The notes under the pieces are model-generated. The model was not told where the DNA came from and searched no databases. It saw only the letters and a list, made by a program, of their open reading frames with translations. A program made the position numbers and the translations under genes. Of a stretch of 45,211 bases of DNA, positions 1-45,211 are shown one piece after another. This DNA comes from Nitrospina sp. (lineage in GTDB: Bacteria > Nitrospinota > Nitrospinia > Nitrospinales > Nitrospinaceae). The stretch's first letter is position 1; each line of letters begins with the position of its first letter. The stretch covers positions 1 to 45,211 of the forward strand of contig JAGQJZ010000012.1 of NCBI GenBank assembly GCA_020430445.1, given 5' to 3'.

Positions 1-689
1 ATGAACACACCGTAATCGGTGATGTTCTTGACGATCCCCTCGACGATGTTGCCCTCCTCCATCTGCTTGAGGGTGCCCTCGCGTGCCGCCGCGCGCTCTT
101 CTTCGAGCAGGATGCGGCGGGACAGCACGATGTTGCCGCGCTTCTTGTTCATCTTGATGATGCGCATGTGGAACTTCTCGCCGAGGAGTTTTTCCAGGTT
201 GCGCACCGGGCGCAGATCGATCTGCGATCCCGGCAGAAACGCCTTGAGGCCGATGTCGACGGTGAGCCCGCCCTTGGCCTTGGCCACCACGATACCCTCG
301 ATGGTTTCCTCCGCCTCGAACGCCTGGACCAGTTTCTCCCAGATCTTGATCTTGTTGGCCTTCTCCTTGGACAACACCACGATGCCGTCCTGGTCTTCAA
401 CGCGTTCGAGAAACACCTCGACCTCGGAGCCCTCCGCCAGGTCCTTCTTTTCCGCCTCGGGGAATTCGTTCAAGCTGATCACGCCTTCGGACTTGAAGCC
501 CACGTCCACCGTCACCAGCCCTTTGTTGATGTGGAGCACCCGGCCGGTGATGATCTCGCCTTCGCGAAACTGCTTGAGACTGTTTTCGAAATATTCCTCC
601 ATCTCGGCGCGCAGGGCCTTGTCCTCGTCGCTCAACTCATCGAGTTCGTCGAGTTCGTCGTCCAATTCATTCAATGTTTCCTCAACCAC
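1..689 (-). CDS. rpsA: 30S ribosomal protein S1, N-terminal part (cut by window edge)
   Basis: Ribosomal protein S1 binds mRNA on the 30S subunit and helps initiate translation. The 229 visible residues start with an acidic leader rich in Asp/Glu (about residues 3-35). Two OB-fold S1 domains follow, at about 43-108 and 126-192, each with the pattern EGxIVxGxVxxxxKGGLxVDxGxKxFLP. A third domain begins at about 212 and ends in NITDYGVF at the window edge. Start: the frame has no ATG here; a GTG at 687-689 is preceded at about 9 nt by GGAGG, which decides the start. It lies 75 bp downstream of cmk on the same strand, a common bacterial pairing, and is probably part of the pheA-tyrA-cmk transcript. 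The C-terminal S1 repeats lie outside the window. Confidence 0.95.
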   Translation of the reverse strand, partial: MVEETLNELDDELDELDELSDEDKALRAEMEEYFENSLKQFREGEIITGRVLHINKGLVTVDVGFKSEGVISLNEFPEAEKKDLAEGSEVEVFLERVEDQDGIVVLSKEKANKIKIWEKLVQAFEAEETIEGIVVAKAKGGLTVDIGLKAFLPGSQIDLRPVRNLEKLLGEKFHMRIIKMNKKRGNIVLSRRILLEEERAAAREGTLKQMEEGNIVEGIVKNITDYGVF

Positions 690-764
690 GTTGTGTACCC
701 TCCTGATGATGTTTGAAGTTGTTGTATGAAATTCAGTGCGCCCGGGGCGCGAATCCAGAATGCG

Positions 765-1430
765 TTATTTCGTTTTTGCCCCTTCGATGTGGCCCATCAT
801 TTCCTCGACCACCTCGTCGACGGACTTTCCCGTTGTGTCCACAGCGACGGCATCCTGCGCCTGCATCAGCGGCGACACGTCGCGGGTACGGTCTTCATGA
901 TCACGCTGCTTCACCTGCTCGACGACCTCCTCCAGCGTCAGGCCCGGATGGCCGTCGCGGATTTCCTCAAAGCGCCGGCGGGCCCGTTCGGTCACGTCGG
1001 CATCGAGAAAAAACTTTTTCTCCGCATCGGGGAACACCACGGTGCCGATGTCCCGCCCGTCCATCACCGCGTCGCCCTTGCGGCCCATGGCCTGCTGTTT
1101 CGGCACCAGGGACTCACGGACCCGCGGATTGGCCGCAACGGTGGCGGCCAGCCGTCCGATGATTTCCGTCTGCAGGCGGCCGGTGAGGTCCTCCCCGTCC
1201 GCGAGCAGCCTCTGCCCGTCCGGCCCGGGCACAAATTCAATTTTGAGGTTGAGCGCGATCTCCGCCACGCGCTGTTTGTCCTGCGCGTCGACCCCCAACT
1301 GCCGCGCCTTCCACGCCACGGCGCGGTACATCGACCCGGTCTCGATATAACGGAACCCCAGGTGCTGGGCGATGCGCCGGGCCACCGTGCTCTTGCCGCT
1401 TCCCGCGGGACCGTCAATCGCGATAATCAT
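765..1430 (-). CDS. cmk: cytidylate kinase
   Basis: Cytoplasmic (d)CMP kinase: transfers phosphate from ATP to CMP/dCMP for pyrimidine nucleotide supply and salvage. The 221 residues are normal for the family. The P-loop GPAGSGKST is at 7-15, the CMP-binding DGRDIGT at 124-130, and the lid arginines lie in RDHEDRTRDVSPL at 176-188. The ATG overlaps the tyrA stop as ATGA (4 nt), so the two genes are translationally coupled. The aroA gene that often separates tyrA from cmk is absent here. Confidence 0.96.
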   Translation of the reverse strand: MIIAIDGPAGSGKSTVARRIAQHLGFRYIETGSMYRAVAWKARQLGVDAQDKQRVAEIALNLKIEFVPGPDGQRLLADGEDLTGRLQTEIIGRLAATVAANPRVRESLVPKQQAMGRKGDAVMDGRDIGTVVFPDAEKKFFLDADVTERARRRFEEIRDGHPGLTLEEVVEQVKQRDHEDRTRDVSPLMQAQDAVAVDTTGKSVDEVVEEMMGHIEGAKTK

Positions 1431-2302
1431 TCGTTGATCCCGGCGAGTTTCATCCGGTTTTCATTGGACCGGGAAAACGCGGCGGTCAGGCCCTCGCCGT
1501 CGCCGCGTTCGATCAGGCCTTTCAATTCCGCAAGCGCTCCTTCGAATTCATTGATCAGGAGCACAATCTGGTCACGGTTGGTCAGGGCAATGTCCCGCCA
1601 CATGACCGGGTCCGCCGAGGCGATGCGGGTGATGTCGCGCAGGCCGCCGCCGGAAAATTCGAGCACGTTGTTGTAGTTCGGCGTTTTCACATCGGCCACG
1701 GCGTTCATCAACGCGTAGGCGACCACATGCGGCAGGTGACTGACCGCGCCCAGCACGCGGTCGTGTTCGAACGGGTCCATGCAGATCACGTCCATGCCCA
1801 GCCGGGTCCACAGTTCGATCACCTTGCTTCCCGCCGCGGCGGACGTGTTTTCGGTGGGGGTGACGATGCACCGCGCCCCCTCGTACAGTTCCTTGAACGC
1901 CGCGTCGAGCCCGGACAACTCGCTGCCGGCGATCGGGTGCCCGCCAACGAAGGCCACGCCCTCGGGCATGCGTTCTTCCATCTGCCGGACCAGACCGCCC
2001 TTGACCGAACCCACATCGGTGACGTGACAGCCGGGTTTGAGCGCCGCTTTCATTTCTTCCAATCGCGGGAGGAACGTGCTCACCGGGGAACACAGAACCA
2101 CGAGGTCCGCGTCCTTCACCGCTTCCTTGATATCCACGGACCAATCGTCGACCACGCCCCTGTCTTGTGCCCGGCGCAGGGTCTCGGCGTTTCTGCCGAA
2201 TCCGGTGATGTGCCCGGCTAGGCCCCGGTCGCGCGCGGCGAGCGCCAGCGAGCCTCCGAGCAGGCCGACGCCGATGAGGGTCATGCGTTCGTACAGCGCC
2301 AT
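1427..2302 (-). CDS. tyrA: prephenate dehydrogenase
   Basis: NAD(P)-dependent oxidative decarboxylation of prephenate to 4-hydroxyphenylpyruvate, the tyrosine branch. With the chosen start it has 291 residues: Rossmann motif GVGLLGGS at 11-18, DVGSVKG at 96-102, HPIAGSE at 122-128, catalytic-region SHLPH at 188-192 and GGLRDITRIA at 219-228. The frame stays open 45 codons further upstream, but that stretch lies inside pheA and does not resemble TyrA. The ATG at 2300-2302, two bases after the pheA stop, is therefore preferred. It is followed by cmk with a 4-nt overlap. There is no C-terminal ACT domain, so feedback control by tyrosine is not evident. Confidence 0.93.
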   Translation of the reverse strand: MALYERMTLIGVGLLGGSLALAARDRGLAGHITGFGRNAETLRRAQDRGVVDDWSVDIKEAVKDADLVVLCSPVSTFLPRLEEMKAALKPGCHVTDVGSVKGGLVRQMEERMPEGVAFVGGHPIAGSELSGLDAAFKELYEGARCIVTPTENTSAAAGSKVIELWTRLGMDVICMDPFEHDRVLGAVSHLPHVVAYALMNAVADVKTPNYNNVLEFSGGGLRDITRIASADPVMWRDIALTNRDQIVLLINEFEGALAELKGLIERGDGEGLTAAFSRSNENRMKLAGINE

Positions 2303-2304
2303 CT

Positions 2305-3381
2305 TCACCCGCTCTTCCTGGGGTAGGACCCCATCACGCGCAGGAACAGGCTCCGCTTTCTCAAGGTGTCGAGCACCTTGACGATGCCCGGTTCCTCGAC
2401 ATGGCCTTCGAAATCGACAAAGAACAGGTATTCCCACGGCCGGTTGCGCAAGGGCCGCGACTGAATCTTGGTCAGGTTGATCTCATGCCGCGCGAACAGT
2501 TGCAGAATCTTGAGCAGCGAACCGGCCTCGTCCTTGATGGAAAACATGATCGAGGTCTTGTTGTGCTTCGCCTTCTTCGCCATTTCCTTGCCGATGATCA
2601 GGAAACGCGTCGTGTTCTTGAGGTCGTCCTCAATCCGCTCGGCGATGACTTTGAGTTTGTAGGTTTCGGCGGCGAGCTTTCCGGCAACGGCGGCGATGTG
2701 CTTCTCCTGCCCGGCCAGTTGCGCCGCGATGGCGGTGCTGGATGTGGGAATCTGTTCGGCGTCCGGGTAATGTTCGGACAGCCAGTTACGGCACTGCGCC
2801 AGCGCCTGCGGGTGGCTGTGGATTTCCTTCACCTGCCCCGGCTTGCCGGAATGCGACATCAGGCAGTGCGAAATGCCCAGGCGGATTTCGTCGCAGATCA
2901 CCAGCGGGGAGTCGACAAACGTGTCGAGCGTGAGGTTGACCACGCCTTCGATGGAGTTTTCGATCGGCACCACGCCGTAGTCGGCATGGCCTTGCTCCAC
3001 CAGGCGGAAAATGCCGTTGATGTGCGTGGCCGGACGGAACTCCGCCGAATGGCCGAACTTCTTCATGGCGGCCTGGTGGGAGAACGTGGTCTCCGGGCCG
3101 AGATAGGCAATATTAAGGGGTTTTTCGAGCGCGAGTGTGGCGGAACAGATTTCGCGGAACACCGATTCGATGGCCGAATCGGGAAAGGGACCCTTGTTCT
3201 GGGACTTCAGACGCTCAAAAATCTCCCGCTCACGGTGCGGGACGTGGAAATGATTGTTGCGGTTCAGGCGTGCCTTCTCCTGACCGATCTTGATCGCCAG
3301 CTTGGCCCGGCGATTCAGCATTTCCAGAAACTTGTCGTCTATCCTGTCGATCTGCTCACGGAGCTGATCAATTTTGCTCAA
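2305..3381 (-). CDS. pheA: bifunctional chorismate mutase / prephenate dehydratase (P-protein)
   Basis: Makes prephenate from chorismate and then phenylpyruvate, the phenylalanine branch. The 358 residues contain an AroQ-type chorismate mutase helix bundle (about 1-88), a prephenate dehydratase domain (about 89-265; NSIEG at 142-146 and the catalytic TTRF at 257-260), and a C-terminal ACT domain (about 276-355) with the QSRP motif at 307-310 used for phenylalanine feedback. The first in-frame start is TTG at 3379-3381 with no strong ribosome site, so translation may be weak. It heads the minus-strand series pheA-tyrA-cmk-rpsA, which places the Phe and Tyr branches together. Confidence 0.95.
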   Translation of the reverse strand: MSKIDQLREQIDRIDDKFLEMLNRRAKLAIKIGQEKARLNRNNHFHVPHREREIFERLKSQNKGPFPDSAIESVFREICSATLALEKPLNIAYLGPETTFSHQAAMKKFGHSAEFRPATHINGIFRLVEQGHADYGVVPIENSIEGVVNLTLDTFVDSPLVICDEIRLGISHCLMSHSGKPGQVKEIHSHPQALAQCRNWLSEHYPDAEQIPTSSTAIAAQLAGQEKHIAAVAGKLAAETYKLKVIAERIEDDLKNTTRFLIIGKEMAKKAKHNKTSIMFSIKDEAGSLLKILQLFARHEINLTKIQSRPLRNRPWEYLFFVDFEGHVEEPGIVKVLDTLRKRSLFLRVMGSYPRKSG

Positions 3382-3530
3382 ACGGTGATACCGCCTTTAC
3401 TTGGAATCTCGAAATTCATGGAACTTCGAAGGGAATTTGATTATTCTCCGTATTTTGCAGGAAATTGCAAGCGATATTTACCCGACCCGGCCCGCCGGGC
3501 CCCAATCAATCGTTCACAGGAGGAGGGATC

Positions 3531-3839
3531 ATGGTCCTGCTTCAATTCAGCATGTCACCCATGGACAAAGGCGAAAGCGTCAGCGATTACGTCAGCCGGT
3601 CGCTCGACATCATCTCAAACAGCGGCGTCCCCTACCGCCTGGGACCAATGGGCACCTGCCTGGAAGGCGAATGGGACGAGGTGATGGACGTCATCAAGCA
3701 ATGCTACGAAAAGATGAGCTCCGACTGCAACCGCATCACCTGCTCGATCAAAATCGACTACCGCAAGGGCAAAAGCGGCCGGCTGGAATCGAAAATGGCC
3801 GCCGTCGAGGCCAAACTGGGAAAAAAACTGAACACCTAG
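3531..3839 (+). CDS. MTH1187/YkoF-type thiamine-binding family protein
   Basis: A 102-residue ferredoxin-like protein of the MTH1187 (UPF0045) family; members bind thiamine or its pyrimidine moiety. Family signs are the opening MVLLQFSMSPMDKG, the YRLGPMGTCLEGEWDEVMDVI segment split around residues 36-56, and the C-terminal helix ending KLGKKLNT. The frame runs 22 codons further upstream, but AGGAGGAGGG at 3518-3527 sits just before the ATG at 3531 and decides the start. It is divergent from pheA and stands alone. Its exact ligand cannot be read from the sequence. Confidence 0.85.
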   Translation: MVLLQFSMSPMDKGESVSDYVSRSLDIISNSGVPYRLGPMGTCLEGEWDEVMDVIKQCYEKMSSDCNRITCSIKIDYRKGKSGRLESKMAAVEAKLGKKLNT

Positions 3840-3943
3840 CTGCTGAGCGCGGAGCCAAAGCCCCGGACGCAAATAAAAAATCAAAATCGAAGTGCTAGCC
3901 AAGGCTACAAGTAACAGCGGAAAAGCTGAATACCTAGAATCAA

Positions 3944-3987
3944 AAGCAAAGGCGAGATTCTTCGGGCCTACGGCCCTCAGAATGACA
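3944..3987 (+). repeat. A-type dispersed repeat, copy 1
   Basis: Conserved left arm GGCGAGATTCTTCG, central hairpin GGGCC-TAC-GGCCC, and right arm CTCAGAATGACA. Preceded by AAAGCAAA, as in copy 6. Lies 43 bp beyond the last B element downstream of the GNAT gene. Confidence 0.8.
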
Positions 3988-4030
3988 TGGCTGGAGGGTT
4001 TGCTCATTCCCTCCTGATTCTGTTCCTACA

Positions 4031-4076
4031 CTGATTGAAAAATTTTTCGCGTAAAAAAAGCCGCCCCTCCGGCGAG
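4031..4076 (-). repeat. B-type 3'-end repeat, copy 3 (degenerate)
   Basis: Read on the minus strand it starts with the hairpin CGCC-GGAGG-GGCG, then GGCTT, and ends in an A/T-rich tract. It is the third and most distal of three tandem B copies after the GNAT gene, and is shorter than copies 1 and 2. Confidence 0.6.
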
Positions 4077-4090
4077 TAGTCGGGCACAAG

Positions 4091-4150
4091 GACTCTGCTC
4101 AAGAATCCATCGATGAAATTTTGCGGCAAAGGAGCCGCCCTCCGCTAGGA
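4091..4150 (-). repeat. B-type 3'-end repeat, copy 2
   Basis: Aligns over about 60 bp with copy 1: both have GAYTCTGC, then CATCGA, TTTTGCGRCAA and CCCTCCGC on the plus strand. On the minus strand it is immediately preceded by a TAG triplet, like the gene-linked copies, although no gene ends here. It may be a duplicated gene tail. Confidence 0.7.
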
Positions 4151-4184
4151 ATCCTCGCCGGTTGGACGACATAACGACCCTCAC

Positions 4185-4246
4185 GATTCTGCAGTAAAAC
4201 TCATCGACAAAAGTTTTGCGACAAGACGCCAGCCCTCCGCAAGGAG
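4185..4246 (-). repeat. B-type 3'-end repeat, copy 1 (abuts the GNAT stop codon)
   Basis: On the minus strand the element begins at the base after the GNAT stop (TAA at 4247-4249): CTCC, then GCGGAGGGCTGGCGTCTTG, then CGCAAAA, then TCGATGAG and TTTTACTGCAGAATC. The same order is seen after the SpoIIE-type gene and mqnA. Confidence 0.8.
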
Positions 4247-5098
4247 TTAGGACCAGGCCTGGGAGGTGAGGGCGAACACGTGGTCGCGGCGGCCGGGAAG
4301 CTCCGTCGCGTTGAGGAGCATGATGGGCTGTTGGTCGAGTTCCTCGAATCCGGAGGCGAGCAGGGTCTCGATGAAATCCCGCCGCTGGTGCGGCACGTCG
4401 ATGCGTACCGGACCGGCGTGCGACTCCATCAACGCAGCCGCCATCTCCTGCGCGGTGAACAGGTTGAAACCGATCACCGGGCCCAGCAGCAACTGCTCCC
4501 CCTGAAGAACGCCCGCGCCGTAACCGAGCAGCGTCTCCTGCCCCTTTTTCAACGCCACCTGCCGGACACACGCCTGTTCAAGGCGGACCTTCAGCATCCG
4601 GCTGCGATCGTACCCGTGCACCTGGTGATCGAGTCCGATCATCCGCATCCGGTTGGCGTCGTCCAGCGGGACGAGATCGATCTTGTCGGCGAAACCGGAG
4701 CCGGCCACCTGCGTCCCCGGCGGCGCCTGCAGTTTGGAGATGCGTTCCACCGTTTTGAAACCGAAGGGAGTGTAAAACCCTTCCACCTTGCTCCCCGCCA
4801 CCAGCACAAGCGGCCGGTCCGTGGGGCGGTTGCCCGCGATGGCGTGGCGCATGAGGTCGTGCGCCAGCCCCAGCCGCCGGTTCTTTTGGCAGACGATGAG
4901 CATGCCGAGCGCCGCCATGCGCGGGCCGAACTCCGTCACCACCAGAGACGACACCGGCCTGCCCGACTCGTCCCGGTGCCCGTAGGCGGTACCGGCCAGG
5001 AGCAGGGTCCGCCAATCCTCCCGCGTGTGCTCCCAACCGGCGCTTTGCGACAGGGCGAGCAGGGCGGGAATGTCGTTTTCGTTCAAAGTGTGAATCAT
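4247..5098 (-). CDS. GNAT-family N-acetyltransferase with C-terminal Acetyltransf_18-like domain
   Basis: The 283 residues combine an N-terminal GNAT fold (about 1-125; MIHTLNENDIPALLALSQSAGW opening split over strand and helix 1, and an RRLGLAHDLM acetyl-CoA loop region near 74-83) with a C-terminal half like the YitH/Acetyltransf_18 group. The YTPFGF motif near 110 is typical of GNAT proteins of this class. Substrate unknown. The ATG at 5096-5098 has AAGG about 8 nt upstream. Divergent from arsC across 61 bp. Its stop codon directly abuts a B-type repeat. Confidence 0.8.
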   Translation of the reverse strand: MIHTLNENDIPALLALSQSAGWEHTREDWRTLLLAGTAYGHRDESGRPVSSLVVTEFGPRMAALGMLIVCQKNRRLGLAHDLMRHAIAGNRPTDRPLVLVAGSKVEGFYTPFGFKTVERISKLQAPPGTQVAGSGFADKIDLVPLDDANRMRMIGLDHQVHGYDRSRMLKVRLEQACVRQVALKKGQETLLGYGAGVLQGEQLLLGPVIGFNLFTAQEMAAALMESHAGPVRIDVPHQRRDFIETLLASGFEELDQQPIMLLNATELPGRRDHVFALTSQAWS

Positions 5099-5159
5099 AT
5101 TTGTTGCCTTGCCGGGTTCCGGTTTTAAACGGAATCAATGATAAACTAATCGCAACGAT

Positions 5160-5591
5160 ATGGCGGACAAACTCAACATTTTATTTCTCTGCACCGGCAA
5201 CTCCTGCCGCAGCCAGATGGCGGAAGGTTTCGCCCGCGCCCTCAAGGGCGGCGTGCTGGAGCCGTATTCGGCGGGGGTCGACCCGAAGGGCATGAATCCC
5301 CTGGCGGTGCGCGCCATGCAGGAAGCGGGGGTGGACATCTCACGCGGCACGTCAAAGCATGTTGACGCGTTAAGGGATATTCACTTCGATATCGTCGTCA
5401 CCGTGTGCGGCCACGCGGATGAAACATGCCCTGCGTTTCCGGGAAAGACACGGGTGGTGCACATCGGCTTCGACGATCCGCCGCAACTGGCGAAGGACGC
5501 GAAAACGGATGACGAGGCGATGGTCCATTACCGCCGCGTGCGCGACGAGATCCGCGCCTGGGTGGCCACGCTGCCGGAGAGCCTGGGCTGA
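5160..5591 (+). CDS. arsC: arsenate reductase, thioredoxin-type (low-molecular-weight phosphatase fold)
   Basis: Cytoplasmic reduction of arsenate to arsenite. The 143 residues carry the LMW-PTPase loop CTGNSCR at 11-17 (C11, R17), the two resolving cysteines C83 and C90 in VCGHADETC, and DPP at 106-108. This three-cysteine arrangement is that of thioredoxin-coupled ArsC rather than plain tyrosine phosphatase, which lacks C83/C90. No arsR or arsB lies nearby, so it may act in general arsenate defence. It is followed by a small membrane-protein gene with a 3-nt gap, probably one transcript. Confidence 0.9.
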   Translation: MADKLNILFLCTGNSCRSQMAEGFARALKGGVLEPYSAGVDPKGMNPLAVRAMQEAGVDISRGTSKHVDALRDIHFDIVVTVCGHADETCPAFPGKTRVVHIGFDDPPQLAKDAKTDDEAMVHYRRVRDEIRAWVATLPESLG

Positions 5592-5594
5592 GCC

Positions 5595-5885
5595 ATGGCG
5601 CGCCTTTTCCTCTGGCTGTCGCCACTGCCGTTGATCGTATTCGGAATCGGCAACTGGTATGTCGGCCAGTTTGAAGGTTGGGGCCGGTGGGCTGCGGCGC
5701 CGGTGCTGCTGGTTCCCATTCTGCTGAGCCTGGGGATGGGGATCGCCGGCGGCTTTTCAACGGTGGCGCAGCGCCGTAGCGGCAAGCCCTGGGGGGAATG
5801 GCTTTCGGGCACGCTGATCGCAGGCGGCCTGTCGCTTTATTTTCTTGCGGAACTGGTGGCGATGCAATTCGCAAGTAGCTTTTGA
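5595..5885 (+). CDS. small three-helix membrane protein, unknown function
   Basis: A 96-residue protein with three hydrophobic segments (about 4-23, 32-54 and 70-93) separated by a short basic loop (QRRSGKPWGEW). It is not recognised as a named family. It starts 3 nt after the arsC stop, so it is probably co-translated with arsC. A role in arsenite handling would be a guess: it is far too small for ArsB or Acr3. Confidence 0.75.
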   Translation: MARLFLWLSPLPLIVFGIGNWYVGQFEGWGRWAAAPVLLVPILLSLGMGIAGGFSTVAQRRSGKPWGEWLSGTLIAGGLSLYFLAELVAMQFASSF

Positions 5886-6022
5886 AGGAAGCCCCCAATA
5901 TAAATTCCGGCAACTCACAGGCCCTGAAAACCAGGGGCTCGTTCGCGGCCAACGCAATTTCCAGAGGTGCCCTGCAAAAATCCACCGGATTCTGGATGAA
6001 CCCAACTCAAAAGGAATTTCTC

Positions 6023-7090
6023 ATGAAACGATGGCCACCCGCATTAATCGCGTTTTTCCTGCTGCTCATTCCCCTTGTCGCCCCGGCGCATGAAGAAGGG
6101 CCGCTCAAAATTGTCGCCGTGGGCGACACCGGCATCGGCGAACGCGCCTACCATGCGGGTTTCCTCGCCGTGCAGGAGACCATGCGCCGCCAGGGCGCGG
6201 ACGTGCTGCTGCACCTGGGCGATTTCGTCTACCAGCCGAAACTGTTTCCGGATTCCTGTCCGATGCAATACCTGCAGGAAATCCGCATGACGCTGGTGCG
6301 CCCCTACCCGGTGCGGGTATTCGTCGCGGGAGACAACGACCTGCGCCCGAAGAAATGGAAACCGAAAGCCTCCGGCTGCTGGAGCGGCATCGGGCCGATG
6401 GCCTCGCCCTACGACACCCTGCCCGCCGCGCAGCCCCAGCCGCGCGAACTGGAAGGCGCGGTCCGACTCGGGCACGCGCTCATCGCCGTGGTCAACGCCT
6501 TCCCGTGGGCGGACCCGACTCCGTGGCTGAAACCGCTCATCGATTCGGCAAAGGAGAAGGGCGACTGGGTGATCGTGGCGACGCACAATCCTCCGATCAC
6601 CACCATCTGGTACCAGGAACGGCGGCGCGAACGGCTCGACCTTTTGAAAGAACTCGGCGTGGACCTGATCCTTTCCGGCAACGAACACTCCTATGAACGG
6701 TTCTCGCCTCCCGGCGGGGCCGATCCTTCCGATGAACCGCGCCGCGAATACGAAAAAGGCGAAGGACCGGTGCTGATCGTCAGCGGCGGCGGCGGAGCGA
6801 CGTTCAAGCCGCCGGCGGAAATCCAGGGCGATACCGATCACCTGCCTCCGGCGGATGTCGCGGCGCTTTCCGAGGTGCGGGAGCTGGTCAACCATTTCGT
6901 GCAACTGGAGATCGACGACCACGCGATCCAGGTGAAGACGCACCGCGTCTGCCCCGGTCCCGATGCAGCAGGCGACCCGCGCTGGAAACCGCGCGCCGCA
7001 TGGTGGACGAAAATCACCCTGCCCTGCGAAGGCCAGCCGAAAGGCACAAAAGTGTTCGACGAGTTTGTGATCCGGAAAAATAAGGACTGA
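6023..7090 (+). CDS. secreted calcineurin-like metallophosphoesterase
   Basis: The 355 residues include an N-terminal signal peptide (MKRW, then a hydrophobic run to about 20, cleavage near APA-HEE), so it is probably periplasmic. Metal-ligand motifs of the family are in order: D35 in AVGDTG, GD at 66-67, GDND at 103-106 (GNHD-like), H188 in ATHNPP and GNEH at 219-222. The substrate is unknown; the fold covers phosphomonoesterases and nucleotidases. The frame is open 47 codons further upstream, but AAGGAA at 6011-6016 sits before the ATG at 6023, and only this start gives a signal peptide. Confidence 0.85.
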   Translation: MKRWPPALIAFFLLLIPLVAPAHEEGPLKIVAVGDTGIGERAYHAGFLAVQETMRRQGADVLLHLGDFVYQPKLFPDSCPMQYLQEIRMTLVRPYPVRVFVAGDNDLRPKKWKPKASGCWSGIGPMASPYDTLPAAQPQPRELEGAVRLGHALIAVVNAFPWADPTPWLKPLIDSAKEKGDWVIVATHNPPITTIWYQERRRERLDLLKELGVDLILSGNEHSYERFSPPGGADPSDEPRREYEKGEGPVLIVSGGGGATFKPPAEIQGDTDHLPPADVAALSEVRELVNHFVQLEIDDHAIQVKTHRVCPGPDAAGDPRWKPRAAWWTKITLPCEGQPKGTKVFDEFVIRKNKD

Positions 7091-7106
7091 ATTTGATCAA
7101 AAAAAA

Positions 7107-7154
7107 CCAAAAGCGAGATTCTTCGTCGCCCGTAACCGGGCTCCTCTGAATGAC
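7107..7154 (+). repeat. A-type dispersed repeat, copy 2
   Basis: GCGAGATTCTTCG arm, hairpin GCCCG-TAAC-CGGGC, then TCCTCTGAATGACG. It is an inverted partner of copy 3, with which it shares TCGCC and GGCTCCTCTGAATGACG while the hairpin core differs. Confidence 0.8.
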
Positions 7155-7262
7155 GTTCTATAGTTTCAGGTGGTGAATAACATAATATCTGGCTTTTCGA
7201 ATGGCATTTTTCAAAACCAGGGCAAAAACCGAAAAATCGATTAATCCGCAAAAATGTAAGCA

Positions 7263-7317
7263 CGTCATTCAGAGGAGCCTCCCCGGGAGGCGACGAAGAA
7301 TCTCGCCTTTGCTTTTT
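7263..7317 (-). repeat. A-type dispersed repeat, copy 3 (left flank of the GIY-YIG gene)
   Basis: Reads on the minus strand as GCGAGATTCTTCG, hairpin GCCTCC-CGGG-GAGGC, CTCCTCTGAATGACG. Its end lies 2 bp before the start codon of the GIY-YIG gene, so it forms the leader of that gene. Confidence 0.85.
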
Positions 7318-7319
7318 CC

Positions 7320-7604
7320 ATGAAAGAATTTTTCATCTACATTCTCACCAATTCTTCCGGGACTCTTTACACGGGAGTTACCAGCAACCTCGAAAGACGC
7401 CTGCACGAACACCGGTCCGGCACCGTTCCCGGTTTTACCCAGCGGTACCGCATAAACCGGCTCGTCTTTTTTGAAAAGGCAATAAATGCTCAATCCGCTG
7501 TTGAACGGGAGAAACAAATCAAAGGACGGTTCCGGGAAAAGAGGATAAAATTGATCGAATCGGCTAACCCCAACTGGCATGATCTGAGTGAAGACTGGTT
7601 TTAA
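7320..7604 (+). CDS. GIY-YIG nuclease family protein
   Basis: A 94-residue single-domain GIY-YIG endonuclease of the small YhbQ/UPF0213-like type. YIL is at 7-9 and YTG at 17-19 (the GIY and YIG equivalents), followed by R27 in ERRLHEH, E64 in REKQIK as the predicted metal-binding Glu, and the C-terminal NPNWHDL. Known relatives cut DNA or belong to mobile introns; the function of stand-alone copies is mostly unknown. No ribosome site of usual quality is seen: the leader is the A repeat itself. The gene is bracketed by inverted A copies (7263-7317 and 7613-7667), which suggests a small mobile unit. Confidence 0.9.
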   Translation: MKEFFIYILTNSSGTLYTGVTSNLERRLHEHRSGTVPGFTQRYRINRLVFFEKAINAQSAVEREKQIKGRFREKRIKLIESANPNWHDLSEDWF

Positions 7605-7612
7605 GTTAAATT

Positions 7613-7667
7613 CAAAAGCGAGATTCTTCGGACCTAGCGGTCGGCGTAACTCACCCAGAATGGCACG
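7613..7667 (+). repeat. A-type dispersed repeat, copy 4 (right flank of the GIY-YIG gene)
   Basis: AAAAGCGAGATTCTTCG arm, hairpin GACC-TAGC-GGTC, then a longer tail with CCAGAATGGCA. It starts 9 bp after the nuclease stop codon and is inverted relative to copy 3. Confidence 0.75.
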
Positions 7668-7693
7668 TCTGGGGTCCCTGCCTATCCAATTAT

Positions 7694-7760
7694 AGATTTT
7701 ACTGTAAAACTGTTTAATGAAACTGTTCGTGCCAAAACGCCGCCCCACCGCAAGGCGGTA
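7694..7760 (-). repeat. B-type repeat, copy 4 (no gene attached)
   Basis: On the minus strand: ACCGCCTTGCGGTGGGGCGG, then CGTTTTGGCACGAA, then GTTTTACAGTAAAATC. It matches the B pattern, and an A copy follows 26 bp on in the same relative orientation as elsewhere, but no minus-strand gene ends at it. Confidence 0.55.
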
Positions 7761-7804
7761 CCTGCGCGGCCAGCGAGATATCTATAGATTCTGCGCAAAA
7801 ACCC

Positions 7805-7849
7805 AGAGCAGGGCTCTTCATTTCGCTTCGCCTCGTTCTGAATGACACA
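7805..7849 (+). repeat. A-type repeat, copy 5 (degenerate)
   Basis: Weak left arm (GGGCTCTTCATTTCG), a GCTTCGCC core and an intact right end CGTTCTGAATGACACA. It is probably a decayed copy. From here to 8052 no gene is seen; see the hairpin at 7873-7920. Confidence 0.45.
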
Positions 7850-7872
7850 CAAAGAAAGCCGTGCAGGATAAA

Positions 7873-7920
7873 AAAAGCCATTTCCGCGCTCGTGTTTTGC
7901 GCTCAGGTCAATGGCCTTTT
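7873..7920. terminator. terminator-like stem-loop
   Basis: AAAAGCCATT at 7873-7882 pairs with AATGGCCTTTT at 7910-7920 with one bulge, leaving T residues on the plus strand and a matching A run on the other side. No intact gene ends just upstream, so it may be a relic or serve the repeat region. Confidence 0.35.
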
Positions 7921-8052
7921 CTCATTACATTGACTTCCCATTTCCGATTCAATAGACTGGGCGGGTTCGGAGCTATTGCCGATGCGTCAACACCTCACCC
8001 GTGATTTTTCCGGCGTTTCCCCTCCACCGTTTTTCCCAAGGATTTAAAAATC

Positions 8053-8814
8053 ATGGCAATGAGAACGACCAACCTGGTGGCCGACCTGACGGCGCTTAAA
8101 GAATCGCGGTATTTTGTGATGGACTGGTCGCATACCCGGCAAGCGGTGATCAAACACTGGAACTACCTGCGGCAAAACTGGCGGCAGGGGATCGACCGCC
8201 CGGCGGACCAGGATTTTGGCGTTGGCGCGGAACCGACCTTCCTGTGCGTGTGCAACCGCACGCTGCCGGTTTACCTGTCGCAGGTGGACCACATCCTGTC
8301 GCAAAAGGACATTCCAACGAAAATCATTTTCCGGAGAGTCCTGCCACCGGATTCACCGGGCCCTATCCGTCAACAGTTATTCGTCGACATCGGGGAGGAT
8401 GAACGGGTTCTCTCAATGGACGCGCGTTACCTCGTGGAATACCAGATCAACCCCGCCCCGGAGCCGGTTGCGCCCCCGCATGCGCGGTTCGGATCCTTGT
8501 CCTTTGGAAGCCCCATTGGCCGTTACGGAGTGGAACCACAGACCGGCATCATCGTGGCCTGGATCTGGAACGACACAACCTCCACCGAGGCCAAGGAAAT
8601 CTTCGAATTCAAGACCTATGCCCACGTCCCCACGTCCTACACCCGGCTGGTGCACGCGGGCGACGACACGTTCGAAACCTCGGTGAAGGATCTTTTGATC
8701 AACGACCTGAACAACCTGCAACTCTTGTGCGGTCCCTGCAACACATCCAAGCAGGAAAAGTCGTTCCACTATTACAAGGGTTATTACGCTTCAATATTGC
8801 GGGGCATCGAATAA
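8053..8814 (+). CDS. HNH-endonuclease-like protein with a long insertion
   Basis: The 253 residues show both halves of an HNH/treble-clef nuclease separated by about 140 residues. The first half is CVC at 65-67 followed by VDHI with D79 and H80; the second is NDLNNLQLLCGPCNTSK at 217-233 (C226, C229, N230). In ordinary HNH enzymes these parts lie within about 60 residues. The insertion (about 85-215) has no motif I recognise. AAGGAT at 8038-8043 supports the ATG. The gene stands alone between a repeat cluster and mdh. A role in defence or DNA repair is possible but not shown. Confidence 0.65.
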   Translation: MAMRTTNLVADLTALKESRYFVMDWSHTRQAVIKHWNYLRQNWRQGIDRPADQDFGVGAEPTFLCVCNRTLPVYLSQVDHILSQKDIPTKIIFRRVLPPDSPGPIRQQLFVDIGEDERVLSMDARYLVEYQINPAPEPVAPPHARFGSLSFGSPIGRYGVEPQTGIIVAWIWNDTTSTEAKEIFEFKTYAHVPTSYTRLVHAGDDTFETSVKDLLINDLNNLQLLCGPCNTSKQEKSFHYYKGYYASILRGIE

Positions 8815-8835
8815 AGGGCACACTCCGCCCTTTAT
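8811..8835. terminator. perfect stem-loop between converging genes
   Basis: ATAAAGGGC at 8811-8819 pairs perfectly with GCCCTTTAT at 8827-8835 around a 7-nt loop. It overlaps the stop codon of the HNH-like gene and precedes the end of mdh from the other side, so it can serve both strands. The T tract lies inside the stem rather than after it. Confidence 0.5.
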
Positions 8836-8892
8836 CGGAACGTGCCGGAGGGAGTGAGGAGAGTTCAGTTTCGGGCGGATCCGGATATGAGA

Positions 8893-9849
8893 TCAGCCCG
8901 CCGCGAGGAGGGCGTCGACTTCGTCGATGGTGGTCTTGACGTCCTGCGCGGAGATATCGAGCATCTTCTTTTCTTCTTCGGTGAGATCGAGCTCGATGAT
9001 CTTGTTCATGCCGTGCGCCCCGAGTTCGATGGGCACGCCGAAGTAAATTCCCTTCCAGCCATACTCGCCGTCGAGATACGCCGTACAGGGCAGGATGCGC
9101 CGCTTGTCCTGCAGGATCGCTTCCACCATCTTGACGGCGGACGCGCCGGGCGCGAGAAACGCGCTGCCCTTCTTCAAATGCTTGACGATCTCCGCTCCAC
9201 CGTTTCGTGTGCGGTCGACCAGCGCCTCGATGCGCTCGGGGGTCATCAGGTCGGTAATCGAAATACCGGATACGGTGGTGTAGCGCGGCATGGGCACCAT
9301 GGAGTCGCCGTGCCCGCCGAGGACCATGGCGTCGACGTCCACCAGCGAGCAGTTGAGTTCCAGCGAAACGAAGGTGCGGAAGCGGGCCGCGTCCAGCACG
9401 CCGGCCATACCGATCACGCGTTCACGCGGCAGGCCGGAAACCTGCTTGGCCATGTACACCATCGCATCGAGCGGATTGGACACGACGATGATGATCGGGT
9501 TGTGGGAATACTTCATGACTTTTTCGGTGACGTCCCGAACGATGTTGGCGTTCACCTTCAGCAGGTCGGCGCGGTCCTGCCCCGGCTTGCGCGGCAGTCC
9601 GGCGGTGATGACGACGATGTCGGAATTAGCGGTATCCTGGTAGTCGTTGGTCCCGGTGACGATGCTGTCGAACACCTGCAGGCATCCGGACTGCTGCAGA
9701 TCCAGCGCCTTGCCCTGGGGAACTCCTTCCAGAATATCGATAATGACGACATTGCCCAGATTCTTGTAGGCACACAGTTGGGCCACGGTGGTGCCCACCT
9801 GGCCGGCGCCCACCACGGTGATTTTATTGCGCATCGTTTCGGTTACCAT
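8893..9849 (-). CDS. mdh: malate dehydrogenase (LDH-like type)
   Basis: NAD-dependent interconversion of malate and oxaloacetate in the TCA cycle. The 318 residues have Rossmann GAGQVGT at 14-20, the NAD-selecting D38, substrate loop R87 in LPRKPG, NPLD at 125-128, D153/R156, and catalytic H180 in GGHGD. Arg at the substrate-loop position favours malate over lactate. A second possible start, MRNK five codons in, fits family alignments; neither start has a strong ribosome site. A sigma70-like promoter candidate lies about 330 bp upstream. Confidence 0.93.
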   Translation of the reverse strand: MVTETMRNKITVVGAGQVGTTVAQLCAYKNLGNVVIIDILEGVPQGKALDLQQSGCLQVFDSIVTGTNDYQDTANSDIVVITAGLPRKPGQDRADLLKVNANIVRDVTEKVMKYSHNPIIIVVSNPLDAMVYMAKQVSGLPRERVIGMAGVLDAARFRTFVSLELNCSLVDVDAMVLGGHGDSMVPMPRYTTVSGISITDLMTPERIEALVDRTRNGGAEIVKHLKKGSAFLAPGASAVKMVEAILQDKRRILPCTAYLDGEYGWKGIYFGVPIELGAHGMNKIIELDLTEEEKKMLDISAQDVKTTIDEVDALLAAG

Positions 9850-10180
9850 AAGTCACCAATAAAAAGGGCGCGTCTTTCCAATCCCCCGGTGAAGGGAAGG
9901 AATCACGCGCCTCGTTTTGTCTTGAGTTGATGTCCAGACGTTTCCCGGAACCGGACAGCCGCATGCGGCTCCAGCACCGGGCCGGTAAACAATTTAAAAA
10001 AGCAGGAAAGCTCGCACCCCCGCACCTCTGCCCTGAATCCTGTTTTGGCGTTGGCTTTGACCAAGCTGTTGACCCTCAGCAGAGATTGAACGGAGTTGTC
10101 CGACCGGTGACGTTGTGTTGACAGAAGAGCGGCCACGCGGCTCGTTATCATTGTCAAAAACCTTGATAATGAACGGGTAA

Positions 10181-10207
10181 ATTATGCAATTACACCCCCT
10201 TTGTCAA
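10181..10207 (-). promoter_or_regulatory. possible sigma70 promoter for mdh
   Basis: On the minus strand TTGACA (complement of 10202-10207) and CATAAT (complement of 10181-10186) are separated by 15 bp. The -35 box is perfect and the -10 box matches 5 of 6; the spacer is short. It would give a leader of about 330 nt before mdh. Confidence 0.35.
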
Positions 10208-10445
10208 GTCATTTCGGCCCCTTCGGGGAAGGATGAAAGCCTTGTTTCCAATGAGGTTGAATCCCACCCGGCACCGCTTTCACCGTCTTTATTTTTAGCG
10301 AATTCAAGAGTTTGATCTCCACCGGGAAATTGAGACCGGAGCACCGTCCCGGTGTCTTTATTCACTCAAACCGGGATTTTCAACATAGGAATCTCTTCAA
10401 ATTATATAATGACGCCATTACAATATCGGCTTTCTTGAATTCAAT

Positions 10446-10461
10446 GGAGGGGCAGCCCTCC
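10446..10461 (+). promoter_or_regulatory. hairpin containing the Shine-Dalgarno-like GGAGG
   Basis: GGAGGG at 10446-10451 pairs perfectly with CCCTCC at 10456-10461 around GCAG, 11 nt before the ATG at 10473. The only strong ribosome-site sequence upstream of the DUF2235 gene is thus inside a stem. Confidence 0.5.
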
Positions 10462-10472
10462 TAGAGACCGCC

Positions 10473-12149
10473 ATGCCCAAAAACATCGTCATCTGTTCAG
10501 ACGGAACCGGCAACACCGCCAATAAGGACCGCGGCACCAACGTATTTAAAATCTTCGAAGCCATCGATCTGCGTTCGGAAAAATTTCCCGCGCCCCGGGA
10601 TCCCGGCAAAACGGTCGACCGTCAGGTGACGATTTACGACGATGGGGTGGGATCGCAGGATTTTATCGTTTTTAAAATACTCGGCGGCGCCTTTGGCTGG
10701 GGATTGAAACGCAACGTCAAAAAACTGTACACGGAGCTGGCGCGGGCCTATGAACCGGGAGACAACCTCTACCTGTTCGGGTTCAGCCGCGGCGGGTTCA
10801 CGATCAGGACGCTGATCGGCTTCATCGCCAGTTGCGGTATCCCAAAAAAATCCTATTTCTCCAATCAGGATGAACTGGAGCGCCTGGTCGACGATGCCTA
10901 CAAATGCCACCAGCAGAAATACCGCTCCCGGCTGAACCAGTTGTGCTTTCCAGGCTGGTTTTACGAATGGCTGCCCAAAGGATTCCTGAAATGGCTGCCG
11001 CGTTTCATTTCCCTGCGTCTCCCCTTCGGGGTCGTATACGACCCGGAATCGTACCATCAGAAACCGCCCATCCGGTTCATCGGCGCGTGGGACACAGTGT
11101 CCGCCGTGGGCCTGCCCTTCAAGGGCGCAACGAATTTCTGGAACGAATGGGTCTACCGGTTTTCATTCCGCGACAACAACCTGTACGAAAAGGTCGAAAA
11201 AGCCTGTCAGGCCCTCTCCATCGACGACGAGCGGCAAACGTTTCATCCGGAACTGTGGAACGAAGACCCGGCAGCCTACCCCAACAAAACGGAAGAAGAC
11301 TGGAACAGCGAATGGATCGAGCAGGTGTGGTTCCCCGGTGTCCACTCCAATGTCGGCGGCGGCTATCCCAAGCAGGGCATGTCGCTCGTCACCCTCCACT
11401 GGATGATGGTGCGCGCCCATGAGGCGGGACTCCTGTTCATCGACCAGGACTGGGACGCCGTCCGCGAGCACGGCAATATCAGCGACAAACTTTACGATTC
11501 GCGGGCCGGAATCGCCTTTTTTTACCGCTACCTGCCGCGGAATATCCTGGCGATGTCCAGCCAGAAGAAAAATGAGCACTACAAGGTCTGCATCGACACC
11601 ATCAAGGTGCACGAATGCCTGAAGGAACGGATCGACCTGGGGACAGAAGGCTATGCCCCCGGCAACCTGCCTCCTGAATTCCTGCTCGTGCGCGATATTC
11701 CCGGCGACCACGATCAATACAGTTACAGCCGCAAAGTATTCAACGGAGCCGATCCAAAAAAAGAAACCAGGTTATGGAAAGAGCTTCAACCGTTCGTCGA
11801 CCTGATGCGGCAGGCCTATTACCTCTTTCTCGTCACCACCCTGCTCGGTGTTTTCTTTTATGTTCGGGACCTGTTCCGCGTGGCCGGGTCCCACCTCGCC
11901 GCCAGCAAGGTGACCCGGCCGGACTGCTGGCAAACCCTCGGCCAAGCGTGGGAGGACTTCAAGCTCTTTGACCTTCTATGGAGCTTCGTGAGCAATCCCT
12001 ATCTGCTGGCCGGCCTGGGCACGGCGTTGGCTGCGACCGCGCTCATCCGTTTCAAAATGGCAAAATTACGGACAAATTTCTGGATGCCCTACCGGAGGAT
12101 TTCAACAACACGGAGTATTGGCAAAAAAATCCCGGCCGCAACTCCCTAA
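10473..12149 (+). CDS. DUF2235 (Tle1-like alpha/beta-hydrolase) protein with C-terminal membrane segments
   Basis: The 558 residues open with CSDGTGNT at 8-15, typical of DUF2235. The nucleophile motif GFSRGGF is at 103-109 (S105), FIGAWDTVSAVG lies mid-protein, and VHSNVGGGYP holds the predicted catalytic His region. DUF2235 includes type VI phospholipase effectors (Tle1) but also many housekeeping-like proteins. Two hydrophobic helices near the C-terminus (about 445-465 and 510-530) would anchor it to the inner membrane, which is unlike a free effector. No VgrG, PAAR or immunity gene lies near it. The GGAGG upstream is held in a hairpin. An unknown helical protein gene follows 217 bp later. 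Confidence 0.85.
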   Translation: MPKNIVICSDGTGNTANKDRGTNVFKIFEAIDLRSEKFPAPRDPGKTVDRQVTIYDDGVGSQDFIVFKILGGAFGWGLKRNVKKLYTELARAYEPGDNLYLFGFSRGGFTIRTLIGFIASCGIPKKSYFSNQDELERLVDDAYKCHQQKYRSRLNQLCFPGWFYEWLPKGFLKWLPRFISLRLPFGVVYDPESYHQKPPIRFIGAWDTVSAVGLPFKGATNFWNEWVYRFSFRDNNLYEKVEKACQALSIDDERQTFHPELWNEDPAAYPNKTEEDWNSEWIEQVWFPGVHSNVGGGYPKQGMSLVTLHWMMVRAHEAGLLFIDQDWDAVREHGNISDKLYDSRAGIAFFYRYLPRNILAMSSQKKNEHYKVCIDTIKVHECLKERIDLGTEGYAPGNLPPEFLLVRDIPGDHDQYSYSRKVFNGADPKKETRLWKELQPFVDLMRQAYYLFLVTTLLGVFFYVRDLFRVAGSHLAASKVTRPDCWQTLGQAWEDFKLFDLLWSFVSNPYLLAGLGTALAATALIRFKMAKLRTNFWMPYRRISTTRSIGKKIPAATP

Positions 12150-12366
12150 AAAAACTCCAGTGTTCAAAGTTCCGGGCGCCCCCAGGGACGGCGGCACAGA
12201 CCGAATACACAAACGGCGCTGAACGGGCTACTCTAACAAATCGATATCTTGATTCCGCCAGCGCGCAGGCGCTGAAATCCAAAACCTGCCCGCGGCCAAG
12301 GGCCTTTTTCAACGGTCCGCTCAATAGTTTTCAAAATAAAAACCCGAAAACCCAAGAGGCTATCCG

Positions 12367-13041
12367 ATGGAAAAAACCTATTACCTGGACGCCGTCGCGC
12401 ACGGCCTGAAAGAATTAAAGGACGAGATTCCAAACATCCAGAAAGCCATTCAACAGGGAGAAAAGCAGGCGGAGACCCGCGACGGCATCATCGACACCAT
12501 CAATGAAATGTGCGATGCGCTGCAACTGGCCTGCGACCTGATTTCCAGCGAAGTGTCCAAGTGCCTGATCGACTTCAATCAGGTCAACCGGGACTCCGTG
12601 GAATCCCTGAAAGGTTTTTTCGAAAGGACCGCCACCAAGTTTTCCGATCCGGCGCTGAGGGTTCTGCTGCATGACGGGAAAGTGTGCGGGCAGTTGCACG
12701 CGCTCGGGGACCGGTTCTGCCAACCCTTCTCAAACGAATCCACGGGAGCCCTTTCGTTCTGGGAAAACATCCGCACCCTGTTGACGCGGTCCAACGCCAT
12801 GAGCGATGCCCTGAACGGTTTGCACGAAGGCGAACTGCATTATTTGCAATCCATCCAGGACTTCCTCCGCGAGATCAACAACATGGCCGAAGCCACGGCC
12901 CTGAGCGCCGCCCCGCCGGACCAGATGGTCAAGGAAGGCGAAGCGTTGTGCGCCCGGCTGCGGGAAAAACGGGAGGCGCTGCTCGACCAGATCCGTGAAA
13001 TCCGCATCGAAGCCAACGCCTGTATCGGACAGTTGCACTAG
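12367..13041 (+). CDS. unknown cytoplasmic helical protein
   Basis: A 224-residue protein without signal peptide or membrane segment, predicted almost wholly alpha-helical. It has heptad-like patterns at about 1-80 and 165-220 and six scattered cysteines. I do not recognise a family. AGAGG about 8 nt before the ATG supports the start. It lies between the DUF2235 hydrolase and the P-type ATPase on the same strand, 217 bp after the former and 101 bp before the latter, so partnership with the hydrolase is possible but not shown. Confidence 0.7.
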   Translation: MEKTYYLDAVAHGLKELKDEIPNIQKAIQQGEKQAETRDGIIDTINEMCDALQLACDLISSEVSKCLIDFNQVNRDSVESLKGFFERTATKFSDPALRVLLHDGKVCGQLHALGDRFCQPFSNESTGALSFWENIRTLLTRSNAMSDALNGLHEGELHYLQSIQDFLREINNMAEATALSAAPPDQMVKEGEALCARLREKREALLDQIREIRIEANACIGQLH

Positions 13042-13142
13042 CCGAACCTCTTTACGGCACCCTTTCGACAGGAGTATCGTAATGAGATGAGGACTGTTCA
13101 ACCGGAACTCCTTCCGGCACGGATCCGACAAAGGCCTCCGCC

Positions 13143-15557
13143 ATGCAGGAGATCACCAGCCGAGACGCCGAAAGCCTCACTCTAGAAGACACCTTCGCCC
13201 GCCTGCAATGCAGCCCGGCGGGGCTCTCCCGGGAAGAGGCCAGCCGCCGCATGCAGCGTTTTGGCCCCAACGCCATCGAGGAGAAGAAAACCCATCCCGC
13301 CCTGAAGTTCCTCGGCTACTTCTGGGGCCCCATCCCGTGGATGATCGAAACCGCCGCCGTGCTCTCCGCCATTGTGCGCGACTGGGCGGATCTGGCCATC
13401 ATTCTGATCATGCTCCTGGTCAACGCCGTCATCGGCTTCACGGAAGAATACAAGGCGGACAACGCCATCGCCCTCCTGCGCAAAAAACTGGCGCTCATCG
13501 CCCTGGTGCTGCGGGACGGCTCGTGGACCCGGCTGCCCGCCAGCGAACTGGTTCCCGGAGACATTGCCCAGGTGAAACTGGGCGATATCGTTCCAGCCGA
13601 TCTCAAGCTGTTCGAAGGCGACTACCTGGAACTGGATCAGTCGGCGTTGACCGGGGAGTCCCTGCCCGTTGAAAAAAAAGCCGGAGACATGGCCTATTCC
13701 GGAACCGTGGTGGAACGGGGCGAGATGCTGGGCGTGGTGGTGGGCACCGGCATGCAGACCTTTTTCGGAAACACCGCCCGGCTGGTTCAGGAAACCCGGA
13801 CCATCAACCATTTCCAGAAGGCGGTCCTGCGCATCGGCCACTTCCTGATCCTCATGACCCTCGCCCTGGTCGGCGTGATCCTCCTGGTCGCCCTGTTCCG
13901 CCACACCCCGATGCTGGAAACCGTCAGGTTCGCCCTGATCCTGACCGTCGCCGCGATTCCGGTGGCGCTGCCCGCCGTCCTTTCCGTCACCCTGGCCGTG
14001 GGATCGGTCAAACTCGCGCGCATGAACGCCATCGTCAGCCGCCTGGTGTCCATTGAGGAACTGGCGGGCATGGACGTCCTCTGTTCCGACAAAACGGGAA
14101 CCCTGACTCAAAACCGGCTGGTGGTGGGGGACCCCGTCACCTTTGGCTCTGCGCTGCCCGAGGACGTTTTACGCATCGCCTCGCTGGCTTCGAAACGGGA
14201 CAGCCGCGACGCCATCGACACGGCCATTTTCCGCCGGCTGGACGAGGCGGGATCGAAGACCGGCGGCCGCGTGGAACACTACCAGCCCTTCGACCCCGTC
14301 ACCAAGCGCAGCGAAGCGGACGTGGCGGAAGACGCGCAACACTACAAAGTGAGCAAGGGCGCGCCGCAGGTCATCCTCGGCCTGTGCCCGGACAGGGAAG
14401 AAATCCAGTCCGCCATCCTGCGAACGGTGGAGTCCCTGGCCGCACGGGGGTACCGCGCCCTGGCCGTGGCCCGGACCCTTGAAACCGGGGCCTGGTCGTT
14501 TGCCGGAATCCTGCCGCTGTACGACCCGCCGCGCGAGGATTCCGCCCGGATGATTGAGGAAGCCAGCGAAAAAGGCATCCGCGTGAAAATGATCACCGGC
14601 GACCACCACTCCATCGCGCACGAGATTTCCCGGCAGTTGAACCTGGGAGGCAAAATTGCCACGCCGGAGGATTTGAAAAAGACAAAGGACTGGGATCTGG
14701 AAACCGTGATTGAAGAGTCCGACGGGTTCGCCCAGGTGTTTCCCGAGCACAAGCACCAGATCGTCAAACTGCTGCAGAAGCGGGGGCACATTGTCGGCAT
14801 GACCGGAGACGGCGTGAACGATGCCCCGGCCTTGAAACAGGCCGATATCGGCATCGCCGTCGAGGGCGCGACCGATGCCGCCCGCAGCGCGGCGGACCTG
14901 GTGCTGACCTCCACCGGACTTTCGGTGATCGTCCACGGCGTGGAAGAAGCGCGGAAAATTTTCGACCGCATGAAATCCTATGCCGTCTACCGGATCGCGG
15001 AAACCCTGCGCGTGCTCCTGTTCATGACCGCCTCGATCCTGGTGTTCGACTTCTACCCCGTCACCACCGTCATGATCATCATCCTGGCCCTGCTCAACGA
15101 CCTGCCCATCATGATGATCGCCTACGACAACGCCGAGGTCGAGCCGCGCCCGGTGAAATGGGACATGTACACAATCCTCCACATCGCCATAGTCCTGGGC
15201 ACGCTGGGCGTGTTTTCCAGCTTTCTGATGTTCTGGATCGGAGAGGAGGTATTGAAACTGGACCGCACCACCATCCAAACCCTGATGTTTCTCAAGCTGA
15301 CCGTGGCGGGACACATGACGATCTACATCGCGCGGCGCGGGGAGCACCCGTTCTGGACGCGGCCGTTCCCCTCCGCCCGGCTGTTCTGGACATCGGAACT
15401 CACACAGGTGGCCGCCACCCTGTTCGCCGTGTATGGCGTGTTCATGAAACCCATCGGCTGGAAACTGGCGCTCATGGTCTGGGGCTACGCTCTGGTCTGG
15501 TTCGTGTTCAACGACTTCGTCAAAACCCAGGTCATCCGCCTGTTCCGGCGGAGGTGA
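13143..15557 (+). CDS. plasma-membrane-type proton-exporting P-type ATPase
   Basis: The 804 residues match the type IIIA H+-ATPase group. The N-terminal cation-ATPase domain has GLSREEASRRMQRFGPN at about 27-43; the actuator TGES is at 170-173; PVALP at 273-277 is the membrane-domain motif of P3A pumps; the phosphorylated Asp is D316 in CSDKTGTLTQN; the hinge is GDGVNDAP at 555-562. About ten membrane helices are expected. It would pump protons out at the cost of ATP, for pH or membrane-potential control; bacterial members are patchily distributed. No heavy-metal-binding CPC motif is present, which argues against metal export. Confidence 0.9.
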   Translation: MQEITSRDAESLTLEDTFARLQCSPAGLSREEASRRMQRFGPNAIEEKKTHPALKFLGYFWGPIPWMIETAAVLSAIVRDWADLAIILIMLLVNAVIGFTEEYKADNAIALLRKKLALIALVLRDGSWTRLPASELVPGDIAQVKLGDIVPADLKLFEGDYLELDQSALTGESLPVEKKAGDMAYSGTVVERGEMLGVVVGTGMQTFFGNTARLVQETRTINHFQKAVLRIGHFLILMTLALVGVILLVALFRHTPMLETVRFALILTVAAIPVALPAVLSVTLAVGSVKLARMNAIVSRLVSIEELAGMDVLCSDKTGTLTQNRLVVGDPVTFGSALPEDVLRIASLASKRDSRDAIDTAIFRRLDEAGSKTGGRVEHYQPFDPVTKRSEADVAEDAQHYKVSKGAPQVILGLCPDREEIQSAILRTVESLAARGYRALAVARTLETGAWSFAGILPLYDPPREDSARMIEEASEKGIRVKMITGDHHSIAHEISRQLNLGGKIATPEDLKKTKDWDLETVIEESDGFAQVFPEHKHQIVKLLQKRGHIVGMTGDGVNDAPALKQADIGIAVEGATDAARSAADLVLTSTGLSVIVHGVEEARKIFDRMKSYAVYRIAETLRVLLFMTASILVFDFYPVTTVMIIILALLNDLPIMMIAYDNAEVEPRPVKWDMYTILHIAIVLGTLGVFSSFLMFWIGEEVLKLDRTTIQTLMFLKLTVAGHMTIYIARRGEHPFWTRPFPSARLFWTSELTQVAATLFAVYGVFMKPIGWKLALMVWGYALVWFVFNDFVKTQVIRLFRRR

Positions 15558-15628
15558 GGTGTGGTATTTCCACGACGGATGAACTGGAACTTTTCATTTT
15601 TATTCGTCGTTGAATTGTCTCGCCCTTC

Positions 15629-16078
15629 TTACCCATCCAAAACCAGGACATTCAGTTCCTTGACTTTTTTTAATTGGGCATCGTTGGCGATGAGGCCGGT
15701 GGCGCCGGAGCGCAGGGTTGTGGCCATCACAATGCTGTCCGGCGTTTTTAAACCGTACTCAGCCCTCAGACGCGCACCCGTGTCGGCAATGTCAACGGTC
15801 ATATCCATCCATTCCAAATTGGGGTAAGTCGTTAACAGCCCGTAAAATTCATTGAGGAGCGTCTCGTTTTGCTTGCGGTAAGGCTGCACCAGAATTTCCA
15901 AAAGGGTGAGGGTGGAACAAACGCCCTGGTTTTGCCCTGCTTCGATGGATTCAAAAATACGCTGAGTGAGCTTTTTATAGGCGGGGATCCCTTCAATAAA
16001 ATAGATCAAAATATTGGAGTCGAGGCCTACCCGATGGTGCTTTTTTAGAAAACGGTCGAGGGACCCGGGGGTCACCAC
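15629..16078 (-). CDS. VapC-like PIN-domain toxin
   Basis: PIN-domain ribonuclease, 149 residues, with the acidic set D20 (GLDSNILIY), E61 (LLEILV), D114 (KTPDSIVMAT) and D133 (IANDAQLKKV). Targets of VapC toxins are usually tRNA or rRNA; the one here is unknown. It starts with GTG at 16076-16078, overlapping the end of the antitoxin gene by 7 nt, the usual coupling in such pairs. It converges with the H+-ATPase gene. Confidence 0.88.
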   Translation of the reverse strand: MVTPGSLDRFLKKHHRVGLDSNILIYFIEGIPAYKKLTQRIFESIEAGQNQGVCSTLTLLEILVQPYRKQNETLLNEFYGLLTTYPNLEWMDMTVDIADTGARLRAEYGLKTPDSIVMATTLRSGATGLIANDAQLKKVKELNVLVLDG

Positions 16079-16290
16079 GAACGGCGTTCCTTTTTCAGGT
16101 AGTCCTTGGAGTAGAGCCCCTTACCCCGACCGGCAAGAGCCCGGGTGTGGCTTTCGGGCATGGGCAGAATGACGGTAGTGTTGCCTTTGACGACGACAAG
16201 GAGTTCATCGCCACTTTTGACGTGCATCGCCTCCCGGGCCTCGCGGGGCAACACCATCTGGTTTTTGGATGACAATTTAACCGCAGGCAT
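16072..16290 (-). CDS. AbrB/MazE-type antitoxin (VapB-like)
   Basis: A 72-residue protein with an N-terminal SpoVT/AbrB swapped-hairpin DNA-binding domain (VKLSSKNQMVLPREAREAM at 4-22, then GDELLVVV) and a basic C-terminal tail that should fit the toxin. GAGGAAAA precedes the ATG at 16288-16290. It probably represses its own promoter together with the toxin; an inverted repeat at 16306-16329 is a candidate operator. Confidence 0.88.
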   Translation of the reverse strand: MPAVKLSSKNQMVLPREAREAMHVKSGDELLVVVKGNTTVILPMPESHTRALAGRGKGLYSKDYLKKERRSW

Positions 16291-16305
16291 GATATTTTCC
16301 TCAAA

Positions 16306-16329
16306 TTGACATACTTTACTTTATCACAA
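16306..16329 (-). promoter_or_regulatory. inverted repeat upstream of the antitoxin gene, candidate operator
   Basis: Minus-strand half-sites TTGTGATA and TATGTCAA match as an inverted repeat in 6 of 8 positions around an 8-bp A/G-rich centre. It lies 16 bp upstream of the start codon, where AbrB-type antitoxins commonly bind. Confidence 0.35.
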
Positions 16330-16461
16330 AAGGTAAAGGATCTCTCAAAGGGATTTAAAAACTGTAAAAAGAGCAGGGTGATTTTTCCCCTTTTACACCT
16401 GCCGAAAAATTTCAACTTTCACAAAAAGAATCATTAAAACAATAAAGGAAGAAGCCCCCGG

Positions 16462-16480
16462 CCCCCTTCGGAGAAGGGGG
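16462..16480. other. GC-rich perfect hairpin
   Basis: CCCCCTTC at 16462-16469 pairs with GAAGGGGG at 16473-16480 around GGA. It has no T tract and lies in the repeat-rich spacer upstream of the antitoxin gene. Role unknown. Confidence 0.5.
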
Positions 16481-16546
16481 AGGTAGCTGCGCACGGCCAA
16501 CGCCGCCCCAGAAGGCGAAGCCATCGTTGACTCCTCCTCAAAAAAA

Positions 16547-16590
16547 GAGCAAAGGCGAGATTCTTCGGGCCTGCGGCCCTCTGAATGACA
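16547..16590 (+). repeat. A-type dispersed repeat, copy 6
   Basis: Nearly identical to copy 1: GAGCAAAGGCGAGATTC, hairpin GGGCC-TGC-GGCCC, CTCTGAATGACA. The hairpin loop differs by one base from copy 1. Confidence 0.8.
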
Positions 16591-16644
16591 TATCTTGAGA
16601 TTTCTTTTTTCCAGATGTTTTTAAAGCTACCGACCGCAAGGCCC

Positions 16645-16695
16645 AGGATTCTTTACTTCGACAGGCTCAGAGAAGGGGCTCCGCTCAGAATGACA
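16645..16695 (+). repeat. A-type dispersed repeat, copy 7 (divergent)
   Basis: GGATTCTTTACTTCG arm, a centre with CGACAGGCTCAG and GGGGCTCC, and a right end GCTCAGAATGACACC. The centre shares TTCGACAGGCTCA with the C-type repeats. Confidence 0.6.
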
Positions 16696-16727
16696 CCACT
16701 TGGCGGTGGCGCAACGTAAACCCTTGT

Positions 16728-16790
16728 CCGATTTTGTAGAAAAATTCCACCAGGCAGCCGTACACGACAAAAAATCAGCCGTGCGCAAGC
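16728..16790 (-). repeat. B-type repeat, copy 6 (degenerate, distal)
   Basis: Minus strand: GCACGGCTGATTTTTTGTCG followed by GGTGGAATTTTTCTAC and AAAATCG. A weak match in tandem with copy 5; 32 bp further on lies A copy 7. Confidence 0.4.
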
Positions 16791-16840
16791 GCCCGTCCGG
16801 CCAGGACCGCTAGGCGCGGGGCCGATATTAAAAACTTCCA

Positions 16841-16896
16841 GATTCTGCAAAATAACCCGCCGAAGAAACTTTTTGCGCCTAAGAAGCTGCGGTCCG
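16841..16896 (-). repeat. B-type 3'-end repeat, copy 5 (abuts the SpoIIE-type stop codon)
   Basis: Minus strand, starting at the base after the TAG at 16897-16899: CGGACCGCAGCTTCTTAGGC, GCAAAAAGTTTCTTCG, then GGGTTATTTTGCAGAATC. It keeps the order of the B elements at mqnA and the GNAT gene. Confidence 0.7.
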
Positions 16897-18288
16897 CTAG
16901 GACCGGACCTGGAAGGAGACGGTGGTTTTATCGTCGAACTGCGGCGCGTCGGTTGAGAATTTGTTGAGGGCGATTTCCAGTTGTTGCAGCAGGACCGCCG
17001 GTTCGCCTTTTTCCTTTTCCAGGAAATCCACCAGCCGCCGCTGGCCGAACAATTCCCCTTCCATGCTCTTGGTTTCGATCACCCCGTCGGAGAGCAGCAC
17101 CACCCGGTCGCCCGGCTGGAGTTTGATTTCCTCCTGCTGGTAGGTGGCGTGCGGCAACATGCCGAGCGGCGTGCCTGTGGCCTGGGCCACCTCCTCCACC
17201 TTGCCGCAGTTGTGCTGCAGGAGCATCGCCAGGTGCCCCGCGTTGGCCACCTGTATGGTCTTGGTTTTCATGTTGAGGACCATGTAGATGACCGTGGTGA
17301 ACATGCCGCGGTAGGAACGCTCGAAGAAAATATTGTTCACCTCGCGCAATACGTCCTTCGGCTCCGAATTTTTGGTCGAGACATAGCGGAAGTCGCTCAT
17401 CAGCCGCGCCATCTGCAGGGCCGCCGGCACGCCCTTGCCCGACACATCCCCCAGCAGGATGCCGAGCGTCGACGGGCTCAGCTTGATGAAATCGAAGTAG
17501 TCGCCGCCGACATTCTTCGCCGCGATGGAACTGGCGGAGAACCAGAAATCCGGATGTTCCGGAAAATTCTGCGGCAGAAAGCTTTCCTGCACCGACTGGG
17601 CGAACTCCATGTCCTTTTCCAACCGCTGCTTTTCCATGAGGACGTGGTGCATGCGCGCGTTCTGGATGGCCAGCGCCGCGCTGTCGCACACCAGTTTGAA
17701 CAGCGCCAGGTCCTTGCGCGAGAACACCTTGCCCTTGCCGCCACGGTGGATGACCTGGCACACGCCGATGACCTTGTCCCTCGCCTTGAGCGGCGCGCAG
17801 AGGATGGAACCGGTTTTGAATCCCGTTTTCTTGTCGTAGGAGGGGTCGAACTTCTTGCTCTTGTAGGCGTCCTTGATGACCATGGCGCGGCCGGTTTTCG
17901 CCACCGTTCCGGCGATGCCCTGCCCCAGCTTGATGCGTGTCAGTCCCTTGATCGCCTCGCCGACACGGCTCAGCGCCACCTGGAATACCAGATCGCCGTG
18001 TTCCTCGTCGATCAACAGCAGGCTGGAAGCGTCCGCCTTCATCACCTTCTTGGCGATGTTCATGATCGTGTCGAGCAGGATGGTCTGGTTCAGTTCCGAA
18101 TTGAGCAGGCTGGTGATGCGGTAGCAGGTCTCGAGCTGGTGGATGCGCTCCTCATACTCGAGAAGCCGTTCTTCCGAGGGAAGGGTTTGAATCGTTTTGC
18201 TTTTGGCCTTCTTGGTCTGCCCCATGGAATCCGCCGGAACCACCCCGGCGCCCTGAACAAATTTTGGGTTGGTGATGACCGTAAACAT
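16897..18288 (-). CDS. GAF-domain SpoIIE/RsbU-type serine phosphatase
   Basis: PP2C-like phosphatase of the RsbU/SpoIIE class, 463 residues. A short coiled stretch (38-56) is followed by a GAF sensor domain (about 57-215), a linker helix (216-245) and the phosphatase domain (about 250-463) with GGDYFD at 261-266, GDVSGKG at 280-286, NAGH at 349-352, LSDGVIE at 399-405 and FDDKT at 451-455. All metal ligands expected are present. It should dephosphorylate a STAS-type antagonist in a partner-switch; the STAS gene at 35446 is the only such protein in the window. A second start, Met22, is possible. It is divergent from the DUF721/TPR gene over 36 bp. Confidence 0.9.
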   Translation of the reverse strand: MFTVITNPKFVQGAGVVPADSMGQTKKAKSKTIQTLPSEERLLEYEERIHQLETCYRITSLLNSELNQTILLDTIMNIAKKVMKADASSLLLIDEEHGDLVFQVALSRVGEAIKGLTRIKLGQGIAGTVAKTGRAMVIKDAYKSKKFDPSYDKKTGFKTGSILCAPLKARDKVIGVCQVIHRGGKGKVFSRKDLALFKLVCDSAALAIQNARMHHVLMEKQRLEKDMEFAQSVQESFLPQNFPEHPDFWFSASSIAAKNVGGDYFDFIKLSPSTLGILLGDVSGKGVPAALQMARLMSDFRYVSTKNSEPKDVLREVNNIFFERSYRGMFTTVIYMVLNMKTKTIQVANAGHLAMLLQHNCGKVEEVAQATGTPLGMLPHATYQQEEIKLQPGDRVVLLSDGVIETKSMEGELFGQRRLVDFLEKEKGEPAVLLQQLEIALNKFSTDAPQFDDKTTVSFQVRS

Positions 18289-18324
18289 ACTCTAAAATAG
18301 GCACTTGGGTCAAACGCTTTTCGG

Positions 18325-20625
18325 GTGAACGATATGGCTGGCCGGGCTGGCGGAACCTTCAGTCCTCTGGGTTCTGTATTAATGAAAGTGACTGAAAATA
18401 TTCCGCATGATAAGGATGATGAGTTGTCCTGGCTTGCGTTACAATGGGAGATGGCCGTTGGAGGCGATCTCGCATCCGTCACGCGCGTGGAGCGGGTCGC
18501 CCCGAAAACGTTGACCGTCGAGGTGGCTGGCGAAGCCTGGATCCCCTCCCTCAAGGCCCTCGAACCCAGGGTCCTGAACACGTTGAACGGCCAGTACGGA
18601 AAGAGCAGGTTCACCCGGATTCAATACCGGGAAGCGGCTCATTGGGAACCCCGTGGGAAAGCATCCCGCGCCAAATCCCGGAAGCCCGAACCTTCCCGGC
18701 CCGGTGCTATTATGGAAGAAGAATCCCCAACAAGTGAAGGATTGGAAATGATACAGGACGACCATCTGCGCCAAACGCTTGCACGAATAGCACGCCATAT
18801 CCGGCAGGGAGCCAGCCTTCTGGCCCTGGTGGTCTTGCTCGCCAATTGCGCCAGCCTCGAAACCACGAACACCACCGGTGAGGACGGAACCTCTTCCCCG
18901 GCCGCAAAAGCCGAAACCGCCCCCACCGTCATGAATTTTGACGATTCCTGGGCCGTGAATAAAATCCAGGAGCTGAAAAACCGGGACCCCAAAGCCGACC
19001 TGCACGATCCCCGGTCCTATTACCACTACCTGATGGGTCTGCAGAGCCTGCGCGAGGCGCATTTTGACCAGGCGCGCGACCATTTCGAGATTCTGGCCGA
19101 ACACGAACCCGAACGCGAAGACTTCGCCCGCCAGCTCGCCATGCTCGACGTGCGCACCGGCCACCTGCAAGACGCCATGGAGTTTTCCGCCCGGGCGCTG
19201 GAGCGTTTCCCCCAGGACCTGCGCATCCGCATGATCTACGCCGACGTCCTGGCGGTGAAAGGCAAGCACGACGAGGCCCTCGAGCAGTACCAGAAAATTT
19301 TCGACCAGGATCCGCGCAATGCCCGCGCCAAGTTGATGGCCGGCGACCTGCTGGAGAAGATCAACCGCCCGCACGAGGCCATCAAGGCCTACCGGGACAT
19401 GACCGTTGCCGACCCGCACAACCCGCTGGGATTCTTCTTCCTCGGCCGGGTACTGGAAAAGATCGGGCGTTACGAAGAAGCGGAAAAGGAACTGAACGGC
19501 GCCCTCAACCTGCGGCCCAGCCTGTTCGAGGCCCGGCGGCACTTGGCGCGCGTCATGGAAAAACAGAAGCACTACGCCCGGGCGCTGGAGCAGTACAAAA
19601 TCCTGATGAAAACATTCCCCACTCCGGAGCTGGAAGAGCATTACAAGAAGGTGGACAGCATGGTCGGGTCCGGCGGCGACCCCACGCAGGAATTGCCTCC
19701 GCTGGAAGTGCAGACCATCCCGCTGCATTCCCTGCTCGGAGCGGTGTACTACGAACAGGCCGCCTATCTGGAAGCGCTGGATGAATTCCGCCTGGCGCTG
19801 GCGGAACAGAACGACCTGGAAATCCGCCTCATCGTCTCCAAGATTTATGAAGTCCTGGGGCGCGTGGACCTCGCCATCAAGGAAGTCGAAACCTTCCGCG
19901 CCGCCAGCGGCGATCCCGACCGGGTCGACCTGCTGCTCAACCTGGCCCGGCTGTATGGCATGGACGAACAGATGGACAAGTCCGTCGGCCTGCTGGAATC
20001 CGCCCTGGAACACGAACCGCGCAACGACCGGCTCTACCATTCCCTGGCGCTGGCGCACATGGCCCTGTCCCAGTACGACCAGGCGATCAGCAAGATCCAG
20101 AAAGCCATCGAACTCGACGACCAGAAAGACGCCTATTTCTTTGAACTCGGCGCCCTGTACGAGCGCAAGGGGGACTATCAGCGGGCCGTCGAGGCGATGG
20201 AACGGACCATCGCGCTCAATCCGAGCCATTCCAACGCGCACAATTTCATCGGCTATCTGCTCGCCCTGCAGGGCACCCAGCTCGACCGCGCCCTGGACCA
20301 CCTGGAAAAGGCGCTCAGCATCCAGCCGCGCAACGGGTATTTTCTCGACAGCCTGGGATGGATCTATTACAAAAAAGGGGACTACAACTCGGCTCTGGAA
20401 AAGATCAAAAAAGCCATGATCTATGTGTCGCCGGACCCGGTGCTTTACGACCATCTCGGCGAAGTCCTGTTTTCCATGCACAAGTTCTCCGAGGCTCACG
20501 AAGCCTGGAAAACCAGCCTCGCACTGACCATGAAAAAAATCGACGACCCCTCCGGCGAAGTGCCGGACCCCGCGAAACTCAAGGAAAAAATCCGCCAGAC
20601 CCGGGAAAAAATGAAAACCCGGTGA
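18325..20625 (+). CDS. DUF721/DciA-like domain fused in frame to a TPR lipoprotein
   Basis: One open frame of 766 codons joins two unlike parts. Residues about 30-105 resemble DUF721/DciA (WLALQWEMAVGGDLA, LTVEVAGEAWIPSLKALEP), a cytoplasmic helicase-loader family. From Met142 the protein reads like a lipoprotein precursor: basic n-region, hydrophobic ASLLALVVLLANC and then Cys175, followed by at least ten TPR units (about 215-740). A good internal start exists: ATG at 18748 with AAGG 7 nt before it. The first start is GTG at 18325, with ATG 18382 as an alternative. So this may be two products from one frame, a true fusion, or two genes joined by a lost stop. The TPR part leads into the LolB-like gene 63 bp on. 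Confidence 0.7.
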   Translation: MNDMAGRAGGTFSPLGSVLMKVTENIPHDKDDELSWLALQWEMAVGGDLASVTRVERVAPKTLTVEVAGEAWIPSLKALEPRVLNTLNGQYGKSRFTRIQYREAAHWEPRGKASRAKSRKPEPSRPGAIMEEESPTSEGLEMIQDDHLRQTLARIARHIRQGASLLALVVLLANCASLETTNTTGEDGTSSPAAKAETAPTVMNFDDSWAVNKIQELKNRDPKADLHDPRSYYHYLMGLQSLREAHFDQARDHFEILAEHEPEREDFARQLAMLDVRTGHLQDAMEFSARALERFPQDLRIRMIYADVLAVKGKHDEALEQYQKIFDQDPRNARAKLMAGDLLEKINRPHEAIKAYRDMTVADPHNPLGFFFLGRVLEKIGRYEEAEKELNGALNLRPSLFEARRHLARVMEKQKHYARALEQYKILMKTFPTPELEEHYKKVDSMVGSGGDPTQELPPLEVQTIPLHSLLGAVYYEQAAYLEALDEFRLALAEQNDLEIRLIVSKIYEVLGRVDLAIKEVETFRAASGDPDRVDLLLNLARLYGMDEQMDKSVGLLESALEHEPRNDRLYHSLALAHMALSQYDQAISKIQKAIELDDQKDAYFFELGALYERKGDYQRAVEAMERTIALNPSHSNAHNFIGYLLALQGTQLDRALDHLEKALSIQPRNGYFLDSLGWIYYKKGDYNSALEKIKKAMIYVSPDPVLYDHLGEVLFSMHKFSEAHEAWKTSLALTMKKIDDPSGEVPDPAKLKEKIRQTREKMKTR

Positions 20626-20688
20626 CCGGCCTCCCGCCTGTCTCTCCCGAACCGGCCTGGAATCACGACACGCACGAAAGGTTTACCG

Positions 20689-21492
20689 ATGTACCGATGG
20701 CTTCCCGTTCTTTTGTTCACCCTGTGCACCTTTCTTTCCGCCTGCGAAACGGGACCCGAGACCGTGCCGGAGCATTACAGCCTGGACAGCATCACGCCCG
20801 CGTACCTGCAGGAGAAACTCCGCCAGCGCCAGGGCCGGATCCACGATCTGCGCGCCTATGTCAAAACCCACATCAGCACCCCCCGGCAGAACCAGAGCCT
20901 CAAACAGGTCATGCTGATGAACGGGCGCGACCGCCTGCGCCTTGACACCCTGAGCCCGTTCAACCAGCCGCTCACCATTTTCATCATGAAGGGCGAGGTC
21001 ACCCGGCTGTTTGACCTCAAGAAAAACCGCCTGTACCAGGGGCTCGAAGTGTGGAACATGATGCACGAACTGCTCGGCACCGTGATCGACTTCAACGAAT
21101 ACGTTCCCGTGTTTTACGGAGACATCCCCCGCTTCGACCATGTCCACTGGGACAGCGCCCAGCTCAATGAGGACAAGACCCAGTACATCATGACCGGCCA
21201 GGACCCCGAGCACCGCGTCACCCTGCAGGTGCGGATGAACGCCGAGACGCTGCTGCCCGAATCCATGCTCAAATGGGTGGGCAAGCGGCCCCTGTATTCC
21301 GTGGCCTGGGGTGACTACAAGGACCTCGAGGGGCATCCCTTCCCGCATCAGGTCACCGTCGTCCGGGCGGCGCAGAAGGACCAGGTCAATCTGGTGTATT
21401 CCAACATCGTCGCCAACCAGGGCGTCTCCGAAGAGACCTTTTCTCCTAATTTGCCCGGCCTGACTCCGTCCTCCAAGGTTCCCAGTTCGTGA
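20689..21492 (+). CDS. LolB-like/DUF4292 outer-membrane lipoprotein
   Basis: A 267-residue lipoprotein with signal MYRWLPVLLFTLCTFLSAC (lipobox LSAC, Cys19). It has the beta-rich pattern of the LolA/LolB fold: RDRLRLDTLSPFNQPLTIFI, then YQGLEVWNMMHELLG, and a C-terminal VAWGDYKDLEG strand. Its place directly before ispE and prs equals that of lolB in gammaproteobacteria, which supports a role in inserting lipoproteins in the outer membrane. Sequence similarity to true LolB is too weak to use the gene name. Confidence 0.75.
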   Translation: MYRWLPVLLFTLCTFLSACETGPETVPEHYSLDSITPAYLQEKLRQRQGRIHDLRAYVKTHISTPRQNQSLKQVMLMNGRDRLRLDTLSPFNQPLTIFIMKGEVTRLFDLKKNRLYQGLEVWNMMHELLGTVIDFNEYVPVFYGDIPRFDHVHWDSAQLNEDKTQYIMTGQDPEHRVTLQVRMNAETLLPESMLKWVGKRPLYSVAWGDYKDLEGHPFPHQVTVVRAAQKDQVNLVYSNIVANQGVSEETFSPNLPGLTPSSKVPSS

Positions 21493-21708
21493 AACCGGAA
21501 CCGCGCTCTTCAATCCTCCCCCCACCCCGGGCAAGGAAAAACAGGCAAAAGTCGAAAGAGTATGTCCGGAACAGGGTTCTCCGGTCCTTAGGGTCCTCAA
21601 AATGACCTGTAAACGCTGTCCTGCCATGCACCCCGGAAGATTTTCCGGCCCCTTCAAAGGCCTCCCGGCGCGTCTGCCGTGGACTCACGATTTTCGAAAA
21701 CCCGCGCC

Positions 21709-22614
21709 ATGAAACTGCATATAAAAACACCGGCGAAAATCAACCTGGGCCTGTGGATCACAGGCAAGCGCGAAGACGGGTTCCACGAACTCGAAACCCT
21801 GTTCCAGATGGTCGGACTGTACGACGAACTGGAATTTGAAAACGGGGGAGACAGCGTTGCCCTCACCTGCAACCGGGACGACATCCCCACCGACGGGAGC
21901 AACCTGGTGGTGCGAGCGGCGGAGGCGCTGCGCGAACGCGCCCCAGGCGGGAAAGACCGGCATTGCCGGATTCATCTGGAAAAACACATCCCCTCCGGCG
22001 CCGGCCTGGGCGGCGGCAGCGGCAACGCCGCCGGAACGCTACTCGCGCTCAACCACCTCTGGGACCTGCGCCTGAGCCGCGAAGACCTGCTGCCAATAGC
22101 CGCCGAACTGGGCTCCGATGTCCCCTTTTTTCTGGGCACGCCCACAGCCATTGGACGAGGGCGGGGAGAGAAACTGACCCCCGTTAAAACTGCCTCCACG
22201 TTCTCCGTGCTGCTGCTTTACCCACGGCTTTCCGTGAGCACGGCGGAGGTCTATAACCATTTGAATTTAAAATTGACATCAATGGAAAATAATATTAGTA
22301 TTTTGACCGAATTTTTTTCCCAATCGGACATCACACGTCTGGGCGCTTGTCTTCACAACGATCTCGAACCTGTTGTTTTAAAAAGATTTAAAAAGGTGCG
22401 AGAAGCGTGGGAGTTTTTGCGGGCCCAAAACGCCCAAGGAGTGCTTGTGTCCGGTTCCGGGTCTACGGTTTTTGCAATTTTTTCCGATGCCAGGCAGGCG
22501 AATCAGGCGCAAGCCCAATGTAATGCAGGGAATTGGGATACATTTTTGACGGAAACGGTTTCCAGTCTCTCCGAGTTTCTTCCGGAGGCAGTCCTCAAAT
22601 ATCCCGGCGTCTGA
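21709..22614 (+). CDS. ispE: 4-(cytidine-5'-diphospho)-2-C-methyl-D-erythritol kinase
   Basis: GHMP kinase of the non-mevalonate (MEP) isoprenoid pathway, 301 residues from the chosen ATG. Catalytic K10 is in TPAKINLGL, the ATP loop GAGLGGGSGNAA at 97-108, catalytic D137 in GSDVPF, and the third GHMP motif VSGSGSTVFAIF near the C-terminus. The frame is open 10 codons upstream, but family members begin at this MKLHIKTPAK. No clear ribosome site. The last third (from about 22255) is clearly richer in A/T than the first two thirds, within one uninterrupted frame. Confidence 0.94.
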   Translation: MKLHIKTPAKINLGLWITGKREDGFHELETLFQMVGLYDELEFENGGDSVALTCNRDDIPTDGSNLVVRAAEALRERAPGGKDRHCRIHLEKHIPSGAGLGGGSGNAAGTLLALNHLWDLRLSREDLLPIAAELGSDVPFFLGTPTAIGRGRGEKLTPVKTASTFSVLLLYPRLSVSTAEVYNHLNLKLTSMENNISILTEFFSQSDITRLGACLHNDLEPVVLKRFKKVREAWEFLRAQNAQGVLVSGSGSTVFAIFSDARQANQAQAQCNAGNWDTFLTETVSSLSEFLPEAVLKYPGV

Positions 22615-22773
22615 TTCATTCAGGCCCGGGCAAAACGGGACCCGTCGACTCCCTTTTTATTCCTGCAACTTTTCCCTTCCTTAACGGTGACCCTGTTGAG
22701 GGGTGGCCTGTCAACGGTGCCGGACGGCAAGCCCCGGGAGAACGGCAAGGGACTCACAACCGGACCACCCCGT

Positions 22774-22850
22774 TGGGGCGTCGACAAGTGGTCTAAGTCA
22801 CGGGATTTTGGATCCCGCATTCGGAGGTTCGAATCCTCCCGCCCCAGCCA
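22774..22850 (+). tRNA. tRNA-Gln (anticodon TTG)
   Basis: Full cloverleaf: acceptor TGGGGCG with CGCCCCA, D arm GAC/GTC, anticodon stem CGGGA with TCCCG around loop TTTTGGA (anticodon TTG, reading CAA), T arm GGAGG-TTCGAAT-CCTCC, discriminator G and an encoded CCA at 22848-22850. It lies between ispE and prs on their strand, with only 6 nt from CCA to the first possible prs start. It is therefore likely processed from the same transcript. Confidence 0.96.
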
Positions 22851-22874
22851 GTTTTTATGAGAAATGGTCAGGAC

Positions 22875-23849
22875 ATGAGCGACAACAACAACCGCGTGCT
22901 GGTGTTTGCCGGACGGGCCAGTTATGAACTGGCATCGGACATCTGCCAGTACATGAACATCGACATCGGCCGGTCCGTCCTCAAGAATTTTTCCGACGGC
23001 GAAAACTACGTCCGCATCGAAGAGAACGTCCGCGGCGGCGATGTCTTCGTCATCCAGTCCACCTGCTCGCCCGGCAACGACAACCTGATGGAAATGCTCA
23101 TCATGATCGATGCCCTGAAACGGTCTTCCGCCAAGCGCATCACCGCCGTCATCCCGTATTACGGTTACGCGCGGCAGGACCGGAAATGCGAGCCCCGGGT
23201 TCCCATCACCTCGAAGCTGGTGGCGGACCTGTTGCACACCTCCGGCGCCAACCGGGTGCTCACGGTGGACCTGCACGCCGGACAGATCCAGGGGTTTTTC
23301 AACATACCGGTCGACCACCTGTTCGCCATGAACGTGCTGATCGGATACATCAAGAACCTGGGCCTGCCCAACCTGATGGTGATCTCGCCCGACGCCGGCG
23401 GCGTGGAACGCGCCCGCGCCTTCGCCAAGCGCCTGGGCACCACCCTGGCGATCATCGACAAACGGCGCGAGGCGATCAACGAGGCCAAGGCCATGAACAT
23501 CATCGGCGACGTGAAAGGCAAAACCGCCGTCATCGTCGACGACATGATCGACACCGCCGGAACCCTCATGGAGTCCACCAACGCCCTCATCGAGGCCGGT
23601 GTCCGTGAAGTCCACGCCTGCTGCACCCATCCGGTTCTTTCCGGCCCGGCAGGCGAACGCATTAAAAACTCGCCCCTGAAATCGATCATCACCACCAACA
23701 CGATTCCGCTGCGGGACGAACTCAAACAGATTGAAAAGATCAAGGTGCTGTCCGTGGCCCCGCTTCTCGGTGAAGCGATCATCCGCATCCACAGTGAAAC
23801 TTCCGTCAGTTCCCTGTTCGACCTGGAACACGGCGACGAAAACGACTAA
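22875..23849 (+). CDS. prs: ribose-phosphate pyrophosphokinase
   Basis: Makes PRPP from ribose-5-phosphate and ATP for nucleotide, His and Trp synthesis. The 324 residues include YYGYARQDR at 95-103, catalytic-site H134 in [12 protein letters not shown], and the PRPP loop [12 protein letters not shown] at 219-230. Start is uncertain: an ATG at 22857, 6 nt after the tRNA-Gln CCA end, adds six residues, while the ATG at 22875 fits family alignments. Neither has a well-spaced ribosome site. If the first is used after tRNA processing, the mRNA would be almost leaderless. It is followed by rplY after 30 bp. Confidence 0.94.
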
Positions 23850-23879
23850 GCATAAGAAAGGGTAACAGGAGAAGGAACA

Positions 23880-24533
23880 ATGACTACTTTTGCCAGTTTA
23901 AAAGGGGCCGTCAGGCAGGAACGGGGCAAGGGCCCCAACCGCAGGCTGCGCGCCAAGGGGATTCTTCCGGGCGTGGTCTACAACCAGACTGAAAACGTCT
24001 CGATGACGACCAATCCGATCGAACTCAACCGCATTCTCGACAAGTCCGGCATCAACACCCTCATCGACCTGACGCTGGAAGGCGACTCGGTGCCCAAGCG
24101 CACGGTGCTCCTCAAGGAAGCCCAGATGCACCCGTACCGCGATGAATGGATTCACGCCGACTTTTTCGAAATCAACCTCAAGGAAAAACTCAAGGTCAAC
24201 GTGCCGATCCGCCTGCTCGGTCATTCTCCGGGTGAAAAACAGGGCGGCATCGTGGAGCATTACCTGCACGATCTTGAAATCGAATGCTACCCGGGGGACA
24301 TTCCGGACGCCATCGAAGTGAACATGGCTCAGGTGGAACTGGATCAGGTGGTCCACGTTTCCGACCTTTCGGTTCCCGAAACTGCCGAGGTCCTCAACGA
24401 CCCGCAAAACCCGGTGGTCTCCGTCCACCAGGTGAAAGTCGTTGAAGACAAGCCGGAAGGCGAGGAAGGCGAAGAAGCCGCAGCCGCTGCAGGTGAAGCC
24501 AAGGCGGGTGAAGATAAAAAAGAGGAAGGCTGA
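23880..24533 (+). CDS. rplY: 50S ribosomal protein L25/general stress protein Ctc (bL25, long form)
   Basis: Binds 5S rRNA in the large subunit. The 217 residues form the long Ctc-type: an N-terminal L25 barrel (about 5-95; GILPGVVYNQ and a HADFFEI segment near 90), a C-terminal TL5-like domain (about 100-185), and an acidic Ala/Glu/Lys-rich tail of about 25 residues. A strong AGGAGAAGGA lies before the ATG. Located between prs and pth, a widely conserved order. Confidence 0.94.
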   Translation: MTTFASLKGAVRQERGKGPNRRLRAKGILPGVVYNQTENVSMTTNPIELNRILDKSGINTLIDLTLEGDSVPKRTVLLKEAQMHPYRDEWIHADFFEINLKEKLKVNVPIRLLGHSPGEKQGGIVEHYLHDLEIECYPGDIPDAIEVNMAQVELDQVVHVSDLSVPETAEVLNDPQNPVVSVHQVKVVEDKPEGEEGEEAAAAAGEAKAGEDKKEEG

Positions 24534-24541
24534 CCGGAAAC

Positions 24542-25111
24542 GTGTACTGGGTTCTGGGGCTGGGCAATCCCGGACCGCAATATCTCGATACGCGGCATAA
24601 CGCCGGGTTCCTGGCGGTCGACCTGCTGGCCGAAAACCACGGCATCCGCATCGACCACACGGGATGCCACGCGTTCTGGGGTTCGGGGCGGATCGCCGGT
24701 TGCGATGTTCTCATCGCCAAGCCCGTGACCTACATGAATGAGAGCGGCGTCTCGGCGCGGGCGTTCACCCGGGAACACGGCCTGGATCCGGAAAACCTCA
24801 TCGTGCTGCACGATGAAATCGACCTGCCCCTGGGCAAGGTCAAACGCAAATTCGGGGGCGGTTCCGCCGGGCAACGCGGGGTCTCTTCCATCATTCACCG
24901 CCTGGGCACGGACCGGTTCCACCGGGTCCGCATCGGAATCGGGCGGCCGGAGAGCCGGGACGACATTGTCGACTACGTTCTTTCGGAATTCACGGAAGAC
25001 GAACGGGCGGGAATCAACCTCGCTCTGGATTCCGTAGCCGGGCGTGTTGAGGAAATTTTAAAAGAGCTCCAGGCAAAACCGCAACCGGGGGAAGGTGCCG
25101 ATGGAGCCTGA
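24542..25111 (+). CDS. pth: peptidyl-tRNA hydrolase
   Basis: Releases peptides from prematurely dropped peptidyl-tRNA. The 189 residues have GLGNPG at 6-11, catalytic H19 in TRHNAG, N66 in TYMNESG and D91 in HDEIDLPLG. The stretch that usually reads GxHNG in this family is AGQRG at 109-113, so the Asn of that loop is replaced by Arg. The start is GTG at 24542, 8 nt after the rplY stop. The C-terminus ends in a short Gly/Pro-rich tail. Confidence 0.93.
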   Translation: MYWVLGLGNPGPQYLDTRHNAGFLAVDLLAENHGIRIDHTGCHAFWGSGRIAGCDVLIAKPVTYMNESGVSARAFTREHGLDPENLIVLHDEIDLPLGKVKRKFGGGSAGQRGVSSIIHRLGTDRFHRVRIGIGRPESRDDIVDYVLSEFTEDERAGINLALDSVAGRVEEILKELQAKPQPGEGADGA

Positions 25112-25184
25112 CGGATACACTCGGAAACCCAATCACACACATGCAATTCCCCTCTTAAATTTCTAATACGGAGGAACTCAGAGA

Positions 25185-27260
25185 ATGATGCAGGAATATA
25201 AGGGCGAGATGGTGTTCATCGGTCTCGCCATGGTGGTTTATCTGGTATGCACGGCGTTCGACGCGTCCGGCAACTTCGCCTATTTCGGATTCCTGTTTGG
25301 GATTTTCGGACTGGTCGTGGCCTGGAAGATTTTCGAATACGTGGACGATCAGCCGGAAGGCAACGAGAAAATGATGGAGATCGCCGAATCCATCCACGAA
25401 GGCGCAATGGTGTTCCTCAAGAGGGAATATAAAATCCTGATGTATTTCATCGTGGCGGTGTTCGCGGTTCTTGTCATCGTCATCTCGGCAACCAAGGGCA
25501 TCTGGATCGGTTTCTGGACGGCGGTGGCCTACATCCTCGGCGCGGTCTGTTCCATGGCGGCGGGTTTCTTCGGCATGAACGCGGCGACCACCGCCAACGT
25601 GCGCACCTCGCAGGCGGCCAACGATGAAGGCCAGGCCAAGGCGCTCGACGTCGCTTTCAACGGCGGCGCGGTCATGGGCCTGTGCGTGGCCAGCCTCGGG
25701 CTGGTCGGCGTCGGCGGGCTGTTCCTCCTCTTCGCGCGCGGTGATTCGATCAGCGTCATCAGCGGGTTCGCCATGGGCGCCAGTTCCATCGCCCTGTTCG
25801 CCCGTGTCGGCGGCGGAATCTACACCAAAATCGCCGACGTCGGTTCCGACCTCGTCGGTAAGGTCGAAGCGGGCATCCCGGAAGACGATCCCCGCAACCC
25901 CGGCGTTATCGCCGACAACGTGGGTGACAACGTGGGCGACACGGCCGGCCTCGGCGCGGACATCTTCGAATCCTACTGCGGGTCCATGATCGCCACCATC
26001 GCCATCGGCGCGGGCATGATGACGCAGACCTTCGAATACATGGCCCTGCCGGTCATCATCGCCATGATCGGGCTCATCGCCTCCATCGTCGGCATCCGCT
26101 CGATCCGCGCGTTGTCCTCCATGGACCCGGCGGACGCGCTGCGCAACTCGACGTTCATCTCGGCGGCGGTCATGCTGTTCGCTTCCTTCATCGTGATCGA
26201 ATTCATCGGCCTGCCGCGCGGCGTCTTCGGCGCTCTGGCGTTCGGTTGTTTCGCCGGCATCCTGATCGGTCTCATCACGGAATACTACACCGCCGGCAAG
26301 CCGGTGGTTAAAATCGCCGAATCCAGCCAGACCGGCGTGGCCACGGTCATGATCACCGGTCTCGCGGTGGCCATGGAAAGCTGCGCCGCGCCGATCCTGA
26401 CGATCGCCGTTGCGATCTTCGCCGCAGCCAAGTTCGCTGGTCTCTACGGCGTCGCCCTGGCGGCGGTCGGCATGCTGGCCACGGTCGGCATCACCATGTC
26501 GGTCGACGCCTACGGCCCCATCGCGGACAACGCGGGCGGCATCTCGGAAATGGCGGGCCTGGGACCGGAGACGCGGAAAATCACCGACAGCCTCGACGCA
26601 CTGGGCAACACCACGGCGGCGATCGGTAAAGGTTTCGCCATCGGTTCGGCTGCGCTCACGGCACTGGCCCTGTTCTCCGCCTACACCCAGGCGGCGGGCA
26701 TCAGCGTGATCGACATCACAAACGTTTACGTCATTATCGGCGTGCTCATCGGCGGGGTCATTCCCTTCGTTGTCGCCGCCATGACCATGACCTCGGTCGG
26801 TCGCGGCGCGTTCACCATGGTTGAGGAAATCCGCCGTCAGTTCCGCGAGATTCCCGGCATCATGGAAGGCACCGGCAAGCCGGACACGGCCCGCTGCATC
26901 GACATCAGCACCACCGCCGCGTTGCGCGAGATGATCGCGCCCGGCGTGGTTGCGATCACCATGCCCATCATCATCGGCTTTTTACTCGGTAAGGAATCGT
27001 TGGGCGGTATGCTGGTCGGTGCGACGCTCAGCGGCGTACTCCTCGCCTTGTTCATGTCCAACGGCGGCGGCGCCTGGGACAACGCCAAGAAGTATGTTGA
27101 AGGCGGCCAACTGGGCGGCAAGGGCTCCGAAGCGCACAAGGCAACGGTCGTCGGCGATACCGTGGGCGATCCGCTCAAGGACACCTCCGGCCCGGCGATG
27201 AACATCCTCATCAAGCTGATGTCCATCGTTTCCCTGGTGCTGGCGCCGATGTTCCTGTAA
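25185..27260 (+). CDS. hppA: membrane-bound pyrophosphatase, K+-dependent type
   Basis: Couples hydrolysis of pyrophosphate to H+ (or Na+) transport. The 691 residues have about 16 helices. Active-site motifs are [11 protein letters not shown] from D218, EDDPRNPG and DNVGDNVGD, plus the late [14 protein letters not shown]. The subtype motif is [10 protein letters not shown] at 474-483: Ala478 and Gly481 occupy the places where K+-independent enzymes have Lys and Thr, so this should be K+-dependent. Ion specificity is not decided from sequence alone. GGAGG lies about 10 nt before the ATG, and a strong terminator follows at 27281. Confidence 0.96.
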
Positions 27261-27280
27261 TACTGCTTTTGCCAGAATCA

Positions 27281-27314
27281 AACCGGGATGGGGCACCCCC
27301 ATCCCGGTTTTTTT
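27281..27314 (+). terminator. rho-independent terminator after hppA
   Basis: AACCGGGATGGG at 27281-27292 pairs with CCCATCCCGGTT at 27298-27309 around a 5-nt loop, followed by a T run to 27314. It also overlaps the first open codons upstream of mqnA, which rules out an earlier mqnA start. Confidence 0.92.
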
Positions 27315-27338
27315 GTTTCCGCATCAAGTGAAAACACC

Positions 27339-28151
27339 ATGACCACGACCCACCTGCGAATGGGAATCCACGATTTCCTGAACGCCCAGCCTCTGCTCCT
27401 TCCCCTGCAGATGGACGCCCAACGCCTGAATCTCGACCTGGTGATCCGCAATCCGGCGGACCTCGCAGTCATGCTCAAGGCGGGCGAGCTCGATCTCGCC
27501 ATGATCCCGAGCATCGAATACCTGAAGGACGCCGACGCCTACCGCCTCATGCCCGGTATCTGCATCGCCTCGCACGGACCGGTGGGGAGCGTCCTGCTGG
27601 TCAGCAAACTGCCGCTGGACCAGGTGCGCACACTGGCGGTCGACAACCGCTCGCGCACGTCAACGGCGCTGCTCACCATCCTGTTCAACCGCCGGCTGGC
27701 GCCGTTCGCGTTGAAGGGTCCGGCGGACCCGGACCCGGAAACCATGCTCAGGCAGAACGACGCGGCGATGATCATCGGCGACCAGGCCTTCCTCATAGAA
27801 GAGAACCACCCGGACCTGACGGTATACGACCTCAGTCAGGAGTGGTTCCGCCTCACGGGAAAATCGTTCGTCCACGCGGTGGTGGCGGTACGGCCGGAGG
27901 TGCGCCCGCCGCAGGAGCTGATCCAGTTCCTCAAGGGATTGCCGGAAATGGGAAGGGCCATGCTCGACACCATCGTCATTCTGCCCCGCGTACGCGAATC
28001 GGGCCTCTCCCCGGAAGGCTGCCGCACCTACCTGACGGAACGCATCCACTACACCCTCGAAGAAAAAGCACTGGACGGGCTCATGCACTTCCGCGAAGCC
28101 TGCTTCAAAACCCGCCTGCTCGACCATCAGCACCCCATCGAATTCACCTAA
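27339..28151 (+). CDS. mqnA: chorismate dehydratase MqnA (futalosine menaquinone pathway)
   Basis: First step of the futalosine route to menaquinone: chorismate to 3-enolpyruvyl-benzoate. The 270 residues have the periplasmic-binding-like fold of the family: GIHDFLNAQPL at about 9-19 (family SYLNAKPL), the loop LDLAMIPSIEYL at about 51-62, VDNRSRTSTALL at about 101-112, and a late MIIGDQAFL. The frame runs 17 codons further up, but into the hppA terminator. The other mqn genes are not in this window. The stop is directly followed by a B-type repeat. Confidence 0.85.
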   Translation: MTTTHLRMGIHDFLNAQPLLLPLQMDAQRLNLDLVIRNPADLAVMLKAGELDLAMIPSIEYLKDADAYRLMPGICIASHGPVGSVLLVSKLPLDQVRTLAVDNRSRTSTALLTILFNRRLAPFALKGPADPDPETMLRQNDAAMIIGDQAFLIEENHPDLTVYDLSQEWFRLTGKSFVHAVVAVRPEVRPPQELIQFLKGLPEMGRAMLDTIVILPRVRESGLSPEGCRTYLTERIHYTLEEKALDGLMHFREACFKTRLLDHQHPIEFT

Positions 28152-28214
28152 TCTTCGCCGGAGGGGCGGCTTCTTGACACAAAAGCTGTCTTCGATGGGT
28201 TTTACCGCAGAATC
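28152..28214 (+). repeat. B-type 3'-end repeat, copy 7 (abuts the mqnA stop codon)
   Basis: Starts at the base after TAA (28149-28151): TCTTCGCCGGAGGGGCGGC, TTCTTG, ACACAAAAGC, TCTTCGATGGG, TTTTACCGCAGAATC. The best-preserved copy; its 5' hairpin is CGCC-GGAGG-GGCG. Confidence 0.8.
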
Positions 28215-28242
28215 AAATCAAAAAACCGGGACACACAAAACG

Positions 28243-28302
28243 TGTCGTTCTGAGGCTTCCGCCAGAGTCTGCCCTGAGTTTGTCGAAGCAAAGTCTCGCC
28301 TT
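28243..28302 (-). repeat. A-type dispersed repeat, copy 8
   Basis: Plus strand reads TGTCGTTCTGAGG, a centre with CTGAGTTTGTCGAAGC, and AAGTCTCGCCTT. It is orientated relative to the B copy before it as at the other loci, 28 bp after that B copy. Confidence 0.55.
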
Positions 28303-28365
28303 GGAGTTTTGGGGCTTGGCTTTTTTGCTACCCCCCAGTCTATTCGAAGGCAAACAACGATCCGT

Positions 28366-28413
28366 GTTGCCTCATTTCGACAAGCTCAATGTGACAACAC
28401 AAAGGCTCAACCC
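28366..28413 (-). repeat. C-type dispersed repeat, copy 1
   Basis: On the minus strand: GGGTTGAGCCTTTGTGTTG, TCACATTGAGCTTGTCGAA, ATGAGGCAAC. Matches 34303-34350 over about 48 bp with few differences. Confidence 0.65.
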
Positions 28414-28430
28414 TCCGCCGTCCACCTCAC

Positions 28431-28515
28431 GTGTCATTCTGAACGGAGCCATGGCGGAGTGAAGAATCCCGCCTTTGCTCTTCGCCGGAGGGCTAACGTA
28501 AAAAACCTTCACGCT
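28431..28515 (-). repeat. A-type dispersed repeat, copy 9, with a truncated B element after it
   Basis: Plus strand: GTGTCATTCTGAACGGAGCC, ATGGCGGAG, GAAGAATCCCGCC and TTTGCTC to about 28476. Directly after it, TCTTCGCCGGAGGG (about 28478-28491) repeats the 5' end of B copy 7 and then diverges. Confidence 0.65.
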
Positions 28516-28525
28516 GGGCCCATGG

Positions 28526-29197
28526 TCAATTTCCTTGGAGCAGGGCGGCGATTCTATCGAATCCTTTTTCGCGGGCGTGCTCAAGAGGGGTGACACCATC
28601 GTGGTCCGGGATGCTGACATCGGCTCCGGCGTCCACCAGCATCCGCACGATCGCCTGGTGGCGTGGGCCGCCGTCGCTGAGGACGATGGCCTCCATCAGC
28701 GCGGTCCATCCCAGATGGTTGACGTGATCGATGTCCACCCCGGTGGTGAGCAGCAGTTTGACCACTTCGACGTAGCCGCGCTCGCAGGCGGGAATGAGCG
28801 GGGTGCCGCCGTAACGGTTGAAAATGTTGAAATCAGGATTGGCTTTGAGGATGAGCTTTAAAATTTCGAGCCGGCCGCTGGCCCCGGCAAGCAACAGGGG
28901 ACTGTCTTCAATTTTATCCTGTGCGTTGACATCGGCTCCGGCGTCGATCAGCAGGCGGGCAATTTCCACGCGGTTGCCGTCGACCGCATGCAGCAGGGCG
29001 GTTCTGCCCCTCAGGTCGTGGAAATCGACCTCCACTCCCTGCCGCAACAGTTCACGGACTGTGGACAAATCGTTTTCGGTGACCGCCTGGATCAACTGAC
29101 GGCCATGGCCGCCTGCGGGCCAGGCCTGTTCGGCAAGGCCCAGCAATCCCGCCAGGAACATCAAACCCAGAACGCGGACGCGGCAGGGCAGACTCAT
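28526..29197 (-). CDS. secreted ankyrin-repeat protein
   Basis: A 223-residue protein with an N-terminal signal peptide (hydrophobic to about residue 24, probable cleavage near AWPAGG) and about five ankyrin repeats (about 35-215; units such as GRTALLHAVDGNRVEIARLL, GGTPLIPACERGYVEVVKLL and DGVTPLEHAREKGF). These repeats bind proteins, here presumably in the periplasm. Its ATG overlaps the TM2 gene stop as ATGA, so both are made together. Partner unknown. Confidence 0.88.
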   Translation of the reverse strand: MSLPCRVRVLGLMFLAGLLGLAEQAWPAGGHGRQLIQAVTENDLSTVRELLRQGVEVDFHDLRGRTALLHAVDGNRVEIARLLIDAGADVNAQDKIEDSPLLLAGASGRLEILKLILKANPDFNIFNRYGGTPLIPACERGYVEVVKLLLTTGVDIDHVNHLGWTALMEAIVLSDGGPRHQAIVRMLVDAGADVSIPDHDGVTPLEHAREKGFDRIAALLQGN

Positions 29198-29604
29198 ACC
29201 CGCCGTCCCGCTTCTTCTTCGTGGATTTCCGCGATCTGTTTGTTGAGGTTCCAGAAGTCGTACACCACGCCAACGAGAAGCAGCCCACCGGTCAGCAAAT
29301 AAAGCAGGCCGGTCCAGATTTTCCCCATGTAAAACCGGTGGATGCCCAGCCAGCCGAGAAAGGTGAGCAGGATCCAGGCGACGCTGTAGCTGAGGCGGCC
29401 GTCAGTGAACCTGAGGTCCGCCTCGCGGTCCAGGGAAGGGATGAGGAACAAGTCGACAATCCATCCGATGAGGAACAAACCGAAGGTGAGAAAGTAAATG
29501 GTCCCGCTGACCGGCTTGCCGTAATAAAAGCGGTGCGCGCCGGTGAAGCCGAAAAACCAGAGCAGGTAACCGATCGTTTTGCTGTGCGTGTCCTGTTGAC
29601 TCAT
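29194..29604 (-). CDS. membrane protein with two TM2 domains
   Basis: A 136-residue protein holding two TM2 units: the first at about 8-55 (YLLWFFGFTGAHRFYYGK, then two helices), the second at about 74-122 (AWILLTFLGWLGIHRFYMGK, then two helices). The GxHRFYxGK turn is diagnostic in both. Bacterial TM2 proteins have no settled function. It leads a two-gene unit with the ankyrin protein and is divergent from pyk. Confidence 0.88.
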   Translation of the reverse strand: MSQQDTHSKTIGYLLWFFGFTGAHRFYYGKPVSGTIYFLTFGLFLIGWIVDLFLIPSLDREADLRFTDGRLSYSVAWILLTFLGWLGIHRFYMGKIWTGLLYLLTGGLLLVGVVYDFWNLNKQIAEIHEEEAGRRV

Positions 29605-29672
29605 TCAATGTTCCTTATGTGATTGCCATCTATTCATCATAACAAAATGACGCCGCTAAGAAAGCCGCAATT

Positions 29673-29689
29673 GCGGAGTGCTGCTCCGC
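29673..29689. other. short hairpin in the pyk upstream region
   Basis: GCGGAG at 29673-29678 pairs with CTCCGC at 29684-29689 around a 5-nt loop, in the 249-bp divergent spacer between the TM2 gene and pyk. Further on, TATACT at 29810-29815 could be a -10 box for pyk, without a good -35. Confidence 0.4.
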
Positions 29690-29853
29690 TGATAGACCGT
29701 CCCCGGAATGAACAACGCTTTAATTTTTTGGCTCCTCTTGACCTCAAGGCAAACAGTGCATCGTCCGGTCTTTTGAAACATTCCTCATCCGGTTCCATTT
29801 CGAATGGCTTATACTGATTGGGTTTTATTCCTCCCCAGAATACGAGGCAAGCG

Positions 29854-31281
29854 ATGCCGTTCAAGATGACCCGAATCATCGCCACGCTGGGTCCGGCGAG
29901 CGCGGGCAAGGCCACCATTACGCGGCTGGTGAAAGCGGGCGTGAACGTGTTCCGCCTCAACATGTCGCACGGGCGCTACGCGGACCTGGAGCAGTGGATC
30001 GGCTGGATCCGCCGCGTCGAAAAGGAGCAGGACATGGCGCTTGGCATCCTGATCGACCTGCAGGGACCCAAAATCCGCGTCGGCAAATTTGAAAACGGGT
30101 ACCTGCACCTGAACACGGGCGACCGGCTGACCTTCACCACACGCCGGGTCACAGGCGGCCCGGGGCTGGTGCCGGTGCAGTTCGTCGATTTCGCGAAATC
30201 CGTCAAACGCGGCAACCGGGTGTACCTCAATGACGGCAACCTGTGCGTGCAGGTGCTCCGGGTACGCGGGCAGGATGTTGAGGTGAAGGTGGAGGTCGGC
30301 GGCGTGTTGTCGGACTTCAAGGGCGTGAACCTGCCCGACGCGGAGATCAAAAGCAGCCCCATCACCGCCAAGGACAAGCGCGACCTCAAATTCGGCCTTA
30401 AAGCGGGCGCGGATTACGTCGGTCTGTCGTTCGTCGGTTCGGCCGACGACATCCATCAGCTCCGGCGCATGATCAAACGCCACAAAAGCAGGGCACACAT
30501 CATCGCCAAGATTGAACGCAAGTCAGCGGTGGCGTGTTACAAGGAAATCATCGAAGCCGCGGACGGGGTGATGGTGGCGCGCGGCGACCTCGGCATCGAG
30601 ATCCCGCTGAAGCAGGTGCCGGTGATCCAGCGGAAAATTCTGCGCGAGTGCGCTTCGAAGGCGAAGCCCGCCATCGTCGCCACGCAGATGCTCGAGTCCA
30701 TGGTGGAGCACAACCGGCCGACGCGGGCGGAAGTCTCCGATGTTTCCACCGCCGTCATGGAGGGCGCGGACGCGGTGATGCTGTCCGCCGAGACAGCAAC
30801 GGGACGCCACCCGGTGGAGGCGGTGAAGATCATGGCCGAGACCGCCCGCGAGATGGAAATCTACCAGGCAAACCACAGTCGGATACTGCACTGGAGCCGG
30901 TTTTTCAAGGACGACCCGCCGATTTCCCTGGGCATCGCCTATTCCGCCAACCGGCTGGTGGAACTGCTCGGCGGCAAGGCGCTGATGGTGTTCACCCGCA
31001 CCGGCGGCACCGCGCGGCAGGTGGCTTCGCCCCGGCCCAACGTGCCGATTTTCACTTTCACCGACAATCTGGAATGCGCCCGGCGTACGGCGCTCATTCG
31101 CGGCACGGTGCCCATTCTCATCAAAAAGAAGGGCAGTTTCATGCAGGACCTGTCTCCCTTCATGCAGCGCGTCAAAGAGACCCGGCTGGTGAAAAAGGGC
31201 GACCGCATCATTCTCACCACCGGCGTTCCCCTCGGCGTCCCGCAATGGACCAATGTCATCCGGGTCGAAATCGTTCCCTAA
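29854..31281 (+). CDS. pyk: pyruvate kinase
   Basis: Last step of glycolysis: PEP plus ADP to pyruvate plus ATP. The 475 residues have TRIIATLGPAS near the N-terminus, RLNMSHG, DLQGPKIRVG, the substrate/metal segment IAKIERKSA, MVARGDLGIEIP, and SAETATGRHPVEAV; a C-terminal allosteric domain follows (about 350-475). GAGG at 29844-29847 selects the ATG at 29854; the frame is open to a TTG at 29818, which has no ribosome site. Transcribed alone. Confidence 0.95.
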   Translation: MPFKMTRIIATLGPASAGKATITRLVKAGVNVFRLNMSHGRYADLEQWIGWIRRVEKEQDMALGILIDLQGPKIRVGKFENGYLHLNTGDRLTFTTRRVTGGPGLVPVQFVDFAKSVKRGNRVYLNDGNLCVQVLRVRGQDVEVKVEVGGVLSDFKGVNLPDAEIKSSPITAKDKRDLKFGLKAGADYVGLSFVGSADDIHQLRRMIKRHKSRAHIIAKIERKSAVACYKEIIEAADGVMVARGDLGIEIPLKQVPVIQRKILRECASKAKPAIVATQMLESMVEHNRPTRAEVSDVSTAVMEGADAVMLSAETATGRHPVEAVKIMAETAREMEIYQANHSRILHWSRFFKDDPPISLGIAYSANRLVELLGGKALMVFTRTGGTARQVASPRPNVPIFTFTDNLECARRTALIRGTVPILIKKKGSFMQDLSPFMQRVKETRLVKKGDRIILTTGVPLGVPQWTNVIRVEIVP

Positions 31282-31296
31282 CCGGATAAGTTTTCG

Positions 31297-31302
31297 TATA
31301 AT
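31297..31302 (+). promoter_or_regulatory. possible -10 box for glsA
   Basis: A perfect TATAAT 37 bp before the glsA start codon. The sequence 17 bp upstream (TTCCCT, inside the end of pyk) is a poor -35 box, so an activator or an extended form would be needed. Confidence 0.35.
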
Positions 31303-31338
31303 TTCCCCTCACGGCAAACATCCCACAATCACTTCCCG

Positions 31339-32253
31339 ATGAACTATAAAAAGATATTTACTGAAATTGAAAATGAATTCCCCAAAATGGAAGACCCGGG
31401 CCGTGTGCCCTCTTACATCCCAGAGTTGGGGAGCATCGATCCGGAAAAATTTGGAATTCACCTCGCAACGGTCACCAACCGGAACTACAGTCTGGGCGAT
31501 TCCGACGAGAAGTTTTCCCTGCAGAGCATCGCCAAGGTGCTGGCCCTGACGCTGGCCTTTAAACTGGAGGACGAAAACCTCTGGAACCGCGTTGGCGTGG
31601 AACCCTCCGGCACCCCGTTCAATTCCCTGGTCCAGTTGGATTTTGAAAAAGGCGTGCCGCGCAATCCGCTGATCAATGCAGGGGCCCTTGTCATATGCGA
31701 TGTCCTTGTGAGCCGCCTGAAAAACCCCCGGCACGAGTTTCTCGAGTTTGTCCGGAACTTTTCAGGAAACCCGAATATCGATTACAACATGAAAGTCGCC
31801 GAATCCGAAAAGCAAACCAGCCACAGGAACGCGGCGCTGATCAACCTGATGAAAGATTATGGCAACATCAAAAACGATATTGGAATTGTTCTGGATTTTT
31901 ATTTCAACCTCTGTTCCCTGGAAATGACATGTAAAGAGCTGGCCCATGTCTTTTTGTTTCTCGCCGCGCACGGAACCCACCCCAAAACAAAAATCGAGGT
32001 CATTAGCGGTAGCAAAGCAAAACGTATAAATGCGATAATGCTTCTATGCGGTTTTTATGACGAGGCGGGAGAGTTTTCGTTCAAGGTTGGACTGCCCGGA
32101 AAAAGCGGTGTCGGCGGCGGAATCATCGCCGTCCATCCGGAACAGTACAGCATCGCGGTTTGGAGTCCCAGACTGAACAAAAAAGGCAACTCCTACAAAG
32201 GAATGAAAGTTCTGGAATTTCTCACCGACAGGACCCAGTCTTCTATTTTCTGA
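31339..32253 (+). CDS. glsA: glutaminase
   Basis: Serine-dependent glutaminase with the beta-lactamase-like fold: glutamine to glutamate plus ammonia. The 304 residues are the usual length. The catalytic SxxK is in FSLQSIAKVLAL (S68, K71), with INAGALV near 112, LINLMKDYGN, and the late GKSGVGGGIIAV. The second half of the gene is noticeably more A/T-rich than pyk before it, which may mean recent acquisition. It ends before a strong terminator. Confidence 0.93.
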   Translation: MNYKKIFTEIENEFPKMEDPGRVPSYIPELGSIDPEKFGIHLATVTNRNYSLGDSDEKFSLQSIAKVLALTLAFKLEDENLWNRVGVEPSGTPFNSLVQLDFEKGVPRNPLINAGALVICDVLVSRLKNPRHEFLEFVRNFSGNPNIDYNMKVAESEKQTSHRNAALINLMKDYGNIKNDIGIVLDFYFNLCSLEMTCKELAHVFLFLAAHGTHPKTKIEVISGSKAKRINAIMLLCGFYDEAGEFSFKVGLPGKSGVGGGIIAVHPEQYSIAVWSPRLNKKGNSYKGMKVLEFLTDRTQSSIF

Positions 32254-32305
32254 TCGTGCGCGGCTCCCCGGCACATGTCAAACCATCCACAACACTACTG
32301 TCATT

Positions 32306-32330
32306 CGGTGACTGCAGGTCACCGTTTTTT
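32306..32330 (+). terminator. rho-independent terminator after glsA
   Basis: CGGTGAC at 32306-32312 pairs perfectly with GTCACCG at 32318-32324 around TGCAG, followed by six T residues. It ends 17 bp before the start of the MscS-like gene. Confidence 0.9.
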
Positions 32331-32347
32331 CATAAGGTTACCGGCTC

Positions 32348-34198
32348 GTGAAATTATTCTTTAAAGAAATTTTGATTTTCCTTTCGGCTCTTTTCCTGGT
32401 GACAGGTTCGGCCACGGCCCAAATCCAGGTGGCCAAGCACACCGGCAATGAAAAGCACCTTGGGGAGGCAAAACCGGATCTCAATAAAAAAGAAAACGCC
32501 TCCACACCTGAAAAAGACGGCAGCAAGAAAGCCGAACCCGCCGCTCCCGTTCCGGAGCAGTTGCCCTCTCCGCTGGAGAAACTGCGCTTCCAGATTCTCC
32601 AGGTCACCAAACGGAGCGTGCTGGTTCGCGACGAACTGAAAGAACTGAAGAAAAGCGTTCCCACCAAGGAAGTCCTGGACCGCATTGAGGCCCTGCAAAA
32701 AGAACTCGACAGCCTGAACCAGAATTTCGAAACACTGGCCACGCAACTGCACGCCACGGAAATTCCCAAACCGGAAGCGCTCAAAACCACCTGGCTGGAT
32801 GAACTGAACGAGATCACCCGCCCGATTCTCGACGCGGTCCGGGAGATCACCCAGCGGCCGCGGCGGATCGACAACCTCAAGGCCCGGATCGATACGCTGC
32901 AAAACCAGATTCTGCGTTACCAGGAGGCGCGCAAAAACCTGGGAGCCCTGCTGCAACTCAACGGCAACCTTCCCGAGGTGATCGAAGACGATAAAAAAAA
33001 GGACATCAGCGAAAAACAGTTGAGAACCAGTTACAAGGAAAACCTGCAACGGCTGGTCGACAAATACAACCCTGAAATCCTGCAACTCGAACTGGAAGAA
33101 ACCCGCCGCACCCTGCGCGAACTGCAAACCGACGGCACCACCGTGTTCAGCGTGGTGTCCGAATCCGTCGGTGAATTCTTCAAAGAACGTGGCTACCACT
33201 TTACCGTTGCGTTGTCCACCTTCATCGGCCTGTGGTGGATACTGGCCCTGATTTACACGATTCTCAATGAAAAAACGAAACTGCTGTCGAGAGTCCCGCG
33301 GTCGGTACGCAAGATTTTCAAAACCACATACAATATCGTCGTCTTTCTCATTGCCGTTCTGGCCAGCCTGACCGTTCTCTACCTGATGGACGACTGGCTT
33401 TTGCTCAGCTTTTTCGTCCTGCTCCTGATGGCGCTGGGCTGGACTTCGCGGCAGTTGATCCCCCAGTTCCTGCAAGAGCTGCGCCTCATTCTGAACTTCG
33501 GCACCGTGCGCGAGGGCGAACGGATGTTCTGGAAAGGCGTGCCGTGGCTGGTGAAGGAAATCGGCTTCCATGCCACGTTGATGAACCCGCGCCTGGACGG
33601 CGGCATGCTGTACCTTCCTGTCGGCGAATTGATCGGCCAGCACTCGCGGCCCTTCGTTAAAGATGAAGAATGGTTTCCCACCAACCAGGGCGATTGGGTG
33701 TTCTTGTCCGATGACGTGTTCGGCAAGGTCCTCAGCCAGACCCCCGAGCAGGTGATCCTGGAACACTACGGTTCCCGAAAATATTATCTGACTCCGGAGT
33801 TTCTCACCATGAAGCCGCGGAACATTTCATCCGGCTTTGCCCTGGTGGTCAAGTTCGGGTTGGACTACGCCGAGCAGGCCCGTATCTGCGAGGAACTGCC
33901 GGAACTGTTTCAGGCGGATGTCGAGAAACACATCGCCGACCTGCAGGAGCAGAAACCGCCGGTATTCGACCTGATCAAGGTGCAGTTCTCCGACGCCGGG
34001 GCCAGCAGCCTGAACCTGATCCTGATCGCCATGGTCAACGGCACCTATGCCCAGGATTATTTTTCCCTGCAGAGGCGGCTCAACAACATCATGGTGCAGA
34101 CCTGCAACGAGAACAACCTCGTCATTCCGTTCAACCAGATGACGCTGAGCCTGTCGCCGGACACCATTGATTTGGTGAATCAAAAAACCACAAGCTGA
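32348..34198 (+). CDS. MscS-family mechanosensitive channel with long periplasmic coiled-coil domain
   Basis: A 616-residue protein: signal peptide (to about ATA-24), a charged periplasmic region with coiled-coil stretches (about 75-265), three membrane helices (about 285-308, 333-355 and 358-378), then the MscS beta domain (LNFGTVREGERMFWKGVPW near 382-400) and the cytoplasmic alpha/beta domain ending VIPFNQMTLSLSP. The layout is like MscK/YbdG-type large members. It would release solutes under membrane tension. The usual Gly/Ala-packed pore helix is not obvious, so gating may differ. The start is GTG at 32348, preceded by a weak AAGG. Confidence 0.83.
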   Translation: MKLFFKEILIFLSALFLVTGSATAQIQVAKHTGNEKHLGEAKPDLNKKENASTPEKDGSKKAEPAAPVPEQLPSPLEKLRFQILQVTKRSVLVRDELKELKKSVPTKEVLDRIEALQKELDSLNQNFETLATQLHATEIPKPEALKTTWLDELNEITRPILDAVREITQRPRRIDNLKARIDTLQNQILRYQEARKNLGALLQLNGNLPEVIEDDKKKDISEKQLRTSYKENLQRLVDKYNPEILQLELEETRRTLRELQTDGTTVFSVVSESVGEFFKERGYHFTVALSTFIGLWWILALIYTILNEKTKLLSRVPRSVRKIFKTTYNIVVFLIAVLASLTVLYLMDDWLLLSFFVLLLMALGWTSRQLIPQFLQELRLILNFGTVREGERMFWKGVPWLVKEIGFHATLMNPRLDGGMLYLPVGELIGQHSRPFVKDEEWFPTNQGDWVFLSDDVFGKVLSQTPEQVILEHYGSRKYYLTPEFLTMKPRNISSGFALVVKFGLDYAEQARICEELPELFQADVEKHIADLQEQKPPVFDLIKVQFSDAGASSLNLILIAMVNGTYAQDYFSLQRRLNNIMVQTCNENNLVIPFNQMTLSLSPDTIDLVNQKTTS

Positions 34199-34234
34199 AC
34201 GGGCTTCTTCCCGATGAGACCTTTGCAAAAACGT

Positions 34235-34285
34235 CCGAGGCGGGATTCTTCGGACCATACGGTCGGCAACGCCTCTCAGCAGGAC
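34235..34285 (+). repeat. A-type dispersed repeat, copy 10 (degenerate)
   Basis: GAGGCGGGATTCTTCG arm, hairpin GACC-ATAC-GGTC, then CTCTCAGCAGGACAG in place of the usual right arm. The hairpin is of the same subtype as copy 4. Confidence 0.55.
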
Positions 34286-34302
34286 AGGGTTGAGTATTGA
34301 GC

Positions 34303-34391
34303 GGTTGTGCCTTTGGGTTGTCACCCTGAACCTGTCGAGGGGGAGGCAACCCGACCCTGCGACCACATTTCGAGCGGGCCTGATGTGACAA
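34303..34391. repeat. C-type dispersed repeat, copy 2, with an inverted partial copy
   Basis: 34303-34350 matches the C copy at 28366-28413 (minus). 34365-34391 is a partial inverted copy (CATTTCGAGCGGG, TGATGTGACAAC), so GTTGTCAC near 34317 can pair with GTGACAAC at the far end. Confidence 0.6.
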
Positions 34392-34409
34392 CGGAAAAGC
34401 TCTCATCCA

Positions 34410-34467
34410 CAGCAAAATTTTTTGGGGAAATTTCAGGTGGGAAGAAGCCGCCCGTCCGGCGAGACCC
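34410..34467 (-). repeat. B-type 3'-end repeat, copy 8 (abuts the small lipoprotein stop codon)
   Basis: Minus strand, starting after TAG (34468-34470): GGGTCTCGCCGGACGGGCGG, CTTCTTCCC, then an A/T-rich end with AAAATTTTGCTG. The 5' hairpin is CGCC-GGACG-GGCG, a loop variant of copy 7. Confidence 0.7.
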
Positions 34468-34668
34468 CTAACGGTCGCTGGCGTCGGCCAAGCCTTCTTC
34501 CAACGCCTTGGCCGCGTTTTTCACCTTTTGCTCGGCTTCTTTCGCCTTGTTGACCAGTTCCTGCGGAATCTTGCCGCGTTCCTCGGCTTCCTTTTTTTGT
34601 TCCTCGCACGCCGTGGCCAGCAGGGCAAAAACCGCAAGCGCCGTCGCCAACATCCATTTACTTTTCAT
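34468..34668 (-). CDS. small lipoprotein
   Basis: A 66-residue precursor: signal MKSKWMLATALAVFALLATAC with lipobox ATAC (Cys21), then about 45 residues of charged, Lys/Glu/Ala-rich amphipathic helix (KEAEQKVKNAAKALEEGLAD). This resembles small Lpp/entericidin-like or stress-induced helical lipoproteins, but no named family is certain. AAGGAG 8 nt before the ATG is a good ribosome site. Its stop is followed at once by a B-type repeat. Confidence 0.82.
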   Translation of the reverse strand: MKSKWMLATALAVFALLATACEEQKKEAEERGKIPQELVNKAKEAEQKVKNAAKALEEGLADASDR

Positions 34669-35000
34669 TAGAGCACTCCTTTTTGATAATTCCCGTTCCT
34701 ACAGAATAAGCCAAAGGAACCGCTCCGGGGCCTGGAAATTGCCTGAAACAACGAGAAAAAATGGGGTCCGCAAATGGGGACTGGCACGGCCCCAGCCGGG
34801 TAACGGTCCTGCAGAACACCCTCTATCCAATTGAAAAATTGCACACTATTTTTGTTTCGCCATGCCAAAAAAGTGGAAATCTATGTTTTCCCTTAAAAAA
34901 GAATGTGTTATAGTATTTTCATCGACCACAGGGGGAAATGAGGGGCAAAGACCGCCCGGATCATTTTTTCCTCAAATTTTGACACCAACAAAATAAACAA
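34669..35000. other. 332-bp divergent intergenic region
   Basis: It lies between the small lipoprotein (minus) and the anti-sigma kinase (plus). A/T-rich towards the right. TATAGT at 34909-34914, with TTTTCC 17 bp upstream, is a weak promoter candidate for the kinase-STAS-mla unit. No gene or RNA is recognised. Confidence 0.45.
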
Positions 35001-35444
35001 ATGGATGCCAAACCCGTTCAACTGATCATTCCAAGCGACTCCCGCTATCTGAGCCTGACCCGAAAAGTCATCGAGCATTTCCTCAGTTACAAGGAGGTTC
35101 CGTCGGACCTGATCTACAAAGTGGTGTTGTGCGTCGACGAGGCGTGTTCGAATATCATCAAATACAGTTACGATGGCAAGGACAATTGCCCGATCGAAAT
35201 CACCTTTCGCCTTGAGAACGACGAGTTCACCGTGGAAGTGCGCGATTACGGCAAGCAATGCGACACGGCCTCTTTCCGGCCGCGGGAGCTGGACAACATC
35301 CGCCCGGGCGGGCTGGGCACCTTGTTCATCAATTCCATCATGGACAACGTGCACTACTGCACCGACCGCGATTGCGGCACCCTGCTGACCATGTCCAAAA
35401 AACTCAACTTCGCGGAATCCAAGCCGACGCCGCAGGAGAACTGA
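35001..35444 (+). CDS. RsbW/SpoIIAB-like serine kinase (HATPase_c_2)
   Basis: A 147-residue GHKL-type protein kinase of partner-switch systems. N box E47-N51 in VDEACSNIIKYSY, G1 box RDYGKQ with D82 and G84, G2 box PGGLGTLFI at 102-110. Such proteins phosphorylate a STAS antagonist and bind a sigma factor or another target. No sigma factor gene lies next to it; instead the STAS gene follows after 1 nt and an Mla operon after that. The ribosome site is weak. Confidence 0.9.
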   Translation: MDAKPVQLIIPSDSRYLSLTRKVIEHFLSYKEVPSDLIYKVVLCVDEACSNIIKYSYDGKDNCPIEITFRLENDEFTVEVRDYGKQCDTASFRPRELDNIRPGGLGTLFINSIMDNVHYCTDRDCGTLLTMSKKLNFAESKPTPQEN

Positions 35445-35445
35445 A

Positions 35446-35793
35446 TTGGCCAGCCAGGGTATTGAGATCACGAAGAAAAATGACGGCGGCATCATCCGCC
35501 TCATTCTCAAGGGGTACATGGACATGAACTCCTCGCCCGATGTGCGCGAGGTGTTGACCCAGTATTTCGACGGAGGCACCAAAGCCATTATCGTGGACCT
35601 TTCCGCGGTACCGTATATCGACAGCTCCGGCATCGCCACGCTGGTTGAAGGCCTGCAATGGAGCCACTCGACCCAGAAGAAGTTTCGCCTGGTCGGCCTG
35701 ACGCCGACGGTGAAGGACATTTTCGAGATTGCGCGCCTGCTCCAGGTGTTCGAGGTCTTCAGCACCCAGGAAGAAGCCACCCAGGGCGTTTAG
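35446..35793 (+). CDS. STAS-domain protein (RsbV-like or MlaB-like)
   Basis: A 115-residue STAS domain with the phosphorylation motif YIDSSGIATL (S60/S61), which keeps the serine that RsbW-type kinases modify. It starts with TTG at 35446, 1 nt after the kinase stop, so the two are coupled. It lies 101 bp before mlaE. In E. coli the STAS protein MlaB sits in the MlaFEDB complex, so the protein could be an antagonist, an MlaB-type subunit, or both. Family placement as STAS is sure; the role is not. Confidence 0.9.
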   Translation: MASQGIEITKKNDGGIIRLILKGYMDMNSSPDVREVLTQYFDGGTKAIIVDLSAVPYIDSSGIATLVEGLQWSHSTQKKFRLVGLTPTVKDIFEIARLLQVFEVFSTQEEATQGV

Positions 35794-35894
35794 ACCGGGA
35801 ACGGGAAAAAGGCAGAACCGAAGGTTGAACCCGAAGGGGTTCAGTTTTCCGTCCTACTTTTTTCCATGACATTCAAGCAAAGCGGGGTACACCC

Positions 35895-36713
35895 TTGGTC
35901 CGCAATTTTTTCGGCTTTATCGGGCGAAGCACTTTTCAGCTCGGTGATTTCTTTCTCGATTTTTTCCGCGAGATCAGCGGACTGTACCGCCTGACCAAGG
36001 AAGCGTTTTACGTCTCTTTCATCGAACCCCTGCGGGGCAAGCCCAACAAATGGGGCCCGATCTGGGTACAGATGGAAGAGGTGGGGATCAAGTCCACCAA
36101 CATCGTGTTTCTGGTCGCCCTCCTGATCGGCGTTATCCTCGCCTTCCAGACGGCGTACCAGTTGGCGCGGTTCGGCGCGCTCAATTTCACCGGCGCGCTG
36201 GTGGGCGTCGCCATGACCCGTGAACTGGGACCCTTGATGACGGCCATCGTCATGGCCGGGCGCGTCGGCGCCTCGTTCACGGCGGAGATGGGCACAATGA
36301 AGGTGGCGGACGAAATACTGGCGCTGCAGACGATGGCCTTGAACCCGGTCAAGTTTCTCATCACGCCGCGTCTCATCGCCATCCTCATCATGCTGCCGGT
36401 GCTGACGGTGCTGGCCGACCTGATGGGGATGATCGGCGGGTTCCTGATTGGCGTCACCACATTGGGGATCGACCCGGTGCCCTATATCGACAATTCGATC
36501 GAGTCGATGAAACTGAAGGACGTGATCACCGGATTGATCAAAAGCGGCGTGTTCGCTGTCATCATCGTCATGGTCGGCAGTTACATGGCATTCATCATCG
36601 AAGGCGGCGCGGAGAAGGTCGGGCAGAACACCCGGTCCGCCGTGGTCATCTCCATGGTGCTCATCATCATCGCCGATCTTATTTTCACCACCATTTTCTA
36701 TTTCCTGACGTGA
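35895..36713 (+). CDS. mlaE: Mla-type ABC transporter permease
   Basis: Inner-membrane permease of the MlaFED lipid transporter, 272 residues, with about five or six helices. Family motifs are NKWGPIW, the EVGIKSTNIV helix start, RELGPLMTAIVMAGRVGASFTAE (about 114-136 in two parts) and the late GVTTLGIDP. The first codon in frame is TTG at 35895; no ATG or GTG upstream fits. It starts an unbroken series mlaE-mlaF-mlaD-TPR lipoprotein with gaps of 4, 6 and -1 nt. Confidence 0.92.
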   Translation: MVRNFFGFIGRSTFQLGDFFLDFFREISGLYRLTKEAFYVSFIEPLRGKPNKWGPIWVQMEEVGIKSTNIVFLVALLIGVILAFQTAYQLARFGALNFTGALVGVAMTRELGPLMTAIVMAGRVGASFTAEMGTMKVADEILALQTMALNPVKFLITPRLIAILIMLPVLTVLADLMGMIGGFLIGVTTLGIDPVPYIDNSIESMKLKDVITGLIKSGVFAVIIVMVGSYMAFIIEGGAEKVGQNTRSAVVISMVLIIIADLIFTTIFYFLT

Positions 36714-36717
36714 CGCC

Positions 36718-37596
36718 ATGACCGAAGCGGATCCGAACCTGATGTATTTCACTCCCGAGACGGAGCCGACCGCCCCGGCTCGCGAGGTGATGATGGAGCT
36801 CCGCGACGTTTCCAAGGCCTTTGGCGAGGGCGAGAAGCGGATGGTGGTGCTGGAAGGATTCAACGCCACTTTCGAAAAAGGGCAGGTCACCTCGATCATG
36901 GGCGGCTCCGGCAGCGGCAAGAGCACGGTGCTCAAGCACATGATCGGCGCCTACAAGCCGGACACGGGACGCATCTTTGTCGACGGGGAGGACATCACCG
37001 ATTTCAACCAGAAGCAGATGGACAGCGTGCGCAAGAAATTTGGCTTCATGTTCCAGAGCGGGGCGCTGTTCCAGTCCATGTCGGTGGAGGACAATGTCGC
37101 CTTGCCGCTGCGCGAACACACGGACCTGAATGAAAACACCATCAAGATCATGGTGAAACTGAAACTCGAAATGGTCGGCCTGCGCGGTTGCGAACACCTC
37201 AAACCGGCGCAGCTTTCCGGCGGCATGATCAAGCGCATCGCGCTGGCGCGCGCCATCGCACTCGATCCCAAGATCGTGTTTTACGACGAACCCTCGGCCG
37301 GACTCGACCCGATCTCCATCGGCGTCATCGACAAGCTGATCGTCGACCTGACGAAGAAAATGGGCATCACCTCGGTGGTGGTCACGCACGAGTTGCCGTC
37401 GGCGATGCGCATATCGGACAAGATCATCATGCTGTTCAAAGGCAAAATTATTTTTGAAGGATCGCCCGAGGAAATCAGGAAGAGCGACGACCCGCGCGTG
37501 GTGCAGTTCATCAACGGCAGTCCGGACGGGCCCATACCTTTCAGCAAATCGCAGGTCGATTTGGGAGAGGAACTCAAACAAATGAAATTTCTATAA
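36718..37596 (+). CDS. mlaF: Mla-type ABC transporter ATP-binding protein
   Basis: ATPase that powers MCE-type phospholipid transport, 292 residues. Walker A GGSGSGKST at 62-70, Q loop FMFQSGALF, signature LSGGMIKR at 166-173, Walker B IVFYDEP with D190/E191, and the H loop in VVTHELPSA. The 25-residue N-terminal extension is longer than in E. coli MlaF. It starts 4 nt after mlaE. Confidence 0.95.
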   Translation: MTEADPNLMYFTPETEPTAPAREVMMELRDVSKAFGEGEKRMVVLEGFNATFEKGQVTSIMGGSGSGKSTVLKHMIGAYKPDTGRIFVDGEDITDFNQKQMDSVRKKFGFMFQSGALFQSMSVEDNVALPLREHTDLNENTIKIMVKLKLEMVGLRGCEHLKPAQLSGGMIKRIALARAIALDPKIVFYDEPSAGLDPISIGVIDKLIVDLTKKMGITSVVVTHELPSAMRISDKIIMLFKGKIIFEGSPEEIRKSDDPRVVQFINGSPDGPIPFSKSQVDLGEELKQMKFL

Positions 37597-37602
37597 TCCG
37601 CC

Positions 37603-38745
37603 ATGGAATACAAATCAAAAGAAGTCAAAGCCGGGGCTTTCATCTTCATCGGATTCGTCACCCTGTGTTTCTTCGTCTTCATGCTGGGCGACGTCAAGCA
37701 CATGCTGGACGACAAAAAGGAACTGACGATTATTTTCGACTACACCAGCGGTCTGCAGGTGGGCGCCACGGTGCGCTATGCCGGGCTCGACGTGGGCCGC
37801 GTTCGTTCGATCAATCTTTCAGCCGTGGGCGGCCGGAATGAAGGCAAGGACAACATCGCCGTGGTCACGGAAATCGATCCGAGAATCCTGGTCAAAAACG
37901 ATTCACGCGCCAGCATCAAAACCGAAGGCCTGATGGGCGCGTTCATGGTCGACATCCGCCCCGGCACGCGCATGGGCAAACCTCTGGGTCCGGACGAACC
38001 GCTGATCGGCCAGGGGTCCTTCGAATTCGATGAAGTCGGCGACATGGTCACCGAGGTGGTCGCCCAGGTCGTCCGGTTCACCGACCTGGCCGAAGCCTTG
38101 ATCGACGATTCGCGCAAGACGCTCGAAGACCTGCGTGTCACCATCCGCCATGCCGACCAGATGATCACGGACAACCGGGGCACCACGCGCAAGGCCTTCA
38201 GTAATGTGGAGCGGATCACCTCCGAGGTGGCCGATACCCTGGAACAGACCGGCGGCGATTTCCGCGCCACCTTGAAGAATACCCGCGATATCACGGACAA
38301 AACAAACCGCATTCTAGCCAAGAAGGAAACCAGCGTCGAAAACATCATCGACCAGACGGACCGGCTCACGCGCGACCTTGAACTGTTTCTGGCAGACAGC
38401 CGTCCGGCGTTGACCAATCTCATCTCCACGCTGGAGACGGAATCGCCCGAGCTGTCCTCGCGGCTCCGTTCGGCGGCGACCCATTTCGATTCCGCCGCGG
38501 TCAACTTCGACCAGACCATGCAGCAGAGCAACGCCATCCTGGTTGAGAACCGGCGCAACCTGCTGGAAATGCTGAAAAACCTCAAAGTCACCACGGAAAA
38601 CCTGAAAACCTTCACCGAGGATGTGAAACGGAACCCGTGGAAACTGGTCCGGAAGTCCGACGAACTGCCGCCTGTCGCGCCGGAGAAAACCGCAAACCGC
38701 CGCGACAACCTGCGCATGAAACGGCTCGACAAGGTGGAAGACTGA
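37603..38745 (+). CDS. mlaD: MCE-domain lipid transport protein
   Basis: Periplasmic, membrane-anchored MCE protein that forms the lipid-binding ring with MlaEF. The 380 residues have a membrane anchor (about 10-30), a single MCE domain (about 36-118; GLQVGATVRYAGLDVGRV), and a long helical tail (about 140-350) rich in Asp/Thr/Leu repeats. The tail could extend across the periplasm like longer MCE proteins; E. coli MlaD has only about 183 residues. Its stop overlaps the next gene by 1 nt. Confidence 0.92.
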   Translation: MEYKSKEVKAGAFIFIGFVTLCFFVFMLGDVKHMLDDKKELTIIFDYTSGLQVGATVRYAGLDVGRVRSINLSAVGGRNEGKDNIAVVTEIDPRILVKNDSRASIKTEGLMGAFMVDIRPGTRMGKPLGPDEPLIGQGSFEFDEVGDMVTEVVAQVVRFTDLAEALIDDSRKTLEDLRVTIRHADQMITDNRGTTRKAFSNVERITSEVADTLEQTGGDFRATLKNTRDITDKTNRILAKKETSVENIIDQTDRLTRDLELFLADSRPALTNLISTLETESPELSSRLRSAATHFDSAAVNFDQTMQQSNAILVENRRNLLEMLKNLKVTTENLKTFTEDVKRNPWKLVRKSDELPPVAPEKTANRRDNLRMKRLDKVED

Positions 38746-39671
38746 TGACGTTCCTCAAACGGGATCATTCAATGCGCCTGGCCCGAGCCTTCGCGGGGCT
38801 CGCCCTGCTGACGGGACTGACGGGCTGTGTCGAGATTCCCGCGCCACCGGAAAGCAACTTCAATCGCGGGGTCGAGGCATACGACGCCGGAAAAACAGCG
38901 GAAGCCATCCGTTATTACAAGCTGGAGCTGTCGCGCAATCCCGATGATCATTTCGCGCGCTACAATCTTGCTGTCGCCTATCAGGATCAGGAAAAATACG
39001 AGGAAGCGGCGGAACAGTACCGGATGGTTCTCAAAAACCACGAGGACACCAACAGCCGGATCAACCTCGCCACCATCCTCTACGCCAAAGGACAGGCCAA
39101 GGAAGCCTTCGACCAGTTGAGGCTGGCAGCGGAAAAAAACCGTGACGACCCCAATCCGTACAGCGTTCTCGGTCATTACCTTGAGGAGGAAGGCAAGCAT
39201 GCCGAGGCGTTGCAGGCCTATCTGCAGGCCATCGCCATCGATCCGGAACATGCCGAAACGTACTACAGGAAAGGCCGGCTGGAACGGAAAATGGGACGGC
39301 CCGACCCGGCGGAGGATTCACTGGTCAAGGCCATCGAACTCGATGACGAGCAGCCGCATTACGCGGAACTGCTGGCCGACCACTACCTCAAGCTGGACAA
39401 CCCCATGGGCGCCATCGATATGCTGGAACGCGTCTCCGTGCTGGAACCCGACCGGGCGGAGGTGTTCATCCGTCTCGGCGACCTGTACCGGAAGCAGGGT
39501 TACAATCGTGAAGCGGCCAACCGTTACTGGTCGGCCCTGGGAATCGAACCGGACAACGCCTACGCGCATCGCATGTTGAAAGAATTGTTCGAGCACCTGG
39601 CCGTCGAGGAACGCAAGAAACTGGATGAACTCGACCGCGACCGCGCCGTCGCCCAGACCCCGTCTTCCTGA
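38745..39671 (+). CDS. TPR-repeat lipoprotein of the mla operon
   Basis: A 308-residue lipoprotein. Basic n-region and hydrophobic stretch, lipobox LTGC with Cys28, then about seven TPR units (about 40-290). The ATG overlaps the mlaD stop as TGATG, so it is translationally coupled; a later Met10 is also possible. The frame is open further upstream but inside mlaD. Its place suggests that it serves the lipid transporter, perhaps as an outer-membrane partner in the position of MlaA/MlaC, which are missing here. That role is inference. Confidence 0.85.
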   Translation: MTFLKRDHSMRLARAFAGLALLTGLTGCVEIPAPPESNFNRGVEAYDAGKTAEAIRYYKLELSRNPDDHFARYNLAVAYQDQEKYEEAAEQYRMVLKNHEDTNSRINLATILYAKGQAKEAFDQLRLAAEKNRDDPNPYSVLGHYLEEEGKHAEALQAYLQAIAIDPEHAETYYRKGRLERKMGRPDPAEDSLVKAIELDDEQPHYAELLADHYLKLDNPMGAIDMLERVSVLEPDRAEVFIRLGDLYRKQGYNREAANRYWSALGIEPDNAYAHRMLKELFEHLAVEERKKLDELDRDRAVAQTPSS

Positions 39672-39767
39672 CCCGGGCTTCCACGGCCGGTTTCCTCCAC
39701 CTCGCGTGGAAACTCCATTCCCGAATCGCGTGGGTTCTGCGATACAATAAACTCCCTCACCGCCGAT

Positions 39768-39841
<74 letters not shown>

Positions 39842-40189
39842 CTATTAATCAAGAGTTTATAGATTTCACGCGGTACCTTTTTCATCGACTATGATAAAAT
39901 TATGCTAATCAAGAACCGACACGCCTTACTTTAACCTTTCTGGATTCAAATGCGCATACCGTTGATCGGTATGGAGCCGCTCCTTGAGATGGAACAGAAT
40001 CAGGCAGCATGAAGGACGGCTTGGTGGATTCGATGGAAAACGCTACGCGTTTCCCACAACTCCACAGGCCCAGTAACGGCAACATGCAGACTCAATGCGA
40101 GGACTTCCCAAATACCAAAGTGCGAAACTTTCTTGACACTACCGACTTTGTACTTACTGCTTGAATTTAAATGTCTGAAATACTCGGCC
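39842..40189. other. A/T-rich junction between tRNA-Arg and the RTX gene
   Basis: A 348-bp stretch without an intact gene. It holds the possible integrase remnant at 39926-40042. No repeat of the tRNA 3' end was found within this window, so the far attachment site, if any, lies beyond it. Confidence 0.6.
39926..40042 (-). pseudogene. possible C-terminal remnant of a tyrosine integrase
   Basis: A 38-codon open stretch on the minus strand ends with LKERLHTDQRYAHLNPERLK and a stop. QRYAHLNPERL matches the segment with the catalytic Tyr of phage-type tyrosine recombinases. Upstream the frame is closed by a TAG at 40043-40045, and no R-H-R box is visible. Its place next to a tRNA gene fits a decayed island integrase. 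The match is short, so chance cannot be excluded. Confidence 0.4.
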
Positions 40190-43100
40190 TTATATCGCCT
40201 GCCAACTTGCGGCGATTACAGGGTTGATCTGGTCCTGGACATCTTGTGGAATGACAGCTCCGACTCCTGTTGGCACACTGAAGGCGGCCATTGCATTCAC
40301 TAACTGATCAACAGCGGTTGAGAAAAGCACCGAATCTGCTGTGTATATAATTTCGACATGATTCGCAGAGTCGAGATACCAGTCTTTAATGGTTATTTGA
40401 TCATTGGTACCCACATAGTCAATGGTCAGGTCATCCCCGTTCTGGGAAAACCAGATGGAGTTTTTATCCATATTGTCGAGATTCAACCAGTCATAAGAAG
40501 TCGCTGCCGTATCTCCATTCTGCTCATTAATTATGTCCAGACCATCCCCCTGATTGAAATAGTAAAAATCAAAAAACTGGCCTCCATTCAGCGTGTCGTT
40601 ACCGGTACCTCCAAAATGCAAATTACCACTACTGTTCACATCCACTGTGGTCGTATCGTCACCAGCCCCAGCAAAAAGAGTATTGGCGCCCAATCCGCCA
40701 TTCAGGATATCATTCTGGCTGCCTCCTATCAGAAGGTCATCACCCTCCAGGCCGTTCAATGTATTTTCCGATCCATCCAGACCTATCAGGGTATCGTCTC
40801 CTGAGGTTCCGTTGACGGTAAGACCCATTTCGTTCAGCATGTCGGCATCCCAAACCGTGCCATTATCAAAACGTAAGTTCTCTACACGATTCAAGGTACT
40901 TTCGTACCATTGTTTTATACGGATCTGATCACCGGCAATACCCACATTGATCAAAAGGTCCGTTCCTTCCCGAGTGACCTGCACATCACCAGTTGCGATT
41001 CCGGCTCCTAGAAAAATGTCGTCATTAAAAATGGGGTTCGCATTTCCTCCTTGTTCGTTGATAGTGTCCTGACCGTCTCCCAGGCTGAAAATGTAGGCAT
41101 CATAAAACTGACCTCCGGTCATGGTATCGTTACCAGTACCACCATAAAAAATGTTTCCATTGCTGTTCACGTCAACAAACATTGTGTCGTCGCCAGCTCC
41201 ACCATCCAGAAAATCCGCACCGTCACCGCCATTCAGGGTATCATCGCCATCCCCTCCCTCAAGAATATCGTCGCCTTCGCCTCCGTCCAATGTATCGTCA
41301 CCCCCCAGGCCCTGCAAAGTATCATTGCCTGCCAGACCGACAATCACATCGATTCCATCATTGCCTTGGAGCACATCATCATTCACTGTTCCAGTCTGCT
41401 CATTGTAATCAATGACAGTGAGATCAAATACATCGTCAACCGCAGCGCCTTCACTGTCAGTGGCTGTGACTTTAACTGCCAGGATTCCGGATGCATTGGA
41501 ATCGGGTGTACCGCTGAAAATACCGGTTACGGGATCAAACGTGAGCCATGCGGGTAGCGCAGAACCGTCGTCCAACGTTGCGGTCAGGGTGAGCACATCC
41601 CCCACATTCATGTCCGAGAAAGTATCTGCCGGTAAGGTGAAGTTGAAAAGTTGTCCTTCAATTGCAGATTGATCCTCGATCGGGTTGTCTAGAACCGGTG
41701 CCACATTGACCAGGTCTTCGATTTGCTGAGTGGTTAATGTGAACAGCGCAGTTGCTGTTGTGCCAGCAAAGACATCCAGTCCCCCTATTTTTTGACCGCT
41801 GTACCAGCCGGTAAACGTAATTTTATCCTGCGCACTGTAATGCAGAATCAGGTCGTTACCGATCCGTTCCGCTTTCAAGTCCGATTGCAGGATGCGATCG
41901 TCCGCTGCCAGGGTGCCGTGCAAGGCAACGCGGTCTTCGCTGGCGGCATCAGTGATGATGTCCTCACCATCGCCAAGACTGAAAACGAACTTGTCTGCTC
42001 CCGTACCACCGGTCAGCGTGTCATTACCGCGGCCGCCGCCCAACAGGTCATCATCGTCTCCGCCATTCAATGTGTCAGCCCCGCCATCGCCCCAGAGCGT
42101 ATCGTTGTCATCGCCGCCGGAAAGGATATCGTCACCTTTGGCACCCATGAGTAGATCGTTTCCCGCGCCACCACTCAGATTGTCATTTTTGCGGGAGCCC
42201 GACAAACGGTCATTACCCGTGGTTCCGGTTTCAGTCACCGGTTGATCCCAATCTGTATTAAAAAACGGGTAATCGAAATTGCCGAGGTGGAGGTTGTCGT
42301 TCTTTGTTCCTGGAGTGTAACTGTCGAAATCAAAATCTCCGGCTTGCAAACCGGTGATGCGCTCAGTGCCACCGCTGATCCGTTGCTCTGCCGCCAGCAT
42401 GCGCTCCTGGGCATCGCGATAAAACGAATACACCAATTGATCGTCCCGGATAGATTCAACTCCCAGCAAAGATCCCGAGGTCAGTGCCCCGTCTTCAAAC
42501 TGGATTTTCCAGTCTGCACGCAAATTCGTGTTGGTGTAGCTATCTGTATTGAATGTAAACGGCATCAACAGGGTTTCGCCCGTGTCGTTTATCCGCATGA
42601 GAATGGGAACACCGTCCCATTGATAGGTTTGTTCAAATTGGGAAAAAGCCGATCCAAATGTATCCGGCCGATAGAAAGTGACATCAGCACGATTCAATCC
42701 GCGCAGTTCAACGGTTGTTCCACTTGTATTGGGAGCAAGCTGGTCTGTTCCGACACCTCCCATGGCAAACAGAACATCATCGCCATAGCCCCGGCCATAC
42801 ACAAATGTACGTTCACTGCCGAGGATACGCTGAGCAAACAAGTCATCGTCGCCGCTGCCCCCATCCACTTCCTGTATGTTCCAATCGCCGCCGACATACG
42901 GGCCCATCGTGGTGAGACCTGCTTCATCATCGGCGATGACCAGAATGTCGTTGCCCTTGCCGCCTTTGAGCGTATCGTCCCCACCCGTGGACATGATGAT
43001 GTCGTCTCCGGCGCCGCCGCTAAGGCTATTGTCTTCACTATTTCCTTGCAGTCGGTCATCAAAGTCGGAGCCGATAATATTTTCTATGTCATTGAACGTA

Positions 43101-44617
43101 TCTCCGTTGGCATGACCTCCGGTGGCGGTATTGTCTTCCAGATTCACCGTGACACCGGCATCGCTGGTTTCATAAGAAACCGTGTCAATCCCCTTGCCGC
43201 CATCAAGCTGGTCCGCTCCCGCGCCACCACTCAACAAATCGTTGCCATAGCCTCCAAAGAGAGCGTCCGCACCATCTTGTCCAAACAATTCATCATTGCC
43301 GACGTTACCAATCAACAGATCATTATCGTCGCCACCGTAAAGCTGGTCGCTGCCTTCTGCCCCAATCAGAATGTCGTTACCTTTTCCACCCGAGAGTGAC
43401 TGTCCTGTGTCTTCAACAGCGATTAATACATCATTGCCGTCATTTGCTGTACCGTGCTTTGTGGATTTAATGAGGTTGTCGGTTTCCAGACCAATCACCA
43501 CTTCGTCATTGGCGCCATTGAAGGTCATCGCGCCAATCGCGGCGAGAATTGCCTGGCTTTCCTGATAATCTGCGGAGGCCATGTTGTCGGGGTCGGTCAA
43601 CCCGTCACGGCCAAAGTATTTGGCTAAATCCGAGGCTATCGGCAAAAAAGCTTTTTGGAATTTAGGCACGGTAAGAGTTAACCCATCAATCGCACCAATA
43701 TCAGCCTGAGTGCCTGTTGCTGATATCATATGTCCACGGGCATTCTCATATTCAATCATCTGGTCGATGTTTCGAGTTGCAGGTGTCGCAGGGTACTGAT
43801 CCGCTAATAAGAAGTCATGGACATTCCTGGCAAAAACATCCCGTTCAGCCGGGGTTAGGTTTTCAGGATACAAATCAAACAATTGCGACTCAATGTAACG
43901 CCTCTTGGCCACTCCGTCTCTCTCAGCTTCAAGCCCTCCATTTGAAGCGTAGCGGATTTCATACCAGGCAGCGATACGGTTGTCATTCTCCAGGGCGGTG
44001 CTTAGATTATTGCCTACGGCCAGAAGAGGACTGCCCGCGCTGGGATTATTATTGTATTGTAGGGAGATCAACGCCAGACGTTCATAAGAATAGTCCATGT
44101 TGTTGACATTTGTGGTGGCATTTCTTGTGGTATCATCAAATGAACTTCCACTTAAAAAAGTACTCAGGTCAAGCTCGAAACCTTTGGCGATCTCGTTAAA
44201 GGTGGATTCGATGACCGCCGGGCCTGCCAGACTGAATTCGGTGACATTGGTAGTGTATTCCACCATCAAAGCATCAAGGCTCGATTTAAGTGTGGCAAGC
44301 TGGGTCACATCTTGATTGGCAGGGTGAGAAACTTGCGTTAAATTCAATATGGCTAAAACCAGACTTGGGAAGGTTTTGCCTGGTTTAAAATGAGGGTTGT
44401 TTTGAGTATCTGTGCTTAGCCCAAAACCGTGTTGCAGTACTTGCTCTAAAATAACTTGGTCACTCACATTAAAACCGACACCGATGGTCACCAGTCCCTG
44501 GCCATCGGTGTAGATGTCCTCGCTTTCCGTGCCGCTTTCTTCGAGTTGTTTGATGATCTCGTAGCGTAAATCCAGATATTGCTGCTCCGTTAAAGTATCC
44601 AAACTATTTTCAATCAT
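40190..44617 (-). CDS. RTX repeat protein with N-terminal lysozyme-like (GH24-type) domain
   Basis: A 1475-residue protein, probably exported by a type I system, as it has no signal peptide. Residues about 15-250 resemble a GH24 lysozyme-like domain: YTDGQGLVTIGVGFN at 36-50 has the T4-lysozyme spacing of Asp (D38) and Thr (T44), and AWYEIRYASN and AKRRYIESQLFDLY follow at 217-250. Glycine-rich GGxGxDxLx blocks for Ca2+ lie at about 400-570, 795-885, 1076-1190 and 1268-1365; an Ig/cadherin-like CADG domain lies at about 972-1073. The tail (1365-1475) should hold the secretion signal. AAGGAAGG precedes the ATG. More A/T-rich than the rest of the window. No secretion ABC transporter gene is in view. 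Confidence 0.88.
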   Translation of the reverse strand: MIENSLDTLTEQQYLDLRYEIIKQLEESGTESEDIYTDGQGLVTIGVGFNVSDQVILEQVLQHGFGLSTDTQNNPHFKPGKTFPSLVLAILNLTQVSHPANQDVTQLATLKSSLDALMVEYTTNVTEFSLAGPAVIESTFNEIAKGFELDLSTFLSGSSFDDTTRNATTNVNNMDYSYERLALISLQYNNNPSAGSPLLAVGNNLSTALENDNRIAAWYEIRYASNGGLEAERDGVAKRRYIESQLFDLYPENLTPAERDVFARNVHDFLLADQYPATPATRNIDQMIEYENARGHMISATGTQADIGAIDGLTLTVPKFQKAFLPIASDLAKYFGRDGLTDPDNMASADYQESQAILAAIGAMTFNGANDEVVIGLETDNLIKSTKHGTANDGNDVLIAVEDTGQSLSGGKGNDILIGAEGSDQLYGGDDNDLLIGNVGNDELFGQDGADALFGGYGNDLLSGGAGADQLDGGKGIDTVSYETSDAGVTVNLEDNTATGGHANGDTFNDIENIIGSDFDDRLQGNSEDNSLSGGAGDDIIMSTGGDDTLKGGKGNDILVIADDEAGLTTMGPYVGGDWNIQEVDGGSGDDDLFAQRILGSERTFVYGRGYGDDVLFAMGGVGTDQLAPNTSGTTVELRGLNRADVTFYRPDTFGSAFSQFEQTYQWDGVPILMRINDTGETLLMPFTFNTDSYTNTNLRADWKIQFEDGALTSGSLLGVESIRDDQLVYSFYRDAQERMLAAEQRISGGTERITGLQAGDFDFDSYTPGTKNDNLHLGNFDYPFFNTDWDQPVTETGTTGNDRLSGSRKNDNLSGGAGNDLLMGAKGDDILSGGDDNDTLWGDGGADTLNGGDDDDLLGGGRGNDTLTGGTGADKFVFSLGDGEDIITDAASEDRVALHGTLAADDRILQSDLKAERIGNDLILHYSAQDKITFTGWYSGQKIGGLDVFAGTTATALFTLTTQQIEDLVNVAPVLDNPIEDQSAIEGQLFNFTLPADTFSDMNVGDVLTLTATLDDGSALPAWLTFDPVTGIFSGTPDSNASGILAVKVTATDSEGAAVDDVFDLTVIDYNEQTGTVNDDVLQGNDGIDVIVGLAGNDTLQGLGGDDTLDGGEGDDILEGGDGDDTLNGGDGADFLDGGAGDDTMFVDVNSNGNIFYGGTGNDTMTGGQFYDAYIFSLGDGQDTINEQGGNANPIFNDDIFLGAGIATGDVQVTREGTDLLINVGIAGDQIRIKQWYESTLNRVENLRFDNGTVWDADMLNEMGLTVNGTSGDDTLIGLDGSENTLNGLEGDDLLIGGSQNDILNGGLGANTLFAGAGDDTTTVDVNSSGNLHFGGTGNDTLNGGQFFDFYYFNQGDGLDIINEQNGDTAATSYDWLNLDNMDKNSIWFSQNGDDLTIDYVGTNDQITIKDWYLDSANHVEIIYTADSVLFSTAVDQLVNAMAAFSVPTGVGAVIPQDVQDQINPVIAASWQAI

Positions 44618-44619
44618 TT

Positions 44620-45211
44620 TTACCTTCCTTTAAAAATGTTTTCAAGTCTGAAGGAACAAATTGATTTTTCGTGAGTGATACGGCCGCTACCGTAGGGCTC
44701 TGTTATAATGCTAAAAACCGATCCCCTATAAAGATAAGGGCGGCCTTTGTAATAAAACAGCCGGCCCATCACATAATGCTGACCCGATTTTCGGGAAAAC
44801 TGTGAATAGGGTTTGCTGGAATCAAACATAAAATATACGTTGGGCCCATTAGTGCAACGACCCTCTTTTCCTGAACGCCTGTAGACAACCTCTTTTTTGC
44901 CATCAAAATTCAAATCCATCGTGGTATGCCATAGACGAGGTGACGAGTTCATAAAATTTTCAAACCGCTCCTCTGAAAATCTTTTCTTTTTCATCTCGTC
45001 CGACAGGCCACCTCTCGCATTATATATACTCATCTTCAGCATTTCCCTGGGATCTTGCGGGTCCACCTCCGTCCATTCGATTTCCCTGAACCCCTGCTTT
45101 TTTGCAATGTCATCAAAGCTGTACCTTAACTCGCAGGATTCTTTGGGGTTCACCGGTACCCGGTGCATCAGCGCCAGATAGTTCTGGCACAAGTCGTATT
45201 GACGGCCCTTG
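44620..45211 (-). CDS. unknown protein encoded just upstream of the RTX gene (cut by window edge)
   Basis: The frame is open to the window edge (197 codons). A TTG at 45190-45192 could be a start, but codons before it (KGRQYD) continue the frame, so the true start probably lies outside. Near the centre LNFDGKKEVVYRR resembles the 'N-x-D-G-x-x-E' phrase of proteins recording calculated structure near Ca2+ loops, but no family is recognised. Its stop is 2 nt before the RTX start codon, and the RTX ribosome site lies within its last codons, so the two are tightly coupled. It might be a partner, chaperone or immunity factor for the RTX protein; this is inference. Confidence 0.7.
   Translation of the reverse strand, partial: KGRQYDLCQNYLALMHRVPVNPKESCELRYSFDDIAKKQGFREIEWTEVDPQDPREMLKMSIYNARGGLSDEMKKKRFSEERFENFMNSSPRLWHTTMDLNFDGKKEVVYRRSGKEGRCTNGPNVYFMFDSSKPYSQFSRKSGQHYVMGRLFYYKGRPYLYRGSVFSIITEPYGSGRITHEKSICSFRLENIFKGR

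Follow-up and report, generated by a model that had tools for sequence, protein, structure and literature searches.

Mycobacterial genomes carry MIRU, intercistronic repeats that form tandem arrays and whose ends overlap the stop codons of neighbouring genes. For Escherichia coli, REPs that lie no more than 15 nt from a stop codon are reported, and a role as a barrier is proposed for them (PMC12306157). REPs are divided into GTAG and CGTC families, of which the GTAG REPs can supply TAG stops (PMC3733652). The RU (ERIC-type) MITEs of enterobacteria are ~100 bp long, intergenic and bounded by inverted-repeat ends (PMC2759123). Here we describe a repeat, element B, in a 45,211-nt stretch of Nitrospinaceae DNA (the window) and in the 3.32-Mb MAG assembly of which it is contig 44 (G000; 249 contigs, 86% complete). 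B is multicopy, tandem and intergenic, with its tip in sense orientation and flush at the ends of protein genes, tRNAs and tmRNA; in relatives, RNase P RNA is used as well. With a probability of about 0.62, we interpret B as a species-specific branch of Nitrospinaceae REP/MITE-like hairpin-tipped repeats, whose tip, flush with gene 3' ends, would act as a 3'-boundary structure.

Upon scanning the window with a profile HMM, we observe seven clear B copies, at 4239, 4145, 4071, 7750, 16897 and 34458 on the minus strand and at 28159 on the plus strand. The initial annotation had placed B behind four genes in sense orientation, and sequence reading together with ORF calls confirms all four. It had also described these hosts as functionally unrelated, which Pfam supports for three of them (GNAT, PF18014; SpoIIE, PF07228; MqnA, PF02621), the protein of the fourth, a 61-aa lipoprotein-like ORF (34468..34653, minus strand, from an ORF call), being without a match in a Pfam search. 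The register that it had proposed, with B beginning at the base after the stop codon, is exact for the GNAT gene (offset 0) and looser for mqnA (+1, with a weak stem), the lipoprotein (+2) and the SpoIIE-type gene (-7), the last because the TAG stop falls inside the hairpin loop. The menaquinone biosynthesis gene mqnA (27288..28151, plus strand; assigned by PF02621 and orthologues) ends in TAA at 28149-28151 and is followed by B at 28152..28214 (plus strand, delimited from the sequence and its alignment with other copies; HMM 28159-28214, 53 bits), in which the weak tip hairpin leads into GGCTTCTTG...TTTTACCGCAGAATC. Its C-terminus, HPIEF(T/V/I) before the stop, is kept in relatives, with the same end residue in G000 and in two further species of the genus, G001 and G002; at 70% identity, the G000 mqnA resembles its counterpart in Nitrospinaceae bacterium OFTM7, and G000 is accordingly treated as a Nitrospinaceae MAG. 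Of the interval first assigned to the element here, 28149-28302, the stop and B account for the part up to 28214, and the remainder is part of a different, GTCATTCTGAG-type repeat. This second interspersed repeat, of the GTCATTCTGAG...GAAGAATCTCGCC type, occurs at 28215-28302 and at many other loci, lies within ~100 nt after 19 of 69 B copies in G000, and is also present in G001 and G002.

The GNAT acetyltransferase gene (4247..5098, minus strand, PF18014) is followed by three tandem copies on the same strand, at 4185..4246 (42.9 bits), 4091..4152 (30.5 bits) and 4016..4078 (24.6 bits), the first showing a perfect tip hairpin, CTCC-TTGC-GGAG, directly at the stop TAA (4247-4249) and the third continuing into a GTCATTCTGAG-type repeat. 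Behind the GAF-SpoIIE phosphatase gene (16897..18288, minus strand; PF07228, PF01590), B occupies 16841..16903 (minus strand, 36.1 bits, offset -7), so that the stop TAG at 16897-16899 sits in the loop of GTCC-TAGC-GGAC. The copy behind the lipoprotein-like ORF, whose stop TAG lies at 34468-34470, spans 34410..34467 (minus strand, 28.5 bits) and is degenerate at its 3' end, and the remaining copy (7695..7757, minus strand, 37.0 bits) lies away from any recognised gene end. Rfam at gathering score yielded no B match in the window or at seven further B loci, the window giving two tRNAs only.

Next, we examined B across G000 with a profile HMM grown from seven seeds and run on an 880-kb sample, 27% of this fragmented MAG; since part of the sampled contigs were chosen as known B carriers, copy density is a biased estimate, with the register unaffected. 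We found 69 copies, which group into 42 clusters and frequently form tandems of 2-4, with uniform orientation in 18 of 19 multi-copy clusters and no intragenic copies in the sample, and a covariance model gives at least 146 copies genome-wide (150 candidates scored). The element is ~60 nt and up to ~95 nt long, and because its cores average 64% identity we do not consider it a very recent burst. On contig 236 (9190-10538), approximately nine copies share one strand, six of them at a period of ~62 nt. Behind a flagellin gene at locus L018 (contig 48, ~5357-5478) stand two identical B units of 59 nt each and the beginning of a third, and the G002 orthologue of this gene carries a related hairpin directly at the TAG stop.

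B opens at its 5' tip with a hairpin of 4-6 bp whose loop is of the TTGC/TCGCC/TAGC type, chiefly TTGC, TCGCC, TAGC or TCGGC; GGC(Y)AAC or a variant of it comes next. When the stems are read in a fixed register, all four pairs are Watson-Crick in 42/69 copies versus 7.9 expected (maximum 17 in 2000 trials), and all four are standard pairs in 49/69 versus 16.8 expected (maximum 27 in 2000 trials), the expectation being obtained by swapping the 3' sides among copies. At least 14 stem types occur, for example CTCC/GGAG, CCGC/GCGG, GTCC/GGAC, CACC/GGTG, CCAC/GTGG and CCAT/ATGG; the letters of the tip stem vary freely while complementarity is kept. A consensus RNA fold of the plain B alignment gave zero pairs because 4- and 5-nt loops shift the stems out of register, which the fixed-register test resolved. 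Beyond the tip, the folding energy resembles that of shuffled sequence (mean z ~0). Full-length copies finish in a mirror image of the tip, and this right end is seen in ~11/69 G000 copies, 23-26 nt after the core.

The placement of B was examined against our own hexamer-based ORF calls and ARAGORN tRNAs, with random placement in intergenic space only (2000 trials) as the null model, several B relations being judged by eye. The initial annotation had staked its reading on an excess at stop codons with a strand preference, and both were found: in the G000 sample, 25 of the 43 leading copies lie no more than 25 nt from the 3' end of a gene on the same strand, where random placement gives a mean of 2.1 and a maximum of 9, the preference is complete, with no leading copy among the 43 beside an opposite-strand start, and the pattern is repeated in G002. 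Counted from the base that follows the stop codon or RNA end, the first stem base lies between -10 and +4 nt, with 0 a frequent value, and ~40% of leading copies are away from any recognised gene end. Judged by Pfam, the B-tailed protein genes are varied, including GNAT, SpoIIE, MqnA, pentapeptide, fumarase, RecR and flagellin. Their stops are TAG in 10, TAA in 6 and TGA in 2 of 18 cases, with stops elsewhere being TGA-rich; TAG is thus enriched (10/18 versus 118/747), as are stops of the form CTAG or CTAA, counting the last base of the previous codon (12/18 versus 78/747). This last excess may mean that the element prefers such targets or that it brings the stop with it. One initial suggestion was an insertion that targets stop codons or provides them, and what stands of it is an interspersed repeat at gene ends, with the stop inside the hairpin loop in 3/18 B-tailed protein genes and CTAG/CTAA enriched. 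What falls away is the stop codon as the common target: it is not the common denominator of B sites, because the ends of tRNA, tmRNA and RNase P RNA serve as well, and RNA genes with B carry no CTAG/CTAA-type motif. RelE-type cleavage at UAG was considered as a source of RNA ends because of the TAG enrichment and was rejected, as RelE also cleaves UGA efficiently (PMC2807027), yet TGA is depleted at B-tailed genes. A generic count of a hairpin followed by GGC behind all G000 stops (19 versus 14 expected) is too unspecific against background.

B or its tip lies directly behind 12 of 35 tRNA entries, Arg-ccg and Met being counted by eye, versus 18 of 735 CDS (p 5e-10), which argues against translation as its sole context. 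The tRNAs concerned are Ser (four isoacceptors), Arg-tcg, Arg-ccg, Leu-cag, Leu-caa, Val-tac, Met and two tRNA 3' halves. Additionally, the G000 tmRNA has B flush with its 3' end, and a related hairpin takes this position on tmRNA in G009 and on RNase P RNA in both G006 and G008; at these two RNA genes G001 and G002 have empty sites, and SRP RNA carries no element in 6/6 genomes examined. The window's own tRNA-Arg(tct) (39768-39842) is intact and without B. Contig 245 (L091, 5097-5140) has a 44-nt 3' half identical to that of this tRNA, followed by B, and in G001 this tRNA is intact with a hairpin attached; an island appears to have integrated in the tRNA and displaced its original 3' flank. 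At L089 (~9880-9926), tRNA-Leu(tag) is succeeded by the 3' half of another tRNA with a CCA end and then by B, an arrangement that may be what is left of a second island attachment. Among the G000, G001 and G002 tRNAs compared, an encoded CCA accompanies the element in Ser-gga, Leu-taa and Arg-cct, and the element-free orthologues have no CCA. Stems that begin with CCA were seen at tRNA and tmRNA sites, with none directly behind stop codons.

When extending the comparison to relatives, we find the G000 core absent from 11 other genomes of the family, save for one marginal match, and the exact B pattern has zero matches among GTDB contigs, a set in which G000 itself is possibly not included. Families with a hairpin followed by GGC(Y)AAC in the same register are observed in G001, G002 and G006-G009. 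In G002, sampled over 931 kb and thereby more fully than G001, the family has 59 copies, of which the leading ones are flush in 18/48 cases versus 2.4 expected, with none of the 48 at an opposite-strand start. Its full-length copies, common by inspection, have the form hairpin-GGCTAACGG ... CCGTTGGCC-hairpin and are thus hairpin-tipped inverted repeats. In a small comparison built on our own ORF calls, a hairpin at the orthologous stop was found under strict criteria for 4/12 B-tailed genes versus 10/156 controls (Fisher p 0.01), and two more were recognised by eye in G002, at GNAT (with a mismatched stem) and at L038_5154, where the frame crosses the hairpin. To judge from these sequences, the positions of B are probably in part old, their stems and cores having turned over, and the hairpins at orthologous ends may stem from shared descent or from repeated insertion at the same places. 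A host-derived 5' arm (snap-back) was rejected, since the arm is missing from element-free orthologous ends.

If B is such a hairpin-tipped repeat, the tip would be co-transcribed with the gene, would be the structure that opens the 3' UTR or the tRNA or RNA trailer and, by analogy with E. coli REPs, could serve at this 3' boundary as a barrier against ribosomes or exonucleases; the exact placement would arise from the mode of insertion, from selection holding the hairpin there, or from both. Insertion that recognises mature RNA 3' ends and not DNA sequence, for example by reverse transcription and template switching followed by recombination, is a speculative and rather unlikely route, which, if true, would explain the single register at stop codons, tRNA discriminator/CCA ends, tmRNA and RNase P RNA; it fits the encoded CCA that comes with the element (Ser-gga, Leu-taa, Arg-cct in G001), none being present in the element-free orthologue. 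B might also be mainly a selected cis-acting 3'-end RNA element, a processing or exonuclease-stop signal that is not mobile and is retained as useful. The turnover of stems under constant pairing, the hairpins at orthologous stops of proteins only 60-85% identical and the identical site on tRNA, tmRNA and RNase P RNA speak for such a signal, but the majority of genes and tRNAs lack B, tmRNA and RNase P RNA carry the hairpin in some species only, tandem copies and copies distant from genes occur, and the core is uniform within species and differs among them, so that we hold this to be an unlikely alternative.

A selfish repeat that inserts anywhere in intergenic space, its excess at gene ends reflecting tolerance, would be in keeping with the interspersed and tandem copies, the species-specific core and the zero intragenic copies in the sample. 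It predicts intergenic scatter without strand preference, whereas 25/43 leading copies lie within 25 nt versus 2.1, with stems near 0 and 0 copies beside opposite-strand starts; the random-placement control disfavours this reading, and we regard it as quite improbable. The gene-end location, as well as the hairpin and T-run that most B-less tRNAs possess, would suit a family of intrinsic transcription terminators, and terminator-like was indeed one of the initial suggestions. Yet the stem is short (4-5 bp), the tip is followed by GGC with no T-run (U-tract), the remainder has no folding signal, and terminators in the gap (<=300 nt) are neither raised nor lowered after B-tailed genes (4/18 versus 61/215 others), which makes this origin very improbable. 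An attC-like recombination site, the gene-cassette tail of the initial annotation, could account for a stop codon preceding an imperfect palindrome. The attC core RYYYAAC, however, occurs in 1/69 copies and GTTRRRY in 3/69, and the hosts are ordinary chromosomal genes and not cassettes, lying on both strands and including tRNA, tmRNA and genes of core metabolism; we give this explanation hardly any credence.

The interpretation of B as a hairpin-tipped, REP/MITE-like repeat has implications beyond this locus. In the open-access literature we found no such repeats described in this phylum, and as far as we found, a B-like repeat that precisely marks where protein genes, tRNA, tmRNA and RNase P RNA end is undescribed, repeats near stop codons as such being known. 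B offers a natural system for whether REP-like hairpins act at the RNA 3' end or are merely tolerated, and for how non-coding repeats find gene ends. It also matters for annotation, as a stop within the hairpin (CTCC-TAGC-GGAG) sets the C-terminus of some proteins, and in a sister species the reading frame may cross the element.

Overall, B combines properties of several described repeats. From MIRU it differs in sequence and host, and B also occurs at RNA genes. With the RU (ERIC-type) MITEs it shares a length of ~100 bp and an intergenic location, and inverted-repeat ends may be a further common trait, but both ends are present in only a minority of B copies, and the copies are flush with gene 3' ends; inspection of the B flanks gave no consistent direct repeat that would mark a target duplication. 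Compared with REPs, the B tip has no GTAG tag (0/69), GACG, the complement of CGTC, stands beside the hairpin in 10/69 copies, and no Y1/RAYT-type transposase was found in G000 (86% complete) or G002, where Y1_Tnp (PF01797) is not detected, G001 and G009 having one each. Furthermore, the register of B is much tighter (-10 to +4 nt) and extends to tRNA, tmRNA and RNase P RNA, which does not feature in the portions of the REP descriptions compared. Since tag and RAYT transposase were not found, B is REP-like and stands outside the GTAG/RAYT class. In the general sense of a multicopy intergenic palindrome with a covarying stem, B is a REP, and it resembles REP and BIME sequences as a small intergenic palindrome in many copies, with compensatory stem variation and some copies shortly after stops, REPs being the closest known kind to B.
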